Assembly: GCF_040782645.1 (NCBI RefSeq)
Contig: NZ_CP160403.1
Coordinates: forward strand, 1,116,001 to 1,180,000
DNA from: Streptomyces sp. HUAS ZL42
Lineage (GTDB): Bacteria; Actinomycetota; Actinomycetes; Streptomycetales; Streptomycetaceae
DNA: 64,000 bases
Direction: 5' to 3'
Shown: positions 1 through 64,000 of the stretch, one piece after another
Numbering within the stretch: position 1 is the stretch's first letter
How the letters are laid out: each line of letters opens with the position of its first letter
Position numbers and translations under genes: made by a program
The notes under the pieces: model-generated
What the model was told of the DNA's origin: nothing
What the model saw: the letters and a program-made list of their open reading frames with translations, nothing else
The model's database searches: none

Positions 1-1
1 G

Positions 2-301
2 GTGTACCGCGACCGGCTGATCCTGCACGGCTGCGGCGACTTCATCGACGACTACGAGGGCATCTCGGGCTACGCGGAGTACCGCGACGACCTGCGGATC
101 GTCCACCTCGTGACGGTGGCGGCGGACACGGGCCGGCTGACCGGTCTGCGCATGGTTCCGCTGCGCGTGAGGCGCATGCGCCTCGAGCCCGCGCCCGACG
201 AGGACCGCGCCTGGCTGCGCGCCACCCTCGACCGCATCAGCGCCGGGGTGCACATCACCGCGGAACCCGACGGCACGCTCGTGGCCGGAACAGGCCCGTG
301 A
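2..301 (+). CDS. CapA-family poly-gamma-glutamate/capsule protein, C-terminal part
   Basis: The reading frame is open from the left edge, so this is the last ~99 codons of a longer gene whose start lies outside the window. The stretch LILHGCGDFIDDYEGI matches the late conserved block of the CapA/PgsA metallophosphoesterase-like family ('GCGDF.NDYEGI'), and the remainder gives the usual beta-rich ending. CapA homologues in actinobacteria are often soluble proteins of unclear role, so a true capsule function is not implied. Its stop overlaps the GTG start of the next gene (GTGA), which suggests translational coupling. Family fairly sure, function unsure. Confidence 0.72.
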   Translation: MYRDRLILHGCGDFIDDYEGISGYAEYRDDLRIVHLVTVAADTGRLTGLRMVPLRVRRMRLEPAPDEDRAWLRATLDRISAGVHITAEPDGTLVAGTGP

Positions 302-918
302 ACCAGTGGCTCCGGATGACGCTGCTCGGCGTCGGCGCGATGAACTCGCCCCGGTACGCGCCGGCCGGGCTGCTCCTGCGCCACGCCGGACACCGCGTGG
401 CCTTCGACGGCGGCCCCGGCGCCGAACCGCCGCCCGGCCGGCTCGACGGCTGGCTGGTCACCGACGAGCAGGCGGAGCTGCGGTCCGCACTGCGCCGCGG
501 TGCCGCCGCACGGGGCGTCGGGATACATGCCGGCGATCTGGAGGTGGGAGAGGTGCGGGTGCGCTGCCGTCCCGTGGCGCACACGTCGCATCCCGCGTAC
601 GGCTATCGCATCGAGGCGCGCGGCCTGGTCGTGGTGTGGGCACCGGAGTTCTGGGAGTTCCCGGTCTGGGCGGCGGGGGCGGACCTGATGTTCGCAGAGG
701 CCGCCGCATGGGACCGGCCGATACGGTTCCGCGGCGGCGTGGGCGGCCACGCCGACGTGCACGCCGTCGCCGAGCGGGCCGCGCGGTGGGGTGTTCGGCG
801 ACTGGTCTACGCCCACATCGGGCGGCCCAGCATCCGGGCGATCGATGCGGGCCTGAGACCGCCCGCGGGTGAGTGGGGCGTGGAGGGCCGCACCTACTCC
901 CTGCGCCTGAACCGGTAG
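298..918 (+). CDS. MBL-fold metallo-hydrolase-like protein
   Basis: A 206-residue protein beginning with GTG in a GTGA overlap with the CapA-like gene. It begins with the TLLGVGAMNSPRYAP block and later has PVAHTSHPAYGYRIE, DLMFAEAAAW and GGHADVHAVAERAARW, the order of elements seen in actinobacterial MBL-fold proteins that follow CapA genes. The canonical HxHxDH metal motif is not visible; only scattered histidines remain (HTSHP, GGHAD, YAHIG), so metal binding and catalysis are uncertain. Convergent with the phosphoribosyltransferase gene, only 6 bases away. Biological role unknown. Confidence 0.7.
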   Translation: MNQWLRMTLLGVGAMNSPRYAPAGLLLRHAGHRVAFDGGPGAEPPPGRLDGWLVTDEQAELRSALRRGAAARGVGIHAGDLEVGEVRVRCRPVAHTSHPAYGYRIEARGLVVVWAPEFWEFPVWAAGADLMFAEAAAWDRPIRFRGGVGGHADVHAVAERAARWGVRRLVYAHIGRPSIRAIDAGLRPPAGEWGVEGRTYSLRLNR

Positions 919-924
919 GGCGGC

Positions 925-1566
925 TCAGGCGCCGTGCAGCGCATCGAGCACGTCGGCGTCGGTGAGCTGCTCGAAGTTCTCGTACCACTCGCCGACGGCC
1001 CGGAACGCACTCGGCCGGTACAGGCACACCACGTCGTCGGCCTCCTGAGCCAGCAGATCGGCCGCTTCCGGCGCGCAGACCGGGGCCGCGAGGACGACCT
1101 GCTCGGGCCCCTGACGACGTACGCTGCGCAGCGCGGCGCGGGCGGTCACGCCGGTCGCCACTCCGTCGTCCACGACGATCACGCTGCGGCCCCTGAGCTC
1201 CGGCGCCGGCCGGCCCTGCCGGTAACGCTCCTCGCGACGGCGCAGTTCCGTCCTCTCCCGGTCCACCACCTCGGCGAGATCGTCCTCGCGCAGACCCAGC
1301 TGGTCCAGGGACCAGGTGTCGAAGAGGGGCGGATCGTCGCCCGAGATCGCGCCGATGCCGAACTCCTCGTGGAACGGCGCCCCGATCTTGCGTACGACGA
1401 GCACGTCCAGCGGTGCGTCCAGGGCCCGGGCGACCTCGCGGGCGACCGCGACCCCACCGCGGGGCAGGGCGAGGACCACGGGGCGGGGAAGGGAGCCCTT
1501 CTCCTGACGGATGCGCAGCTGCTCGGCCAGCTCCTGCCCGGCCTGCCTGCGGTCACGGAACTGCAT
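925..1566 (-). CDS. Phosphoribosyltransferase family protein
   Basis: About 213 residues from the preferred start MQFRDRRQAG; a start six codons further up is possible. The PRPP-binding loop is clear as VIVVDDGVATGVTA near residue 120, preceded by LALPRGGVAVAREVARALDAPLDVLVVRKIG, typical of the 'predicted phosphoribosyltransferase' group that sits beside stress genes rather than purine salvage genes. It is the last gene of a leftward operon (nucleotidyltransferase, BON, metallophosphoesterase, this gene); its start overlaps the end of the metallophosphoesterase by about 14 bases. Substrate base unknown. Confidence 0.85.
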   Translation of the reverse strand: MQFRDRRQAGQELAEQLRIRQEKGSLPRPVVLALPRGGVAVAREVARALDAPLDVLVVRKIGAPFHEEFGIGAISGDDPPLFDTWSLDQLGLREDDLAEVVDRERTELRRREERYRQGRPAPELRGRSVIVVDDGVATGVTARAALRSVRRQGPEQVVLAAPVCAPEAADLLAQEADDVVCLYRPSAFRAVGEWYENFEQLTDADVLDALHGA

Positions 1567-2347
1567 CTGTCTCCCTTTCCTCATCCGTCGCGTGGTGGTG
1601 CGTCGCGGCGGGCTCCCGCTCGCGGGACGAGCGCAGGTGGTAGACGTGGAAGGCGCGTCCGATGACCGGCTGGGCCACGTTGCGCACCTTCACCCCACCA
1701 CTGGTCATTCCGTGTTCCGTGCCGGCGTGGGCGTGCCCGTGCACGGCGAGATCGGCTCCCGCCGTGTCGATCGCCTCGGCGAGCAGGTAGCTGCCGAGGA
1801 ACGGATAGATCTCCAAGGGTTCACCCGCCAGCGTGTCCGGCACGGGGGAGAAGTGGGTGAGGGCGATGCGCACGTCGCAGTCCTGCTCCCCCAGCGCCCG
1901 CAAAGAGGTGCACAGGGCGTCGGCGCACTGGCGGGAGTGCCTGACGAACTCCTTCATGACGGGCTCACCGAACTCGCCGGCGCAGCGGCCCACGAACCCG
2001 CCGCCGAACCCCTTGGTGCCGGCCACGCCGATGCGGGCGTCACCGCTGGTCACCACGGTTCCCTGTCCTTCCAGGACGTGCGCGCCCGCGTCCCGGAGGA
2101 TCTCGGTGACCTCGTCCGGCCGGTCGCCGTGGTGATCGTGGTTGCCGAGTACCGCCACCACCGGGACGGACAGGTCCTTGATCTCACGGGCGACCACCCG
2201 GGCCTCCTCCGGTGTGCCGTGGCGGGTGAGATCACCGGCCAACAGCAGGGTGTCCGCGCACTCGGGCAGGGTCTCGAAGGAGGGACGGAGCACTCCCTGG
2301 CTCTCGGGGCCCATGTGGATGTCTCCGACGGCTGCGACCCTGATCAT
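1553..2347 (-). CDS. Calcineurin-like metallophosphoesterase
   Basis: 264 residues with the full metallophosphoesterase signature: VAAVGDIHMG (D-x-H), TLLLAGDLTRHG (GDL), VAVLGNHDHHGD (GNHD), ALTHFSPVP and VHGHAHAGTEHG (GHxH). This should bind a di-metal centre and cleave a phosphomonoester or diester; substrate unknown. Its ATG overlaps the stop of the BON gene (ATGA), and its end overlaps the phosphoribosyltransferase start, so the products are probably made in fixed ratio. Cytoplasmic: no signal peptide. Confidence 0.88.
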   Translation of the reverse strand: MIRVAAVGDIHMGPESQGVLRPSFETLPECADTLLLAGDLTRHGTPEEARVVAREIKDLSVPVVAVLGNHDHHGDRPDEVTEILRDAGAHVLEGQGTVVTSGDARIGVAGTKGFGGGFVGRCAGEFGEPVMKEFVRHSRQCADALCTSLRALGEQDCDVRIALTHFSPVPDTLAGEPLEIYPFLGSYLLAEAIDTAGADLAVHGHAHAGTEHGMTSGGVKVRNVAQPVIGRAFHVYHLRSSREREPAATHHHATDEERETDAVP

Positions 2348-2631
2348 GTGAGCTCCTCGGCATGGTCGGGGGCGGAGGTCTCGGCGACGGCGATGTCACA
2401 GTGGACCGGGGATCCCGCCAGCGCCTCGCGGGCGAGGCGGAGCACGTCGTCGCGGCACTGCGCGGACGGAACGGTGCCGGTCAGCAGCACCGCCTCGCCC
2501 CGCAGTTCGACCCGCACGCCCAGTTCCCCGAGAGGGCCGGCGGCGAGGCGTTCGCCCAGGTGGGCGACGCGGTAGTCCAGGTGCTCGGCCGCGGGGGCGC
2601 CGGGGGCGGGCTCAGCGCCGTGATCGCTCAT
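2344..2631 (-). CDS. BON-domain protein
   Basis: 95 residues from MSDHGAEPAPG. After a proline-rich head comes a single BON domain: YRVAHLGERLAAGPLGELGV, then VELRGEAVLLTGTVPSAQCRDDVLRLARE, the standard 'G.V.L.G.V.s...R..v...A' pattern. BON domains bind phospholipid or act as small interaction modules; this copy has neither signal peptide nor membrane segment, so a cytoplasmic interaction role is more likely. The start overlaps the stop of the nucleotidyltransferase gene (ATGA) and the stop overlaps the next ATG, so it lies inside a coupled operon. Confidence 0.8.
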   Translation of the reverse strand: MSDHGAEPAPGAPAAEHLDYRVAHLGERLAAGPLGELGVRVELRGEAVLLTGTVPSAQCRDDVLRLAREALAGSPVHCDIAVAETSAPDHAEELT

Positions 2632-3320
2632 GGATGCTCCTCCTGCGGTGCGATGACCTTCAGTCGTTCGAGGAGGAAGAGGAAGGCGGCGGGCATCGGC
2701 TCGTCCCCGCAGGTGCGCCGCACCTCTTCCCAGTCGACCCTCTCGCGCAGCGCCCGGGCGACGGGAAGCACCGCGCCGAAGTCGCAGTGGTGTTCCGAGA
2801 AGGCCGCTATGCGGCTCCGCACCAGGTCGGTCGGGTCCAGCACGGGCATGTGAACCGAGTCGACCGGGATGTTCTGCGCCCGGGCGAGCATGTCCGTGGT
2901 GACGGGCTGGTGCGCCAGCTCGAAGATGATGTCGACGTCCTGGCCGAAGCACTTCGTCTTCAGCAGCCAGTCCTCCGGTGGCCTGCTGACCGTGAGGCCG
3001 GCGTCCCCGAAGCTGGCCGCGACCGCTTCGGCGTCCTCGGGTCTGATGGCGAAGTCCACGTCGTGCTGCAGGTACTCGCTGCCGCCATGGGCGTACACCG
3101 CCACGCTGCCGGCCAGCGCGAAGGAATGCCCCTCCCTCTTCAGAAGGGCGCCCACCTGCTTGGCCGCCTCCAGGATCGCCTGACTGTGGTCACGTGGCAG
3201 GTGCTGTGCCTGCGGCGGCCTTTCGTGCGGTGGGGGCGGCTCGGGGCCCTCCGTCGCCAGACGGAGTTCAGGGATCCCCGACGGCCGCGCGGGCGTCGTG
3301 TCCTCCCCGTTCTGCGTCAT
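2628..3320 (-). CDS. Nucleotidyltransferase-fold protein
   Basis: 230 residues; ATG at 3320 has GGAG five bases upstream. Motifs SFALAGSVAVYAHGG and LQHDVDFAIRPEDAEAV give the GS...DxD pattern of the AbiEii/DNA-polymerase-beta superfamily, followed by a third acidic motif DVDIIFELA. Such proteins transfer an NMP to a small molecule, tRNA or protein; in toxin-antitoxin pairs they act as toxins, but no HEPN or AbiEi partner is present here. Instead it heads the BON, phosphoesterase and phosphoribosyltransferase operon. The N-terminal ~50 residues are Pro-rich and probably disordered. Confidence 0.75.
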   Translation of the reverse strand: MTQNGEDTTPARPSGIPELRLATEGPEPPPPHERPPQAQHLPRDHSQAILEAAKQVGALLKREGHSFALAGSVAVYAHGGSEYLQHDVDFAIRPEDAEAVAASFGDAGLTVSRPPEDWLLKTKCFGQDVDIIFELAHQPVTTDMLARAQNIPVDSVHMPVLDPTDLVRSRIAAFSEHHCDFGAVLPVARALRERVDWEEVRRTCGDEPMPAAFLFLLERLKVIAPQEEHP

Positions 3321-3452
3321 GACCACTCCATTCGCCGCGCGGGCAGCCGTGTGGCGCCGAGGACGCGGAACCGCGCCGGCGCATGCACCGGGTACCCGGC
3401 CCGCACACGCTCGACACGGTGCGGAGGGGCGTGTTCGGCCGGCGTTCCGCGG

Positions 3453-3893
3453 TCAGCCCACGTCCCAGAGGAAGCGGTGGGTGTGGATGGCGAAGTACGG
3501 GAAGGACTGGATCTGCCGGACGCCTTCCGTGGGTCTGACGACGTCGTTGACGAAGTCCAGGAGCTCCTTCGGGCCGGGTGTGACCACCTCGGCGAAGAGG
3601 TCGAAGCCGCCGGAGGTCAGCACGGAGTACACCACCTCGGGGTGTGCGGCCAGTTCGTCGGCGACCGTTCGCGGGTCGCCGTCCACCGCGATGCCGAGCA
3701 GGGCCATGGCCTGACCGCCCATGGCCATCGGGTCGGTCACTCCGACGACCTGGACGGCTCTGGAGTCCAGCAGCCGCTGCAGCCGCTGGCGGGCGGCGGA
3801 GGCGGACAGGCCGACCTTCGGGCCGAGGTCCGCGTAGGCGATGCGCCCGTCGGTCTGCAGTTCGCGCAGGATGGCCCGGTCGATCTCGTCCAC
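3453..3893 (-). CDS. Lrp/AsnC-family transcriptional regulator
   Basis: 146 residues from a GTG start with AAAGGA upstream. An N-terminal HTH (MDEIDRAILRELQTDGRIAY, then VGLSASAARQRLQRLLDSRAV) is followed by a RAM/AsnC ligand-binding domain with GGFDLFAEVVTPGPKELLDFV. Lrp proteins form octamers and sense amino acids. It lies immediately downstream of, and on the same strand as, a class III aminotransferase gene, so it probably senses that enzyme's amine or amino-acid substrate or product. A 19-bp tandem repeat sits just upstream of its start. Confidence 0.9.
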   Translation of the reverse strand: MDEIDRAILRELQTDGRIAYADLGPKVGLSASAARQRLQRLLDSRAVQVVGVTDPMAMGGQAMALLGIAVDGDPRTVADELAAHPEVVYSVLTSGGFDLFAEVVTPGPKELLDFVNDVVRPTEGVRQIQSFPYFAIHTHRFLWDVG

Positions 3894-3907
3894 GCGTTCG
3901 TTCCTTT

Positions 3908-3945
3908 CCAGGGGTCCAGGTCAGGTCCAGGGGTCCGGGTCAGGC
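3908..3945. repeat. 19-bp tandem direct repeat before the Lrp gene
   Basis: Two adjacent 19-bp units, ccaggggtccaggtcaggt at 3908-3926 and ccaggggtccgggtcaggc at 3927-3945, with two differences. The second unit covers the stop codon of the aminotransferase gene (3940-3942); the first ends 15 bases before the Lrp start. This could be an Lrp autoregulatory site, because Lrp proteins wrap phased repeats, or a simple slippage duplication. Confidence 0.6.
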
Positions 3946-5289
3946 CGCCAGTTCGGCCAGGGCGGCGGTGAAGACCTCGGTGTGGGTGTCCACGTCCTGC
4001 TCGGTGGTGTCGGGGCACATCAGAGCCATGTTGTGGAAGGGGGTCAGGAGAATCCCCCGGTTGGCCAGGTAGAGGTGGAGGAAGTCCTCCAGTTCCACGT
4101 CACCGGCCGCCGCGGACTCCGTGCCGGTACGGGGCGCCGGGGCGGTGAAGCGGTACTCGGTGCGGGCGCCGAGCCGGCTGACCGACCAGGGCAGCGCGTG
4201 GGTTTCGATGCCCGCGTACACGCCCGCCTCGAAGCGCTCGGACAGGGTGTCCATGCGGGCGAACGCCTCATCGGTCAGGACGTGTTCCAGCGTGGCCCGC
4301 ATCGCGGCGACGGACAGGGCGTTGCCCGCCAGGGTGCCGCCGACACCGCCCATGTCCACCAGGTCCAGGTCGGTGCGGGCCAGCAGCTGTTCGGCCAGCC
4401 CCTCCGACATGCCGTACGCACCGGCCGGGATGCCGCCGCCGATCGCCTTGCCGACGGTCACCACATCGGGCTGCAGCCCCCACGCCGCGGTGCAGCCGCC
4501 GGGGCCTGCGGAGAACGTGTGCGTCTCGTCGTTGATCAGGAGCGTGCCGTACGTCCGGGTCAGCTCGCGCACTCCGCTCAGGTAACCGGGCTCGGGCAGG
4601 ACGATGCCGATGTTGGTCAGCGCGGGCTCCATCAGCACCGCGGCCACGTCTGCGTGGGCCAGTTCACGCTCCAGCTGTTCCAGGTCGTTGAACTCCGCGA
4701 CCCGGCTGGTGAGCGTGATGTCGCACGGTGCTCCGACATTGCCGGGGCGGGCCTGCGCGCGGCCGTCGGGGCCGACCACGATCAGCGACTCGTCGACGCT
4801 GCCGTGGTAGCAGTAGCTGTTCACCAGGATCTTGGGGCGGCCGGTCACGGCTCGCGCGAGGCGGATGGCCCAGCGGTTGGCGTCCGTCGCGGTCAGCGAG
4901 AAACTCCACCGCGCGGCCCCGAAGCGACGGGTCAGCTCCGCCCCCACCCACTCGGCGTCCTCCGTCGGCAGCATCGCCGTCGCACCGCCCAGTTCGGCGA
5001 ACCGGCGCTGAACGGCCGTGGCCACGGCCGCGGGTGAGTGTCCGGCCATCGCCCCCGTGTCGCCGAGGCAGAAGTCGATGTACTCGTGCCCGTCGATGTC
5101 GCTCACCCGGGCGCCGCGGGCGGCGGCCAGGTAGCGCGGGAACGCGCCGGCCGTCTTGTTCATCCACGTCATCGGAACCCGCCCGAAGAGGTGCCCGCCC
5201 TGCTCGTACGCCTCTTTCGACCGTGGATTGCGACGCTCGGCCTCGGCGCTCTCACGGGCCAGCAGATGACGCAGACGGGCACGGTCCAT
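3940..5289 (-). CDS. Class III (PLP-dependent) aminotransferase / glutamate-1-semialdehyde aminomutase-like
   Basis: 449 residues from MDRARLRHLLARESAEAERR; in-frame upstream starts exist but lack a conserved N-terminus. Class III features in order: YIDFCLGDTGAMAGHSP, the substrate/PLP region FSLTATDANRWAIRLAR, NSYCYHGSVDES, LLINDETHTFSAGPGG with the PLP-nitrogen aspartate, and the Schiff-base lysine in VTVGKAIGGGIPAG. The fold is shared with glutamate-1-semialdehyde aminomutase, but the company of an Lrp regulator and the absence of haem genes favour a catabolic or secondary-metabolic transaminase. Cytosolic homodimer expected. Confidence 0.88.
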   Translation of the reverse strand: MDRARLRHLLARESAEAERRNPRSKEAYEQGGHLFGRVPMTWMNKTAGAFPRYLAAARGARVSDIDGHEYIDFCLGDTGAMAGHSPAAVATAVQRRFAELGGATAMLPTEDAEWVGAELTRRFGAARWSFSLTATDANRWAIRLARAVTGRPKILVNSYCYHGSVDESLIVVGPDGRAQARPGNVGAPCDITLTSRVAEFNDLEQLERELAHADVAAVLMEPALTNIGIVLPEPGYLSGVRELTRTYGTLLINDETHTFSAGPGGCTAAWGLQPDVVTVGKAIGGGIPAGAYGMSEGLAEQLLARTDLDLVDMGGVGGTLAGNALSVAAMRATLEHVLTDEAFARMDTLSERFEAGVYAGIETHALPWSVSRLGARTEYRFTAPAPRTGTESAAAGDVELEDFLHLYLANRGILLTPFHNMALMCPDTTEQDVDTHTEVFTAALAELAA

Positions 5290-5428
5290 GGGGCACCTCA
5301 GGACGAACGAGCGGTGACGGAATGGGCCGAGGCTACGATCGGATGAACTGATTCCGCAAGGTGTCACGGCCGAATCAATCGTCACCGCACACGATTCGTG
5401 CGCAGGGACCTCAGGGCCTCAGCGCCGA

Positions 5429-6157
5429 TCACGAAGCCGCGCGGACCTTGGTGACCGCCGCGGCCATGTGCTTTTGAACGTCCTCGCTCAGCGAGTCCCC
5501 ATTCACGGTCGCCACGAGTTGCCGGGCCAGGTGGTGCAGCTTGGTGTTGGTGTGCTGGGAGGCGATGACCAGCACCTTCCACGCTTCCTCGGCGTTCAGC
5601 CCGAAGGAGGCCATCAGGATGCCGCGCGCCAGGTCGATCGTCGGCCTCGTCTGCATGGCCCGCCGCAACTGGACGACCTCGGTACGCAGGCCCTGCGCGG
5701 CGCCGTCGTGCGAAGCGCCGTCCCGCGCGGGTGGATGGGCGGTGCCCTCGTCGCCGCGAGTCCGATGAGCGAACAGGGGCAGGGTGCCGGTCAGGGTGAG
5801 CAGCCGTTCGGCCGCGGGGCTGGTGTCACGGATGACGACCGTCTTCGAGGATTCCAGAGCGCGATTCCGCAGTCCGAGCAGGACGTTGAGGACGGAGCAG
5901 TCGCAGAACTCGACGCCGCCGAGGTCCAGATCCACACCCCTCGCCGACGCACTCAGGGCTGCCCGCAGCGCGCGTTCCAGCTCCCCACTGACCTCGAGGT
6001 CGAACTCCCCGCGCACCGCCACGACGACACGGTCGCCGTCGGCGCGTGCTTCGACCGCCGGTGCGCGCGACGGTCCTGTGTCCTGCGTCCCGCCCGCGTC
6101 TGCGCGCGCCGTGACGTCCCCACCGCACGACTGCGCGTCGTATGCAGGCTCTGGCAT
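5429..6157 (-). CDS. STAS-ANTAR fusion regulator
   Basis: 242 residues; ATG preceded by GGGGGAGGCGG. Residues ~35-130 form a STAS (anti-sigma antagonist) domain (VVVAVRGEFDLEVSGELERA, then VDLDLGGVEFCDCSVLNVLL), where SpoIIAA-type proteins carry the phosphorylatable serine near DCSVLN. After a linker, residues ~165-225 form an ANTAR domain (LRRAMQTRPTIDLARGILMA, then FGLNAEEAWKVLVIASQHTN), which binds paired-hexaloop RNA antiterminators. The protein may therefore link partner switching to RNA-level antitermination. Divergent from the winged-helix gene at 6288. Confidence 0.88.
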   Translation of the reverse strand: MPEPAYDAQSCGGDVTARADAGGTQDTGPSRAPAVEARADGDRVVVAVRGEFDLEVSGELERALRAALSASARGVDLDLGGVEFCDCSVLNVLLGLRNRALESSKTVVIRDTSPAAERLLTLTGTLPLFAHRTRGDEGTAHPPARDGASHDGAAQGLRTEVVQLRRAMQTRPTIDLARGILMASFGLNAEEAWKVLVIASQHTNTKLHHLARQLVATVNGDSLSEDVQKHMAAAVTKVRAAS

Positions 6158-6287
6158 GACCGCCTCCCCCGGCCACTGGCTTGTCCTTGGCCTCCAGGCT
6201 CACCCTCGAACGGTTGCACGTCAAGTGATACATGAAATTGAGTTCTGGTTTTTGAATACGTGAATGTTCAGCCGTAGGATTCTCCCC

Positions 6288-6602
6288 ATGGAGGTAGTGC
6301 CCGAGGCTCACAACGGATGGACGTTTCTGACCAACCACGCCCGCGTGCTGGCAACCATCGCCGACAACCGCAACGTCCGCATCCGCGACATCGCCGCGCA
6401 CTGCAGACTTACGGAGCGGGCCGTCCAGAAGATCATTTCCGACCTGGAGCGGGACGGTTACCTGTCCCACACCCGGGAGGGGCGCACCAACACCTATCGG
6501 ATCGATCCGAGCAAGGTGCTGCGTCATCCGGCCGAGGCAGGGCTGACCGTGGCCTCCCTGCTCTCCCTGCTCGTCAAGGTCGAGGCCGACCACACCGGGT
6601 AA
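6288..6602 (+). CDS. Small winged-helix transcriptional regulator
   Basis: 104 residues from MEVVPEAHNGWTF; a start eight codons upstream (6264) is possible. The body is almost only a MarR/ArsR-like winged helix: NHARVLATIADNRNVRIRDI, helix 3 in HCRLTERAVQKIISDLERDG, and the wing in SHTREGRTNTYRIDP. A short hydrophobic C-terminus could dimerise. No effector domain or metal ligands are visible. It shares an AT-rich divergent promoter region (6158-6287) with the STAS-ANTAR gene, which is its most obvious target. Confidence 0.85.
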   Translation: MEVVPEAHNGWTFLTNHARVLATIADNRNVRIRDIAAHCRLTERAVQKIISDLERDGYLSHTREGRTNTYRIDPSKVLRHPAEAGLTVASLLSLLVKVEADHTG

Positions 6603-6904
6603 CCGGACCGCGACAGGTTCTGCCCTGCGATTCCGGAACGCTGACGGCGCGTCATCCGCCCATGTGACCCGAGGAGTTGAGGGGTCGCATCGAAGAGGAG
6701 ACGAAGGTCACGAATACGTATCGGACATTTGACGCTTGAATCTTCACAACAGCCACACAACTTGGCTAGGTTGACGTCAGGTCACACGACTCTCTCCGGC
6801 GAACCCCGCCGGGTCGCGTGGCCTCCGCCTGGTCGGGAGCACATCGGGTGCGGTATGACCTCGGCCCAACCGGGCAGGCGGAGCACGGAAGGAGTGCGTC
6901 TCCC
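6603..6904. other. Intergenic region, mostly 5' leader of the NlpC/P60 gene
   Basis: About 300 bases without a convincing gene. The first ~120 bases show nothing beyond the end of the winged-helix gene. A TAGGTT hexamer at 6767-6772 could be a -10 element. From about 6785 the sequence becomes strongly self-complementary and runs into the ribosome binding site of the NlpC/P60 gene (listed separately). Confidence 0.6.
6785..6900 (+). promoter_or_regulatory. Structured 5' leader, candidate c-di-AMP (ydaO-type) riboswitch
   Basis: Directly upstream of an NlpC/P60 cell-wall hydrolase, the classic genetic neighbour of ydaO/c-di-AMP riboswitches in actinobacteria. Visible structure: a perfect hairpin ccggcg/cgccgg (6796-6801 with 6807-6812), a 9-bp stem ctccgcctg/caggcggag (6823-6831 with 6875-6883), and a closing P1-like pairing of 6786-6797 with 6887-6899 that includes the Shine-Dalgarno GGAAGGAG. 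The 3' part, with cccaaccgggcaggcgg followed by ggaaggag, resembles the end of the ydaO consensus as I remember it. The 5' half fits less well and the element is short (~115 nt), so the class assignment is tentative. Confidence 0.45.
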
Positions 6905-8557
6905 ATGGCGACGGATCGTGACCAGCGCCCCGCAGGACGCTCGTTGCAGGGAGGCGGAGAGCCGAGCCGCACGGAGATCCGGCAACGCGTGAACAACCTC
7001 TACGCGCGTGCGGAGACCGACACCGGGAACTTCAACTTCACCCGCGTCATGAACGCCGGTACGCGCCAGGGTGCCGCCCGGCCGTCGGGAGGGGCGCGCG
7101 GTCAGGCCGATCCGGCCCTCGATTCGGTCACGAAACAGTGGTTCGACGTGGCGCGCTCCGCGCTCGGCCCGACCGTGCCCGCACAGCTCCCGCGTGACAG
7201 GATGCCCGAACGCTCTCCCCAGGCCCGTCCCGCGAGGTCGGCGGAGCGTGGCGAACCTGCGGCCATGGAGCAGCGGCGCGTACCGGAACTCACGGCGCCC
7301 GCACGGGCGATCGCCGCCCTTCCCGCGACACCGACTGCACCGGAGACGCCGCAGGAAGCACCCAAGGCCCTCCCGTCCGCTTCCTATGCGGCCCTGGCGG
7401 GGCAGCCGTCGCCGATGACGGGCGAGGAGCAGTTCCGGCAGCAACTCGCTTCGGCCGGCGATCCGTTGTCCCCGTACGCGGCACAGCAGAACAGCGCACT
7501 ACCGGCGATCGAGGCCGCGCCTGCAGCACCCTCGTGGGGCACCGTGCAGCAGGCTCCGGTGCCGACCGGAGACAGCTGGCTGGCGCTCCCTTCCGACACG
7601 GGAGCCGGTGTGGCCGCGACCGCCGACGCGAGCTATCTCACGACTGCCGCGCCTGCCGTCCAGCAGGGGTATCCCACGACTGGCACAACTCCCATCCAGC
7701 CCGGGTATCTCACAGCATCCGCGCCTGCCGTCGACCCGGGGTATCTCACAGCATCCGCGCCTGCGGCCGACCCCGGGTATCTCACCGCATCCGCGCCTGC
7801 CGTCGACCCCGGCTATCTCGCAACTGCCGCGCCTGCGGCCGACCCCGGGTATCTCACCGCATCCGCGCCTGCCATCGACCCCGGCTATCTCGCAACTGCC
7901 GCGCCTGCGGCCGACCCCGGGTATCTCACCGCATCCGCGCCTGCCATCGACCCCGGCTATCTCGCAACTGCCGCGCCTGCGGCCGACCCCGGGTATCTCA
8001 CCGCATCCGCGCCTGCCATCGACCCCGGCTATCTCGCAACTGCCACAACTCCCGTTCAGACGACCGGTTTCGCGGCTCCGGCAACCCGCGTCGACCAGGC
8101 CGGTTTCGCGACTCCCGACATCCCTGTCGCCGTGGCCGGCCTCGCGACTCCCGCGCCTGCCATCGGCGACGGCATCGCGCCGTACGCCGAGCCCCTGAGC
8201 AAGGGAGAGCGGGCTCTCGCCTTCGCCCGCGCGCAGATCGGCAGACCGTGCGTCCTGGGCTCGATGGGTCCGGGCTCCTACGACTGCTCCAGCCTCACCC
8301 AGGCCGCCTGGAAGGCCGCCGGGGTCGCGCTCCCGCGTGCCGCACTCGACCAGGCCCGCACCGGCGGCACGGTGGTCCCCCTCGCCGACGCCCAGGTCGG
8401 CGACCTGGTCTTCTTCCACGACGATCTGAGCCACGTCGGCCTCTACGCCGGCAACGGCATGGTGGTCCACGCGCCGAGCCCGGGGTCGTGCATACGCGAG
8501 GAGTCGATCTTCCACGCCGGGGAGTCGGAGATCAAGGGTGCGGTACGGCCCGCCTGA
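6905..8557 (+). CDS. NlpC/P60 cell-wall peptidase with PGYL-repeat linker
   Basis: 550 residues from MATDRDQRPAG; GGAAGGAG lies ~11 bases upstream. The N-terminal ~200 residues are polar, with RVNNLYARAETDTGNFNF resembling the start of other Streptomyces NlpC/P60 proteins, and no clear signal peptide. Then comes an Ala/Pro-rich region containing ten 12-residue repeats starting PGYL (7700-8059), and finally the NlpC/P60 domain: LAFARAQIGRPCVLGSMGPG, catalytic Cys in YDCSSLTQAAW, catalytic His in DLSHVGLYAG, and a further polar position near VVHAPSPG. It should cleave gamma-D-glutamyl-diamino acid bonds of peptidoglycan peptides. Export route unclear; possible c-di-AMP control through the leader. 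Confidence 0.87.
   Translation: MATDRDQRPAGRSLQGGGEPSRTEIRQRVNNLYARAETDTGNFNFTRVMNAGTRQGAARPSGGARGQADPALDSVTKQWFDVARSALGPTVPAQLPRDRMPERSPQARPARSAERGEPAAMEQRRVPELTAPARAIAALPATPTAPETPQEAPKALPSASYAALAGQPSPMTGEEQFRQQLASAGDPLSPYAAQQNSALPAIEAAPAAPSWGTVQQAPVPTGDSWLALPSDTGAGVAATADASYLTTAAPAVQQGYPTTGTTPIQPGYLTASAPAVDPGYLTASAPAADPGYLTASAPAVDPGYLATAAPAADPGYLTASAPAIDPGYLATAAPAADPGYLTASAPAIDPGYLATAAPAADPGYLTASAPAIDPGYLATATTPVQTTGFAAPATRVDQAGFATPDIPVAVAGLATPAPAIGDGIAPYAEPLSKGERALAFARAQIGRPCVLGSMGPGSYDCSSLTQAAWKAAGVALPRAALDQARTGGTVVPLADAQVGDLVFFHDDLSHVGLYAGNGMVVHAPSPGSCIREESIFHAGESEIKGAVRPA
7700..8059 (+). repeat. 36-bp coding tandem repeat (10 units; 72-bp higher-order unit)
   Basis: Ten in-frame 12-codon units beginning PGYL. 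Two versions alternate, PGYLTASAPAID-like and PGYLATAAPAAD-like, giving a 72-bp super-unit whose copies starting near 7839, 7911 and 7983 look identical at DNA level. Near identity indicates recent slippage or recombinational expansion. The period is a multiple of three, so other frames stay open too and produce spurious ORFs on both strands. Confidence 0.93.
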
Positions 8558-8626
8558 GCCGATCGGCCGCGGGGCCGGTTCTCCGTCCCCTCATCAACTC
8601 CCGCCGACCACAACGGGATTGTGGGA

Positions 8627-9592
8627 TCAGGCCGTGCCGAGGGCGGTGCGCAGGGTGCTGATGGCCTGGGCGATGGCGGCTTCGGCGGCGTGGGTCTCGC
8701 GCAGCGCGTTGAGCATGACGAAGTCGTGGATGATGCCCTGGTAGCGGACCGCCGTGACGGGCACGCCGGCCTGGCGCAGCTTGCCCGCGTAGGCCTCCCC
8801 CTCGTCGCGCAGCACGTCGGCCTCGGCGGTGATGACCAGGGCCGGGGGCAGGCCGGTGAGCTGCTCGGGGGTGGCGCGCAGCGGGGAGGCGGTGATCTCG
8901 GCCCGCTGCTTCTCGTCGGTGGTGTACTGGTCCCAGAACCACTGCATGGCGTCGCGGCGCAGGAAGTACCCTTCGGCGAACTGCCGGTAGGAGGCGGTGT
9001 CGAAGGCGGCGTCGGTGACGGGGTAGAACAGCACCTGCTGCACCAGCGGGACGTCGCCGCGCTGTTTGGCCTGCAGGGTGAGTGCGGCGCTCATGTTGCC
9101 GCCGACGGAGTCACCGGCGACGGCCAGCCGTGAACCGTCGAGGTTGTTGGTGGCGCCCTGCTCCACGATCCAGCGGGCGACGGTGTAGTTCTGCTCGATG
9201 GCGACGGGGTAGCGGGCCTCCGGGGAGAGGTCGTAGTCGGGGAAGACGACCGCGGCGCGGGCGCCGACGGCGAGTTCGCGGACCAGGCGGTCGTGGGTGT
9301 GGGCGTTGCCGAAGACCCAGCCCGCGCCGTGGATGTAGAGGATCACGGGCAGCCGGCCGGCGACTCCGGCCGGACGCACGATGCGGGCGCGGACCTCGCC
9401 GGTGGGGCCGCCCGGCACGGTGACCCACTCCTCGTCGACGGCCGGCTTGGCGATGTCGCCGGACTGCACCTCGTCAACGGTCTTGCGGCCCTCCACCGGG
9501 CCGAGATCGAACAGGTACGGCGGGTTCGCGGTGGCCTCGGCGAACGCCTGGGCGGCGGGCTCGAGCACGGGACGGGCGGTGGTGTCGGTCAT
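8627..9592 (-). CDS. Alpha/beta hydrolase (HSL-family esterase)
   Basis: 321 residues from MTDTTARPVLEPAAQAF; sequence upstream of this start crosses the shared promoter region, so longer versions are unlikely. Hormone-sensitive-lipase features: oxyanion motif HGAGWVFGNAHTHDR (HGGG variant), nucleophile elbow GDSVGGNMSAAL, acid in ITAEADVLRDEGEAYA, and His in YQGIIHDFVMLNAL. It hydrolyses short-chain acyl esters; natural substrate unknown. It is divergent from an OhrR-type regulator with a palindromic operator between them, so it is probably repressed by that regulator. Confidence 0.9.
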   Translation of the reverse strand: MTDTTARPVLEPAAQAFAEATANPPYLFDLGPVEGRKTVDEVQSGDIAKPAVDEEWVTVPGGPTGEVRARIVRPAGVAGRLPVILYIHGAGWVFGNAHTHDRLVRELAVGARAAVVFPDYDLSPEARYPVAIEQNYTVARWIVEQGATNNLDGSRLAVAGDSVGGNMSAALTLQAKQRGDVPLVQQVLFYPVTDAAFDTASYRQFAEGYFLRRDAMQWFWDQYTTDEKQRAEITASPLRATPEQLTGLPPALVITAEADVLRDEGEAYAGKLRQAGVPVTAVRYQGIIHDFVMLNALRETHAAEAAIAQAISTLRTALGTA

Positions 9593-9681
9593 GGCGATCT
9601 CCTCGGATCGGGTGCCGCTGGGCAGCCGCCGTCGGCGGCCTTCGCCGACGGCGTTGGCACACCACAACAGTAGCGCGCGAT

Positions 9682-9699
9682 TTAGTCGTACACAACTAA
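9682..9699. promoter_or_regulatory. Palindromic MarR/OhrR-type operator
   Basis: TTAGTCGTA followed by CACAACTAA: an 18-bp imperfect palindrome (7 of 9 positions match the reverse half TTAGTTGTG). It resembles OhrR/MarR boxes of actinobacteria (core AGTTGTGCACAACT) and sits between the divergent esterase and OhrR-like genes, 39 bases before the regulator start, so it could control both. Confidence 0.6.
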
Positions 9700-9737
9700 T
9701 TGGCACTCGATAGAATCGAGAGGACTGGAACGCTAGA

Positions 9738-10235
9738 GTGATGATCACCGTGCAGAAGACAGGGACCAGGAGCCGCGCCGTGAGCCAAGCCGCTGCCCAA
9801 TCGCCCGACAGGTCGCTGCTGCTGGACGACCAGCTCTGCTTCGCCCTGTACGCCGCCTCCCGCGCCGTCACGGCGCGCTACCGGCCCCTGCTGGACGAGC
9901 TCGGACTGACGTATCCGCAGTACCTCGTCATGCTCGTGCTGTGGGAACAGGACTCGATCTCCGTCCGTGACCTGGGCGCCGCACTCCAACTGGAGTCGAG
10001 CACCCTGTCGCCCCTGCTGAAGCGGCTCGAGGCGAGCGGGCTCCTGCGCCGCGAGCGCCGCGCGGACGACGAGCGCTCGGTCGCCCTCCGCCTCACGGAC
10101 GAAGGCACACGGTTGCGGGACCGCGCCCGCGCGGTTCCCCCCGCCATCGGTGACGCCATGGGGCTGACCCCCGAGCAGGACGCTCTCGCCAAGCAGCTCC
10201 TCCGCCTGATCACCAGCAACGTCTCCGGCGGCTGA
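9738..10235 (+). CDS. ohrR: OhrR-type MarR-family redox regulator
   Basis: 165 residues; starts at 9738 or 9741 are adjacent, and a GTG at 9780 is a plausible shorter start. The segment LLLDDQLCFALYAASRA keeps the single reactive cysteine of OhrR, followed by the OhrR hallmark LGLTYPQYLVMLVLWEQD, a winged HTH (RDLGAALQLESSTLSPLLKR) and the wing RRERRADDERSVALRLT. OhrR loses DNA affinity when its cysteine reacts with organic hydroperoxides. The usual partner ohr is missing; the divergent gene is an esterase, so the regulon differs from the textbook one. Confidence 0.86.
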   Translation: MMITVQKTGTRSRAVSQAAAQSPDRSLLLDDQLCFALYAASRAVTARYRPLLDELGLTYPQYLVMLVLWEQDSISVRDLGAALQLESSTLSPLLKRLEASGLLRRERRADDERSVALRLTDEGTRLRDRARAVPPAIGDAMGLTPEQDALAKQLLRLITSNVSGG

Positions 10236-10339
10236 TCCGCCCCCCGGACACGGCCCGCTCGCGCGTGCGCCTCCGCATGGTCCTCTTCTGCCGGGGAACC
10301 CGGTGGTCGCTGTCCGTATCCCCATGTCTGGAGAGGGTC

Positions 10340-10873
10340 ATGAGCCTGTTGCGCCTGGTCGGCCGTCCCCTGCTCGCCTCCATGTTCATCTCCGGCGGTC
10401 TGAGCTCCGTCCGCGAGCCCGAGGCTGTGGCACCGGTGGCCGAGCCCGTCGTGCAGCCCGTAACCGACCGCGTGCCTCCCCTGCCGGACCGCACCGAGCA
10501 GGTCGTACAGTTCAGCGGAGCGGTGCAGGTGCTCGCGGGCTTCCTGCTGGCCACGGGCCGTGTCCCCCGGCCCGCGGCGCTGGCCATCGCGGCCACCCTC
10601 GTACCCACGACCCTGGCGGGCCACCGGTTCTGGGAGGCGGAGGACCCGTCCGAGCGCGCCGAGCAGCGCATTCACTTCTTCAAGAACATGTCCATGCTCG
10701 GCGGACTGCTGATCGCGGCCGACGACACCGCGGGCCAGCCGTCGCTGCTGTGGCGCGGCCGTCACGCGGCCCACGATCTACGGCGCGACGCGCACCTGGT
10801 ACGGCGCTCCGTGCGCGCCACCGCGGGCCCGGCCGCCGCCGTCGGCGGCCTCAAGGCGAAACTGTCCGGCTGA
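10340..10873 (+). CDS. DoxX-family membrane protein
   Basis: 177 residues from MSLLRLVGRPLLASMFISGG with GAGAGG just upstream. The N-terminus SLLRLVGRPLLASMFISGGL is the typical first DoxX helix, followed by FSGAVQVLAGFLLATGRVPR, AALAIAATLVPTTLAGHRFW and NMSMLGGLLIAADD, giving about four membrane segments and a basic cytoplasmic tail. DoxX proteins are often linked to redox and thiol stress. Role here unknown; it follows the OhrR gene on the same strand after ~100 bases. Confidence 0.85.
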   Translation: MSLLRLVGRPLLASMFISGGLSSVREPEAVAPVAEPVVQPVTDRVPPLPDRTEQVVQFSGAVQVLAGFLLATGRVPRPAALAIAATLVPTTLAGHRFWEAEDPSERAEQRIHFFKNMSMLGGLLIAADDTAGQPSLLWRGRHAAHDLRRDAHLVRRSVRATAGPAAAVGGLKAKLSG

Positions 10874-10900
10874 CCGACCGGCCGACACCGACCGCGCGGC

Positions 10901-12604
10901 TCATGGGGCTCGGTGGTGGTCCGTGCCGCAGCAGTCCGTCGCGTGGGTGTGGCCGTCCGGGACCGCTTCCAGGCGGCAGAAGCAGGACGCCTCGATCGGT
11001 ACGTCCGCGAGTGCCGCGGCGAGCTTCAGCTGCTGGGCCACGATCTGCGCCTCCCCGACCTTGCCGAGGCGTACGAGGCACTCGTGGAAGCCGTGCAGCG
11101 CCCAGACGTTGCCGGGGTGCTGGGACGGGCGGGGCAGGGTGCCGTCGAGGCCCAGGTCGGCACGGTAGACCGCTTCGGCCTCCGTGACGCGGCCCTGCTC
11201 CAGGAGCAGGGCGCCATAGGCGTGCCGGGTGGGCTGCATCCATCCCCACGGCTCGTCGTAGGGGAGGTCGTCGTCCAGTTCGATGGACCGCTCGAGGGCC
11301 GCGAAGGCCGCCTCGTGGTTGCCCTTGCGGTACTCCAGTTCTCCGTCGAGCATCGCCGACGCGATGGCGAGAATGTCGGCGCAGGTGTTGTTGAACAGCA
11401 TGCGCGTCTCCGGGACGCGTGCGACCGCCTCGCGGAACAGCTCCCGCTCCGCCTCGGCCTCGGTGATCCGGCCGGTCGCCGAGAACGCGACACCGCGCGC
11501 GTAGCGGAGCATCGCGGTGGTCATGCTGTAGAGCTGCGGGTCGTCGGGCATGCGCAGCTCCAGGATGTCCGCCCAGCGGCCGAAGCGGATCAGCACATGG
11601 ACCCTCATCGCGAGGAAGCTCTCCAGCCAGTCGGCCATGGGCGGGCTCTGCACACGCAGCAGCTCTTCGGGGATGGACGCCTCCAGCTGGTCGGCGGTCT
11701 CCAGGGCGATCCGTGCGCTGCCCAGGAACATCGCGCCGTAGATCTTGAAGTGGTAGTTGTGCGACCGGTAGAGGGTGTAGAAGTTCATCGCCCCCGCCCG
11801 GGCGCGGTACTTCTCGTCGGCCACGATCGCCTCGCTGTTGTCCGTGACCACCCGGCGGTAGTCGCCGCAGAGCACGTCCAGGTGCGAGGGCATGTGCTGC
11901 AGGTGGCCCGCGTCGGGCACCAGGCCGCGCAGGCGATCGGAGACCGGCAGCGCGGCTTCGGGGGTCGGGGACATCTCCATGAGGTGGATGTACAGATGCA
12001 GGACCCCCGGGTGGGCGGTCCCGGCGTCCGTCGCGAGCGCGCGGTCGAGGACGGCCTTGGCCTCGAGCGTGCGGGCACCTTCGGCCGGCCGGCCCGTGCG
12101 GAGGTCCCACAACTGCCAGGGCGTGAGGTTCATGAGCGCGTCCGCGTACAGGGTGGCGACGTCGAGATCGTCCGGGGCGAGTTCGTGCACGACACGCATG
12201 CTGTCGGCGTACGGGACGTTCCACACGGAACAGTCCTCGACGGCCTCCGCCTGCGGGTACCGGGCGCGCAGCGCCCCGATCAGGGCCTGCTCGACCGGGG
12301 TGGCCCCGGCCGCCTTCGCATGGGCGAGCTCCGCGGCGGCGTGGGTGCGCTCGACGGTCCGCGCCAGATCCTGCCCGTCGAAGAACTCCCACGGCTTGTT
12401 GTAGTTGGGGCCGAGCGCGTAGGCGATACCCCAGTAGGCCATGGCACAGCCGGGATCCGCCGCCACGGCCGACTCGAAGCAGGAGACGGCTTCCTCGTGA
12501 TGGAACGCGTACGTCCACACCAGCCCGCGGTCGAACCACATCTGTGCCTCGGGGGACGAGGTCGTCACGGAACGGCTGTGGGTGCCGAGGTCGTAGTAGT
12601 CCAT
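10901..12604 (-). CDS. Tetratricopeptide-repeat protein with Cys/His-rich tail
   Basis: 567 residues, cytoplasmic. TPR-like helical pairs run through the protein, e.g. EEAVSCFESAVAADPGCAMA near the N-terminus and EAAFAALERSIELDD and EAEAVYRADLGLDG towards the C-terminus; the middle has conserved-looking HMPSHLDVLCGDY and HPGVLHLYIHLMEM. The last ~30 residues are rich in Cys and His (CFCRLEAV, HTHATDCCGTDHH), suggesting a metal-binding tail. The whole resembles a family of long bacterial TPR proteins of unknown function. Single gene; its promoter region is shared with the divergent beta-helix gene. Confidence 0.82.
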   Translation of the reverse strand: MDYYDLGTHSRSVTTSSPEAQMWFDRGLVWTYAFHHEEAVSCFESAVAADPGCAMAYWGIAYALGPNYNKPWEFFDGQDLARTVERTHAAAELAHAKAAGATPVEQALIGALRARYPQAEAVEDCSVWNVPYADSMRVVHELAPDDLDVATLYADALMNLTPWQLWDLRTGRPAEGARTLEAKAVLDRALATDAGTAHPGVLHLYIHLMEMSPTPEAALPVSDRLRGLVPDAGHLQHMPSHLDVLCGDYRRVVTDNSEAIVADEKYRARAGAMNFYTLYRSHNYHFKIYGAMFLGSARIALETADQLEASIPEELLRVQSPPMADWLESFLAMRVHVLIRFGRWADILELRMPDDPQLYSMTTAMLRYARGVAFSATGRITEAEAERELFREAVARVPETRMLFNNTCADILAIASAMLDGELEYRKGNHEAAFAALERSIELDDDLPYDEPWGWMQPTRHAYGALLLEQGRVTEAEAVYRADLGLDGTLPRPSQHPGNVWALHGFHECLVRLGKVGEAQIVAQQLKLAAALADVPIEASCFCRLEAVPDGHTHATDCCGTDHHRAP

Positions 12605-12733
12605 GGCTCTCTCCTGACGACACCTGGCCGTGCCCGTCGGCTTACAGCTCCAGGTTCACCCGGTCGGGCTCCGCACTCCAGACCCCGCGGGAAAACTGCA
12701 ACTCCGGTTTCCTTTCGGCGAGTCAGCGAGAAC

Positions 12734-12772
12734 GTTTCTGATCAATATGGAGAAAGAAACAATGATCGTTTC
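12734..12772. promoter_or_regulatory. GTTTC/GAAAC half-site cluster
   Basis: Three related half-sites in an AT-richer stretch: gtttc at 12734-12738, gaaac at 12756-12760 and gtttc at 12768-12772. The last two form an 8-1-8 near-palindrome, gaaacaat-g-atcgtttc, 115 bases before the beta-helix gene. It looks like a site for a dimeric repressor, and is somewhat Fur-like in layout, but the regulator is unknown. Confidence 0.3.
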
Positions 12773-12887
12773 ATTTGTGCTGTGGTCGACGCCACAGTGA
12801 CCACGGGCAGTTTTTCAGTACCGTGACCCAGCCGCTCGGCAGCTTTGTTGCTGAAGCCCGAAGTATTATTCGTCCAGGAGGTTGTCG

Positions 12888-13976
12888 GTGGGTATGTTTC
12901 CCATGTCCAGGTCAGTGTCCCGCAGGTCGGTTCTGGGGTTGATGGCCCTCCCCCTTCTGGCCGCGAAGCCCCCCTGCAACTCCCGGAAGTGCACGACCAC
13001 TACAACCGTCAGTCCTGATGTTGTCCTCGTCTCCAACTATGCGACTCCGCAACTGGCGGCGAACGCCGCCGCCAACAAACGACTGGTTTTTCCGTCCGGT
13101 CGTACGTACACCGTCAATGAGCTTCTGATTCCAGCCGGTTGTCACGTCGAGGGCAACGGTTCCATTCTCAAGACTCCGAATTCCTCCACGACGGCCGTCA
13201 GCGATGACAGCATCCTTCGCGTGGGTGGCAACGGTGTAACCATCGACGGCCTGAAGTTCGACGGAAATATCCAGAACCAGGACGGCATCTGGAATCAGCA
13301 CCGTCACCAGGTCAGCGTGCACGGGAACTACAGCAACATCGTGGTCAGGAATTGCGAGTTCTACAACATCATCGGCGACGGCGTGTACATCAATGTCGGG
13401 TCCGGCGGGAACAACGGACACACCATTGAGGTCCGCGACTGCACCTTCACTGCGGCCAACAACAACCGCAATGGAGTCAGCGTCACGTCAGGCACGAATG
13501 TTCATGTGCATCACAACACGTTCACGAACATGGCCCGTCCCGATATGCCGGGCGCGATTGACGTCGAGCGGAACTCCGCTTCGGACATCATCGCCGACAT
13601 CCTGGTCGAATACAACACGATCACGCGTGCCGCCCTTCCCGGAACAGGCTCCCGATATGGCATTCTGGCATGCATGTTCAACTGCGTCGGAACCAACATC
13701 GTCTTCAGGAACAACGATATCAGCGGTGCTGGACTGAATGCCGCGTGTCTGGTTATCGGCGACAACAGCGGGACGTTCAACGCCAGCACGATCAGCATTA
13801 CGTCGAACAACATTCACGACGGCGGCTGGACTGGAGTGGAGCTGAATTACGGAATCAAGGCGGACGTCACCAACAACCAGTTCACGAACCTGTACAACGC
13901 AATCGTGAACTATTTCTCCTCCCTCGGAGATATTTCGGGCAACACATACACCAACGTGATCAGGCAGCTTGCCTAG
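12888..13976 (+). CDS. Secreted right-handed parallel beta-helix protein (pectate-lyase-like fold)
   Basis: 362 residues from GTG at 12888, six bases after AGGAGG; ATG at 12894 or 12903 are alternatives. The N-terminus SRSVSRRSVLGLMALPLLAA has a twin-arginine-like export signal, followed by a Cys- and Thr-rich mature start. The rest is built of short Asn-rich coils (ILRVGGNGVTIDGLKFDGNI, NIVVRNCEFYNIIGDGVYIN, HVHHNTFTNMARPDM, NIVFRNNDISGAGLNAACLV, INVGSGGNNGHTIEVRDCTF) typical of beta-helix glycan lyases or tail-spike-like proteins. No catalytic set can be assigned. Its AAC/AAT use and lower GC differ sharply from its neighbours, suggesting acquisition. Confidence 0.85.
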   Translation: MGMFPMSRSVSRRSVLGLMALPLLAAKPPCNSRKCTTTTTVSPDVVLVSNYATPQLAANAAANKRLVFPSGRTYTVNELLIPAGCHVEGNGSILKTPNSSTTAVSDDSILRVGGNGVTIDGLKFDGNIQNQDGIWNQHRHQVSVHGNYSNIVVRNCEFYNIIGDGVYINVGSGGNNGHTIEVRDCTFTAANNNRNGVSVTSGTNVHVHHNTFTNMARPDMPGAIDVERNSASDIIADILVEYNTITRAALPGTGSRYGILACMFNCVGTNIVFRNNDISGAGLNAACLVIGDNSGTFNASTISITSNNIHDGGWTGVELNYGIKADVTNNQFTNLYNAIVNYFSSLGDISGNTYTNVIRQLA

Positions 13977-13985
13977 ACAGCCCGT

Positions 13986-14016
13986 CGGGAAGCGGCCACG
14001 TTCAGGCCGCTTCCCG
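13986..14016. terminator. Bidirectional intrinsic terminator
   Basis: Perfect 12-bp stem cgggaagcggcc / ggccgcttcccg (13986-13997 with 14005-14016) with a 7-base loop. It lies 10 bases after the beta-helix stop, and the stop codon of the convergent acyltransferase (14002-14004) is inside its loop, so one hairpin can serve both genes. No U-tract, as is usual in Streptomyces. Confidence 0.75.
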
Positions 14017-15315
14017 CAGAGCATCCTCGGGCTTCGCGGATCGGCGCGGTGCCCTTCGCCGGAAGAGCACCAGTGCCGTCCCCGCCGCCAGGCCCAGCGC
14101 GGGCAGGGTGGGGAAGCGTCCGTCGGGTGCGAAGCCGTGGGTGGCGAAGCGGGTCAGGGCCGGGACGGTCAGGGTGAGGCTCAGCCACATCGGCCAGGAG
14201 CGGTGCGGGCCCGTCTCCGGACCGTCCGCGGCCGGGAACGTTGCCAGTCGGCGCTCGAGCGGGCGCAGCACCCGTACGACACCGGCCAGGACGACGCCGA
14301 GGACCAGCAGCCACGGCAGCCTCAGCGCCCACCACGCCGGCGAGCCCAGCACCGGCTGGGGCGCGAGGCCGGTCAGGTAGAACGCTGCCGCGACGACCAG
14401 GACGGGCAGCATGTGCCAGAGGTAGAGCGTCATGCTGACGCCGGCGAGGGGGCGCACCGCGTTCCACACCCGCTCGCGGCCCAGAATCCGCCGTATCGCC
14501 GGTGCCACCAGGAGGCACAGGCCGACCTGCGCCACCGCCCACGCCAGCATGGCCGCCGAAGGAGGGTTGGTGTTGCTGGGGCTCTGGCCGGTCACCAGGA
14601 TCAGGCTCACCGGGAACGGACCGAGGGCCACCAGCGCCGCGAAGGCCAGTGCTCCCCCGGCCGCCATCACGACCGGCACGGACAGCCGCCGGGTGAGCAG
14701 GCCGTCCCGCCAGCAGAAGCCGAGCTGGTAGGCGACGCCCCACACCAGCACGTAGTTGACCAGGCCGACGTACGGGGTGTGCACGGTCAGCACCAGCGTG
14801 TCGGCCACGAGGGCGACCGCGCCGAGGGCCCCCGGGACCCACAGTCCCCAGCGGCGGTGGGCCGCGTGCAGTGCCGGAGTGAAGGCGCTGATCAGCAGGT
14901 AGACCGGCAGGAACCAGAACTGCATGGCCATCGCCCACCCCACCATCGCGAGGGTGCCCGGGTCCACGCCGAGCGCCGAGCAGACGGCGACGGCGAGCAG
15001 GACCAGGCCGCTGTAGAGGCCCGTCGGAAGCAACAGCCGTGCGGCCCGGCGTCCCAGCCACCCCGCGGCCGTCACGTCCTCCGCCCCGGCACGTGCCCAG
15101 GAGCCGCTTGCCGCGTGGCCGCCGGCCAGGAAGAACAGCGGCATGATCTGGAACGCCAGGGTCAGCCACTGGGTCCAGGGAACACTCGCCAGCAGCTCCG
15201 GCGCGGTGACCTCACCACCGGGCTGCCGGACCAGCGCGGTGATCAGCCAGTGGCCCAGCACCACCAGAACGATCGCCCAGGCGCGCAGGAAGTCGACGTA
15301 ACGGTCTCTGCCCAT
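14002..15315 (-). CDS. Acyltransferase 3 family membrane protein
   Basis: 437 residues. It starts with RDRYVDFLRAWAIVLVVLGH, the acyltransferase-3 signature (R-x(n)-D-x-LR..A...V...H), and continues with ten or so hydrophobic helices (MPLFFLAGGHAASGSW, LLLPTGLYSGLVLLAVAV, YVLVWGVAYQLGFCWRDGLL, YLWHMLPVLVVAAAFYL). Such enzymes move acyl groups from cytosolic donors onto sugars or secreted molecules at the membrane. Acceptor unknown. Single gene between two terminators. Confidence 0.9.
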   Translation of the reverse strand: MGRDRYVDFLRAWAIVLVVLGHWLITALVRQPGGEVTAPELLASVPWTQWLTLAFQIMPLFFLAGGHAASGSWARAGAEDVTAAGWLGRRAARLLLPTGLYSGLVLLAVAVCSALGVDPGTLAMVGWAMAMQFWFLPVYLLISAFTPALHAAHRRWGLWVPGALGAVALVADTLVLTVHTPYVGLVNYVLVWGVAYQLGFCWRDGLLTRRLSVPVVMAAGGALAFAALVALGPFPVSLILVTGQSPSNTNPPSAAMLAWAVAQVGLCLLVAPAIRRILGRERVWNAVRPLAGVSMTLYLWHMLPVLVVAAAFYLTGLAPQPVLGSPAWWALRLPWLLVLGVVLAGVVRVLRPLERRLATFPAADGPETGPHRSWPMWLSLTLTVPALTRFATHGFAPDGRFPTLPALGLAAGTALVLFRRRAPRRSAKPEDALREAA

Positions 15316-15415
15316 GTCTCGTCATGCTGCCGCGGCGCCTGGACGACCGGGGGGGGAATGTCCGGGCCGCAATCAATCCGTGGCCGCGACGACACACCAC
15401 GGCGCGGAACCCAGC

Positions 15416-15445
15416 AGGCGCCCGGACCGTGTGGTCCGGGCGCCT
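15416..15445 (-). terminator. Intrinsic terminator of the DUF1996 gene
   Basis: Perfect 13-bp stem aggcgcccggacc / ggtccgggcgcct with a gtgt tetraloop, starting 24 bases beyond the DUF1996 stop codon on the minus strand. It also isolates the downstream acyltransferase promoter. Confidence 0.8.
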
Positions 15446-15468
15446 CGCGTCTGCTCTGCCCGAGGGCG

Positions 15469-17448
15469 TCACATGGTGCGCCGCCTGGTGCGGACGAGCA
15501 GCACGACGCCTCCGATCAGCAGGATCCCCCCGGCCGCCGCGGGCCACAGATTCGTGCCCGTTTCGGCCAAGTCTCCCTGGACCGCCTGCGGTTCGCTCTG
15601 GTCGCCGTTGCCGTCGGGGGCCTCCGCGGCAGCCGTGGTCCGGTCCTGCTGCGGGGCCACCGCGGCGGTGCCGACCTCCTCGTCCGAGCCGCCGCTCTGC
15701 GGCGCCGCCGCGGTCGAGCGGGCCGTGGGCGAGGAGTAGACCCGGGGCTGGTCGTTCTGGCCGGCCCCATTGGCCCCGTTGTCCCCGTTACCTCCGTTGT
15801 CCCCGTTGTCCGTCGGTTCGGTGGCCGGCGCGGTCGCCGGGGGCTCGGACCCCTGCTCGTCGCCGTTGCCCGTCGGCTCGTCCTGCGGAGCCTCGGTGCT
15901 CGGCGCCGGCTGCTGCGGCTCCTCCTCACCCGAGCCGGAGCCATCACCGGCTCCGGCACCGCAGTTCCGCCCGCCGTTGATGCAGTCGACCATCTCCTTC
16001 ATGAGGCCTTCGTCGAAGACGTTGATGAAGTCGCCGTGGTCCGTGACCGGCTTGTGCAGCTGCTCGGGGAAAGAGTCCACCGCGAACAGCGGAGTCGTAC
16101 GGCCGCCGTCGCCGAGGCTCGGCGCGTCGACGTCGTACACGATGCGCTGCACCAGCTGCGGAATCGCCTGGAACCCGTTCGAGCAGGTGCCGTCGGCGGC
16201 GGCGAACGCCACGTGGGTGCGGTGGTTGGCGCTGTCGATGTTCCGGCCGTCCCAGCAGCTCTGGAACTTGAAAGTGCGGACCACGTCGCTGCCCTGTGGG
16301 CAGAGCGGGTACTTGTCCTTCAGCTGCCGGTCCTCGAAACCGGTGCAGCTCCACGACGCGTTCGCGTTGGCGGGGCCGTTGACGAAGGCCTTGGCGTCGC
16401 CGGTGATGATGCGCAGCAGCCGCGGCATGGCCGTGACCTTGCTGCGCGGGTTGCCCACGAAGGTCAGGGTGACCTGCTTGGGCGTGACGATCTCACCGGC
16501 GTTGCCCTCGGTTCCGCCGCCCGGGGAGTTCGCGTCCTGTTCCTGGGTGCCGTTCTGCAGCCGCAGGACGGGCCAGTAATACGAGGACTTGTCGCCCTGG
16601 TCCACACAGCTCGTGTCGCCGTTGGCCAGGTCGTCGTCGCCGGCGAAGGCGTTGTTGGCCTGGTTGCCCACGTAGTCGTGGAAGTGGTGGGCTCCGTTGG
16701 AGACGCCCGGCGCGACGATCACGTTGTCCGAGTTGAACAGACCCTCGGCGTTGACTCCGCAGCTCGTGGTGAAGGTGCCGCGCGACGCGTCCGCCTGGGC
16801 CTGCGGGGTCTGCACATTGGGCTGGACCGAGGTGATGTCGGCGAAGTCCGCGGCGACGGGTCCGTTGCCGCCCTGACCCTGGTTCTGGCCGCCGTCCTGG
16901 TCCTGACCGTCGCCCTGGTTCTGGCCGTCCTGCACGTCGCCGCCCTGGTCCTGGCCGCCCTCCTGGCCGCCGTTCTGACCGTCACCCGCCCCGTCGTCCA
17001 CGGTGCGCAGGGTGCAGGCCGCGAGGGAGTCGAGCTCCTCCGGACGGTCGCCGGACCGGTCGATGGCGATCGCGATCCGTTCGATCGTCGCGGTCCGCTT
17101 CTCCTTCAGCGGGTTCATGACCGCGTTGTCGGCGAAGCCGCGGTCCTCCTGCACCGCCTGTGCGGAGTTCTTCAGTTGCTGGTAGGCCCCGGCGATCTGC
17201 TCGTCCAGAAGGGCGAGTTCCTTGTCGACGTCCGCTCGCGTCTCGTCCGGCACCGTCGTCAGCCGGCTGCCCACGTCGGGGCAGTCGATGGTGACGCGTG
17301 TGCCGTTGGGCAGTTGAGCCGAATCGTCTTCGGTGGCCGACGCGTAGACATTGGCCGCGACCAGTCCTCCGCCGCCGAGTATCAGCGCGAATGCGGCAAA
17401 GGTCGCGCGTCGTGCGCCTGTTGGGCGTCTGCGCCTGTTCTGTCCCAA
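15469..17448 (-). CDS. DUF1996-domain cell-wall-anchored protein with LAETG sorting signal
   Basis: 659 residues. An N-terminal signal/anchor segment ([20 protein letters not shown]) is followed by a helical region (residues ~60-140), a Gly/Gln/Asp-rich linker, and a DUF1996 domain (residues ~200-490) with [60 protein letters not shown] and [10 protein letters not shown] long acidic Pro/Thr/Gly linker leads to the C-terminal [10 protein letters not shown] motif, a hydrophobic helix and RTRRRTM. LAxTG is the class E sortase signal of Streptomyces. DUF1996 is best known from secreted fungal proteins; its function is unknown. Confidence 0.88.
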
Positions 17449-17596
17449 GGAGTACTCCTACGCATCGTGGGCGAGCCCGGACATGGCAACCCCCAGGCCC
17501 AATACGGACCGGGGCCACCCCGTGTTCAAACGCCTCACGGATTCATAGGAACCTCTAAGCAAGCGGTTAACCCCATGGGTCTCCGAAAAGGCCGGA

Positions 17597-18109
17597 TCAG
17601 CCCTCCAGTTCGTCGGCCAGGAGGTCCATGAGCAGCCCGTCGTGCCAGGTCCCGTCGGGTCCGCGTTCGTACTGCCGCATGATCCCGACAGGCCGGAAAC
17701 CGACCTTTCTGTAGCAGCGGATCGCCGCTGTGTTGTCGGCCGCCGGGTCGATGACCAGGCGGTGGAAGCCCCGGTCGTGGACGAGGTGCCGGGCGAGGGT
17801 GCGGACGGCGTCGGTGCCGAGCCCCGCGCCGTGCGTCGCGGGGTCGAGGAAGATGTCGATGCCGGCGTGGTGGTATTCGGGGTCCGTCTCGGCGTACCAC
17901 TGGATCATTCCGACGACGCGGCCCTCATGACGTACGGTCAGGCAGTGGGTGTCGGGGTCATCGAGTTCGGCGGCCAGGTCGGCCGCCGGGTCGGGACCGC
18001 CCCGCCAGCGCGCGAGGACCTCGGGCGTGGCTCGGATGGCTGCCAGCGCGGGGATGTCCTCGGGGCGGGCGGGGCGGAGGTCGACCTGGGATCCGTGCAG
18101 TTCGGTCAC
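17597..18109 (-). CDS. GNAT N-acetyltransferase (AAC(6')-like)
   Basis: 170 residues covering one GNAT fold: VDLRPARPEDIPALAAIRA, VVGMIQWYAETDPEYHHAGI, acetyl-CoA loop LDPATHGAGLGTDAVRTLA, then RLVIDPAADNTAAIRCYRKV and GFRPVGIMRQYERGPDG. The block 'D.FL.p..hG.GlGtdavr.la.....' and the Cys-Tyr-x-K-x-GF ending are those of the AAC(6')-I aminoglycoside acetyltransferase branch, but many Streptomyces relatives have no resistance role. Substrate therefore undetermined. Confidence 0.88.
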   Translation of the reverse strand: MTELHGSQVDLRPARPEDIPALAAIRATPEVLARWRGGPDPAADLAAELDDPDTHCLTVRHEGRVVGMIQWYAETDPEYHHAGIDIFLDPATHGAGLGTDAVRTLARHLVHDRGFHRLVIDPAADNTAAIRCYRKVGFRPVGIMRQYERGPDGTWHDGLLMDLLADELEG

Positions 18110-18134
18110 GTCGAAGACGATATGCCCCGGGACG

Positions 18135-19328
18135 TCACCGGTCGCCGTCCAGGAGGGCGCAGACGAAGTTCTCCTGGATGGTGCGCAGCCGTCTCAACTG
18201 CTCGGGGGCGACGGACTGGTTGATCTGGCTGGTCGTGGAGAACGTCAGTGAGCGGCGGCCGTCGGGAGTCGCGGCGATCAGCTGGGTGTAGCCGGGGAAG
18301 TTTCCGGTGTGGCCCAGCACCACGCCGCATCGTGTCTTGTAGCGGAAGATCGCCAGCCCGGCGGAGTTGCGGCCCGGGCCCGCGGGTTGGGACGCTCCGG
18401 CGATCCACCGCCGCTGCTCCCGGACGACGCCCCGGCCGTAGAGCGCTCCCCCGGCGTAGCCGCGGATGAAGCGGGTCAGGTCGTTCGGAGTGGAGACGAT
18501 GCCGCCCGATGCCCAAACACCCGAGGCACTGAGGATCTCGCTGACGTCCTCGGGCGGCGGGGGCGGTGTCACGTCGTAACCGTGCAGGTAGGGCTCGGGC
18601 ATCCGGTAGCCCTGCGGGAGGCTGGTGCGCCGCAGGTCCAGGGGGCGGTAGACCAGTCGGTGCAGCAGTTCCTCGTACGTGGTGCGGGTGGCGGCTTCAG
18701 CCATCAGCGCCACGGCGATGTTGTCGGAGTTGGAGTAGTGGTACCGGCTGCCCGGCCGGAACCGCAGGGGCTCGTCGGCCACGTAGTCGAGCAGGCGCCG
18801 GGAGTCGAAGTGGTGCCGGGGGTCGGCGGCGATGATCGCGCGGAACTCCGGGGCCTCCGAGTAGTCGGGCAGGCCGCTGGTGTGGTTCAGCAGCTGGCGC
18901 AGCGTCACGGCGCCCCAGGCCCGGGGCAGGCGCGGCAGCCGTTTGCGCAGGGTGTCGTCGAGGTTCAGGGCGTGCCGGTCCACCAGCCTCAGGGCCACCG
19001 CCCCGCTGAAGGCCTTGGCAGTGCTGGCGATGCGCATGTGGTCGTCCGGCCGGGGGCGGCGGCCCGTGGCGAGGTCCGCGACGCCGGCGCGCAGCACCCG
19101 CGTGTCGTTCCCCCGCCGTAGTACGGCGATGATCCCGGGCGGACCGCCGGGGCTGCGCACGAAGTCCTCGATCTGCCGCTGCAGGGTGCGGTCGGCGCCC
19201 GGTCCGGGCGTGGCGGCTGTGCTTACGGCGGCGGGGGCCAGCGCGGCGAGACTGACCGCGATCACGGAGGCCGCTCGGAGACGGGGCCGGAGGGCGGCGC
19301 TGCGGTGCGGTGCGGTGCGAAGAGGCAT
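18135..19328 (-). CDS. Secreted serine hydrolase (beta-lactamase class C / D-alanyl-D-alanine carboxypeptidase family)
   Basis: 397 residues from MPLRTAPHRSAALRPRLRAA. An N-terminal export signal (SVIAVSLAALAPAAVSTAA) precedes the penicillin-binding-like domain: SxxK in RIASTAKAFSGAVALRLVD, LLNHTSGLPDY, the YxN motif in YHYSNSDNIAVALMAEA, and HTGNFPGYTQLIAATPDGRR as the third motif. All catalytic elements are present. It probably trims peptidoglycan peptides or acts as an esterase outside the cell. Divergent from the methyltransferase operon. Confidence 0.9.
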   Translation of the reverse strand: MPLRTAPHRSAALRPRLRAASVIAVSLAALAPAAVSTAATPGPGADRTLQRQIEDFVRSPGGPPGIIAVLRRGNDTRVLRAGVADLATGRRPRPDDHMRIASTAKAFSGAVALRLVDRHALNLDDTLRKRLPRLPRAWGAVTLRQLLNHTSGLPDYSEAPEFRAIIAADPRHHFDSRRLLDYVADEPLRFRPGSRYHYSNSDNIAVALMAEAATRTTYEELLHRLVYRPLDLRRTSLPQGYRMPEPYLHGYDVTPPPPPEDVSEILSASGVWASGGIVSTPNDLTRFIRGYAGGALYGRGVVREQRRWIAGASQPAGPGRNSAGLAIFRYKTRCGVVLGHTGNFPGYTQLIAATPDGRRSLTFSTTSQINQSVAPEQLRRLRTIQENFVCALLDGDR

Positions 19329-19543
19329 CGGGACTCCTGGGGTGGGCGGTGCTGCAGGCCCAGCTTCTCCGTCCGTGAATGCCGGGAGCCTTTCGCAGTG
19401 CTGCAAACGGTCCAATGGGGCGTGTCGATCCATCTGCTGTATGCGAGACGTGTGGGTCCACGCTTCAAGGGCACTCAGTGTGACGACAGGGACAGAGACG
19501 CATCAGTCCTGTCCATGACCATCACCGTCCGCTGGAGATCCGC

Positions 19544-20227
19544 ATGACGGCGGAAACGCTGGTGCCTGCCCCGCCCGCACCCTTGCTGACGCCCCCGGGC
19601 GTGTACATCCCCCAGTGGGACACGGAGCTGCTGACGCGGGCCCTGTACCGGGAAGAGATCAGTCCCTCGACCGCTGTGCTGGATCTCGGGACCGGCAGTG
19701 GCGCGATCGCTCTGCAGGCCGCCCGTCTGGGCGCCCGGGTGACTGCCGTCGACATCTCCTGGCTGGCGGTGCTGACCACACGCGTCAACGCGCTGCTGGC
19801 CGGTCACAGGATCCGTGTGCGGCACGGGGACCTCACGACCGCCGTCGCGGGTGACTCGTACGACCTGGTGGTCAGCAATCCGCCGTACGTGCCCGCCCCC
19901 GCCGCGCGGCTGCCGCATCGCGGCCGGGCCCGCGCCTGGGACGCGGGACGCGACGGCCGCACGTTCGTGGACCGGATCTGCGACGCGGCCCCCAGGCTGC
20001 TGCGTTCTCACGGAGCGCTGCTGATCGTGCACTCCGGGCTGTGCGGCACCGGTGCCACGCTGCGGCGTCTGGCCGATGCCGGGCTGCGGGCCGAGGTGGT
20101 CGACCGTGCCGTCGTGCCGTACGGCCCTGTGCTCCGCTCGCGGCAGTCGTGGCTCGTCCGGGTGGGGCTGGCGGACGAGGGCGAGAGCCGGGAGGAACTG
20201 GTGGTCATCCGTGCCGAGCAATCCTGA
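19544..20227 (+). CDS. HemK/PrmC-like class I methyltransferase
   Basis: 227 residues; GGAGATCC lies just before the ATG. SAM motif I is AVLDLGTGSGAIALQAARLG, motif II acidic loop is VTAVDISWLAVL, and the NPPY motif (LVVSNPPYVPAP) marks the group that methylates planar nitrogens such as glutamine amides or adenine. The N-terminal substrate domain of true PrmC is missing. First gene of a four-gene operon with CDGSH, iron-enzyme and SDR genes, with a 17-base overlap into the CDGSH gene, so it may modify a protein or metabolite of that pathway rather than release factors. Confidence 0.87.
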   Translation: MTAETLVPAPPAPLLTPPGVYIPQWDTELLTRALYREEISPSTAVLDLGTGSGAIALQAARLGARVTAVDISWLAVLTTRVNALLAGHRIRVRHGDLTTAVAGDSYDLVVSNPPYVPAPAARLPHRGRARAWDAGRDGRTFVDRICDAAPRLLRSHGALLIVHSGLCGTGATLRRLADAGLRAEVVDRAVVPYGPVLRSRQSWLVRVGLADEGESREELVVIRAEQS

Positions 20228-20426
20228 GCGTCCGCGACGCGTCACGGTCGACCCCGCCGGGCCGCTGCTCGTGGAAGGCCCCGTCGAGGTCATGTGCCCC
20301 GACGGCACCGTCGCCACCTCACGGCGCTTCATGGTCGCGATCTGCACGTGCCGTCGCAGCCGCATCCCTCCCTGGTGCGACACCAGCCACCGCCGTCGCG
20401 TCAAACCCGACGAGGAGACGCCATGA
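20211..20426 (+). CDS. CDGSH-type iron-sulfur protein
   Basis: 71 residues from a GTG start; the frame overlaps the methyltransferase by 17 bases. The cluster motif is ICTCRRSRIPPWCDTSH, i.e. C-x-C-x(8)-C-x(2)-H, the three-Cys one-His ligand set of CDGSH proteins that holds a labile 2Fe-2S centre. Preceding beta strands (RVTVDPAGPLLVEGPVEVMC) match bacterial short CDGSH proteins. Its stop overlaps the next ATG (ATGA). Likely electron or cluster donor to the iron enzyme encoded next. Confidence 0.88.
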   Translation: MPSNPERPRRVTVDPAGPLLVEGPVEVMCPDGTVATSRRFMVAICTCRRSRIPPWCDTSHRRRVKPDEETP

Positions 20427-21424
20427 CGAGCCCACAACTCCCCACTCCGCGCGGCGAGTTGTCCGCCACCGTCGTCTCGGCTCTCCGCGGCGGAGAGCCG
20501 CCTCCCCCACTTCCGCACGCCCTCGATCCGTACGGGGAGGACGTCCAGCTCGCCCTGTACCTCCTCTACGAGCTCCACTACCAGGGCTTCGAAGGCGTCG
20601 ACGACGACCTTGAGTGGGACCCCGGCCTGCTGGCGTTCCGTCGCCCTCTGGAGCAGCGGTTTCTCGCCGCATTGCGTTCGGACGCACCGTCGCACACCGA
20701 TGCCGAACAGGCGCTGGCCGCGCTGCTGGTGGAGCCCGTCGGGCATGACGACACCAGCGTCAGCCACCACCTCCAGCGCGAGGGCGAGTTGTGGCAGCTC
20801 AGGGAGTACGCCGCGATCCGCTCCCTCTACCACCTCAAGGAGGCGGACCCGCACGCCTGGGTCGTCCCCCGGCTGCGCGGACGGGCCAAGGCGGCCATGA
20901 CGGCGATCGAGTTCGACGAATTCGGCGCCGGACACGCCGACGAGATCCACGCCCGGCTCTTCGCCGACCTGATGCGCGACCTCGGCCTGGAATCGGCCTA
21001 CGGCCACTACCTGGACGCTGCGCCCGCCGAGGCGCTGGCCACCGTCAACCTCATGTCGCTGTTCGGTCTTCACCGGGCCCTGCGCGGCGCGCTGGTCGGG
21101 CACTTCGCGACCGTGGAGGTGACCTCGTCGCCGGGCTCCCGCCGGCTGGCGGCGGCACTGCGACGGGTCGGCGCGGGAGCGGCCGCGCAGCGGTTCTACG
21201 ACGAGCACGTGGCGGCGGACGCCGTCCATGAGCAGGTCGTACGCCGTGACGTGGTCGGCGGACTCCTGGCGGACGAGCCGCACCTGGAAGCCGACATCGC
21301 CTTCGGCGTGCACGCCACCGGCTTCCTCGAGGACCGGCTCGGCGCCCGTCTCCTGAAGGCCTGGCGGCAACAGCGAAGCGCCCTGCGCGTCCCCCTGCCA
21401 GACGAAGGAGACAAGCCCCCATGA
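20423..21424 (+). CDS. Haem-oxygenase-like iron-containing redox enzyme (HDO superfamily)
   Basis: 333 residues from ATG in an ATGA overlap. Helical throughout, with the heme-oxygenase-like diiron/iron oxidase pattern: ELHYQGFEGV near the N-terminus, TAIEFDEFGAGHADEIHARL (E...H.E ligands), and FYDEHVAADAVHEQVVRRDV (D/E-H..D..H) towards the C-terminus. Known members oxidise or cleave amino acids and fatty acids (for example UndA, BesC and SznF). The substrate here is unknown. Between CDGSH and SDR genes, with overlaps on both sides. Confidence 0.87.
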   Translation: MTSPQLPTPRGELSATVVSALRGGEPPPPLPHALDPYGEDVQLALYLLYELHYQGFEGVDDDLEWDPGLLAFRRPLEQRFLAALRSDAPSHTDAEQALAALLVEPVGHDDTSVSHHLQREGELWQLREYAAIRSLYHLKEADPHAWVVPRLRGRAKAAMTAIEFDEFGAGHADEIHARLFADLMRDLGLESAYGHYLDAAPAEALATVNLMSLFGLHRALRGALVGHFATVEVTSSPGSRRLAAALRRVGAGAAAQRFYDEHVAADAVHEQVVRRDVVGGLLADEPHLEADIAFGVHATGFLEDRLGARLLKAWRQQRSALRVPLPDEGDKPP

Positions 21425-22293
21425 CCGAGGACCCCACACGCAAGCACCCCCGCCCCGACTTCCCCGCCCAGGAGCAGGAACACCCGGGCTGGACCGGCCC
21501 CATGGACCCGCCGCCCGACCACGGCGAGGACTCCTACGAAGGCAGCGGACTCCTGCAGGACCGCAAGGCGGTGGTGACGGGCGGCGACTCCGGCATCGGC
21601 CGGGCCGTGGCACTCGCCTTCGCACGCGAAGGTGCCGACGTCGTGTTCACCCACCTGGCGGAGGAGAGCGCCGAAGCCGCCGAAACCACCCGCCTCGTCG
21701 AGGACGCGGGCCGCAAGGCCGTCGCCGTGGCCTGCGACATCCGCGAGGAGGAGCAGTGCCGCCGCCTGGTGGAGCGTGCAGTCGCCGAGTTCGGGCGGAT
21801 CGACATCCTGGTCAACAACGCCGCGTACCAGATGTCGCAGCCGGACGGCATCGGGGCCATCACCACGGAGCAGTTCGACCGTGTGGTACGGACGAACCTC
21901 TACGGCATGTTCTGGCTGTGCAGGATGGCCCTGCCGCACATTCCGGCGGGCGGCTCGATCATCAACTCCACGTCCGTGCAGGCGTACAAGCCCAGCCCGC
22001 ACCTGCTGGACTACGCGATGACCAAGGGAGCCATCGTGACCTTCACCCAGGGGCTCGCGAAGATGCTGGCCGGTGAGGGCATTCGCGTCAACGCCGTGGC
22101 TCCGGGGCCGGTGTGGACGCCGCTGATTCCGGCGACGATGCCCGACACCGTCGAGTTCGGCAAGCAGGCCCCACTCGGCCGGCCCGCTCAGCCCGCCGAA
22201 ATGGCGCCCGCGTACGTCTTCCTCGCCTCACCGCGGGCGAGCTTCATCACCGCGGAGATCCTCAACGCCACCGGCGGCACACCGCTGCCCTGA
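21421..22293 (+). CDS. Short-chain dehydrogenase/reductase (YghA/GspB-like)
   Basis: 290 residues. The N-terminus TEDPTRKHPRPDFPAQEQEH with DPPPDHGEDSYEGSGLL is the long lead typical of the YghA/general-stress SDR group. Then the NAD(P) loop VVTGGDSGIGRAVALAFARE, ILVNNAAYQ, active-site Ser in GGSIINSTSVQAYKPSP and the Y-x3-K catalytic pair in LDYAMTKGAIV. Cytosolic tetramer expected. Last gene of the CDGSH operon, overlapping the iron enzyme by ATGA. Confidence 0.92.
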   Translation: MTEDPTRKHPRPDFPAQEQEHPGWTGPMDPPPDHGEDSYEGSGLLQDRKAVVTGGDSGIGRAVALAFAREGADVVFTHLAEESAEAAETTRLVEDAGRKAVAVACDIREEEQCRRLVERAVAEFGRIDILVNNAAYQMSQPDGIGAITTEQFDRVVRTNLYGMFWLCRMALPHIPAGGSIINSTSVQAYKPSPHLLDYAMTKGAIVTFTQGLAKMLAGEGIRVNAVAPGPVWTPLIPATMPDTVEFGKQAPLGRPAQPAEMAPAYVFLASPRASFITAEILNATGGTPLP

Positions 22294-22336
22294 GGACACG
22301 GCGTCATCCGGTGACTCTCCGCCACGCCGGAACACG

Positions 22337-22468
22337 CTAGGCCCGGCGCCCATGGGCGGTGTCCGACGCGCCGCCGAACAGCCGGGCGAGCGCCCGGAAC
22401 GGCAGCGTCACCACGGCCGCGAGCGTGCTGCCGATGGCGCGCAGCACATCGCCGATCGCGCGCAACAT
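22337..22468 (-). CDS. LPFR-motif small protein
   Basis: 43 residues: MLRAIGDVLRAIGSTLAAVV followed by TLPFRALARLFGGASDTAH. The ATG is preceded by an ideal AGGAGGG. This short amphipathic, membrane-active-looking protein with the LPFR motif is widespread in Streptomyces; function unknown. It lies convergent to the SDR gene and divergent from the CsbD gene. Confidence 0.8.
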   Translation of the reverse strand: MLRAIGDVLRAIGSTLAAVVTLPFRALARLFGGASDTAHGRRA

Positions 22469-22667
22469 GGAAACCCTCCTGAAGCTTCGTCTCGGTGTCG
22501 TGGGCACCCGAGTACCCGGCGGACCGCGAGCACGCCGTGGCGCGCGGGTGTATCGCGGCACAGCGGTTGTCCGACACACTGATTACGCAGCGTCACGCTC
22601 CAGCGCGCGGTGGCGATCCCCTCCCCTTACGTTGGGCGGGCAAGCGACCTCACCCCAAGGAGGAGCC

Positions 22668-22859
22668 ATGGCCCGCAGAGGCGGCACCGACAAGGCGAAG
22701 GGCAAAGCCAAGGAGATGACCGGAAAGGTCACCGGCGACCGCGAGATGGAGGTCGAGGGCCGCCTCGACCAGGCACGCGGGGAAGCCAAGAAGGTCCAGG
22801 ACAAGGCCCGCGAAGCCGTCCGGGAGACCGGGCGCTCCACCAAGCGCGGCCGCAGCTGA
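22668..22859 (+). CDS. CsbD-family stress protein
   Basis: 63 residues from MARRGGTDKAKGKAKEMTGK, with AAGGAGGAG directly upstream. The sequence keeps the CsbD pattern of repeated 'kGK.ke..Gk..gd......G..dq..G..kk', giving a highly charged, helical, unstructured-prone protein induced by general stress in many bacteria. Followed by a very strong terminator hairpin. Confidence 0.9.
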   Translation: MARRGGTDKAKGKAKEMTGKVTGDREMEVEGRLDQARGEAKKVQDKAREAVRETGRSTKRGRS

Positions 22860-22870
22860 GCATGCGCGAT

Positions 22871-22902
22871 GAGGGGGTTCCCGCGGGTGCGGGAACCCCC
22901 TC
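22871..22902 (+). terminator. Intrinsic terminator after the CsbD gene
   Basis: Perfect 14-bp stem gagggggttcccgc / gcgggaaccccctc with a gggt loop, 11 bases after the CsbD stop. It separates CsbD from the coiled-coil gene. Confidence 0.88.
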
Positions 22903-22928
22903 GCTCGTCATTCCGTCTCCAGGGGGTG

Positions 22929-23834
22929 CTGGTGGACCTGGACACCGTCGCCGACGAGCTGTACGGGCTGCGACCGGAGCAGTTCACCGCCGCCCGCGGC
23001 GAGCGCGCCGTGGCCGCCCTCGCGGCCGGAGACCGAACGCTCGCCGGGCAGATCAGCCGTCTGCGCCGCCCCAGCCTGGCCGCCTGGGCCAGCAATCTGC
23101 TGGTGCGCAGACAGCCCGACCAGGTCCAGCCCCTCGTCGAACTGGGTGAGGCCCTGAGGCAGGCCCATCGCGACCTGGACGGCGAGCAGCTGCGCGAACT
23201 CGTGCACCAGCAGCGGCTGCTGATCGGTGCCCTGTCCCGGCAGGCGGCACAGCTGGCCGCCGAGGCCGGGCATCCCATCGGCGCGGATGCCCGGCGCGAG
23301 GTGCAGGACACGCTGCAGGCGGTACTCGGCGATCCCGACGCGGCCCGGCAGTGGGCCTCCGGCCGGCTCACCAAGGCCCTCACTCCGGCCGTCGGCTTCC
23401 CGGCCACCACCGCGAAGGCTCCGCCGCCACCGGCCGGCCCGGCGGCGCGCCCGGCGAAGGCTCCTCCGTCGCGGCGGCGCGAGGAGTCGGCCGCGTCCGC
23501 CGCGGAACAACGGCGGCGCCGGCAGCTCGACGAGGCCCACCGGTCCGCGGACGAAGCCGACCGCGATCTGAGGGCGCGCGAGGCGGAGGCGGAGGAGGCC
23601 ACTCGGCAGGCGCAGGACGCCAAGGAGCGCAGGGACACGCTGGAGGAGCGCGTCAGCGCCCTGGCACAGGAGCTCGAACGGGTCGAGGAGGAGCTCGGGC
23701 AGGCCCGCACGGACGAGCGCGCGGCACGTGAGAAGGTGCGTGACGGCGACCGCCGGGTCCGCGAGGCACGACGCCGGGCCAGGACCGCCGCCACGCGCCT
23801 GGAACGCCTGACCGCCCACGACCAGGGCGCATGA
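22929..23834 (+). CDS. Coiled-coil protein of unknown function
   Basis: About 301 residues from GTG 22929 (or GTG 22935); an upstream start would fall inside the terminator hairpin and is rejected. The conserved head is VDLDTVADELYGLRPEQFTA followed by RTLAGQISRLRRPSLAAWAS, a family widespread in actinobacteria. A Pro/Ala hinge (residues ~165-190) leads to ~110 residues of charged heptads (RREESAASAAEQRRRRQLDE, RDTLEERVSALAQELERVEE), a long coiled coil. Cytoplasmic, probably structural or DNA-associated; no function assigned. Confidence 0.8.
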   Translation: MVDLDTVADELYGLRPEQFTAARGERAVAALAAGDRTLAGQISRLRRPSLAAWASNLLVRRQPDQVQPLVELGEALRQAHRDLDGEQLRELVHQQRLLIGALSRQAAQLAAEAGHPIGADARREVQDTLQAVLGDPDAARQWASGRLTKALTPAVGFPATTAKAPPPPAGPAARPAKAPPSRRREESAASAAEQRRRRQLDEAHRSADEADRDLRAREAEAEEATRQAQDAKERRDTLEERVSALAQELERVEEELGQARTDERAAREKVRDGDRRVREARRRARTAATRLERLTAHDQGA

Positions 23835-23880
23835 GCGACGGGCGCGGACTGAGCCGCCGGGACCGGGGAACTCGGCCGGC

Positions 23881-25407
23881 ATGAGCGCGTACGCAGGCGA
23901 TCAGAAGTCGTACTGGATCGAGACGGCACCCCCACGCGACCCGCACCCGCCCCTCGGCGCCGACGTCACGGTCGACGTGGCCGTCGCCGGTGGGGGGATC
24001 GCGGGGCTCAGCACCGCCTGGGAGCTGGCTCGCAGCGGCCGCAGCGTGGCGGTGCTCGACGCCGGCCGGATCGCCGCCGGGGTCACCGGCCACACCACCG
24101 CCAAACTCACCGCTCTGCACACCCTCATCTATGCGCGACTGCGGCGGGCACACGGGCCCGATGCCGCCATGCTGTACGCGCGGTCTCAGACGGAAGCCGT
24201 CCGTCGGGCCGCCGAGATCGCGGACGAACTGGGCATCGACTGCGACTGGGAGGAAGCGGCAGCCTTCACCTACGCCCAGGACGGAGCGGGCACCGCGAAG
24301 CTCAAGGCCGAGGCGGACGCGGCGCGCGAAGCGGGACTGCCCGCCGCCTACGTGACCGAGACGGACCTGCCGTTCCCCGTCGCGGGTGCGGTCCGCGTGA
24401 CGGAGCAGGCCCAGTTCCATCCCCGTAAGTACCTGCTGTCACTCGCCGACGACCTGATCCGGCAAGGCGCGCTGATCCACGAGGAGACGCGGGTCGTGGA
24501 CCTCAAGGAGGGCCGGCCCTGTCGTCTGATCACCGAGGCGGGGACGACGGTGACCGCCGCGGACGTCGTGGTCGCCACCCACTACCCGATCTTCGATCGC
24601 GCACTGCTCTTCACCCGGCTGGCCCCGCGCCGTGAACTCGTGCTGACCGCGCCCATCCCGGCCGATCTCGACCCGCACGGCATGTACATCACGCCGGAGC
24701 AGGACACCCGCTCGGTGCGCACCGCTCCGTACCGGGACGGACAGCGGCTCCTGGTGGTCACCGGGGAGCATTTCACGCCGGGAACCGGCGACGTGGGCAA
24801 GCGGTTCGCCCGGCTCGCCGACTGGGCCACCGAGCACTTCGGCGCGCTGTCCTTCACGCACCGCTGGGCCACGCAGGACAACGACTCCACCGACTCCGTG
24901 CCGCTCGTCGGCCCCCTCCACGCGGGAAGCCGGCACACCTATGTGGCCACGGGCTTCGGGGGCTGGGGACTGAGCGGCGGCATCATGGCGGGCCGCCTCC
25001 TCACGGATCTGATCACCGGTCAGGAGTCGCCGTGGAGCGGCCTGTACGACCCCCGGCGTGTGCGCGCGGTCGTGAGTGAGGCGCCCGCCTTCCTCAGACA
25101 CCAGGCCAATGTCGCTCGGCACTTCGTCGGGGATCGACTGCCCACTGTCTTCGCTGGCTCCGTGGACGACATCGCCCCGGGAGACGGTGCCGTCGTCCGT
25201 GTCGGCGGGCACCGGTGCGCGGCCTACCGCGACGAGAACGGGCAGCTCCACGCCGTCTCCGCGCGCTGTACCCACCTGGGCTGTCTGGTCGCCTTCAACT
25301 CGGGGGAACGGACGTGGGAGTGCCCCTGCCACGGATCCCGCTTCGACACGGACGGGAACGTGGTCCAGGGTCCGGCCACCCGGCCGCTCGAACGGCGCGA
25401 CATCTGA
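23881..25407 (+). CDS. FAD-dependent oxidoreductase fused to a Rieske 2Fe-2S domain
   Basis: 508 residues. Residues ~25-375 are a DadA/glycine-oxidase-type flavoprotein: VDVAVAGGGIAGLSTAWELA (FAD loop), GVTGHTTAKLTALH and YVATGFGGWGLSGGIMAGRL. Residues ~410-505 form a Rieske domain with both ligand motifs, CTHLGC and CPCHGS. The order of domains is that of the family annotated 'FAD-dependent oxidoreductase with Rieske C-terminus' in soil bacteria. It probably oxidises an amine or similar donor and passes electrons to the Fe-S centre; substrate unknown. Confidence 0.92.
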   Translation: MSAYAGDQKSYWIETAPPRDPHPPLGADVTVDVAVAGGGIAGLSTAWELARSGRSVAVLDAGRIAAGVTGHTTAKLTALHTLIYARLRRAHGPDAAMLYARSQTEAVRRAAEIADELGIDCDWEEAAAFTYAQDGAGTAKLKAEADAAREAGLPAAYVTETDLPFPVAGAVRVTEQAQFHPRKYLLSLADDLIRQGALIHEETRVVDLKEGRPCRLITEAGTTVTAADVVVATHYPIFDRALLFTRLAPRRELVLTAPIPADLDPHGMYITPEQDTRSVRTAPYRDGQRLLVVTGEHFTPGTGDVGKRFARLADWATEHFGALSFTHRWATQDNDSTDSVPLVGPLHAGSRHTYVATGFGGWGLSGGIMAGRLLTDLITGQESPWSGLYDPRRVRAVVSEAPAFLRHQANVARHFVGDRLPTVFAGSVDDIAPGDGAVVRVGGHRCAAYRDENGQLHAVSARCTHLGCLVAFNSGERTWECPCHGSRFDTDGNVVQGPATRPLERRDI

Positions 25408-25478
25408 GATCAGTACCGGCCGCGCTGCGGGGTACTCGGCGCACGCGCTGATCAGACCACTACGAGGAAGGCGCAACG

Positions 25479-25937
25479 ATGAGCACAGTGAAGGAATCGG
25501 TCGAGGTCGAGGTCCCGGTCCGCACCGCATACAACCAGTGGACCCAGTTCGAGGAGTTCCCGAGCTTCATGGAGGGCGTCGAGCAGGTGTCACAGCTCGA
25601 CGACGTCCACAACCACTGGACCACCAAGATCGGCGGTGTACGGCGGGAGTTCGACACCGAAATCGTCGACCAGCTCCCGGACGAGAGGATCACCTGGCGC
25701 ACGATCAGCGGCGACACCCAGCAGAGGGGCATGGTCCGCTTCCAGAGCCTGGACCCCACGCACACCCGCGTGGAGCTCACCATGGACGTCGAACCGAGTG
25801 GGGCGGCGGAGAAGACCGGCGACTGGCTCGGAATGATCGATCGACGGGTCAAGGGTGACATGCGGCGTTTCAAGGAGTTCATCGAGGAGCGCGGCGGCGA
25901 ATCCGGTTCGTGGCGCGGCCGTGTCACTCCGGGATGA
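25479..25937 (+). CDS. SRPBCC-family protein (polyketide cyclase/dehydrase-like)
   Basis: 152 residues, ATG after GAAGG. The START/Bet-v1-like fold is indicated by VKESVEVEVPVRTAYNQWTQ, FEEFPSFMEGVEQVSQLDD, the basic HNHWTTKIGGVRREFDTEIV and ITWRTISGDTQQRGMVRFQ. Stand-alone copies of this subgroup usually accompany stress genes and bind an unknown hydrophobic ligand. It lies 71 bases after the FAD-Rieske gene on the same strand, and may be cotranscribed. Confidence 0.88.
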   Translation: MSTVKESVEVEVPVRTAYNQWTQFEEFPSFMEGVEQVSQLDDVHNHWTTKIGGVRREFDTEIVDQLPDERITWRTISGDTQQRGMVRFQSLDPTHTRVELTMDVEPSGAAEKTGDWLGMIDRRVKGDMRRFKEFIEERGGESGSWRGRVTPG

Positions 25938-26316
25938 GAACGCCTTCTCCCGCCGGCAGCCGTCCGGCGGTCCGGTCGTTCACGTCGGCCAGTGGCCGCG
26001 CCATCGCGTGGTCACTGGCCTGCCGCATGCCGGGCGCCGCGGTCGAGTCAGCCTTCCACGCCGGCGGCGTCATGGGCCGCCCCCTCCGCCGACGACATCC
26101 GCACCCTGCTCACAGAGGCCCTCCACGGCACCCTCGCTCCCCCTGATCGAACGTGAACGCTCCGGGGCCACACCAAGGGCTCCGGATCGTCCGATGCCGC
26201 CCGGGCATCCCGAGTCGCTCCTCCCCCTTCCCTCACCGCCCGGGTGCGAGGCAAGGTGCTCGTGGCGCATTCTTGCTGTGTCGCCCACTCGGCGGCGCAC
26301 GGACGAGGTAAGGCCG
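25938..26316. other. Intergenic stretch without a supported gene
   Basis: About 380 bases between the SRPBCC gene and the first SpoIIE phosphatase. Several frames are open but none has a Streptomyces-like codon pattern together with a ribosome binding site. It probably contains the phosphatase promoter; I could not place it. Confidence 0.5.
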
Positions 26317-28827
26317 ATGACTGGGAGCGCCAGGGGCGAGAACGGGACGCCCGGGCGGCTGGCCCCGCTGCTGACCGAGGCCGTGGCAACGGCGATCAGC
26401 GCAGCCGGCGGCCACTCCGGGGGCGTCTACCTGCGCTCGAGCACGCCAGGACTGCTGCGGCTCGGCGTACTCGCCGGGCTGCCCGGGTCCCTGTTCCGGC
26501 CCTGGTGGCGCGTGCACGTCGACCGCCGCTATCCGGTTGCCGACACCTACCGCCTGGGTGTTCAGGTGGTTCTGCCGAACGGCACGGAGACCATGCGCCG
26601 CTACCCCCAGCTCGCGGCCGGGCTGCCCTATCCGTTCGGGTCCCTCTATGTGCCCATCACGCACGCGGGCACGACCTACGGCGTCCTGACCGTGCTGCGC
26701 CCGGCCGTCCCGGACGTCGCCGAGGTGCTGGTCGAGCGCGACCGCACCGTGCAGGTGGCCGAGCGCCTGGGCGCGGCGCTGCGCCGACTCGAGTCCGGCG
26801 GACCGCCCGTCACCTGGGACGACGAGCCGCTGTGCGTGCGCTCGCCGGCCACGAGCGGCTCCGCCGCCGCTCGCGTGGCGGGATTCTCCTGGGACCCGGC
26901 GACCGGAGAGTTCATGGCCGATGAGGTCCTGCCCGCCCTGCTGGGCCTGCCGCCCGGCCGCACGCTCACCTGCGTGGAGGAGCTCGCCGACGCCGTCACC
27001 CCCGACGTACTGCACCTGCTGCGGCAGACGGCCGGCGGAAAGCCGCCCTCCCTGCCGCTGCATGTGCGTGCGGCCGACGGTGCGCTGCGGCTGATGCAGT
27101 TGTGGGGGCCGCGGGTCCCGCCCGGTTCACCGTCCGGCGCCCATGCGGTCGGCGGAGTCGTCCTCGAACCGGGCCCGGGTGCGGCGGCGGACGCGGCGGC
27201 CGACCTGCTTCCGGACGCCGTGTTCGGCCTGGACCGGCTGGGAACGATCGTCTACGCCAATGAACGGGCGGCCCAGGTGCTGCGCCGGCCACCCGGCGAG
27301 CTCCTCGGCCGGGCGCTGTGGGACGGCGTGCCGTGGCTGAACCAGCCCGCCTGCGAGGAGTACCTGCGCGCGGCGCTGCTGGCGCCCACGCCCGTGCACT
27401 TCCACGTGCGACGGCCGCCGCACGCCGCACAGCACGAGCCCGACCCGCGGTCCCCCGACGGCGACTGGCTGGCCGTGTCGGTGTATCCCGGCCCCGACAT
27501 CCTGTCCTGCACCGTCCGCACCTCCGACCGCGTGTCCGACGCCGGTTCACCTCCCACGCACGACTCCGAGGCCGTGCGGACCGCGGACGCCCTGACGGCG
27601 CCGGTGTACCGGCCCATCGCCCTCGCCATCGCCCTCACCGAGGCCGTCACCGCACGGCAGGTCTCCGCCGTGGTCATGCAGGAGCTGCTGCCGGCCTTCG
27701 GCGGCCGCCGGCTCGCCATCTACCTGCTGCAGGAGCGGCATCTGTATCTGGCGTGGGACACCGGCTTCCCCGAGGGGTTCCTCACTCCCTTCGAGGGGGT
27801 GGGGCTGGACGCGCACCTGCCCGGCGTCGAGACGCTCACCACCGGACGCCCGATGTTCTTCGACTCGATGCAGGAGCTGCGCACCGCCTATCCCGGCATC
27901 CCGCTGGACGCCGAGGAGGGAGCCCGTGCCTTCCTGCCGCTGATCGCCTCCGGGCGCCCGGTCGGCTCCTGCATCCTCGGCTTCGACCGGCCCCGCAGTT
28001 TCAGCCCCCGGGAGCGCTCCGTGCTGACCGCGCTGGCCGGGCTGATCGCCCACGCGATGGAGAAGGCGCAGCGCTACGACACCGAGGCCGCCCTGGCCCG
28101 CGGACTGCAGCAGGCCCTGCTCCCGCGGCGCCTGTCGACGCATCCGCGGGTCGAGACCGCCGGCCGGTACCTGCCGGGCACCCAGGGCATGGACGTCGGC
28201 GGGGACTGGTACGACGTCGTCGAAAGCGGGAACGGGCTGGCGCTGGTCATCGGCGACGTCCAGGGGCACGGGGTGCAGGCGGCCGCGACGATGGGTCAAC
28301 TACGCAGTGCCGTACGGGCGTTCGCGGTCGGTGACCATACGCCGGAGGAAGTCATGAGGGGCACCAACCACCTCCTCATCGACCTGGACCCCGGCCAGTT
28401 CGCCAGCTGCTGCTACGTACGCCTGGATCCCGTGACCGGCCTGGCCAGGGCCGCCCGCGCGGGACACCTGCCGCCCCTGCTGCGCGATCCGGACGGCCAC
28501 ACCCACCTCGTGGACATCCCCGGCGGCATGGTGCTCGGCGTGGACCCGCAGGCCCAGTACCCGATGACCGAACTGCGTCTGGAGCCCGGCGCCATCCTGG
28601 CCCTCTACACCGACGGCCTCGTCGAGCGCCCCGGCGGCGACATCGACGACGGCATCACGGCGCTGCGCGTGGCCCTCTCGAAGGTCGGTGCCCGCGACGA
28701 CCGCGCCGCAGGCCGCTCCCTGGCGGGCGTCGCCGACCGGCTCACCGCGACGGCACGACACACTGCCGACCGCCCGGACGACATCGCGCTCCTTCTGGCG
28801 ACCCGTCGTCCCGGGCCTGAGAGTTGA
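26317..28827 (+). CDS. SpoIIE-type PP2C phosphatase with GAF and PAS sensor domains
   Basis: 836 residues from MTGSARGENGTPGRLAPLLT (AGGTAAGG upstream); the frame is open further up but has no better start. Layout: N-terminal GAF-like domain (~15-160), a PAS domain near 290-350 (LLPDAVFGLDRLGTIVYANE), a second GAF domain near 430-580 (SAVVMQELLPAFGGRRLAIY), then SpoIIE/PP2C from ~590: LARGLQQALLPRRL, DVGGDWYDVVESGNGLALVI, GDVQGHGVQAAATMGQLRSA, ALYTDGLVERPGGDIDDGI. It should dephosphorylate a STAS anti-sigma antagonist in response to a cytosolic signal. No membrane segment. Confidence 0.9.
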   Translation: MTGSARGENGTPGRLAPLLTEAVATAISAAGGHSGGVYLRSSTPGLLRLGVLAGLPGSLFRPWWRVHVDRRYPVADTYRLGVQVVLPNGTETMRRYPQLAAGLPYPFGSLYVPITHAGTTYGVLTVLRPAVPDVAEVLVERDRTVQVAERLGAALRRLESGGPPVTWDDEPLCVRSPATSGSAAARVAGFSWDPATGEFMADEVLPALLGLPPGRTLTCVEELADAVTPDVLHLLRQTAGGKPPSLPLHVRAADGALRLMQLWGPRVPPGSPSGAHAVGGVVLEPGPGAAADAAADLLPDAVFGLDRLGTIVYANERAAQVLRRPPGELLGRALWDGVPWLNQPACEEYLRAALLAPTPVHFHVRRPPHAAQHEPDPRSPDGDWLAVSVYPGPDILSCTVRTSDRVSDAGSPPTHDSEAVRTADALTAPVYRPIALAIALTEAVTARQVSAVVMQELLPAFGGRRLAIYLLQERHLYLAWDTGFPEGFLTPFEGVGLDAHLPGVETLTTGRPMFFDSMQELRTAYPGIPLDAEEGARAFLPLIASGRPVGSCILGFDRPRSFSPRERSVLTALAGLIAHAMEKAQRYDTEAALARGLQQALLPRRLSTHPRVETAGRYLPGTQGMDVGGDWYDVVESGNGLALVIGDVQGHGVQAAATMGQLRSAVRAFAVGDHTPEEVMRGTNHLLIDLDPGQFASCCYVRLDPVTGLARAARAGHLPPLLRDPDGHTHLVDIPGGMVLGVDPQAQYPMTELRLEPGAILALYTDGLVERPGGDIDDGITALRVALSKVGARDDRAAGRSLAGVADRLTATARHTADRPDDIALLLATRRPGPES

Positions 28828-28922
28828 AGGGTGAACTGACCGGGCCCTTGTGAGCGGAAGCATCCCTGTCACCGTGTGTGACGCCCCTCGCCTCCTGGGT
28901 CCCGGCAGTGTAGACATGGCTC

Positions 28923-31643
28923 ATGGTCCGCCTATCGGGTCGACCCGAGTTCCGGTCACCCCGTTCTCGCCGCGGTCTGCGCACCCCGCGCACACCGGAC
29001 CGCGCCCGCAAGGCTCTCGCCGGGCGCAGCGTCGCCGGACAGGTGTTCGTCCTGCAGGTGGTCATCGTGCTGCTGCTGGTCGTCGCCGCGGCGGTGGCGC
29101 TGCTGCTGCAGGTGCGGCACGACACCGACCGGGAGGCCCGCAACCGTTCGCTCGCCGTCGCCGAGACGTTCGCCAACGCCCCCGGCACCCGCGAGGCGTT
29201 GAGCAGTCCCGACCCGACGGCCGTGCTGCAACCGCGGGCGGAGGCGGCCCGCAAGACGTCGGAGGTCGACTTCATCGTCGTCATGAACACCGACGGGATC
29301 CGCTACACCCACCCCAAACCCGACCGCATCGGAAAGAAGTTCGTCGGGGACATCGGGCCCGCCCTGGCCGGCGAGAGCACGACGGAGGAGATCACGGGGA
29401 CCATCGGGCGGCTGGTGCAGGCCGTGGTACCGATCAAGGATCCGGACGGCAAGGTCGTGGGCCTGGTGTCGGCCGGGATCACGACGGCACACGTGGGCGG
29501 GGCCGCGGACCAGCAGCTGCCCGTCGTGCTGTTCGCGGCGGCCGTGGGACTCGCCCTGGCCACCGCGGGGACGGCGCTGGTGAGCAGACGGCTGCTGCGC
29601 CAGACCCACGGCCTGGGCCCGGGCGAGATGACGCGGATGTACGAACACCACGACGCGGTGCTGCACTCCGTACGGGAAGGAGTGATCATCGTCGGCGACG
29701 AGGGCGACCTGCTCCTCGCCAACGACGAGGCACGCCGCCTGCTCCACCTGCCCGAGGACGCCGAGCGGCGGCAGGTGCTCGACCTCGGCCTCGACCCGGG
29801 CACCGCCGAGCTGCTCGCCTCGGGGCGCGTGGTCACCGACGAGGTTCACCTGGTGGGTGGCCGGCTGCTGGCCGTCAACCAGCGGCCCACCCATTTGAAG
29901 GGCGGCCCTGACGGCAGCGTCGCCACGCTCCGCGACTCCACCGAGCTGCGGGCCCTGTCCGGCCGGGCGGAGGCGGCACGGGAGCGCCTCAGCATGCTCT
30001 ACGACGCGGGCTCGGGCGTCGGAACCAGCCTGGACGTGACCCGCACCGCCGAGGAACTGACCGAGCTGGCCGTTCCCCGGTTCGCGGACTTCGCCACCGT
30101 GGACCTCTTCGACGCCGTCCTCGCCGGTGAGGAGCCGGACGGGGCGACCGATCTGCGGCGCACCGCGTTCAGCGGCATCCGCAAGGACGCGCCCCTGTAC
30201 GGGGTGGGCGAGCGGATCCGGTTCGTCGCGTCCTCCCCGCAGGCCCGCAGCCTCCGCACCGGTGAGGCCGTCGTGGAGCCACGCCTGAGCGAGGCCTCCG
30301 GCTGGCTCGCCCAGGACCGGGAGCGCACCGAGCAGGTGGTGGCGTACGGCATCCATTCCCTCATCGCGGTGCCGCTGCAGGCAGGGGCACTGGTGCTGGG
30401 TGTGGTCAGCTTCTGGCGCTGCGCGAAGGAGGAGCCCTTCGACACCGAGGAGGTCGCCCTCGCGGAGGAGCTGGCGGCCCGGGCGGCGGTCTCCATCGAC
30501 AACGCGCGGCGCTACACGCGCGAGCACAGCATGGCGGTGACGTTGCAGCGCAGTCTGCTGCCGCGCAGCCTGCCCGAGCAGAGCGCGCTGGACCTCGCGT
30601 ACCGGTACCTGCCGGCGCAGGCCGGCGTCGGCGGGGACTGGTTCGACGTCCTGCCGCTCTCCGGCGCACGGGTGGCGCTGGTCGTGGGGGACGTCGTCGG
30701 GCACGGGCTGCACGCAGCGGCCACCATGGGGCGCCTGCGGACGGCGGTGCACAACTTCTCCGCGCTGGACCTGGCGCCCGACGAACTCCTCGCGCTCCTC
30801 GACGAACTCGTCTCCCGGATAGACCAGGACGAGCGGACCGAGGGCGGCAGCGCGCCCATCACGGGCGCCACCTGCCTGTACGCGGTCTACGACCCCGTGT
30901 CCCGGCGCTGCACCCTGGCCCGCGCGGGACACCCGCCGCCGGCCCTGGTCGGGGCCGACGGCGGCGTCGCGTTCCTCGAAGTGCCGGCCGGTCCGCCGCT
31001 GGGTGTGGGAGGCCTTCCCTTCGAGACGGCGGACCTGCAGCTCGACGAGGGCAGCAGGCTGGTCCTCTACACGGACGGGCTCGTGGAGGACCGCGACCGG
31101 GACATCGACACCGGGCTCGAACTGCTGGGTTCCGCCCTGGCCAGGTCGGGCCGGTCGCCCGAGGACACCTGCCGGGTCGTACTCGACGCGCTGCTTCCCG
31201 CCCGGCCGACCGACGACGTCGCCCTGATCGTCGCCCGCACCCGGGCGCTGGGCGCCGACCGGGTCGCCGAGTGGCAGGTACCGATGGACCCGGCTGCCGT
31301 GAAGACCGTGCGGGACTCGGTCAACGGGAAGCTGGCGGAGTGGGGCCTGGACGAGCTGGTCTTCGCCACCGAGCTGATCCTGAGTGAACTGGTCACCAAC
31401 GCGATCCGGTACGGCGGGAGCCCCGTGCACGTCCGGGTCATGCGTGACCACAGCCTGATCTGCGAGGTCTTCGACAGCAGCAGCACCTCACCGCACCTGC
31501 GGCACGCGGCCATGACCGACGAGGGCGGGCGCGGCCTGTTCCTCGTGGCCCAGCTCGCCGAACGCTGGGGCACCCGCTACACATCCACCGGCAAGATCAT
31601 CTGGGCCGAGCAGCCGCTGCCCCGACCGCAGTCGGCTCTATAA
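28923..31643 (+). CDS. Membrane sensor SpoIIE phosphatase with C-terminal HATPase (anti-sigma kinase) domain
   Basis: 906 residues. A basic N-terminus and a membrane helix (VFVLQVVIVLLLVVAAAVAL) precede an extracellular single-Cache-like sensor (~65-195, with DFIVVMNTDGIRYTHPKPDR as in DcuS/CitA), a second helix, PAS (~240-330), GAF (~357-520), SpoIIE phosphatase (~545-765: GVGGDWFDVLPLSGARVALV, GDVVGHGLHAAATMGRLRTA) and a GHKL/HATPase domain (~780-900: ELILSELVTNAIRYGGSPVH). Phosphatase and kinase of a partner switch thus lie in one chain, coupled to an extracellular ligand. Confidence 0.92.
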   Translation: MVRLSGRPEFRSPRSRRGLRTPRTPDRARKALAGRSVAGQVFVLQVVIVLLLVVAAAVALLLQVRHDTDREARNRSLAVAETFANAPGTREALSSPDPTAVLQPRAEAARKTSEVDFIVVMNTDGIRYTHPKPDRIGKKFVGDIGPALAGESTTEEITGTIGRLVQAVVPIKDPDGKVVGLVSAGITTAHVGGAADQQLPVVLFAAAVGLALATAGTALVSRRLLRQTHGLGPGEMTRMYEHHDAVLHSVREGVIIVGDEGDLLLANDEARRLLHLPEDAERRQVLDLGLDPGTAELLASGRVVTDEVHLVGGRLLAVNQRPTHLKGGPDGSVATLRDSTELRALSGRAEAARERLSMLYDAGSGVGTSLDVTRTAEELTELAVPRFADFATVDLFDAVLAGEEPDGATDLRRTAFSGIRKDAPLYGVGERIRFVASSPQARSLRTGEAVVEPRLSEASGWLAQDRERTEQVVAYGIHSLIAVPLQAGALVLGVVSFWRCAKEEPFDTEEVALAEELAARAAVSIDNARRYTREHSMAVTLQRSLLPRSLPEQSALDLAYRYLPAQAGVGGDWFDVLPLSGARVALVVGDVVGHGLHAAATMGRLRTAVHNFSALDLAPDELLALLDELVSRIDQDERTEGGSAPITGATCLYAVYDPVSRRCTLARAGHPPPALVGADGGVAFLEVPAGPPLGVGGLPFETADLQLDEGSRLVLYTDGLVEDRDRDIDTGLELLGSALARSGRSPEDTCRVVLDALLPARPTDDVALIVARTRALGADRVAEWQVPMDPAAVKTVRDSVNGKLAEWGLDELVFATELILSELVTNAIRYGGSPVHVRVMRDHSLICEVFDSSSTSPHLRHAAMTDEGGRGLFLVAQLAERWGTRYTSTGKIIWAEQPLPRPQSAL

Positions 31644-31705
31644 ACACACCTTCGCCAACCCATAAACCAGCCTTATGAGCTCATAGGTCGGACCCGCGTA
31701 CCGAC

Positions 31706-31724
31706 TTAGGCTTGCCTTAATTTA
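31706..31724 (+). promoter_or_regulatory. Candidate DmdR/IdeR iron box
   Basis: ttaggcttgccttaattta matches about 12 of 19 positions of the actinobacterial iron box TTAGGTTAGGCTAACCTAA, and a second TTAGGC follows at once (31722-31727). It lies ~47 bases before the ferredoxin-NADP reductase start, where a DmdR1 repressor could block the promoter under iron-replete conditions. Confidence 0.38.
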
Positions 31725-31770
31725 GGCTTCCCGACGAGTCGCCCCGTCCTCGCTCGAAGGGAACCTGATC

Positions 31771-33135
31771 ATGCCCCGCCCCCTGCGGGTAGCCATTGTC
31801 GGAGCCGGCCCCGCCGGGATATACGCCGCCGACGCGCTGCTCAAGTCCGATGTGGCCGCCGACCCGGGTGTGTCCATCGACCTCTTCGAGCGCATGCCGG
31901 CCCCGTTCGGACTGATCCGTTACGGCGTCGCCCCGGACCACCCCCGCATCAAGGGCATCATCACGGCCCTCCACCAAGTGCTCGACAAGCCGCAGATCCG
32001 GCTCTTCGGCAACGTCGACTACCCCACCGACATCAGCCTGGACGACCTGCGTGCCTTCTACGACGCGGTCATCTTCTCCACCGGTGCGACGGCCGACCGC
32101 GAACTGCCCGTCCCGGGCATCGACCTGGACGGCTCCTACGGCGCGGCGGACTTCGTCTCCTGGTACGACGGGCACCCGGACGTTGCGCGCACCTGGCCGC
32201 TGGAGGCGGAGAAGGTCGCGGTCCTCGGCGTCGGCAACGTCGCACTCGACGTGGCGCGCATCCTGGCCAAGACGGCCGACGAACTCCTGCCCACGGAGAT
32301 CCCGCCGAACGTCTACGCCGGTCTGAAGGCCAACAAGGCCCTGGAGGTCCACGTCTTCGGCCGCCGCGGCCCCGCGCAGGCGAAGTTCAGCCCGATGGAG
32401 CTGCGGGAGCTGGACCACTCCCCCAACATCGAGGTCATCGTCGACCCCGAGGACATCGACTACGACGAGGGCTCCATCGCCACCCGGCGCGGCAACAAGC
32501 AGGCCGACATGGTCGCCAAGACCCTGGAGAACTGGGCCATCCGCGACGTCGGCGACCGCCCGCACAAGCTGTTCCTGCACTTCTTCGAGTCTCCGTCCGA
32601 GGTCCTCGGCGAGGACGGCAAGGTCGTCGGGCTGCGCACCGAGCGCACCGCCCTCGACGGCACCGGCAACGTCAAGGGCACCGGCAAGTTCACCGACTGG
32701 GACGTCACCGCGATCTACCGCGCCGTCGGCTACCTCTCCGAGAAGCTGCCCAAGCTGCCCTGGGACATCGAGTCCGGCACGGTCCCGGACGAGGGCGGCC
32801 GGGTCATCGAGGAGGGCGGCGCGCACCTGCAGTCGGTGTACGTCACCGGCTGGATCCGGCGCGGCCCGGTGGGCCTGATCGGCCACACCAAGGGAGACGC
32901 CAACGAGACGGTGGCGAACCTGCTGGACGACCACGCAGGCGGCCGTCTGCAGACGCCCGCTTCGCCCGAGCCGGAGGCCGTGGACGCGTTCCTCGCCGAG
33001 CGCAGCGTCCGCTTCACCACCTGGGAGGGCTGGTACAAGCTGGACGCCGCGGAGAAGGCACTGGGCGAGCCGCAGGGCCGCGAGCGCGAGAAGATCGTCG
33101 AGCGTGAGGACATGCTCAAGGCGAGCGGCGCGTAA
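31771..33135 (+). CDS. fprA: Ferredoxin/adrenodoxin-type NADP+ reductase
   Basis: 454 residues. FAD motif LRVAIVGAGPAGIYAADALL, LFERMPAPFGLIRYGVAPDH (adrenodoxin-reductase hallmark), IFSTGATADRELPVPGIDLD, NADPH motif VAVLGVGNVALDVARILAKT with HVFGRRGPAQAKFSPMELRE, and VTGWIRRGPVGLIGHTKGDA near the end. It moves electrons from NADPH to ferredoxin, feeding P450s, siderophore iron release or Fe-S assembly. A possible iron box precedes it. Monocistronic, closed by a strong convergent terminator. Confidence 0.95.
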   Translation: MPRPLRVAIVGAGPAGIYAADALLKSDVAADPGVSIDLFERMPAPFGLIRYGVAPDHPRIKGIITALHQVLDKPQIRLFGNVDYPTDISLDDLRAFYDAVIFSTGATADRELPVPGIDLDGSYGAADFVSWYDGHPDVARTWPLEAEKVAVLGVGNVALDVARILAKTADELLPTEIPPNVYAGLKANKALEVHVFGRRGPAQAKFSPMELRELDHSPNIEVIVDPEDIDYDEGSIATRRGNKQADMVAKTLENWAIRDVGDRPHKLFLHFFESPSEVLGEDGKVVGLRTERTALDGTGNVKGTGKFTDWDVTAIYRAVGYLSEKLPKLPWDIESGTVPDEGGRVIEEGGAHLQSVYVTGWIRRGPVGLIGHTKGDANETVANLLDDHAGGRLQTPASPEPEAVDAFLAERSVRFTTWEGWYKLDAAEKALGEPQGREREKIVEREDMLKASGA

Positions 33136-33148
33136 GCGGGTTCGGCCG

Positions 33149-33202
33149 GAGCAGAGCCGACGGGCCCGGAGGCGGACGCCTCCGGGCCCGTCGGCTCTGC
33201 TC
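33149..33202. terminator. Bidirectional terminator between fprA and the kinase
   Basis: A perfect 25-bp inverted repeat (33149-33173 with 33178-33202) around a ggac loop, beginning gagcagagccgacgggcccg. It lies between convergent stop codons and should terminate transcription from both sides. This is an unusually long perfect stem. Confidence 0.92.
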
Positions 33203-33205
33203 AGC

Positions 33206-34894
33206 TCAGCTGTCTTCCCGCGGGTAGGTTTTGATGATCTTGCCCTTCACGTTCGCCCTGATGTAGCCGGCGCCGTAGTCGTCCGAGAGATAGACGTTCA
33301 TCGAGGCATCGGTGTCGAAGATGCTGGAGGCCGGGTCGACCACGAGGTAACGGTCGTCGGGGTTCGGCACGTTGAGCACCTTGTCGGCCTTGCCGAACAG
33401 CGCGGGCACCGCGTCCCAGTCGTAGTCGTCCAGGTCGGCGGGGATGGTGCCGCTCGTGACGGTGCCACTCGGGCCGTCCTTCACCGCGACGTCCGCACCC
33501 GCCTGGTAGCTGAAGCGGTCGTAGAGCTTGCTGTGTACCTTCACCGGGCACTCGGCGATGGCGTAGTCCTCGTAGACGACGAACCTGGTGACCGTCGAGC
33601 CGCCCGACGCGGCCTTGAGCTTCGCGACGGTCGTCCGCAGGCCCTCCGGCGTCAGCAGGCTGGATGCCGCCTCGGAGCCTGCGCTGTCGGCGGAGGACGA
33701 TCCGGTGGCGGAGGCAGTGCCGGACGCGGTGGCTGTCGCCCCGCCCCGGGATGAGCTGCTGGGCGCGGCCCCAGTCGTGTTCTTGCTGCTCCCCTCCGGC
33801 AGCAGCGCCCACACCAGCACGCCGGTGAGGACCGCTGAGGCCAGCGAGGCCGCCACGGCGAGGATCGGGGCGCGCCGGGTGCGAGAGTGCGCCGACGGGG
33901 CGTGCGCCGGCGCGATGGTGACGGCGGGCGCGGGGTCGGGCCACGCGCCGGGAACGGCGGGGGCGGGCGCGGGTGCGGGTGCGGGTGCGGGGGCGGGCAG
34001 CCGGTACGACGTGGTGCCGGCACCGGCGGGTGGTACATCGTTGCGCGTCGGCAGTCCCGCCTCCGCGGCGGCGAGCATGCGGTCGAGGGTCCCCGCGTCG
34101 GGCCGCGCCTGCGGGTCCTTGACCAGGACCGCGTTCAGCACCCCCGTCAGCGGTCCGGCCTGGCGCGGCGGCGGTATGTCCTCGCTGAGAACGGCGGCGA
34201 GGGTGGCGAGGGTTGAGTCCCTGCGCAGCGGATGGTGCCCCTCGACCGCCACGTACAGCAGCATCGCCAGCGACCAGAGGTCCGAGGCCGGACCGCCCTC
34301 CTTGCCGGTCACGCGTTCGGGTGCCATGAAGTCGGGGGATCCGATGACGGCCCCGGTGGCGGTGAGACTGGAGAACTCCCGGCTCGCCGCGATGCCGAAG
34401 TCCGTCAGGACGGGACTCCCGTCCGGCCGCAGCAGCACGTTGGCCGGCTTCACGTCGCGGTGCTCGATGCCGACCGCGTGCGCCGCGCGCAGGGCGGACA
34501 GCACCTGCCGGCCCAGCCGGGCCGCCTCGACCGGCGCCATCGGGCCCTGATCGAGGCGGTCCTGCAGGGAGCCACCGGTGACGAGCTCCATGACGATCCA
34601 CGGGTAAGTGCCCGGGCCGCCGTCGACGATGTGATGGATCGTCACGACATTGGGATGGTGGACCCGGGCCAGGGCGCGGGCCTCCCGTAGCACGCGCTCG
34701 CGCAGCGTCCGCGCGCCCTCGGGGTCGTACTCGGCGAGCCCCGGATCCGGCGGCCGCACCTCCTTCACCGCCACCTCGCGGTGCAGCGCCATGTCACGGG
34801 CACGCCACACCCAGCCCATGCCCCCGCCACCGAGACGCCCGGCCAGTTCGAAACGGCCGTCGATCACCCGTCTACCGGGTCCCCCTTCGCTCAT
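33206..34894 (-). CDS. Membrane-anchored PknB-type serine/threonine protein kinase
   Basis: 562 residues. Kinase domain at 10-275: GRLGGGGMGWVWRARDMALH, Lys in EVAVKEVRPP, HRDVKPANVLLRPDGSPVLT, DFGIAAS and GSPDFMAPERV. A Pro/Ala repeat linker (PAPAPAPAPAPAPAVPG) leads to a single membrane helix (PILAVAASLASAVLTGVLVW) near 345, then a Ser/Thr/Ala-rich spacer and a ~170-residue extracellular domain (TVTRFVVYEDYAIAECPVKV to VKGKIIKTYPREDS) of no recognised family. There are no PASTA repeats, so the outside signal differs from that of cell-wall-sensing PknB. Confidence 0.93.
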   Translation of the reverse strand: MSEGGPGRRVIDGRFELAGRLGGGGMGWVWRARDMALHREVAVKEVRPPDPGLAEYDPEGARTLRERVLREARALARVHHPNVVTIHHIVDGGPGTYPWIVMELVTGGSLQDRLDQGPMAPVEAARLGRQVLSALRAAHAVGIEHRDVKPANVLLRPDGSPVLTDFGIAASREFSSLTATGAVIGSPDFMAPERVTGKEGGPASDLWSLAMLLYVAVEGHHPLRRDSTLATLAAVLSEDIPPPRQAGPLTGVLNAVLVKDPQARPDAGTLDRMLAAAEAGLPTRNDVPPAGAGTTSYRLPAPAPAPAPAPAPAVPGAWPDPAPAVTIAPAHAPSAHSRTRRAPILAVAASLASAVLTGVLVWALLPEGSSKNTTGAAPSSSSRGGATATASGTASATGSSSADSAGSEAASSLLTPEGLRTTVAKLKAASGGSTVTRFVVYEDYAIAECPVKVHSKLYDRFSYQAGADVAVKDGPSGTVTSGTIPADLDDYDWDAVPALFGKADKVLNVPNPDDRYLVVDPASSIFDTDASMNVYLSDDYGAGYIRANVKGKIIKTYPREDS

Positions 34895-35139
34895 GCGGGG
34901 GAGCCTAAAGGGCGCACGACCCGAACGTGTATCCGGGGCTGCTCATGTCGCGGACACGCGGGTCATGTCCGGCTCGGAAGGAGAGTGCTTCGGCATGCTG
35001 TGAACCGGCTCTTACCCGGGTAGACCTCACTCAGCGCATCTTCCGCGCCCCCCTCGGCTACGAAGGACTCACGGACTTGGCCATCGCGTACCCTGACGCA
35101 CCCTCAACCCGGCGCCCCGGACGGTCGTGGACGATCCGG

Positions 35140-35679
35140 ATGACGGGGCACCGCGACCGCACCGCCTCGGTCAGCTGCTCCTCGGGCTGCCGTATGCCTC
35201 CTCGCTCCCGCGACATCGCCGCGCTGCGTCGCTTCGCCGAGGCCCATGCGGCCGCCCACGCCAGGGCGGCGACCGTGCGGCCCGACGCGGCCTGCGGCTG
35301 CCGCCAGCAGAAATGCGCCGCCCACGAGGGCACCCGGATCGGCTGCGCGGGCATGGTGGTCCTCGCACTGCGTCACGATCCCGCGGTGGGCCAGGTGTGG
35401 ACGCTCACGGAAGTCTGCTCCGCGTGTGCACCGCTGATGACGCACACCAAGGTCGTCGGGCGGGCCACACCGCGTGCGCGGCCGGCCACGGACAGCCGGA
35501 CCGATGACGTTCCCCCGGGTGAGGTTCCGTCCTCCGGCCCGCGGGAGGCACCGGCCGCCACTCTGACGCGTGCCGTGCCCGGCGGGTTCAGTGCGCCGCT
35601 GCCCGCCCCGCAGGACCCACCGCCTCGACGCGGGGGCGCGGCACGTCGGCCCACGCCCGAGGGTCACGGCAGGCGTTGA
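35140..35679 (+). CDS. Cysteine-rich conserved Streptomyces protein of unknown function
   Basis: 179 residues from ATG 35140; the frame is open back to 34927 and the true start may lie ~20-70 codons upstream, since SWTIRMTGHRDRTASVSCSS appears continuous. The first half is rich in Cys and His: SCSSGCRMPPRSRD, ACGCRQQKCAAHEGTRIGCA and EVCSACAPLMTHT, probably ligands of one or two zinc ions. A helical stretch IAALRRFAEAHAAAHARAAT separates them. The last ~70 residues are a Pro/Arg tail of low complexity. No promoter or operon partner is evident. I recall similar Streptomyces proteins but no function. Confidence 0.6.
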   Translation: MTGHRDRTASVSCSSGCRMPPRSRDIAALRRFAEAHAAAHARAATVRPDAACGCRQQKCAAHEGTRIGCAGMVVLALRHDPAVGQVWTLTEVCSACAPLMTHTKVVGRATPRARPATDSRTDDVPPGEVPSSGPREAPAATLTRAVPGGFSAPLPAPQDPPPRRGGAARRPTPEGHGRR

Positions 35680-36013
35680 GGGGCGGCACCGTCCGGCGGC
35701 CTCGCGCAGGGCCGCCTCGGCATGCGCGAACGGGCCCTGCCCCGACGCGGATGGTGGGCAGGCCCCGTTCGCCCCATGATTGTCGTGTCCCAGACGTGTC
35801 CGGGACACGAGTGAACGTGGGTGGACTGATGTGCGCCGTGTGCGCCCCGTGCGCGGGTCGCACGCCCCGTGTGTTGCGTGGATCCGAGCCGCCGCCCACG
35901 CCGAGGCACGACCGTGCGGCCCGACGCTCCCGCGCCCGAACAGGCGTGGCCGCCGGGCCGGTTGAGGCTCCGGCGCAGGCCCCACTCGTCCTCACCGTGT
36001 GAGCGGAAGGCCG
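35680..36013. other. Intergenic region with operator-like repeat and weak small ORF
   Basis: About 330 bases. It contains the half-site cluster at 35784-35809 (listed separately) and, right after it, a 63-codon frame from GTG 35811 to the stop at 36000-36002 that begins VNVGGLMCAVCAPCAGRTPR. The CxxCxxC start is curious, but there is no ribosome binding site and the rest is arginine/proline-rich, so I do not call it a gene. Confidence 0.4.
35784..35809. promoter_or_regulatory. Operator-like cluster of CGTGTCC half-sites
   Basis: cgtgtcc occurs at 35784-35790 and again at 35795-35801, exactly 11 bases apart (one helical turn), followed by the inverted copy ggacacg at 35803-35809. The last two form a perfect 15-bp palindrome with one central base. 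Such phased half-sites usually bind a dimeric regulator. The target promoter is not clear. Confidence 0.35.
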
Positions 36014-36508
36014 TTACGACGTGCTCGGGGCGGGGGTGGAGCCCGTGCCCGCCGGCTCCTGAATGGTTCCGCCCAGCTTCGGCCGGAACTCCTCCAGCAG
36101 CTTCGCCGGCGCGCTGACCACCCAGCGCGTGCCGACCAGGAACTCACCCGTGTAGGCGGCGTCCAGCCAGGTCAGCTTGTACTTCTCCGCAGGGAACGTG
36201 GTGATGGTGTAGTCGCCCTGCTCCGTGTGGCAGACGCCCTCGCGCAGTTCGTTCGCCTCGACACGGATCTGGGCCGTGCATCCCGTCAGACCGGCGATCA
36301 CCTCGATCCTCGCCGGTGCGACGACCCCGGCCTCGGTGGCGGAGATCTTCGTCGGTCCGCTCCTCGCCGCGGCGTCGCTCTCACCGCCGCTGCATGCCGT
36401 GGCCAGGGGAAGAAGCACCACGCTGCCGGCCAGCGCGGCGCCACGCGCCAGGCGAGCGCCCTGCGGGGAGCGGCGCCGACTGCTTCCTCGATGTGGCTGC
36501 TGCAACAC
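36014..36508 (-). CDS. Secreted lipoprotein of unknown function
   Basis: 164 residues from GTG 36508 with GGAGAGG seven bases ahead; longer versions would cross the L31 terminator. The N-terminus is a lipoprotein signal: arginines (HRGSSRRRSPQGARLARG), a hydrophobic core (AALAGSVVLLPLA) and lipobox LATAC, giving a lipidated Cys near residue 37. The mature part contains IEVIAGLTGCTAQIRVEANE, LREGVCHTEQGDYTITTFPA and YTGEFLVGTRWVVSAP, with two cysteines likely to form a disulfide. Homologues are known from Streptomyces only as hypothetical lipoproteins. Confidence 0.78.
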   Translation of the reverse strand: MLQQPHRGSSRRRSPQGARLARGAALAGSVVLLPLATACSGGESDAAARSGPTKISATEAGVVAPARIEVIAGLTGCTAQIRVEANELREGVCHTEQGDYTITTFPAEKYKLTWLDAAYTGEFLVGTRWVVSAPAKLLEEFRPKLGGTIQEPAGTGSTPAPSTS

Positions 36509-36589
36509 GTACCTCTCCGTATCCCCGTGTCTGCGTGTTCCGCCCGCGGCAGCGGACTGGCGTACGACGAGGGGTACGGGGCAGCGCCC

Positions 36590-36613
36590 GGGGCTGTTCA
36601 CACGAACAGCCCG
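36590..36613 (-). terminator. Intrinsic terminator after the L31 gene
   Basis: 10-bp perfect stem cgggctgttc / gaacagcccg with an acac loop, 17 bases beyond the rpmE2 stop on the minus strand. It separates the ribosomal pair from the lipoprotein gene. Confidence 0.7.
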
Positions 36614-36630
36614 ACCGGGCTCATGCGGGG

Positions 36631-36894
36631 TCAGGGGCGGTCCGTACCCGCCGTACGGCCGTAGCGCCGCTCGAAGCGCTCCACGCGGCCCGCGGTGTCC
36701 AGGACTCGCGAGGTTCCCGTGTAGAACGGGTGGGAGTACGACGAGATCTCGACGTCGATCAGGGGGTGGGTGGTGCCGTCCTCCCACTCGATCGTCCGCG
36801 CCGACCGCGCGGTCGAGGGGATGAGGAACGCGGTACCCGCCGCTCGGTCGCGGAAGACGACGGGGCGGGAGACGGGATGGATGCCAGGCCTCAT
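36631..36894 (-). CDS. rpmE2: 50S ribosomal protein L31 type B (zinc-free paralogue)
   Basis: 87 residues: [55 protein letters not shown], then [11 protein letters not shown]. This is L31, type B, lacking the CxxC zinc knuckle of RpmE. Such copies replace the zinc-binding L31 when zinc is scarce and are usually repressed by Zur. It follows the L33 gene by 46 bases on the same strand. No recognisable Zur box was found upstream of the pair. Confidence 0.94.
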
Positions 36895-36940
36895 GATGGT
36901 TCCCTCCTCACAGCCGTTCGCCGAAGGGCGCCGGCTGGGT

Positions 36941-37105
36941 TCATCGCTCCTCGCGGAAGGGGACGTGCGCCCCGGCCACGGGGTCGTACTTGCGCAGGAC
37001 CAGTCGGTCCGGGTCGTTGAGACGGTTCTTGCGCGTCACGTAGGTGACGCCGGTCCCGGCCGTCGACTTCAGAGTGACGACGGGACGCGCGGTGGTGCGT
37101 GCCAC
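36941..37105 (-). CDS. rpmG: 50S ribosomal protein L33 (zinc-free paralogue)
   Basis: 54 residues from GTG 37105, with AAGGAGG just upstream: [20 protein letters not shown] followed by [20 protein letters not shown]. The length and the '[25 protein letters not shown]' pattern are diagnostic for L33. The cysteines of the zinc-binding form are absent. First gene of a two-gene unit with rpmE2, as in Zur-controlled alternative ribosomal protein loci of Streptomyces. Confidence 0.94.
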
Positions 37106-37199
37106 GAGGCCTCCTTCCGCCCACATCACGGGATCCCGGATCTTGTCCCGCACATGTCAGTTACGTGTCCCTCAACACCACCCCTGGCCCGTTCATTCC

Positions 37200-39080
37200 C
37201 TACGCCGCGACGGTCGCGCGCTCGCGTGCGGACCGTACGGCCGCCGTGAGGCCCGCGATGTCGTACGCGCCGTGATGCCTGCGGCCGTTGACGAAGAACG
37301 TGGGCGTTCCCGCCACACCGCCGAGGTCCGCCGACTCGACGTCCTCGGCGACCCGCGCCGCACCCGCATGGGCACGCATGTCCCGCTCGAAGCGCGCGGT
37401 GTCCAGCCCGATCCGCTCCGCATACCCGCGCAGGTGCTCGAAGCGCAGGGCGCCCTGGTGGCTGAGCAGCAGATCGTGCATGTCCCAGTACCGCCCCTGG
37501 AGAGCGGCCACCTCCGCGGCCTCCGCGGCGAGCTGGGCGTGGACGTGGACGTCGGACAGGGGCAGATGCCGCCACACGTAGCGCACGTCCCCGAAGTCCT
37601 GGAGCAGTTCGCGGACGACCGGCTCCGCCTGCCCGCAGTAGGGGCACTCGTAGTCGCCGTACTCGACGACCGTGACCGGCGCGTGCCGCGGGCCGCGGAT
37701 GTGGTCCCGGTCGGGGTCGACGGGCACCGCGAGGTCGACGATCGTCTCCGCCTTGCCGACCAGTGCCCGAAGCCGTCTGCGGTGCGGCAGCACACCGATG
37801 ACCGCGGTGACGAGCCTGCTGAGCACGAAGGAGCAGAGCACCGCGCTCAGGATGCCGGTCTTGGCGTCCTCGAGCCGCGTGCCGTCGAAGGCGAGCGTCG
37901 CGATGAGCAGCGAGACCGTGAAGCCGACTCCGGCCAGCGTTCCTCCCGCGGCGACCGCTCCCCAGCCGATCGGAGGCCGGGCCGCGCCGCGGGACAGGAC
38001 GGTGGCAAGCGCGGACGCCCCGAGGATGCCGAGCGGCTTGCCTGCGACGTATCCGATGAGGATGCCCAGCGTGACGGGTGAGGTGAAGGCCCTGGCGAGC
38101 TGGTCCCCGCTGATCTCGACACCCGCGTTGGCCAGGGCGAAGAGTGGTACCACGGCGTAGCTGGTCCAGGGGTGGAACATGCGCTGCAGGCGGTCGTTCG
38201 GGGAGATGGCCGAGGCTAGACCGGCTCGGACGGAACGTTCCAGTTCGGGTGTCGGCTGCTCGCGGAACCGGCGGAACAGGCCGCTGGCGCGTTCCAGGTC
38301 GCTGCGGGCCGCCGGGTAGGCGTACGTCAGCAGTCCCATGGCGAGGCCGATGACGACGGGGTCCACCCCCGATTCGAGCAGAGCCACCCAGGCGGCGAGC
38401 GCAAGCAGCGCGTACACGACGCCCCGCTGCACCTCGAGCCGCCGGGCCAGCAGGATGACGACGAAGACGCCGACGGCGAGGAGGAGTGCCGGAACGGAGA
38501 TGCGCTCGCTGTAGGCGACCGCGATCACGCCGAGCGCCAGGAAGTCGTCGACGACCGTGATCGTGAGGATGAAGACCCGCAGTCCGGCGGGCATCCGGCG
38601 TCCCACGACCGCCAGCATGCCCAGGGCGAAGGCGGTGTCGGTGGACATCGCCGCGCCCCAGCCCTGCGTCGCGCCGCGACCGGCGTTGATCCCGAGGTAG
38701 ATGCCGATCGGCACGAGCATGCCGGCCAGGCCCGCGGCGAGCGGCAGGGCCAGCCGTCTGCGCTCGCGCAGCTCGCCCATGTCGAACTCACGCCGTGCCT
38801 CCAGGCCGACGACGAAGAAGAACAGCGTCATCAGCCCGCTGTTGATCCACTCCCGCAGGTCGAGCGACAGACCGTGCGAGCCAAAGCGCACGGACAGGTG
38901 GGTGTGCCAGAACGACTCGTACGCCGAGGGCGCCGCGTTCGCCCAGACGAGTGCGGCGAGCGCCGCCGTCACGAGGACGGCGGCGCTTCCGGTCTCGGTG
39001 CGCAGGAAGTCGCGCAGCGGGGAGTGCGAGTCGCCCCCGCACGCGGTCTGCCCTGTGTAGTCGGTGGCCTCTGGGGACAT
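37200..39080 (-). CDS. nhaA: Na+/H+ antiporter NhaA fused to a DsbA-like thioredoxin domain
   Basis: 626 residues from [20 protein letters not shown]; starts at 39101, 39113 or 39137 are possible and no good ribosome binding site decides. Residues ~25-420 are NhaA with ~12 helices: [20 protein letters not shown], the ion-site pair of aspartates in [36 protein letters not shown] and [19 protein letters not shown]. Residues ~450-620 form a DsbA-type domain with the active site [20 protein letters not shown] and the cis-Pro loop [13 protein letters not shown]. The fusion is known in actinobacteria; orientation predicts a cytosolic thiol domain, which is odd for a DsbA. Confidence 0.92.
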
Positions 39081-39277
39081 GCCTGGCCCAACACCATCCA
39101 TCCGACGTGTCATTCCTTGAAGCAGAGTGCCGGTCAACCCGTGGACGGCCGATCCACCCCACGAACAACCGGGTCACCGGGCTGCTCCGGCGGGTTGTCG
39201 CACCCCCGCTTGATCGAGTACCACCTGCGGCGACGATACTGGAACTCGCACGCCGTTCCCGTCCCACAGATGGACCC

Positions 39278-40429
39278 ATGCCGATCTCCCCCGCCGTCCG
39301 CCCCTCGACCCCCTCCACCGTGTGGCTCGCCCGTGGTCGCCACGTCGGATCCACGGCGGAAGCAGTCCTGCGCAGGCAGCTGCGGCTGCGCAAGGACGAC
39401 GGGGCCGTGCAGGACTTCCGTGAACTGCCCGCATCCGAGAGCTCCCAGGGCCGGCGCGTCTTCGAGGCCCGATGGCAGGTCCCCGTGGACGTGACGGTAC
39501 GGGCCCGGCTGACCGTCAGCGACGGAGCGGGGCAGGGGCAGGAGTGGACGCTGATCGCGGAGGCGGAGGCCCCGTGGAACCATCAGTGGCCCTCGCCCGC
39601 AGATGTGTTCTGGCCCGATCAGCCGGACGCCGGCTGGGACCACGCCACCGTCGCCGGTGTGCGCGTCGGGGACGTCACTTCCCTCCCCGAGGACGACAAG
39701 GACCTGCGGCGCGTGCTGAGGAACTGTCTGCGCGACGGCTGGAGCATCCACGTCGTCGTCCACGAGGCCATGACGACCGACGCACGAGGGCGTCTGCCGC
39801 TGACCCGGTTCCTGCCGGCGGGCCTGCGCCACCGCGTGGTCGAGCACCGCGCCGCACCACAGCAACTGCGCGCCGTGAACTGGGCCCTGAAGGAGTCCGG
39901 GGTCGAGGTGCCGCGTGGCGGGGCCGTGGTGCTGCCCGGCACCCCGGCCCCGCCCGATCACGACGCCCACGACCTCTCCGTACGCACGGTCTTCCTGGAC
40001 GGCTCGGAGCCGACCGGGCTCATCGACGCGGTGACACGTTTCGCCGCCCTCCCGAAGCCGCTGCCGGAGGGCGGCGACGAGGCGCTCACGGCGCTGCGGG
40101 AGGACTGGCAGCTGCTGACCCTCGAGGAGGAGCTCGCCCGCGAGCGGCGGCTCGTGGTCATGTACGCGGAGGCGCTCGAGGCCATGACGAAGTCCCGCGA
40201 CCTGTACCGCGAGGCCGCCGAACGGGCCAACGAGGCACTGGCCGCCTACCGGGAGTCCTCCGCCGCGAACGTGCCGGAGCAACCGTCCGGTAAGCCGGTC
40301 GGCTCCCCGTTGCAGCAGCTGACCCGGACGTTCGAACGCCTCAGGGGCACCGCCAAGTCCCCGCGCCTCGCGCCCGGCGCGGACGGCACGGACGGCACGG
40401 ACAACGGGACCGAGCCGGAGGATCGCTAG
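39278..40429 (+). CDS. Protein of unknown function
   Basis: 383 residues from MPISPAVRPSTPSTVWLARG; the frame is open upstream but no better start is seen. No family recognised. The N-terminal half looks alpha/beta and begins with LARGRHVGSTAEAVLRRQLR; the middle has GWSIHVVVHEAMTTDARGRL and NWALKESGVEVPRGGAVVLP; residues ~280-330 are a charged helix (LEEELARERRLVVMYAEALE) likely to form a coiled coil; the tail is Gly/Asp/Thr-rich. No signal peptide or membrane helix. Divergent from the NhaA-DsbA gene. Confidence 0.7.
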   Translation: MPISPAVRPSTPSTVWLARGRHVGSTAEAVLRRQLRLRKDDGAVQDFRELPASESSQGRRVFEARWQVPVDVTVRARLTVSDGAGQGQEWTLIAEAEAPWNHQWPSPADVFWPDQPDAGWDHATVAGVRVGDVTSLPEDDKDLRRVLRNCLRDGWSIHVVVHEAMTTDARGRLPLTRFLPAGLRHRVVEHRAAPQQLRAVNWALKESGVEVPRGGAVVLPGTPAPPDHDAHDLSVRTVFLDGSEPTGLIDAVTRFAALPKPLPEGGDEALTALREDWQLLTLEEELARERRLVVMYAEALEAMTKSRDLYREAAERANEALAAYRESSAANVPEQPSGKPVGSPLQQLTRTFERLRGTAKSPRLAPGADGTDGTDNGTEPEDR

Positions 40430-40833
40430 ACGCGCCGCGTCAGCGGAAGAGGGGCAGGCGGTCCGCGACCGCTGTCCGGGGCTGTCGCAGGCGCCCGCAG
40501 CGTCTGGCGGGCGGCTCGTCGGGCACCGATGGGCCTGGGCATGGCGCTGACCGAGGGCAGCACGATGGACGCCGCGTTCGGCGACTTCACGGAGTCCGAC
40601 CTGGCCGGCTGTCACATGCCCGCGCACGCCTGGTCGGCCACCGGATCCGCCCCGTGCCGTGAATGCGCACCCTGGGGTGCCGTGCCATTCGAGTGAGGCA
40701 GGAGGGTGAGGACGACTCACCGGTGCGGGTGACCGGCGCGACTGCCGGTTTACCCCGAGGTAATACGGGCGCGAGAACCGGGAATCCAGAAAGTGGGTCC
40801 GCATTCTGCGGTCCCCACCCCGGAGGAGGACCC
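40430..40833. other. Intergenic region holding a gene remnant
   Basis: About 400 bases. Apart from the molybdo-hydroxylase fragment at 40529-40630 I see no gene. The last ~100 bases carry the ribosome binding site GGAGGAGG of the YkvA-like gene. Confidence 0.55.
40529..40630 (+). pseudogene. Remnant of a xanthine dehydrogenase/CO dehydrogenase-type molybdopterin subunit
   Basis: In one frame from 40529 the sequence reads MGLGMALTEGSTMDAAFGDF then TESDLAGCHMPAHA. This follows the C-terminal signature of XdhA/CoxL subunits ('mGiGmAL.Ee...D..fG.f.n.DLAeYh.PvHAD'). Neither the preceding ~700 residues nor the following conserved block is present; the frame then runs into unrelated sequence and stops at 40694. 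I read it as a ~34-codon relic of a deleted gene. Confidence 0.5.
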
Positions 40834-41139
40834 GTGGACACGACCACTGCAGTGATCACCGTCGCCGTGGTCCTCGCCGCGGCCGCTCTCGCAGCGGCCG
40901 TGGCCCTGCTGGTGCGACTGGTGCGCACCCGGCGCGGGTTGCGGCGGGCCGGGCTTCCCACCGGACCGCGCTGGGTCTTCTGGGGCGCCGTCCTCTACTT
41001 CGTGCTGCCGGCCGATCTGCTGCCCGACCCCGTGTACCTCGACGACATCGGTGTGATCCTGCTCGCACTGCGCACGATGCGCGGCCCGGCCGACGAGCGC
41101 AGGAGCAGAGCCGTCGACCGGCCGGGCGACCCCGCCTGA
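40834..41139 (+). CDS. YkvA/DUF1232 membrane protein
   Basis: 101 residues from GTG 40834 after GGAGGAGG. One N-terminal membrane helix (VITVAVVLAAAALAAAVALL) is followed by the DUF1232 core WVFWGAVLYFVLPADLLPDP and VYLDDIGVILLALRTM, where 'PxDLlPD...lDDigvl..A' is diagnostic. Small integral membrane protein of unknown function. Confidence 0.87.
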   Translation: MDTTTAVITVAVVLAAAALAAAVALLVRLVRTRRGLRRAGLPTGPRWVFWGAVLYFVLPADLLPDPVYLDDIGVILLALRTMRGPADERRSRAVDRPGDPA

Positions 41140-41333
41140 CAGCGACTCAACCCCCTCGCGCCCTCGCCCGTCTCAGGTTCGGGGTGCCCGAACTCGCCGC
41201 CGATTACGGAGCGTAAGGAAACCAATCACCCGTTCGATTCGTATAAGTAAATGGAAGCCCAAGAGTTCCGAGGGCGGAAGCGACGACGCGGCATGCCAGG
41301 GCTTGGTCGGCGCAGCACCACGAGGGAGAGACG
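41140..41333. promoter_or_regulatory. Upstream region of the graspetide genes
   Basis: 194 bases, AT-richer near 41185-41260. A TATAAG hexamer at 41242-41247 is a possible -10 element; no good -35 match is visible, so an alternative sigma factor or an activator is possible. This would give a ~85-base leader before tgmA. Confidence 0.3.
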
Positions 41334-41525
41334 ATGCAACCGTTCGCGCTCAACTACGCACGCCCGGCGGCGGAGTTGGAGGTTATCACTCCGTACGCCT
41401 ATGACTCCGGACTGCAGTTGAACGTGCTTCTGGACGGGCGGATAGCCGCCTCGGACCTTGCCCTGCTCAGAGAACTCGGGACCACGACCTCGACCGCGGG
41501 CTCGAAGACTCACTTCGACGACTGA
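41334..41525 (+). CDS. tgmA: ATP-grasp-modified RiPP (graspetide) precursor peptide
   Basis: 63 residues, ATG after GAGGGAGAGACG. The leader MQPFALNYARPAAELE with PYAYDSGLQLNVLLDG is the conserved recognition part of actinobacterial graspetide precursors (TgmA, GRASP_targ family). The C-terminal core, after LGTTTSTAG, ends SKTHFDD. Thr/Ser/Lys donors and the terminal aspartates are the expected partners of side-chain ester or amide crosslinks installed by the ATP-grasp ligase encoded next. The ring pattern cannot be read from sequence. The ligase starts 17 bases downstream. Confidence 0.9.
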   Translation: MQPFALNYARPAAELEVITPYAYDSGLQLNVLLDGRIAASDLALLRELGTTTSTAGSKTHFDD

Positions 41526-41542
41526 ACGCGGAACCGACGACA

Positions 41543-42526
41543 ATGACCGTTCTGATCCTGACCTGTGAACAGGATGTGACGGCGGACATGGTGGTCGTGC
41601 ACCTCAACGCGTCCGGAGTGCCTGTGGTCCGGCTCGACCCGGCCGACCTGACCGGCGGGGTGGCCCTCTCGGGCGAGTACGTACACGGCGCCTTCCGCGG
41701 CCATCTGTGGTCGGCGGGCCGTCTGGTGAGCATCAACGGCCTGCGGTCCGTCTGGGTGCGCAGGCCGGGCACGCCGGCCACACGGGTCGCCGAGCCGTCC
41801 GAGTGGCTCACCGAGGAGTCCTCCCAGGCCCTCTACGGGATGCTGCGCAGCTCCGACGCGCGCTGGATGAACCACCCCGACGCGGCGCGCCGGGCCCGGC
41901 ACAAGCCCTGGCAGCTCCGCCTCGCCCAGCGCAGCGGACTGCCCGTGCCGGCCACTGTGATCACGAGCTTCCCGCAGGCAGCCCGGGACTTCGCCGAGCG
42001 CTTCCCCGACCTGGTGGTCAAACCCGTCTCCGGCGCCCACCCGCAGGAACCTCCCCGGGCGGTGCCGACCAGCCGCGTCGCGCCGGACACGGACTTCACC
42101 GCCGTGGCGTTCGGTCCCACGCTGCTGCAGCGGCGGATCGCCAAGCGGGCCGACATCCGTCTGACCGTCGTGGGCGACCGGATGCTCGCCGCCCGCAAGG
42201 AGACCGCACCGGACGCGGACCCCGACGAGGTCGACGTCCGCTTCGCCTCGTCGGCGCTGCCGTGGCGGCCCGTCGAGGTCCCGCCCCGCATCGCCGAGGG
42301 CGTCCGCACCTACCTACGGGACGCGGAACTGGCGTACGGCGCCTTCGACTTCGCCGAGGACGCCGACGGGACCTGGTGGTTCCTGGAGTGCAACCAGTCG
42401 GGACAGTTCGGCTTCGTGGAGGTGGAGACGGGGCAGCCGATCGCCCGGACCATCGCGGAGTGGCTGACCGACCCCTCCCCGCGGCGGCAGACGGGGTGCG
42501 ACGGCCGGAGGACGACGGTGCACTGA
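41543..42526 (+). CDS. tgmB: ATP-grasp ribosomal peptide maturase
   Basis: 327 residues: a pre-ATP-grasp domain (MTVLILTCEQDVTADMVVVH, GLRSVWVRRPGTPATRV), then the ATP-grasp fold with ARRARHKPWQLRLAQRSGLP, DLVVKPVSGAHPQEPP, LLQRRIAKRADIRLTVVGDR and the metal/ATP region YGAFDFAEDADGTWWFLECN followed by QSGQFGFVEVETG. It matches the SAV_5884-type graspetide ligases that activate Asp/Glu side chains as acyl phosphates and couple them to Thr/Ser/Lys. It follows the precursor gene. No methyltransferase, protease or transporter gene adjoins, so the cluster is minimal. Confidence 0.92.
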   Translation: MTVLILTCEQDVTADMVVVHLNASGVPVVRLDPADLTGGVALSGEYVHGAFRGHLWSAGRLVSINGLRSVWVRRPGTPATRVAEPSEWLTEESSQALYGMLRSSDARWMNHPDAARRARHKPWQLRLAQRSGLPVPATVITSFPQAARDFAERFPDLVVKPVSGAHPQEPPRAVPTSRVAPDTDFTAVAFGPTLLQRRIAKRADIRLTVVGDRMLAARKETAPDADPDEVDVRFASSALPWRPVEVPPRIAEGVRTYLRDAELAYGAFDFAEDADGTWWFLECNQSGQFGFVEVETGQPIARTIAEWLTDPSPRRQTGCDGRRTTVH

Positions 42527-42573
42527 TCCCTCCACGACCGGAAAAAGCGCGTGCCCGGCGCCGGGGCTGTTGC

Positions 42574-42579
42574 TAGCCT
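42574..42579 (+). promoter_or_regulatory. Candidate -10 element for a leaderless mini-ORF transcript
   Basis: TAGCCT ends exactly seven bases before the A of the mini-ORF ATG at 42587. That spacing puts the transcription start on the start codon, a common arrangement for leaderless Streptomyces messages. No strong -35 is visible. Confidence 0.4.
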
Positions 42580-42586
42580 TGGCGCC

Positions 42587-42640
42587 ATGATCACGCTTTC
42601 GACTCAGCACCGGATGATGCCCCGCCGACGGGGCTGCTGA
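42587..42640 (+). CDS. 17-codon leader peptide upstream of metG
   Basis: Reads MITLSTQHRMMPRRRGC then stop. It has two adjacent Met codons followed by a Pro-Arg-Arg-Arg-Gly-Cys ending whose DNA forms a 6-bp hairpin (gccccg/cggggc, 42619-42624 with 42629-42634). A second hairpin follows at 42661-42683, before the metG ribosome binding site. The layout is that of a translated attenuator leader: ribosome position on the Met, Arg or Cys codons could decide folding. Sized like other Streptomyces leader peptides; not experimentally known to me. Confidence 0.5.
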   Translation: MITLSTQHRMMPRRRGC

Positions 42641-42660
42641 GTACGGACGCATATCGAATC

Positions 42661-42683
42661 CGAGGCCCCGGGACGGGGCCTCG
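42661..42683 (+). promoter_or_regulatory. Attenuator-like hairpin before metG
   Basis: 9-bp stem cgaggcccc / ggggcctcg with a 5-base loop, 20 bases after the mini-ORF stop and 42 before the metG start. It could be a conditional terminator. It has no U-run, so a translational effect is also possible. Confidence 0.5.
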
Positions 42684-42725
42684 ACGCATGTGCGGACCGG
42701 GTCCCGCCGCCCGGTGGGAGGACCC

Positions 42726-44264
42726 ATGACCGCACGACGCCACTACATCACCACGACCATTCCGTACGTCAACGCGCGCCCGCACCTTGGCTTCGCCCTG
42801 GAACTCGTCCAGGCGGACGTGCTGGCGCGCCACCACCGCCATCGGGGCGATCACGTCCGGCTGGTGACCGGCACCGACGACAACTCCCTCAAGAACGTCC
42901 TGGCCGCCGAGGCCGAGGGCATCGACGTACGGACGCTGGTCGAGCGCAACGCCGACGCGTTCGCCGCGCTGCACGAGCCACTGGCGCTGTCCCCCGACGA
43001 CTTCATCCGCACCAGCAGCGATCCCCGCCACCGGGTCGGCGTGGAACGGCTGTGGCACCGGTGCGCTGCCGCGGGCGACCTGTATCGCAAGCAGTACGAG
43101 GGTCTGTACTGCGTCGGCTGCGAGCAGTTCTGCACCCCGGACGAACTGGCCGGGGGGCGCTGTCCCGAGCACGGCACCGAGCCACAGCACGTGGCGGAGG
43201 AGAACTGGTTCTTCCGCCTGTCCCGCTACGCCGACCGTCTCCATGAGCTGATCACGAGCGGCGCCCTGCGCATCGAGCCCGCCGCCCGCCGCAACGAGGT
43301 GCTCGCCCTCGTCGCCGCGGGCCTGCACGACTTCTCCGTCTCCCGCTCGCACCATCGCGCCCGCGGCTGGGGCATCCCGGTGCCGGGCGACCCCGATCAG
43401 GTCGTCTACGTGTGGTGGGACGCGCTGGGCAACTACGTCACCAGCCTGGGCTACGGCACCGACGATCCCGCGTACGAGGAGTGGTGGGGGTCCGGCGAAC
43501 GCCGCGTCCACCTCGTCGGCAAGGGGGTGGTCCGCTTCCACGCCGTGTACTGGCCCGCCATGCTGCTGTCGGCCGGACTGCCGCTGCCCACCGACATCCT
43601 GGTCCACGACTACCTCACCGTCGAAGGCCGCAAGATCAGCAAGTCAGGCCCGACGACCGTCGACCCGGTCGAGCTGGCCGCCGAGTACGGCACCGACGCA
43701 GTGCGCTGGTGGCTCCTGCGGGACGTCCCCCGCGTCGGGGACGCCGACTTCACCCGCGAGCGGCTGACGGCCCGCGCCGACGCTGACTTCGCGGGAGGAC
43801 TGGGCAACCTCGTGCACCGGGTGGTGACGATGGTCCACCGTTACCGGGACGGGGTGATCCCCTCCCCCGCCGACGGCGATCCCACCGACGGCGACGCGGC
43901 CGTGACGGCGCTGCTGGAGGAGTGCCGGTCGGCACCCGGCCGGATCGACGCCGCCCTCGCGGACTTCGACTTCCGCCCCGCCCTGCGCGCCGTCTGGGGC
44001 ATCGTCGAGCAGGCCAACCGCTGTATCGACGCCACCCGCCCGTGGGAACTGGCGCGGGCGGAACGGCGAGGCAACACGGCGGCGGCCGACCGTCTCGACG
44101 CGGTCCTCGCCGCCCTGATCACGGCATGCCGCGAACTGGCCGAGGAACTGCGCCCGTTCGTCCCAGGAGCGGCCGCCCGGATCCGTGCACAGGTGACCGC
44201 CGGGGAGGGAGGTGTGCTGCCACTGTCGTCCCCGCTCTTCCCCCGCCTGGCGGACCGCTCCTGA
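42726..44264 (+). CDS. metG: Methionine--tRNA ligase (probable second copy)
   Basis: 512 residues, ATG after GGGAGGACC. HIGH-like motif in YVNARPHLGFALELVQADVL, a connective-peptide zinc knuckle of CxxC...CxxH type (YCVGCEQFCTPDELAGGRCP, then EHG), WWDALGNYVTSLGYG, KMSKS-like VEGRKISKSGPTTVDPVELA, then the anticodon-binding helical domain ending without the C-terminal dimerisation extension. It charges tRNA-Met. Its position beside a RiPP cluster, not among housekeeping genes, and its private leader suggest an extra, perhaps resistant, isoform. That the genome has another metG is assumed, not seen. Confidence 0.93.
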   Translation: MTARRHYITTTIPYVNARPHLGFALELVQADVLARHHRHRGDHVRLVTGTDDNSLKNVLAAEAEGIDVRTLVERNADAFAALHEPLALSPDDFIRTSSDPRHRVGVERLWHRCAAAGDLYRKQYEGLYCVGCEQFCTPDELAGGRCPEHGTEPQHVAEENWFFRLSRYADRLHELITSGALRIEPAARRNEVLALVAAGLHDFSVSRSHHRARGWGIPVPGDPDQVVYVWWDALGNYVTSLGYGTDDPAYEEWWGSGERRVHLVGKGVVRFHAVYWPAMLLSAGLPLPTDILVHDYLTVEGRKISKSGPTTVDPVELAAEYGTDAVRWWLLRDVPRVGDADFTRERLTARADADFAGGLGNLVHRVVTMVHRYRDGVIPSPADGDPTDGDAAVTALLEECRSAPGRIDAALADFDFRPALRAVWGIVEQANRCIDATRPWELARAERRGNTAAADRLDAVLAALITACRELAEELRPFVPGAAARIRAQVTAGEGGVLPLSSPLFPRLADRS

Positions 44265-44283
44265 CGTACGTGTCACATGATCG

Positions 44284-45378
44284 TCAGTTTTCGGTGTCGA
44301 GTCGGACGTGTTCGATGTCTTCGTCCAGGAAGGTGGAGAGGTCCTGGGCTTCGGCGCGGACGGCTTCCTGCTCCAGGGCGGTGAGGGAACGGAGGGGGCT
44401 GATGATAAGTCGGTGATGGTGCACGGTCCAGGTAGCGGTCACGCGTCCGTCGACAAGCACCGTACGGTGGCCTGCGACGGACACACCGAGGTGGGAGGCG
44501 TCGATGATGCGGCTGCGGTCGTGGTAGCCGAGGACGGCGTTGTCGAAGGCCGGCAGGAACCGGACGGGGGCCGGGGTGTCGGGGTGGGGGCGGGGCGCGT
44601 CGGGCAGATCGAGCAGTTCGCGACCGCGTTCGTCGCGGAAGACGACGAGTTCTTCTCGGACGGCTTTGACAGCGGTGGGAAGACCGGCGAGGCCGCACCA
44701 GGCGCGTAGGTCCGCACTGGCGGCAGGCCCGTGGGCGGCGAGGTAGCGGCGCAGCAGTTGCTGCCCGACGGGATCGCCGTCCCCGGTGGGCAGGGGGTCG
44801 ATGTCCCGTTCCAGCCAGGTGGCCAACGGCAGGTTGCGTACGCCGGCGGTCTGGTGCCAGAGGCCACGGGGCGGGAGTTGGGCCATCGGGATGAGGGCTG
44901 CGACGAGCAGCTCGCCCAGGACCCGGTGTGGTGGGCCGGGCCAGCGGTCTTCGAGGGCTTGTACGAGCTCCCTCATGGTTCGGGGCCGCTGGTCGGCCAT
45001 GGCCGCGCGGCCGGCGGCAGCGACCTCGTCCAGGTCGATGCCGACCAGTTCACGCCGGTAGGTGCCCAGCACTCGGCGGCGCAGCATGGTGTCGTGGCGG
45101 GCTCGCCAGGCGAGCGCGTCGCCGGAGGTGACAAGGTGGACGGTGCGGCGCATCAGGTGGGTGCGCACCACCGTGCGGCCGGTCAGCGCATCGTCCAGTT
45201 GCTCGGGCCTGAAGCCGGCCAGGCGGGACCACAGCCCGATGAACGGTTCCCGGGGCTCTTGCGCCTGCAGGCCGCACAGGTGGGTCACCGCCTCAGGCAC
45301 GGATGTGTCGCTGCGCGTGAGCAGGTGCTGGCGGGCGAGGGTGGCGCGGTTGAGGGCGCGGCTGTCGAGGACGGTCAT
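44284..45378 (-). CDS. Winged-helix AlkZ-like DNA glycosylase (HTH_42 family)
   Basis: 364 residues from MTVLDSRALNRATLARQHLL. The catalytic Q-x-Q motif is present in HLCGLQAQEPREPFIGLWSR, followed by TGRTVVRTHLMRRTVHLVTS, which matches AlkZ-type glycosylases with tandem winged helices; the later GHRTVLVDGRVTATWTVHHH is the conserved beta-barrel part. AlkZ from Streptomyces excises azinomycin-crosslinked bases, while the broader family handles other bulky lesions. It lies 11 bases downstream of the VOC gene, so the two form an operon facing a divergent WYL regulator. Confidence 0.9.
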   Translation of the reverse strand: MTVLDSRALNRATLARQHLLTRSDTSVPEAVTHLCGLQAQEPREPFIGLWSRLAGFRPEQLDDALTGRTVVRTHLMRRTVHLVTSGDALAWRARHDTMLRRRVLGTYRRELVGIDLDEVAAAGRAAMADQRPRTMRELVQALEDRWPGPPHRVLGELLVAALIPMAQLPPRGLWHQTAGVRNLPLATWLERDIDPLPTGDGDPVGQQLLRRYLAAHGPAASADLRAWCGLAGLPTAVKAVREELVVFRDERGRELLDLPDAPRPHPDTPAPVRFLPAFDNAVLGYHDRSRIIDASHLGVSVAGHRTVLVDGRVTATWTVHHHRLIISPLRSLTALEQEAVRAEAQDLSTFLDEDIEHVRLDTEN

Positions 45379-45389
45379 GGTCGGCCGGT

Positions 45390-45812
45390 TCAGTCGTTGT
45401 ACGGGGCGGTGACGTCCAGGACCCAGGTGACGCCGAAGCGGTCGGTGAGCATGCCGTACAGCGGCGCCCACTGCGCAGGCTCCAGCGGACGCACGATGGT
45501 CGAGCCCTCCGCGAGTTTGCCCCACAGGACGCTGATCTCCTCGGCGCGGTCACCGCGCACGGAGACGAAGAACGGGTTCTCGCCCTGGTTCCAGGGCAGT
45601 TGCGAGGGCACGTCGTATGCCATGACGTGGAAGCCGTTGTCGCCGGCCACCTCGCCCCACATCACCCAGTCCGCCTCGCTCTCGTTCTGCACGGCGCCCG
45701 CGTCCTTGTAGGTGACCGCGACCGTACGTCCGCCGAAGACGGACTGGTAGAAGTCCAGCGCCTCACGTGCGGCGCCCCGGAAGTTCAGATGAGTGGTGGT
45801 CGTGACGGACAT
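45390..45812 (-). CDS. VOC-superfamily (PhnB/glyoxalase-like) protein
   Basis: 140 residues from MSVTTTTHLNFRGAAREALD; TTTHLNFRGAAREALDFYQS with VFGGRTVAVTYKDAG is the PhnB-like VOC signature, and NPFFVSVRGDRAEEI and PLYGMLTDRFGVTWVLDV complete the paired beta-alpha-beta folds. Members bind a metal and act as dioxygenases, lyases or drug-binding proteins. No strict metal ligand set is evident. First gene of the VOC/glycosylase operon, divergent from the WYL regulator. Confidence 0.88.
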   Translation of the reverse strand: MSVTTTTHLNFRGAAREALDFYQSVFGGRTVAVTYKDAGAVQNESEADWVMWGEVAGDNGFHVMAYDVPSQLPWNQGENPFFVSVRGDRAEEISVLWGKLAEGSTIVRPLEPAQWAPLYGMLTDRFGVTWVLDVTAPYND

Positions 45813-45906
45813 GACCTGCTCCTTGCCTCGATGTGACGAATACGCCGCCGTCACCAGGAGCGATGCCTCCCGGACGGCTCGTACGCCACCATGACGGAGG
45901 TAGCGG

Positions 45907-45922
45907 ACAGGTTGTGTCCTGT
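45907..45922. promoter_or_regulatory. Inverted repeat operator candidate at the WYL regulator
   Basis: acagg-N6-cctgt at 45907-45922, between the divergent VOC and WYL genes and 12-21 bases before the regulator start. It is well placed for autoregulation and for control of the VOC/glycosylase operon. Confidence 0.4.
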
Positions 45923-45943
45923 ACTGCAGGGAAAATGGATCTC

Positions 45944-46942
45944 ATGCACAAGACATCCTCCCGGCTGCTCGCGCTGCTCTCGCTGCTTCAAACGCACCGT
46001 GACTGGTCCGGCGAGGATCTCGCCGAGCGCCTCGACATCACCTCGCGCACCGTGCGCCGTGACATCGACCGCCTGCGCGAACTCGGGTATCTGATCACGA
46101 CCGTCAAAGGACCGGCCGGCGGCTACCGCCTGGAGGCCGGCACTCGCATGCCACCCATGCTGTTCGACGACGACCAGGCCGTCGCCCTGGCCGTCGCGCT
46201 GCAGTCCGCAGCGACCGGCACCACCGTCGCCGAAGACGCCACCCGCGCCCTGGCCACCCTCCGCCAGGTCATCCCACCCCGCCTGCGCCACCGCATCGAC
46301 CTGCTGCGCATCACCGCCGTCCAACCGCCCGCGGACCACGACATCCCTCAGGTCGGCGGTCGGCTGCTGGTGGACCTGAGCCGCGCCATCCACGCCCGCG
46401 AGGAACTGCGCTTCGACTACACCCCGGGCCCAAGCACCTCAGCCGGCAACCCCCGCCGCGTACAACCCCACCACCTGGTCATCCGGCGCAATCGCTGGTA
46501 CCTCGTGGCCTGGGACCTCGACCGCGAGGACTGGCGCACCTTCCGTGTCGACCGCATCCAACCCCGCACGCCCACCGGCCCCCGCTTCGCCTCCCGCGAA
46601 CTCCCCGGCGGTGACGTCTCCACCTTCATCACCAGCCGATTCCGCGGCAACGACGGCACCACCACCGACTGGCCCTGCCAAGGCGACGTCATCCTCCGTC
46701 TCCCGGCCGCCGAGGTCGCACCGTTCGCCCAGGACGGAATCGTCGAGGAACTCGGCCCCCACCACTGCCGACTCACCCTCGGCTCCTGGTCATGGACCGG
46801 ACTTGCCGCCGCCATCGGCCGCTTCGACACCGATATCGAAATCATCGGCCCACCGCAACTGGCCAGGGCATTCGAGGATCTGGCCGCCCGCTACGCCCGC
46901 GCCGCATCCACCACAGGACCGGAGCTCGGTCCGACGCCGTGA
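45944..46942 (+). CDS. YafY/PafC-type HTH-WYL transcriptional regulator
   Basis: 332 residues from MHKTSSRLLALLSLLQTHRD; ATG 45935, nine bases upstream, is also possible. A DeoR-like HTH (LAERLDITSRTVRRDIDRLR, LGYLITTVKGPAGGYRLEAG) is followed by a WYL domain with LRFDYTPGPSTSAGNPRRVQ and HHLVIRRNRWYLVAWDLDRE, then the WCX extension (FITSRFRGNDG to RFDTDIEIIGPPQLARAFED). WYL domains sense nucleic acid or nucleotide ligands; several family members answer DNA damage. Divergent from the VOC/AlkZ-like operon, its likely target. Confidence 0.92.
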   Translation: MHKTSSRLLALLSLLQTHRDWSGEDLAERLDITSRTVRRDIDRLRELGYLITTVKGPAGGYRLEAGTRMPPMLFDDDQAVALAVALQSAATGTTVAEDATRALATLRQVIPPRLRHRIDLLRITAVQPPADHDIPQVGGRLLVDLSRAIHAREELRFDYTPGPSTSAGNPRRVQPHHLVIRRNRWYLVAWDLDREDWRTFRVDRIQPRTPTGPRFASRELPGGDVSTFITSRFRGNDGTTTDWPCQGDVILRLPAAEVAPFAQDGIVEELGPHHCRLTLGSWSWTGLAAAIGRFDTDIEIIGPPQLARAFEDLAARYARAASTTGPELGPTP

Positions 46943-46963
46943 GAACGCAACGCGCCGCGCCGC

Positions 46964-47965
46964 TCAGGCCTGTGAACCTCCCAGCGCACGGGCCAGTTCC
47001 GTCGTCGCCCGGGTGATCTCCGCGTCCTCCTCGGCGAGCAGTCGCGGCAGGTCACCGCGCCGGTCGTGGACGGCCCGCCGGGCCGCGCGTTCCCACACGA
47101 CGTGGTTCTCGCGGTGGTTGAGCAGCTTCGGGTAGACGGCGGCGGTGCTCTCCCACTGACGGGCGTCGGCGATGCACTTGAGGAGCTCGATGATCTGCGG
47201 TCGGCATGTCACCTGGGGCAGCTGCGCGAGCTCCCACAGGAAGGGCACGGTGGCGGCGGTGGCCTGTTCCACGACGAAGCCGTACTGGCAGACGCGTCGG
47301 CGCAGGTCGTCGAGCGCGGCCCGGGCGGTCTGCTCGTCACCCCAGGCCACGCTGGACAGGAGGATCGGGATGGCGGCCGCCGACCCGGTGGAGTCCTTGA
47401 TCTCGCTCCAGGGCACCTGGTCCAGTGTCTTCAGCGGCGTGCTCGGCTTTCCGGTCGGAGCGGGGCACATGGCGGGGGACCCTTCCACGGAAGTTGCGTC
47501 AGGTGAGGGCCGGATCGACAACGCGGCCCAGACGGTCTTGCCCACGGGATGTCTGGGTGTCCAGCCCCACGCGTCGGACAGCGCCTCGACTATCGCCAGG
47601 CCGCGTCCGCTCTCCTCGAGTTCGCAGGCGTCGGCGGCCGCGGGGACGGGCGGGGCGTCGACATCGTCGGTGACGGCGAGCAGCAGGTGGGCCGGGGTGA
47701 GCGCCAGGCCGAAGCCGATGGTCTGTCTGCCGGCCGGAATCTGCGACGTGGCGTGCTCGGCCGCGTTGGCGGCCAACTCGCCCATCACGAGCATCGCGTC
47801 GTCATCGCGATGGTCCAGTGACCACTGGCGCAGGATGCCACGGGTGAAGGCTCGGCCCAGTGCGAAGCCATGCCGGTCGCACATGATGCGCAGATCGGCG
47901 GAGACGACGGGGGCGACCGGCCACTCGCCGTGGCAGCGGGGCGCGCTGATCGCAGGCGACGACAC
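46964..47965 (-). CDS. ATP-binding (HATPase/anti-sigma kinase-like) protein with C-terminal helical domain
   Basis: 333 residues from GTG 47965 with AGGGAG upstream. Residues ~25-150 are an RsbW-like HATPase: RAFTRGILRQWSLDHRDDDA, LVMGELAANAAEHATS, LLLAVTDDVDAPPV and ESGRGLAIVEALSDAWGWTP. After a linker, residues ~170-330 form HEAT-like helices (AIPILLSSVAWGDEQTARAA, PFLWELAQLPQVTCRPQIIE). The helical half resembles proteins of unknown role in Streptomyces. It may sequester a sigma factor or phosphorylate a STAS protein. Divergent from the DUF397 gene. Confidence 0.82.
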   Translation of the reverse strand: MSSPAISAPRCHGEWPVAPVVSADLRIMCDRHGFALGRAFTRGILRQWSLDHRDDDAMLVMGELAANAAEHATSQIPAGRQTIGFGLALTPAHLLLAVTDDVDAPPVPAAADACELEESGRGLAIVEALSDAWGWTPRHPVGKTVWAALSIRPSPDATSVEGSPAMCPAPTGKPSTPLKTLDQVPWSEIKDSTGSAAAIPILLSSVAWGDEQTARAALDDLRRRVCQYGFVVEQATAATVPFLWELAQLPQVTCRPQIIELLKCIADARQWESTAAVYPKLLNHRENHVVWERAARRAVHDRRGDLPRLLAEEDAEITRATTELARALGGSQA

Positions 47966-48126
47966 GTCATCTCCCTGAAGCGACGTCAGGACGGGCGGCA
48001 ACAGCGGGGGTTGACGCCACGGCTATTATCCACGGCGACAGCGCTCGTGTGCAATTGCACGGGAAATTGCGTCAAAAAGAGCCGGCGGAGCGCACGGCGG
48101 AGAACGTGAACGTCAAGGAGACTGCG

Positions 48127-48369
48127 GTGCCACCAGCGCGGAACGGAGTGCGGGCGAGTTCGTTGGACGTCCGCTGGATCAAGAGCCGGCACAGCAACGC
48201 GGAGGGGAACTGCGTCGAAGTCGCCACCCTGACCGACGGGGACATCGCGATGCGCAACTCACGCGACCCCGACGGACCCGCGCTCGTGTACACACCGGCC
48301 GAGGTGTCGGCGTTCCTGGCCGGCGTCAAGGACGGCGAGTTCGACCACCTGGTGCCGGACGGCGCGTGA
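48127..48369 (+). CDS. DUF397 protein
   Basis: 80 residues from GTG 48127, with AAGGAG six bases ahead; GTG 48106 is an alternative. The family pattern is VRWIKSRHSNAEGNCVEVAT followed by IAMRNSRDPDGPALVYTPAE and FLAGVKDGEFDHL. DUF397 proteins are the small partners of XRE-DUF5753 regulators (the BldB/WhiJ-like system of Streptomyces) and may act as their antagonists. The regulator gene follows after ~110 bases. Confidence 0.9.
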   Translation: MPPARNGVRASSLDVRWIKSRHSNAEGNCVEVATLTDGDIAMRNSRDPDGPALVYTPAEVSAFLAGVKDGEFDHLVPDGA

Positions 48370-48477
48370 ACCGGCCAGGACGGCCAACTCCGCTGTCTTT
48401 CCGGCGGGATACGGTGAAGAAGACGTGCCGAGTGAGATAGTGTCTTCGTCACGTCTGCCGGTCCACGGGGAGCCACG

Positions 48478-49398
48478 ATGTCCACCGCGTCGCCTCGCAT
48501 CTCCCGGCTCGAGTCCTATCTCGACCGGCCCGAGCCCGCGCCGACTCTGCTGAAGATGCTGGTCGGCGTGCAGTTGGCGGGGTTCCGTGAGGATGCCGGC
48601 CTGTCCCAGGACCAGGCTGCGCGAACGCTCGGATTCAGCGGGGCGAAGCTCTCCCGCATCGAGTCGGGAAAGGGCCGCAGGCCCCCGGCGGAGCGCGATG
48701 TCCGGGCCCTGCTGGAGCTGTACGGCACCGAGGACTACGAGGCGTCGGTGCTGCTGAAGCTCCTGCAGCGGGCCGGCGAGCCGGGCTGGTGGCAGCGCTA
48801 CGACAAGCGGCTCATGCCCGAGTGGTTCGACCGGCTGGTGGGACTGCAGGAGGCGGCCGCCACCATCCGTACCTTCGAGATCCAGTACGTGCCCGGGCTG
48901 TTGCAGACCGCCGCCTACACGCGGGCGGTGGTGGAGCGGGGCCTGCCCAACGCGCCGGCCAACGAGGTGCAGCGCCGCGTCGAACTGCGCACGCGCCGGG
49001 CGCAGTTGCTGGACCGGACGGACGCGCCGCAGCTGTGGGCCATCGTCGACGAATCAGTCCTGCTGCGTGTTCTCGGCGGCAAGGACGTCATGCGCGAGCA
49101 GCTCGGGCGTCTCGTGGAGATGGCCAGGCGTCCCCATGTGACCGTGCAGATCGTGCCCCTGGACGTGACGAACGCCTCGGCGCCCGCCATTCCGGTCACC
49201 TATCTCCGCTTCGGCGGTCAGGACCTGCCCGACGTCGTCTACCTCGAGCACATCAGGAGCGCCAACTTCCTCGAGGACCGTGACGAGACCGAGGAGTACC
49301 GGCTCGCCCTGGACAGGCTGGCCGACGAGGCGCTCAACCCGCGCGAGTCCCTGAGCCTGCTGCGCGAGACGATGGAGGCACGCTACCCCGCGCCGTGA
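48478..49398 (+). CDS. XRE-family regulator with DUF5753 domain
   Basis: 306 residues. N-terminal helix-turn-helix (QLAGFREDAGLSQDQAARTL, FSGAKLSRIESGKGRRPPAE) followed by the ~190-residue DUF5753 domain with YVPGLLQTAAYTRAVVERGL, WAIVDESVLLRVLGGKDVMR, EQLGRLVEMARRPHVTVQIV and VYLEHIRSANFLEDRDETEE. This is a WhiJ-type regulator, normally acting with a DUF397 partner such as the one just upstream to control development or antibiotic genes. Convergent with the methyltransferase gene, 3 bases apart. Confidence 0.94.
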   Translation: MSTASPRISRLESYLDRPEPAPTLLKMLVGVQLAGFREDAGLSQDQAARTLGFSGAKLSRIESGKGRRPPAERDVRALLELYGTEDYEASVLLKLLQRAGEPGWWQRYDKRLMPEWFDRLVGLQEAAATIRTFEIQYVPGLLQTAAYTRAVVERGLPNAPANEVQRRVELRTRRAQLLDRTDAPQLWAIVDESVLLRVLGGKDVMREQLGRLVEMARRPHVTVQIVPLDVTNASAPAIPVTYLRFGGQDLPDVVYLEHIRSANFLEDRDETEEYRLALDRLADEALNPRESLSLLRETMEARYPAP

Positions 49399-49401
49399 CC
49401 G

Positions 49402-50220
49402 TTACGGGAGGCGGCCCACTCCGCCGAACTCGATCCACTCCTGCGTGAGCTGACGGGGCGCCACCTCACTGTCCGGTCGCCAGGTGGACACCTCCACGAG
49501 TCCCGGTTCGAGGATGTCGACGCCCTCGAACAGTGCGGCGACGTCCTTCTCCTGGCGCACACGCCCCCAGTGCCCCTGCGTCACCTGGTCCATGAAGTTC
49601 GTGACGAAGTCACGCACCTCGGCGTCCTCGCTCACGAGCTGGCACATCACCAGATAACTGCCGGGCGCGAGCCGCTCCGTGACCCGGCGCACCACAGCCT
49701 GCGGTCCGTCGGTCTCGCTGTCCGGAATGCAGTGGAAGACGGAGTTGAACAGCACGGCGACCGGCTGGGAGAAGTCGATCAGACGCTGGGTGTCGGGGTG
49801 GGAGAAGATGGCTTCCGTCTCCCGCATGTCCGCGTGGATGACGGTGGTGCGCTCGTCCTGCTCCAGCAGCGCCCGGCCGTGCACGAGCACCATCGGGTCG
49901 TTGTCCACGTAGACGACGTGCGCGGTGGGGTCGATGCCCTGGGCGACCTGGTGCACGTTGTCCTGGGTGGGCAGGCCGGAGCCGTGGTCGAGGAACTGCC
50001 GGATTCCGTACTCCTGTGTCAGGGTCCTGACGACCCTTTGCAGGAAGCGCCGGTTGTTCACGGCCAGACGGCGCGTGCTCGGAACGACCTTGTCGAGTTC
50101 CTCGCATGCCGCACGGTCGGCCGCGTAGTTGTCCTTGCCGCCCAGATAATGGTCGTACATGCGCGCCGCCGTCGGCACGTTGGCGTCGATCTTCGTGGAC
50201 AGCTGCTTCTCCGAGTGCAT
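49402..50220 (-). CDS. S-adenosyl-methionine methyltransferase (Methyltransf_19/DUF574)
   Basis: 272 residues from MHSEKQLSTKIDANVPTAAR, with GGGGGAG upstream. The family signature is ARMYDHYLGGKDNYAADRAA and IRQFLDHGSGLPTQDNVHQV; the SAM loop continues with VVYVDNDPMVLVHGRALLEQ. These soluble Streptomyces methyltransferases are very common next to DUF397/XRE genes; substrate unknown. Convergent with the XRE gene. Confidence 0.92.
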   Translation of the reverse strand: MHSEKQLSTKIDANVPTAARMYDHYLGGKDNYAADRAACEELDKVVPSTRRLAVNNRRFLQRVVRTLTQEYGIRQFLDHGSGLPTQDNVHQVAQGIDPTAHVVYVDNDPMVLVHGRALLEQDERTTVIHADMRETEAIFSHPDTQRLIDFSQPVAVLFNSVFHCIPDSETDGPQAVVRRVTERLAPGSYLVMCQLVSEDAEVRDFVTNFMDQVTQGHWGRVRQEKDVAALFEGVDILEPGLVEVSTWRPDSEVAPRQLTQEWIEFGGVGRLP

Positions 50221-50332
50221 CGCTCCCCCAGCTCCGTGCCGCGCCAACTCGGCTGGCATGAAAGAGATTACATCCTGGGAACTCGATGTTGTCCCGTTCC
50301 GGAGGATGAGCGGCACAGAACCGGAAGAGGAC

Positions 50333-51190
50333 TCAGGAGGCGTCGAGAGCGGCGAGTTCGCCGGCGGTGAGGACGAGGTCCTGCGCGGCGGCCGAGTCGC
50401 GGATCGTCTCCGGACGGCTCGCTCCCGGAATCGGCACGACCACCGGCGACTTGGCGAGCATCCAGGCCAGGCAGACGCGCTGCGGGCTCACCCCGTGCGT
50501 CTCGGCGACCTGTGCGAACGGCGCGTACGCCGAGCCCAGTTCACGTGCCCGGGAGATACCCCCGAGCGGACTCCACGGCAGGAACGCGATGCCGAGTTCG
50601 TCGCACAGGCGAAGCTCCGGCTCACTGGAGCGGAAGGACGGGGAGAACTGGTTCTGCACGGAGACCAGCCTGCCGCCCAAAATCTCATTGGCCAGCCTGA
50701 TCTGCTCCGGGTTGGCGTTGGAGATGCCCGCCATGCGGATCTTGCCCTCGTCGAGCAGGTCGCGCACCGCGCCGACGGACTCCTCGTACGGCACGCGGGG
50801 GTCGGGGCGATGGAACTGGTAGAGGCCGATGGCCTCGACACCGAGCCTGCGCAGCGAGGCCTCGCAGGCCTCCTTGAGGTGCCGGGGGCTGCCGTCCAGG
50901 GTCCAGCTGCCGTCGCCGGGACGCAGATGGCCGCCCTTGGTGGCGACCAGGACGTCCGCACCGCGCTCATGGGTGGCGAGGGCCTTGGCGACCAGGGTCT
51001 CGTTGTGGCCGACCTCGTCGGCGTACAGGTGGTAGGCGTCGGCGGTGTCGATCAGCGTCACGCCGGCGTCGAGGGCGGCGTGAACGGTGGCGAGGGAGCG
51101 TGCCTCGTCGGGTCGCCCCTCGATCGACATGGGCATGGCGCCGAGGCCGATCGCGCTGACCTCGACGTCACCGATGCGGCGGCTGGGCAT
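50333..51190 (-). CDS. Aldo/keto reductase
   Basis: 285 residues from MPSRRIGDVEVSAIGLGAMP. Catalytic tetrad region: D and Y in LIDTADAYHLYADEVGHNET, K in DVLVATKGGHLRPGDG and H-like position in LYQFHRPDPRVPYEES; NADPH-binding end GASRPETIRDSAAAQ. It reduces aldehydes or ketones with NADPH. The standard (beta/alpha)8 length is kept. Divergent from the Gfo/Idh/MocA gene. Confidence 0.93.
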   Translation of the reverse strand: MPSRRIGDVEVSAIGLGAMPMSIEGRPDEARSLATVHAALDAGVTLIDTADAYHLYADEVGHNETLVAKALATHERGADVLVATKGGHLRPGDGSWTLDGSPRHLKEACEASLRRLGVEAIGLYQFHRPDPRVPYEESVGAVRDLLDEGKIRMAGISNANPEQIRLANEILGGRLVSVQNQFSPSFRSSEPELRLCDELGIAFLPWSPLGGISRARELGSAYAPFAQVAETHGVSPQRVCLAWMLAKSPVVVPIPGASRPETIRDSAAAQDLVLTAGELAALDAS

Positions 51191-51401
51191 GGGCTTGTGA
51201 CCTCTTTCGGCTGGCGGTGGCGCCGGACGCTCACCAGCCTGTCCCGGTGGCGGCCAGAGGTCCAATAGAAGAAAGCGAACGCATTCAGTGCCCGCGCAAC
51301 TGAATCCCGGCCCACGTGGTGGCCTCGGCAACGGGGTTGCGCCGCCGCCCGGTTCGTGTGAAACGCTCACCCACGTTTCGGCACTCTGGAGAGGCGACGG
51401 C

Positions 51402-52340
51402 ATGCGCATAGGACTTCTCGGCACCGGCCCCTGGGCGCAGATGGCCCACGCGCCCGCCCTCGGCGGACACGACGGGGTGGACTTCGCCGGCGTGTGGGGC
51501 CGCCGCCCGGACGCCGCGAAGGAGCTGGCCGCCCAGTACGGGGTGCGCGCCTACGACGACATCGACGCCCTCCTGGCCGACGTGGACGCCGTCGCCGTCG
51601 CCCTGCCACCGGACGTCCAGGCGGAGCTCGCGGTGCGCGCCGCGCGGGCGGGCCGCCATCTCCTGCTCGACAAGCCCCTCGCGCCGACCGTCCGGGAGGG
51701 GCGGGCCGTGGTCGAGGCCGTCCGGGAGGCCGGGGTGGCGTCGGTGGTCTTCTTCACCACCCGCTTCCAGAGCGAGCCCGCGGCCTGGATCACCCGGCAG
51801 GCGGCCACCGGCGGCTGGTTCACCGGGCGGGCGCAGTGGCTCGGCGCGGTGTTCACCGGCGACAGCCCGTTCGCGGCGTCCCCTTGGCGACGGGAGAGGG
51901 GCGCCCTGTGGGACGTCGGCCCGCACGCCCTGTCCGTCCTGGTGCCCATCCTCGGCGAGGTCCGGCGCGTGGCCGCGGTGGCGCACGGCCCCGGGGACAC
52001 CGTCCACCTGATCGTCGAGCACGCCGGCGGCACGACGAGCACCCTGACCCTGAGCCTCACCGCCCCGCCCGCGGCGGCGGGCGCCGCCGTGGAGCTCCGC
52101 GGCGAGACCGGCGTGACGCTCCTTCCACCGAGCGCGGAGGGAGCGGTGCCCGCCCTCGCCCGCGCCGTGGACGCCCTGCGCGCGTCCGCCGAGAGCGGCC
52201 GGCCCCACCCCTGCGACGCCGCGTTCGGCCTGCGGGTCACGGAGGTCCTGGCCGAGGCCGAGGCGCTGTTGGCCCGGAGCCAGGGCCTGTCCGGCGGATC
52301 AAGTCGCAGAGAATCACCGGCATCTGATCGGCGCGGGTGA
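51402..52340 (+). CDS. Gfo/Idh/MocA-family oxidoreductase
   Basis: 312 residues from MRIGLLGTGPWAQMAHAPAL with GGAGAGG upstream. N-terminal Rossmann fold LLGTGPWAQMAHAP, FAGVWGRRPDAAKELAAQYG, and the EKP-type loop as RHLLLDKPLAPTVREGRAVV; the C-terminal domain has REAGVASVVFFTTRF and WRRERGALWDVGPHALSVLV (GG..D.g.H variant). NAD(P)-dependent oxidation of a sugar or cyclitol is expected. Paired head-to-head with the aldo/keto reductase. Confidence 0.92.
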   Translation: MRIGLLGTGPWAQMAHAPALGGHDGVDFAGVWGRRPDAAKELAAQYGVRAYDDIDALLADVDAVAVALPPDVQAELAVRAARAGRHLLLDKPLAPTVREGRAVVEAVREAGVASVVFFTTRFQSEPAAWITRQAATGGWFTGRAQWLGAVFTGDSPFAASPWRRERGALWDVGPHALSVLVPILGEVRRVAAVAHGPGDTVHLIVEHAGGTTSTLTLSLTAPPAAAGAAVELRGETGVTLLPPSAEGAVPALARAVDALRASAESGRPHPCDAAFGLRVTEVLAEAEALLARSQGLSGGSSRRESPASDRRG

Positions 52341-52412
52341 GCGGGGCGTGGTGCGTCCAGCTGCAAGGCGGAGGAGGGCGTCGACGGGGAGCATCGGGAA
52401 CCGACGGCAAAC

Positions 52413-52446
52413 GCCGCAGACGGCGGCCACACCCCGCGTCTGCGGC
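52413..52446. terminator. Candidate bidirectional terminator
   Basis: 10-bp stem gccgcagacg / cgtctgcggc (52413-52422 with 52437-52446) with a 14-base loop that can pair further. It lies between the convergent Gfo/Idh/MocA gene and the 109-residue gene. Confidence 0.55.
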
Positions 52447-52464
52447 ATGATCCGCCGGACAGGC

Positions 52465-52794
52465 CTAATCCTCGTCGAACGGCTCGTCGCTCCACCGGAA
52501 CCACGCCCGATCGCCCTCGATGTGCAGCAGGAACTCGGGGACCGGGCCGTCGGGTGAGGAGAGGGAGACGCGGCGTCTGATCTCGTGGTACACCGTCTCC
52601 CACTCCTCCAGGTGCCCGTCGTCGTCCCGGTCCGCCAGCGCGAGTTCGCGGACGAAGAGCTCCTCAACGGCGGCGAAGGCCGGGCCGGCCGTGAACTCGC
52701 CCGACAGCCACGGGAAGTCGGCCTCGTCGATCAGGATCTCCCCGACCCGCTGCTCACCGCTGTGCACGCACCAGACCTCGCCGTCGAAACCCAC
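52465..52794 (-). CDS. Small acidic protein of unknown function
   Basis: 109 residues, pI clearly acidic: MGFDGEVWCVHSGEQRVGEI, LIDEADFPWLSGEFTAGPAF, a DRDDDGHLEEWETVYHE stretch and a C-terminal FLLHIEGDRAWFRWSDEPFD. The DRDDDGHLEEW run resembles an EF-hand loop but lacks the right spacing to be sure. Homologues are hypothetical cytosolic proteins of Streptomyces. Single gene. Confidence 0.75.
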   Translation of the reverse strand: MGFDGEVWCVHSGEQRVGEILIDEADFPWLSGEFTAGPAFAAVEELFVRELALADRDDDGHLEEWETVYHEIRRRVSLSSPDGPVPEFLLHIEGDRAWFRWSDEPFDED

Positions 52795-52861
52795 TGCCCC
52801 TCCGTCGTCCGCCGCCGATCACGCCGTACGACCGAGCATGTCACCCGCTACTGACAACGGC

Positions 52862-53752
52862 TCATTGCCGGGCACGGAAGTTGATGCGTTCCCGTACGAC
52901 GGGGAAGCCGGCCCGGGTGAAGTGCGCCGCCATGGGGAAGTTGCCCTGGTCGGTGGCTCCGGAGACGAACTGTGCTCCCTGCTCGACGAGGAAGTGCGTG
53001 CACTCGGCCAGGAGGTCGTAGGCGTAGCCGTGCCCGCGCTGGTCCGGCAGTACGCCGACGAAGCCGACGCACGGGCCCGAGGGATTGTGCGCCGGAATGT
53101 GGATCCCCGCCAGGTCGCCCTGTGGTGTCCGCGCCACCTGCCACCACTCCCGCGGTGACGGGAGCCAGTGGAAAAAGTCGAGTTCCTCCTGGGCGGCCCG
53201 GTCGACTCCGCCCTCCTCGATGGCCTTCAGCGCGTGGACGTCCAGGGTGACGGAGTGGATGCGGCGCAGTGCGTCGCGGAACACCGTGTCGTCGGGTTCG
53301 GGGGCGAACACCAGGCGGCCCGGCCGCTCGGGCAGCCCGCACTCCGGTGTCCAGCGGTACAGGAAGCGCTCCACCAGGAGTTCGTAGCCGACCGCCTTGG
53401 CTGCGGTGAAGCGTGCTTCCGCGGCGGTGCGCAGGGACGCTTCCGTGCGCCAGCCGCCGGGCAGGTTCAGCTCCAGGTCGACACGCCAGGGGGCACTGCG
53501 CAGGAGTTCGGCTCCCGCCTCCTCCTCTCCCTCGGCCACGTCGAACCAGTTGACAACGACCGGCTCGGTGTCGTCCGGGCCGCCCCACCAGGCGGCGCGG
53601 GCGACGACCCGTCCGTCGCGCAGGGCCACGCGCTTCCACTCGGGGCGGAACCGGGTCAGCCGGTGCGCCTCACGGGCGCCCAGCGGGTCGGGCAGGGTGT
53701 CGAAGACAGGGGCGTCGAGCTCGTCGAGCGCGCGGATGACCAGGTCGGTCAT
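52862..53752 (-). CDS. GNAT-family N-acetyltransferase
   Basis: 296 residues from MTDLVIRALDELDAPVFDTL. Two GNAT-like halves: the N-terminal part has EWKRVALRDGRVVARAAWWG, and the functional C-terminal half has GPCVGFVGVLPDQRGHGYAY (acetyl-CoA loop), AYDLLAECTHFLVEQGAQFV, then GATDQGNFPMAAHFTRAGFP. Tandem GNAT proteins of this type acetylate small amines; substrate unknown. Divergent from the third PP2C phosphatase. Confidence 0.88.
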   Translation of the reverse strand: MTDLVIRALDELDAPVFDTLPDPLGAREAHRLTRFRPEWKRVALRDGRVVARAAWWGGPDDTEPVVVNWFDVAEGEEEAGAELLRSAPWRVDLELNLPGGWRTEASLRTAAEARFTAAKAVGYELLVERFLYRWTPECGLPERPGRLVFAPEPDDTVFRDALRRIHSVTLDVHALKAIEEGGVDRAAQEELDFFHWLPSPREWWQVARTPQGDLAGIHIPAHNPSGPCVGFVGVLPDQRGHGYAYDLLAECTHFLVEQGAQFVSGATDQGNFPMAAHFTRAGFPVVRERINFRARQ

Positions 53753-53984
53753 GGGATTCCTCCGGAATGCGTACTGCGTGGAGCGCTCCCGGGTCGGATC
53801 AGACGAGGCACGCCGGGGCAACGGAGAGGGAGCGCTGGATGGGTGTGCGGTGCACGGCACTCGCCTCCTTCCGTCGGTCTCGGGGCGTGGTGTCACACGG
53901 TACGGATGCCCGCGCCGACGCGTCCACGGGTTTTCCGGCCGGGCTCGGCATGCGGGACGGGCCGGTGAGGAGGAGCGTGGTGCT

Positions 53985-55100
53985 GTGGGAAGAGTGCGCG
54001 CCCTGTCACCGCGCCGGGAACGCGACCGGGACCGGCGGGGGTGGCTGCGGGGCGCGCCTCCGCCACCCTGGGTCAGAGTGCTGCCGATCGTCCTGATCGT
54101 GGGCATCGGCGTGGCCACGCTGCTCAGCCACGACCCGCTCGACATCGGCTTCCTGCTGGGCGCCGTCCCGCCGCTGGCAGTCCTGTCGTACGGGCCGTTG
54201 GGGACCGGGCTCCTCGGCGGCGCCGCGGTCGCCCTGTTCAACATCCCGGCCTTCCAGCTGGACCGACCCGGCAACACGGACCTGCTGACGATCTGCTTCG
54301 TCGCCATGCTGAGCGTGTTCGTGTCGTTCGTACGCCGTCGGCGGGACGTTCAGCTGGACACCGAGCGCACCATCGCCGAGGCCGCCCAGCGCGCCATCGT
54401 GCCACCGCTGGCCGAGCGGGTGGGGCCGGTGCGCTGCGCGGGACTGTACCGGGCCGCAGAGCGCGGGACGCTCGTCGGCGGCGACTTCTTCGACGTGCGC
54501 GACGGGCCCCACGGCGTACGGGCGGTCATGGGCGACGTACAGGGGCACGGGCTGGCGGCGGTCGCCACGGTCGCCTCGCTGCTGGGGGCGTTCCGGGAGG
54601 CGGTGCTCGACGCGCCGGACCTGGAGTCGGTCGCCGGCCGGCTCGACCGGCGGCTCGTCGTGGACGCGGCACAGGTGCGGCACGCGGAGCTGTTCGCGAC
54701 GGCCGTGCTGCTGGAGTTCTCCCGGGACGGCGCTGCCGTACGGCTCGTGGCCTGCGGCCATCCGCCACCGCTGCTGCTGCGCGAGGGAAAGGTCACGGAG
54801 CTCGGGATCGAGCCGTGGCCTCCCCTCGGTCTCGGCCTCGCCGACGCCGCCGCGTACGAAGGGTGCACGGTCTCGCTGCAGCCCGGCGAGCGTCTGTTCC
54901 TGGCCTCCGACGGCGTCTGGGAGGCCCGGGACGCAATGGGTGCCTTCTACCCCCTGACCGACCGCCTGGCCGACCTCGCCGACGAGGACCTGACGGTGAC
55001 GGCGGAGCGGGTCTGGGCGGACCTCGTGCGGCACTGCGGGACCGCACGCGACGACGTCACGATGCTCGTTCTCGCACCCGCGAACCCGCTGAGCCGTTGA
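53985..55100 (+). CDS. Membrane SpoIIE-type PP2C phosphatase
   Basis: 371 residues from GTG 53985 (GAGGAGGAG ~11 bases upstream); GTG 53994 is an alternative. Three short membrane helices at the start ([56 protein letters not shown]) form a sensor-less anchor; the phosphatase follows with [56 protein letters not shown] and [20 protein letters not shown]. This short architecture is very common in Streptomyces. Its last 44 bases overlap the convergent MMPL gene. Confidence 0.9.
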
Positions 55101-57315
55101 GACTCTCCTGGTCCCCCTCCGCGTCGATGTGCGGCAGGATCCTGTCCAGCCAACGCGGTGTCCACCAGGCGTGCGACCCCAGCAGCGTCATCACCGCGGG
55201 CACCATGAGCAGCCGCACGACCGAGGCATCGATGAGGACGCTCACGGCCAGGCCGAGTCCCAGCATCTTGACCACGATGTTGTCGCTGACGATGAACGCC
55301 GCGAAGACGCTCATCATGATCAGTGCGGCACAGGTGATGACCCGGGCGGTGATCTCCAGCGCGTGGGCGACCGCGGCCTTGGCGTCGCCGGTGCGCAGCC
55401 AGGCCTCGTGCACACGGGAGAGCAGGAAGACCTCGTAGTCCATGCTGAGCCCGAAGATGATGGCGAACATCATCATCGGCACATAGCTCTCGATGGGCAC
55501 CTTGCCGTGCACGCCCAGCGCGGGACCGCCCCACCCCCACTGGAAGACGGCGACGACGACACCGTACGAGGCCGTGATCGACAGGACGTTGAGGACGGCC
55601 GCCTTGACCGCGACGAGCAGACCGCGGAAGACGGCGAGGATGATCAGGAAGGCCAGGCCGACCACGACGCCGATGATCAGCGGCAGCCGGCTGGAGACGA
55701 TGTCTCGGAAGTTGACCTGGACCGCGGTCGTGCCGGTGACGTATCCCTTGGCTTCGGTGCCGGAGACCGCGTCGGGCAGGGTGTCGTCGACGAGGCGGTT
55801 CATCAGGTCCGTGGTGGCGGAGTTCTGCGGAGACACCTTCGAGTACACGGTGCCGATCAGGACGTCCCCGTCCTTCGTGGGCATCAGCTGGGTCACGGTG
55901 GCCGCGCCGGACACGCCGCTCAGGGTCTGCTGCGCCTTCGAGGCGAGGTCGGAGCGCTGGGAGCTCGGTACGGAGGTCTGGTCGATGACGACGGTGAGCG
56001 GGCCGTTGGAGCCGGGGCCGAACGCGTCGGACATGAGGTCGTAGGCACGCCGGTCGGTGAAGGACGTGGGGTCGGCGCCGTCGCCGATGTGACCGAGCTG
56101 GATGGAGAACGCCGGAATGGCGAGGATCCCCACGGTCACGAGTCCCGCGGCCAGGAACTGCCAGGGCCGCCGCTCCACCCGCTGCGCGTAGCGGTGCCAG
56201 GTGCCCTCGGGCGTGGCGCCCGGTGCGGCGTCGGTCTCGGCGACGGGGCGGCGCACGTGGTAGCGGTCGATCCGTTTGCCGATGAGTCCGAACAGGGCGG
56301 GGACGAGCGTCAGCGCGCCCAGGACGGCGGAGACCACGGTGACCCCGGCTGCGACGCCGAGCAGGGCGATGAAGGACACCCCGGACGCGGACAGGCCGAT
56401 CAGGGCGATGATCACCGTGGTGCCCGACACGAGCACGGCATGGCCACTGGTGGCGGTGGCGTGCCCGGCGGCGCGCACCGGATCGGCGCCGTCCATGAGG
56501 CTCTGCCGGTGCCGGGTGACCAGGAACAGGGCGTAGTCGATGCCGACGCCCAGACCGATCATGGTGGCGAGGGTCGGCGAGACGGTGGCGAAGGTGAACG
56601 CGGCGGCCAGCAGCCCGAGGCAGGCGAGGCCGCCGACGACGCTGATCAGCGCTGTCAGCAGCGGCATGCCGGCGGCGATCACGCTGCCGAACCCGATCAG
56701 CAGGACGACGATGGCGACCGCGAAGCCGATCAGCTCGCTGACCCGGTCGTCGGCCGCGGGGCGCGCCAGTTCGCCGAGCGGTCCGCCGTACTCGACCTGG
56801 GCGCCGGCCGCTCTGAGCGGCTGTACGGCGTCGTCGACCCCGTGGAGGTAGCCGTCGCCGAGGGTGGAGGGCTGGACGTCGAAGCGGATGGTGATGTAGG
56901 CGGTCTTGCCGTCGGAGGACACCGGTCCGACCTTCGAGGAGGTGGCGGACAGCGGGTTCTGCGCCGACAGGACGTGCGGAAGCTTCTGCAGGTCGCCGAT
57001 CGTCGTCGACATCTGCGAGCTCAGCCCGGACACGGCCTTGTCGTCGTGCAGGACGATCTGGCTGCTGTAGCCCCCGGCCTGCGGGTCGTGCTTCTCCAGG
57101 ACGTCGAGGCCCTCCGTGGACTGCACGCCCGGCAGGGAGAAGTTGTCGGAGTAGTCCCCGCCGAAGGCACGGTTCAGAGCCTGCAGGGCGACCAGGGCCA
57201 CGAGCCAAGCGACGATCACGATCACGAAGTGCCGTGCGCACCATTCCCCGAGCCTTCGCAAGACCCCCGGAGTGGCCTTCTTCCGGGCCTCGGGACTGTC
57301 GTGGGTGGATGCCAT
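55057..57315 (-). CDS. MMPL/RND-family transporter
   Basis: 752 residues from [20 protein letters not shown]. Two repeats of six helices: the first loop begins [20 protein letters not shown], then [60 protein letters not shown]; the second half repeats with [20 protein letters not shown] and [20 protein letters not shown]. The Asp in GxxxDY is the proton-relay position of MmpL3-like exporters. It exports lipids or hydrophobic metabolites using the proton gradient. No adaptor or regulator gene adjoins. Confidence 0.92.
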
Positions 57316-57372
57316 GCTCGGCTCTCTCTGCCAGGCGGATGTCCGACCTCCCCCATTACACGTCCGTCTGAT

Positions 57373-57426
57373 CACTGCGGCATCTCGGGCCACCGCGGCA
57401 TCTCGCGCAACTGTGGTGTCCCGGGG
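57373..57426. repeat. Three 18-bp direct repeats upstream of the MMPL gene
   Basis: Units start at 57373, 57391 and 57409: CACTGCGGCATCTCGGGC, CACCGCGGCATCTCGCGC and the diverged AACTGTGGTGTCCCGGGG. They lie 58-111 bases upstream of the MMPL start, so they could bind a regulator; simple sequence drift is as likely. Confidence 0.5.
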
Positions 57427-57532
57427 CGATCACCCTTCCGGATGCACTGTGCGCCAGGGCGTTGAATGGTGATAGTGGACCCGATGAGAGCAACGGGCCG
57501 CAGCAGCCCTCCGGACCCGAGGAGCGGACATC

Positions 57533-57736
57533 ATGCCGACATCAGATCCCGAAGCGTCCCGGCCGAGCCGGAGCCGTGTCACCCCGGACAACCTGCTCCA
57601 CGCCCACGGCACCGAAGTGTCGCCGGAGGACATGGTTCTGGCCACTGGCAGGGACATCACCCCGCGCAACCTGGAATGGGCCCGGCGCAAGCTGGCCGAG
57701 GAGGGGCCCAACGCCATAGAGAAGCTGCTGCCCTAG
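57533..57736 (+). CDS. Small conserved Streptomyces protein
   Basis: 67 residues, ATG after GAGGAGCGG: MPTSDPEASRPSRSRVTPDN, then LHAHGTEVSPEDMVLATGRD, ITPRNLEWARRKLAEEGPNA. Two short 'TP.nl..A.G' like segments recur, suggesting a helix-rich fold. Widespread but uncharacterised. Overlaps the convergent sulfite-oxidase-like gene by 4 bases. Confidence 0.72.
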   Translation: MPTSDPEASRPSRSRVTPDNLLHAHGTEVSPEDMVLATGRDITPRNLEWARRKLAEEGPNAIEKLLP

Positions 57737-58851
57737 GGGGCCGCGCAGACCACCGGGACCCGCTGGACGAGATTGTTGGCGAAACCGCCCCGGTTCCACT
57801 GCTGGTCCAGGGGCTGGGTGTGCCCTTCGGCGTCGGTGGCCCGCGCGCTCAGCACGTGTTCGCCCGGCGTGGCGGTCCAGACGAAGCTCCAGCGGCGCCA
57901 GGCCCATCGGTGCCCCGCGTCAGGCTCCAGCCGGGCCGGGTGCCAGGTGTGTCCCGCATCCGTGCTGATCTCGGTCTTCGTCACGGGTGCCCGCCCCGAC
58001 CAGGCGCGCCCCTCCACGGTCACCGGGCCGGGTCGCACCACGCGCGCCCGGGACATGAAGTCCGGGAATCCGGGCGGGACGAGCAGGGCGCGGGGTGCGA
58101 TCCGGGTGACCGGTTCGCCCGCGTCCTCGGGGTGCCGGCGCAACCGGTAGGCGACGGCCTGCTGGAAGCCGGTGAACGGGGCGTCCGCCACGGTGATGTC
58201 GCGCAGCCACTTCACATGGGCCATGCCGTACCAGCCGGGCACGACCAGGCGCAGCGGGCGACCGTGCTGAGGGGGCAGCGGGGCACCGTTCATCGCGTAC
58301 GCCACCAGCACCTCGGGCTCGCCGCCCGTTGCCACGTCGACGGGCAGGGACCGCTGGTAGTCCTGTTCGACGCCGCGCTCCACTCCGTGATCGGCGCCGG
58401 TGAACACGACGTCGACGGCGTCGGATCCGACTCCGGCCTCGGCGAGCAGCAGCCGCAGCGGTACGCCCGTCCACTCGGCGGTGCCGACCGCCTCGACGAG
58501 CCAGGGCTGGCTGACCGGCCGGGGCGTCAGCAGGGCCCGGCCGTTGCCCGCGCACTCCAGGGTCACGCGGGTGGTGACCGCGGGGAACGCCCGCAGGTCG
58601 GCCAGGTCGAGGCGCAGCGGGCGGCGCACCCGGCCGCCGACGGTCAGGGACCAGGGCGTGCCGTCGGGGACGTACGGGATGTCGTAGTGCGTCAGGACGT
58701 AGTGCAGGCCCGCCGGGGTGACGTCGTGGCGGAGTGCCTCCAGCGGCAGGCCGTGGTTGCGGGTGGCGAGCGCCAGTTCGTCCCGGCCGATGCCCTCGTC
58801 GGGTGCGGCCAGCCGGGCGGGGGCGCTCACATCGCCGAGTCGATCGCCCAT
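57733..58851 (-). CDS. Sulfite-oxidase-family molybdopterin oxidoreductase
   Basis: 372 residues. The molybdenum-binding domain contains the essential Cys in [18 protein letters not shown], the pterin loops [20 protein letters not shown] and [20 protein letters not shown], and [20 protein letters not shown]. The C-terminal Ig-like dimerisation domain runs from [14 protein letters not shown] to [15 protein letters not shown]. It lacks an N-terminal haem domain and signal peptide, so it is probably a cytosolic plant-type sulfite oxidase relative. Divergent from sthA. Confidence 0.92.
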
Positions 58852-59023
58852 GCGGCCATTATCGCGCCGTTCGGCCCGTCGCGTCGGCCCGAAGACGCCC
58901 GCGCGGGCGGCCGGCGCTCTCGGTCAGGATCACAACTGCCCTGCGCCCCGCGCTGGTTCGGCCATCCTTCCGTTGCGGGTTCACCCTTTCGAAGAGGGCC
59001 TTCAGGCTGCCAGACTCCGGTGG

Positions 59024-60427
59024 ATGCCCGACTTCGACATACTCGTCCTCGGATCCGGCCCGGGCGGCCAGAAAGCCGCCATCGCGGCGGCCAAGCTCGG
59101 CCGCCGCGTCGCCGTCGTCGACCGCGCCGACATGGTCGGCGGGGTCTCCATCCACACCGGCACCATCCCCTCCAAGACCCTGCGCGAGGCGGTGCTGTAC
59201 CTCACCGGCCTGACCCAGCGCGATCTGTACGGACAGAGCTACCGGCTCAAGGAGGACATCACCGTCGCCGACCTGACCGCGCGCACCCAGCACGTGGTCG
59301 GCCGCGAGGTCGACGTCATCCGCAGTCAGCTGTCCCGCAACCACGTCTCCCTCTACGCGGGCACCGGCCGCTTCGTCGACCCCCACACCGTCGCCCTGCG
59401 CGAGGTCACCGGTCAGGAGCGGCTCATCAGCGCCGACCACATCGTCATCGCGACCGGGACCCGGCCGGCGCGGCCCGACAGCGTGGAGTTCGACGGGCGG
59501 ACGATCCTCGACTCGGACAACGTACTCACCCTGGAACGGGTGCCTCGCTCCATGGTCATCGTGGGCGCCGGCGTCATCGGCATGGAGTACGCCTCCATGT
59601 TCGCCGCGCTCGGCAGCAAGGTCACGGTGGTGGAGAAGCGGGCCGGGATGCTCGACATGTGTGACGTCGAGGTCATCGAGTCGCTGAAGTACCACCTGCG
59701 GGACCTGGCGGTCACCTTCCGGTTCGGGGAGACCGTCTCCGCCGTCGAGCGCCATCCGCGGGGTGCCCTGACCGTGCTGGAGAGCGGCAAGAAGATCCCC
59801 GCGGACGCGGTGATGTACTCCGCCGGCCGGCAGGGGCTCACCGACGAACTCGACCTCGACAAGGCCGGGTTGTCCGCGGACCGGCGCGGCCGGATCACGG
59901 TCGACGAGCACTACCGCACCGAGGTGCCGCACATCTACGCCGTGGGCGACGTCATCGGCTTCCCGGCACTGGCCGCGACGTCCATGGAGCAGGGGCGGGC
60001 GGCCGCGTACCACGCCTGCGGGGAGCCCGTGGGCCAGATGCACAACCTCCAGCCGATCGGCATCTACACGATCCCGGAGATCAGCTTCGTGGGGCGGACC
60101 GAGGACCAGCTGACCGAGGACTGCGTGCCGTTCGAGGTCGGCATCGCCCGGTACCGCGAACTGGCCCGCGGGCAGATCATCGGCGACGCGCACGGCATGC
60201 TCAAGCTGCTGGTGTCCCCCGAGGACCGCACGCTGCTCGGCGTGCACTGTTTCGGCACCGGCGCGACCGAGCTGATCCACATCGGGCAGTCCGTGATGGG
60301 CTGCGGCGGGACGGTGGACTACCTGGTCAACGCGGTGTTCAACTACCCGACGCTCGCGGAGTCCTACAAGGTCGCCGCCCTGGACGCCACGAACAAGCTG
60401 CGCCACCTGGACCGGATCGGGGACTGA
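59024..60427 (+). CDS. sthA: Soluble (Si-specific) NAD(P)+ transhydrogenase
   Basis: 467 residues. FAD motif [20 protein letters not shown]; the disulfide region of related reductases reads [20 protein letters not shown], where the second Cys is replaced by Thr as in SthA; NAD motif [40 protein letters not shown] and the dimer interface [20 protein letters not shown]. It equilibrates NADH and NADPH. No clear ribosome binding site before the ATG, so translation may be leaderless. A terminator follows. Confidence 0.94.
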
Positions 60428-60439
60428 CCGCCGGTCGCC

Positions 60440-60464
60440 GTCCAGGGGGTTGCGCCCCCTGGAC
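60440..60464 (+). terminator. Intrinsic terminator of sthA
   Basis: 10-bp stem gtccaggggg / ccccctggac with a 5-base loop, 12 bases after the sthA stop codon. Confidence 0.8.
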
Positions 60465-60539
60465 CCCCGGCCTTCATCCGCCCTGGGCCAGACCGGCCCC
60501 GCTCCTCACATGCCGTTCTCCTATGGTGAGGGCGGCCCT

Positions 60540-60573
60540 GGAGATTACCCACCGGCCCCGGGAGATTACCCAC
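60540..60573 (+). promoter_or_regulatory. 13-bp direct repeat, candidate activator site
   Basis: ggagattacccac is repeated exactly at 60540-60552 and 60561-60573 (extended CCC(T/G)GGAGATTACCCAC, 16 of 17 identical). The copies are 21 bases apart, two helical turns, and end 9 bases before a -35 element, the usual place for a tandem-binding response regulator or activator. Confidence 0.65.
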
Positions 60574-60582
60574 AGGTCAATC

Positions 60583-60610
60583 TTGAAAGGCCGATCGCTG
60601 GGGCTATCAT
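60583..60610 (+). promoter_or_regulatory. Sigma-70 (HrdB)-like promoter of the APC permease operon
   Basis: -35 TTGAAA at 60583-60588 and -10 TATCAT at 60605-60610, spacer 16 bases; each hexamer matches 5 of 6 consensus positions. The start would be near 60617, giving a ~170-base leader. Confidence 0.6.
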
Positions 60611-60788
60611 CACTCGCACACTCGGTGTGACCGGCCGTCCACGCAGCGGCTGCACGGTCCCCACCGGGCGCTTTTCGCCGCCCCGCCCCGAGGCCACCCC
60701 TCCACGGAACGAGGCGGAGCCACCCCCCCCTCAACGCCGTAGGTCCGTTCTGGGCCTTGCGTCGTGCAAGTCGGAAAGCAGCGCAACC

Positions 60789-62261
60789 ATGAGCAACAGC
60801 AGCGGCAGAGGGCTGCAGGCAGGCGTCCTCGGCACGTTCGACACAGTGGTGATGGCGGTCGCGGGCAGTGCCCCCGCGTACTCCATCGCCGCGACCACCG
60901 CGGTCCTCGTCGGCGCGGTCGGGCTCGCGAGTCCGGCCGCGCTGCTGTACTGCGCGATACCCATGCTGGGCATCGCGCTCGCGTTCAGCTACCTCGGCCG
61001 CATCGACGTGAACGCGGGCGCGAGTTACTCCTGGGTGGGGCGCACGCTCCATCCCTTTCTGGGCTTCATCAGCGGCTGGGCGCTGGTGATCTCGGCGACC
61101 ATCTTCATGGTGGCCGGTTCACTGCCCGCCGGATCGATGACGCTCGCTCTGTTCGACGAGGGCCTCGCCGACAACACCGCGTTGTCCACGGTGGTCGGGG
61201 CGGTCTGGTTCCTGGTGATGCTGAGCGTGGTCCTCGGCGGCGCCCGGCTCACTGTCCGCGCACAGTTGATCATGTCCGGTGTCGAGCTGGTCATCCTGGC
61301 CCTGTTCGCGGTGCTCGCCCTCTTCCACTCGGGCAGCGCCCGGGCCTTCGACTGGTCCTGGCTCGGTTTCGGCCACTTCGACGGCATGTCGGGGTTCGCC
61401 TCGGGCGCGCTGGTCGCCGCGTTCTACTACTGGGGCTGGGACGTCACCAGCAACCTGAGCGAGGAGACCCGCAACAGCCGCCGTACGACGGGACTCGCCG
61501 GGCTGATCGGGGTGGGCATCGTCTTCCTGCTCTTCGAGGTGTTCACCATCGCCGTGAACGTCATCCTGACGTCGAGGCAGATCGAGGACAACGGTGCCAA
61601 CGTGCTGGCGGCGCTCGGCGAGGAGGTCTGGCCGGGCCCGGGCGGCAAGCTCCTCATCGTGGCCGTGATGCTGTCCACCATCGCGACCCTGGAGACCACG
61701 CTCATCCAGGTCACGCGCTCACTGTTCGCGATGGGCCGCGACCGTACGATGCCGTCCGTCCTCGGCCGTGTGCACCGCACATGGAACACGCCGTGGGTGG
61801 CCATCGCCGTGGTGGGCGCGGTGGCGCTGGTGCTGTTCGTCGCCTCCAACGCCCTGGGCTCGGTGGGCGACATCCTGTCCGACGCCATCTCGGCGATCGG
61901 CCTGCAGATCGCGGTGTACTACGGCCTCGCGGGCCTGGCGGTGGTGGTGGCCTACCGGAAGATGCTGCTGAAGTCCGCTGCCAACTTCCTCCTCGGCGGG
62001 CTGTGGCCGCTGTTCGGTGCCGTGTTCATGTTCTGGATCTTCTTCGAGTCGCTGGGCGAGCTCAGTCCGGCGGCGGTCGTGATCGGCATCGGCGGCCTCG
62101 CCGTCGGGCTGATTCCGATGCTCTGGTACTGGCGCAAGGGCAGTGAGTACTACCGGCCGGCCCGTCTGGACGCGTCGCGCACCGTGGAGACGGTCTATGT
62201 CCCCGACGGCGGGCCTGCCGTACGGCAGGCCGCCCACGAGGGTCTCCCCACCGACTTCTGA
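60789..62261 (+). CDS. APC-superfamily amino-acid/polyamine permease
   Basis: 490 residues from MSNSSGRGLQAGVLGTFDTV. About 12-14 membrane helices; helix 1 VVMAVAGSAPAYSIAATTAV carries the unwound GSAPA substrate loop typical of APC transporters, followed by NAGASYSWVGRTLHPFLGFI, SGALVAAFYYWGWDVTSNLS, and LETTLIQVTRSLFAMGRDRT. It probably imports an amino acid or polyamine by proton symport. First gene of an operon with the next two; preceded by a direct-repeat-controlled promoter. Confidence 0.92.
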   Translation: MSNSSGRGLQAGVLGTFDTVVMAVAGSAPAYSIAATTAVLVGAVGLASPAALLYCAIPMLGIALAFSYLGRIDVNAGASYSWVGRTLHPFLGFISGWALVISATIFMVAGSLPAGSMTLALFDEGLADNTALSTVVGAVWFLVMLSVVLGGARLTVRAQLIMSGVELVILALFAVLALFHSGSARAFDWSWLGFGHFDGMSGFASGALVAAFYYWGWDVTSNLSEETRNSRRTTGLAGLIGVGIVFLLFEVFTIAVNVILTSRQIEDNGANVLAALGEEVWPGPGGKLLIVAVMLSTIATLETTLIQVTRSLFAMGRDRTMPSVLGRVHRTWNTPWVAIAVVGAVALVLFVASNALGSVGDILSDAISAIGLQIAVYYGLAGLAVVVAYRKMLLKSAANFLLGGLWPLFGAVFMFWIFFESLGELSPAAVVIGIGGLAVGLIPMLWYWRKGSEYYRPARLDASRTVETVYVPDGGPAVRQAAHEGLPTDF

Positions 62262-62271
62262 GAGGGACCCG

Positions 62272-63231
62272 ATGGCGCGAGACCGCTTCACTCCCGATTT
62301 CGACTCCGACTGCGGGGACGCGGCCCTCGCCTCCACCCGCCACGACATCGTCATCGGCCGCTGGCAGGGACTCAGGGAACTGCTGCGCGCCACCGGCCCC
62401 GACTGGATCGTCCGGGGTCACCGGGTCCGGCAGCTCGCCCAGGCCTGCGCGAGCAGTTCGACGGTGGAGACCTGGCTGGCCGCCGAGCCGCGCAGCGCCG
62501 ACGCGTTGGTGCTGCGGGCCGCGACGGAGACGGCGCGGGCGTTCAACCTGGCCATCGCCGCGGGTCGGGGCGTGCCCATCGACCCGCGGCGCATCGACAC
62601 CGCGGTGATGGCGTGCCTGACGGCCAGCGAGGCCTACCTGGACGATCCGACCCCGTGGGTTTCACTGATCTCGGTCGCGCGGCTGTACGCGTCGGGGGTG
62701 CGGCGACAGGAACTGGCGCGCTGGTGGGACGAGTTGTACCAGCGCGACCCGTACAGCATGGAGGGCCATCTGCAGGTCCTGCACTACTACTCGGCGCGCT
62801 GGCACGGCACCCACGGCCTGATGTACGACTTCGCCCGCGACGCGGCCGGCGTGGCGCCGCCGGGCAGTCCGCTGCCGGTGCTGGTGCAGTACGCCCGGGT
62901 CGAGGAGTACCGCTTCGCGCTCGACGCCGCGCGGGGACACCACGCCGCCGTGGGCCTCGGCCAGCACTGGAACAACGACGGCGCCCTGAGCGACGTACGG
63001 CGCACCTGGGAGCGGTGGGTCATGGGCCGCGCGGACAGCGCCGTCGCCCCGGCCGAGCTGCGCGACCTCAACTACCTGACGCACGCCGCCTGCCAGGCGG
63101 GCGCGGAGGACGTGGCCGGCGACCTGCTGGCGATGCTCGGCACCCGGGCCACGCGAACGCCGTGGTCGTACACCGGGGATCCGGCGAAGCAGATCGTCAA
63201 GTGGCGCAAGGAACTGGGGCTACGGGGGTGA
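62272..63231 (+). CDS. Helical-repeat (TPR-like) protein of unknown function
   Basis: 319 residues, ATG with GAGAGGG upstream, 10 bases after the permease stop. The chain is nearly all helical, with repeated pairs such as VETWLAAEPRSADALVLRAA and LARWWDELYQRDPYSMEGHL, YYSARWHGTHGLMYDFARDA. The pattern is that of DUF4034-like or SEL1/TPR proteins of Streptomyces. Cytosolic; a role in the permease pathway is only implied by position. Its stop overlaps the GTG of the peptidase E gene. Confidence 0.8.
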   Translation: MARDRFTPDFDSDCGDAALASTRHDIVIGRWQGLRELLRATGPDWIVRGHRVRQLAQACASSSTVETWLAAEPRSADALVLRAATETARAFNLAIAAGRGVPIDPRRIDTAVMACLTASEAYLDDPTPWVSLISVARLYASGVRRQELARWWDELYQRDPYSMEGHLQVLHYYSARWHGTHGLMYDFARDAAGVAPPGSPLPVLVQYARVEEYRFALDAARGHHAAVGLGQHWNNDGALSDVRRTWERWVMGRADSAVAPAELRDLNYLTHAACQAGAEDVAGDLLAMLGTRATRTPWSYTGDPAKQIVKWRKELGLRG

Positions 63232-63941
63232 ACGTGAGGCGTCGACTGGCGCTGCTCGGAGGCGGCTTCTCGACCGACACAGACGGTCTGCTGGACGATT
63301 GGGTGCTCGGTCATGCGCGCGCCGCGCGGCCCAGGGTGTGTTTCGTGCCCACGGCCAGCGGTGACGCGGCCACGTACGTCGAGCGATTTCTCGATGCCTT
63401 CGGTTCGCGGGACTGCCGGCCCTCAGTCCTGCGACTGTTCCAGCGGGACCTCGACGACGAGTCGCTGCGCGCCTTCCTGTTCGCGCAGGACGTCGTGTAC
63501 GTGGGCGGCGGCAACACGGCGAACATGCTGGCGGTGTGGCGCACGCACGGCGTGGACCGGCTGCTGGGTGAGGCCTACGACCGGGGCACCCTGCTGTGCG
63601 GGATCAGCGCCGGCGCCAACTGCTGGGCAAAGGGATCGCACACCGACTCCTTCGGGCCGTTGACGTTCCTGCCGGACGGGCTGGGTCTGCTGCCCGGTTC
63701 GGTCTGCCCGCACTACGACAGCGAACCGGGCCGCCGTCCCTCCTACCGGCAGGCCGTGGCGACCGGCGCGCTGCCCGCCGGGTGGGCCCTGGACGACGGT
63801 GTGGGAGTCCTGTTCACGGAAGGACAGCCGACCGAGACCGTCACCCGCGCCCCGGAGTCCCGGCTGTACCGCGTGGAGCCGGACGGGCGGGGCGGGGCCG
63901 TCGAGCGGCCCCTGCCCTGCCGTGTGTTCGGCACCGGGTGA
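63228..63941 (+). CDS. Peptidase E (S51 family alpha-aspartyl dipeptidase-like)
   Basis: 237 residues from GTG 63228 in a GTGA overlap. Family motifs: RLALLGGGFSTDTDGLLDDW, RVCFVPTASGDAATYVERFL, DVVYVGGGNTANMLAVWRTH and the nucleophile elbow LLCGISAGANCWAKGSHTD with Ser as catalytic residue; a later region HYDSEPGRRPSY provides the His. Such enzymes cleave Asp-Xaa dipeptides or cyanophycin-type peptides. Combined with the APC permease this suggests peptide or amino-acid scavenging. Confidence 0.92.
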   Translation: MNVRRRLALLGGGFSTDTDGLLDDWVLGHARAARPRVCFVPTASGDAATYVERFLDAFGSRDCRPSVLRLFQRDLDDESLRAFLFAQDVVYVGGGNTANMLAVWRTHGVDRLLGEAYDRGTLLCGISAGANCWAKGSHTDSFGPLTFLPDGLGLLPGSVCPHYDSEPGRRPSYRQAVATGALPAGWALDDGVGVLFTEGQPTETVTRAPESRLYRVEPDGRGGAVERPLPCRVFGTG

Positions 63942-64000
63942 TACCGGGCGATCACCTGCTCACGGCGCCGCGTTCGGCCCGTCCGGGCGGCTGCTGCGCT

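Follow-up and report, generated by a model that had tools for sequence, protein, structure and literature searches.

Prunipeptin is a bicyclic peptide of Streptomyces prunicolor, as stated in the title of Unno and Kodani (2021), and its cluster is listed as MIBiG BGC0002725 in a part of PMC11888242. A section of PMC8939145 traces the family PF14404 back to precursor families recognised in 2009. The group 13 graspimiditides fuscimiditide and amycolimiditide, which carry Thr-to-Asp ester rings and are actinobacterial, are treated in parts of PMC13001092 and PMC12291112, and according to a passage of PMC13097080 group 13 graspetides are nearly always accompanied by an isoaspartyl methyltransferase. 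Microviridins have a compact 14-residue core with two esters and one amide, and the core motifs of plesiocin are tandemly repeated (both in a section of PMC12291112); the window precursor described below has only one tail. Literature searches with words of the tail sequence described below returned matches that were all unrelated by title, and in searches on PF14404 and its synonyms none was seen about a product of the PF14404 family.

Analysis of a 64,000-nucleotide stretch of Streptomyces sp. HUAS ZL42 DNA (the window) indicated that it contains a graspetide-type ATP-grasp ligase and an adjoining precursor with a leader and a donor/acceptor tail, the features by which a graspetide cluster is recognised. 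The initial annotation had described a 63-residue precursor ending in SKTHFDD beside a SAV_5884-like ATP-grasp ligase, and both the positions and the assignments held: the coordinates were exact, the precursor matched PF14404 'Strep_pep' over its full length, and the ligase matched TIGR04187 GRASP_SAV_5884 at 4.2e-119 (397 bits; cut-off 350). Since precursor and ligase each match families (PF14404 and TIGR04186; TIGR04187), neither ORF is due to chance. Both reading frames are intact and 17 nt separate them (Table 1). The structural model of the ligase is of moderate quality (mean pLDDT 75.1), the sequence match being independent of it, and its top fold matches were graspetide macrocyclases; matches to RimK, LysX and glutathione synthetase were set aside as having the ATP-grasp fold in common and nothing further. 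Residues D204, R206, E282 and N284 were invariant in 25 aligned ligase sequences and, going by other graspetide ligases, presumably serve in core recognition and metal binding.

Table 1. Features of the precursor-ligase locus (window positions) and its paralogues (positions prefixed G000:C1)
Feature	Position	Strand	Evidence or remark
DUF1232 small protein, upstream of precursor	40834..41139	+	PF06803 2.5e-05 on longer ORF 40663-41139
Conserved 31-bp element GGAAACCAATCACCCGTTCGATTCGTATAAG (also given as GGAAACCAnnCnnnCGTTCGATTCGTnTAAG)	41217..41247	+	conservation; probable promoter
Graspetide precursor, PruA-like, 63 aa	41334..41525	+	ATG; ends SKTHFDD; PF14404 1.2e-37, TIGR04186 1.8e-11
Near-invariant precursor tail, codons 49-63	41478..41522	+	26-sequence alignment; pN/pS 0.018
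ATP-grasp graspetide ligase, PruB-like, 327 aa	41543..42526	+	ATG; TIGR04187
Paralogous pair, locus L058	G000:C1 3845680-3846794		tail Q58, without lysine
Paralogous pair, locus L056	G000:C1 5486351-5487466		tail A58, without lysine

Comparison with described ligases showed that the window ligase is closest to the prunipeptin system. PruB of Streptomyces coelicolor (PDB 9BOU) matched it with 566 bits (1.9e-169) and 78% identity in the structural alignment, and the S. prunicolor ligase is 84% identical to it, while identities were 28% and 26% for the microviridin ligases MdnB and MdnC (PDB 5IG8, 5IG9) and 21-22% for the plesiocin ligase PsnB (PDB 7DRM-7DRP). Three TIGR04187 ligases are present in S. 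prunicolor, and the matching one is called PruB here by way of the name of its S. coelicolor relative 9BOU. Precursor and ligase adjoin in the window as they do in the prunipeptin cluster pruA-pruB, and S. prunicolor NBRC 13075 yielded a single PF14404 precursor, which has the 15-residue tail GTTTSTAGSKTHFDD in common with the window precursor; differences occur at some positions of the leader and the middle region. The initial annotation had regarded product and role as apparently open and had named an exact match of the core to a solved graspetide as evidence to the contrary; judged by the S. prunicolor genome copy, such a match is present. Because the ligase is close to PruB, prunipeptin is published and the window and S. 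prunicolor precursors agree in every tail residue, the product is not open: it belongs to the known prunipeptin system and is not new. We are accordingly highly confident that the window pair is the prunipeptin biosynthetic operon, the comparison being with the NBRC 13075 genome precursor and not with published PruA letters. As a cluster it adds one more host for prunipeptin; what is modestly new are the three copies in one genome (two without a tail lysine), the strong purifying selection on the tail and the 31-bp upstream element.

The precursor consists of a leader with a PF..NYA.P motif followed by the tail, in which Thr50, Thr51, Thr52, Ser53, Thr54, Ser57, Lys58 and Thr59 are candidate donors. 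The only side-chain acceptors in residues 49-63 are Asp62 and Asp63, in agreement with the partners proposed in the initial annotation (Thr, Ser or Lys donors and the terminal Asp pair); two acceptors fit a bicyclic product, in which each Asp may be joined by a Thr, Ser or Lys. Alignment of 26 precursors revealed that T51, S53, A55, G56, S57, T59, H60, F61, D62 and D63 are invariant, and that every invariant Thr or Ser after Met1, as well as both C-terminal acceptors, lies within the tail. Position 58 is K in 17 sequences, Q in 5 and A in 4; the lone K54 sequence has A58, and no tail lysine is found in 8 of the 26. Lysine at 54 with alanine at 58, another placing of the single tail lysine, was seen in loci L066, L067 and L047 (genomes G242, G536 and G030). 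All 15 tail residues were identical in 129 of 142 precursors, a count made on the best-listed matches out of 231 and 596 from two word-based searches, and biased to close relatives.

Analysis of the window and 80 named loci (81 sequences in all; 1500 pairs sampled) gave a pN/pS of 0.018 in codons 49-63, compared with 0.49 in codons 13-26 and 0.32 in codons 27-48; pS was alike in these parts (0.38-0.41), and the 81 tails included 53 distinct DNA sequences. The leader start (codons 2-12) was almost as constrained as the tail in these close sequences (0.029). In the broader set (24 of the 26 loci) the ratios were 0.081 for the tail, 0.68 for codons 13-26 and 0.35 for codons 2-12, and therefore the tail alone stands out there. 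These ratios indicate that the tail is under strong purifying selection. The far greater variability of residues 13-48 would suit a graspetide of the same family other than prunipeptin, in which a differing leader and middle region have changed the ring pattern, and the prunipeptin identity does rest on the NBRC 13075 genome copy and not on published ring pairs; yet the tail is the same as in S. prunicolor, the two ligases are as similar as stated above, and the invariant Thr and Ser residues and both acceptors all lie in that tail, so that we consider a distinct graspetide improbable and retain the prunipeptin assignment.

The initial annotation noted that the usual extras are not adjacent, and this was borne out: next to the window pair lies neither an isoaspartyl methyltransferase nor a protease or a peptide exporter. 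Its view that their lack departs from the usual was not upheld, because precursor and ligase are the only constant pair. All 26 loci compared, from 20 genomes, have ligase and precursor together, the ligase ORF starting 7 to 38 nt past the precursor stop in every case. No third gene family was shared as a neighbour by more than 9 of these loci; this comparison of neighbours used a crude ORF caller, some stretches stop at a contig end, and the ligase in genome G024 was missed by the caller and found by a separate search. PF14404 exceeded its cut-off in 161 of the 295 Streptomyces genomes searched (at E <= 0.001 it was found in 164), a count which may include some chance matches such as those in L036 and L037; these two were rejected as weak chance matches (residues 30-57) in 676- and 709-aa frames, one in a Ser/Thr kinase-like protein and the other in a seemingly non-coding frame. 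In a class-wide sample of 296 genomes from 114 genera PF14404 was found in 19, all of them Streptomyces.

A scan with Pfam of 31 further ORFs, a subset comprising 15 from the 20-55 kb part of the window and 16 around the two paralogues, found no isoaspartyl methyltransferase and no ABC transporter. The nearest methyltransferase among them was a PF04672 enzyme of another family (49402-50316, about 7 kb off), and the precursor of one paralogue has a peptidase S51-like ORF at a distance of about 3.5 kb. The initial annotation had also proposed looking for a matching methyltransferase elsewhere in the genome; the whole-genome search with TIGR04188 (graspetide methyltransferase) gave a best match of 252.9 bits at 6.18 Mb, below the cut-off of 380, and this match was rejected as the methyltransferase of the cluster, being also far from all three TIGR04187 ligases. 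The pair might be regarded as a group 13 graspimiditide cluster that has lost its methyltransferase, a reduced form being conceivable for a group which, in the passage of PMC13097080 cited above, nearly always has one. Group 13 graspimiditides likewise are actinobacterial products of an ATP-grasp ligase, but they come with a methyltransferase and form an aspartimide from a loop Asp, and the window system is without both. An adjoining isoaspartyl methyltransferase is absent among the Pfam-scanned neighbours of the window copy and the two paralogues, the core has no internal loop Asp (its two Asp residues, 62 and 63, end the chain), and the lack of a third gene family recurring in more than 9 of the 26 loci in the neighbour comparison also argues against loss, which we consider extremely improbable compared with a two-gene prunipeptin operon.

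A conserved 31-bp element precedes the precursor gene: in the aligned upstream regions of the 81 sequences, mean column identity was 97% at positions 41217-41248, the median for stretches of 31 bp in the region being 75%. A weaker dyad, TAC-N5-GTA, lies just 5' of it (element and dyad span 41201-41247). The element pattern was fitted exactly in 74 of the 80 named loci. When 101 Streptomyces genomes were searched with up to 2 mismatches, exactly one site was found in 28 and none in 73, and the reversed-pattern control gave 0 sites in the same genomes. Coordinate comparison placed all 28 sites 29-100 bp before a PF14404 start. These 28 genomes are among 47 in the sample with PF14404 above cut-off; the other 19 are without the element at this threshold. 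The element is therefore a feature of one clade, and the upstream sequence in the other clade is different. Its distance to the start codon varies, as suits a promoter; the element is probably the promoter of the precursor-ligase operon and may be of the ECF-sigma type (GGAAAC-N17-CGTATA). A wider regulon was rejected, as the window genome has one site with up to 3 mismatches and a looser pattern added one at 9.75 Mb. That the pair has decayed or fallen silent and yields no product could be suggested by the relative L092 (genome G109, contig 75), in which precursor leader and tail are in different frames through decay or sequencing error; the intact frames in the window, the selection on the family tail and the presence of the highly conserved promoter-like element make this very unlikely.

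In the route that we propose, which extends to promoter function, ring formation in strain HUAS ZL42 and donor-acceptor pairing, a single transcript from the conserved upstream promoter would yield precursor and ligase. The ligase would bind the leader and then use ATP to phosphorylate the side-chain carboxylates of Asp62 and Asp63, following the acyl-phosphate mechanism given for graspetide ligases in a passage of PMC13097080. Side chains of Thr, Ser or Lys in residues 50-59 would attack the activated carboxylates, two side-chain rings would correspond to two dehydrations (-36 Da), and the leader would presumably be cleaved by an unlinked protease.

The genome carries three precursor-ligase pairs, at 1.157 Mb (in the window), 3.846 Mb and about 5.487 Mb. 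The two paralogue ligases are 85% identical to one another and 56-58% to the window ligase, and the tails of their precursors, GTTTSTAGSQTHFDD and GTTTSTAGSATHFDD, both are without lysine. The search of S. prunicolor gave one PF14404 copy, whereas the window genome has these two further lysine-free copies. Prunipeptin reportedly contains one ester and one isopeptide bond, and the isopeptide would use Lys58; if so, the lysine-free copies cannot form it through a tail lysine.

No description of the biological role, leader protease or exporter of a prunipeptin-type system was found in the literature searched. The fixed tail would speak for a conserved target or role rather than weapon-like diversification. 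As the tail is nearly fixed genus-wide and the operon of this clade stands behind a probable dedicated promoter seen nowhere else in the genome, we tentatively suggest, with more doubt than confidence, that peptides of the prunipeptin family are endogenous to Streptomyces, acting for instance as an internal or developmental signal and not as a weapon. This strain would then make three versions, and the two lysine-free copies would have to close their rings by esters only, a chemistry unlike that of the lysine-bearing copy. The possible importance is biological: over half of the Streptomyces genomes searched have this bicyclic-peptide system, whose tail hardly varies and which has a promoter-like element of its own.

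Besides the DUF1232 gene, a 492-aa ORF without family lies upstream of the pair and an NhaA Na+/H+ antiporter gene about 2 kb off, and a methionyl-tRNA synthetase gene and an AlkZ-like gene lie downstream of the ligase. DUF1232 was a neighbour in 79 of the 80 named close loci and in 9 of the 26 genome loci. It was present in 73 of 101 Streptomyces genomes, including some without PF14404 (for example G005, G008 and G010), and also at sites unlinked to the pair (for example in G103 and G115). It was thus rejected as a constant third part and is regarded as a frequent neighbour in one clade, within which it may still have a role. The XRE-DUF5753 gene type is reported near graspetide groups 11 and 13 in a passage of PMC13097080; the one at 48478 had relatives (E <= 1e-8) in 2 of 26 stretches of up to 18 kb and was taken as background.

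The methionyl-tRNA synthetase gene region (42587-44264), directly 3' of the ligase, is a neighbour in the window stretch only (1 of 26 loci; 0 of the 80 named loci within 3-kb flanks), and immediately 5' of the gene is an ATG ORF of 17 codons in which two Met codons adjoin (42587-42640). The NhaA antiporter is fused to a DsbA/thioredoxin-like domain in a single ORF (37200-39137), and three genes for SpoIIE-type phosphatases occur at 25855-31643 and 53397-55100 in a 30-kb stretch, two of them also encoding GAF/PAS or Cache sensor domains.
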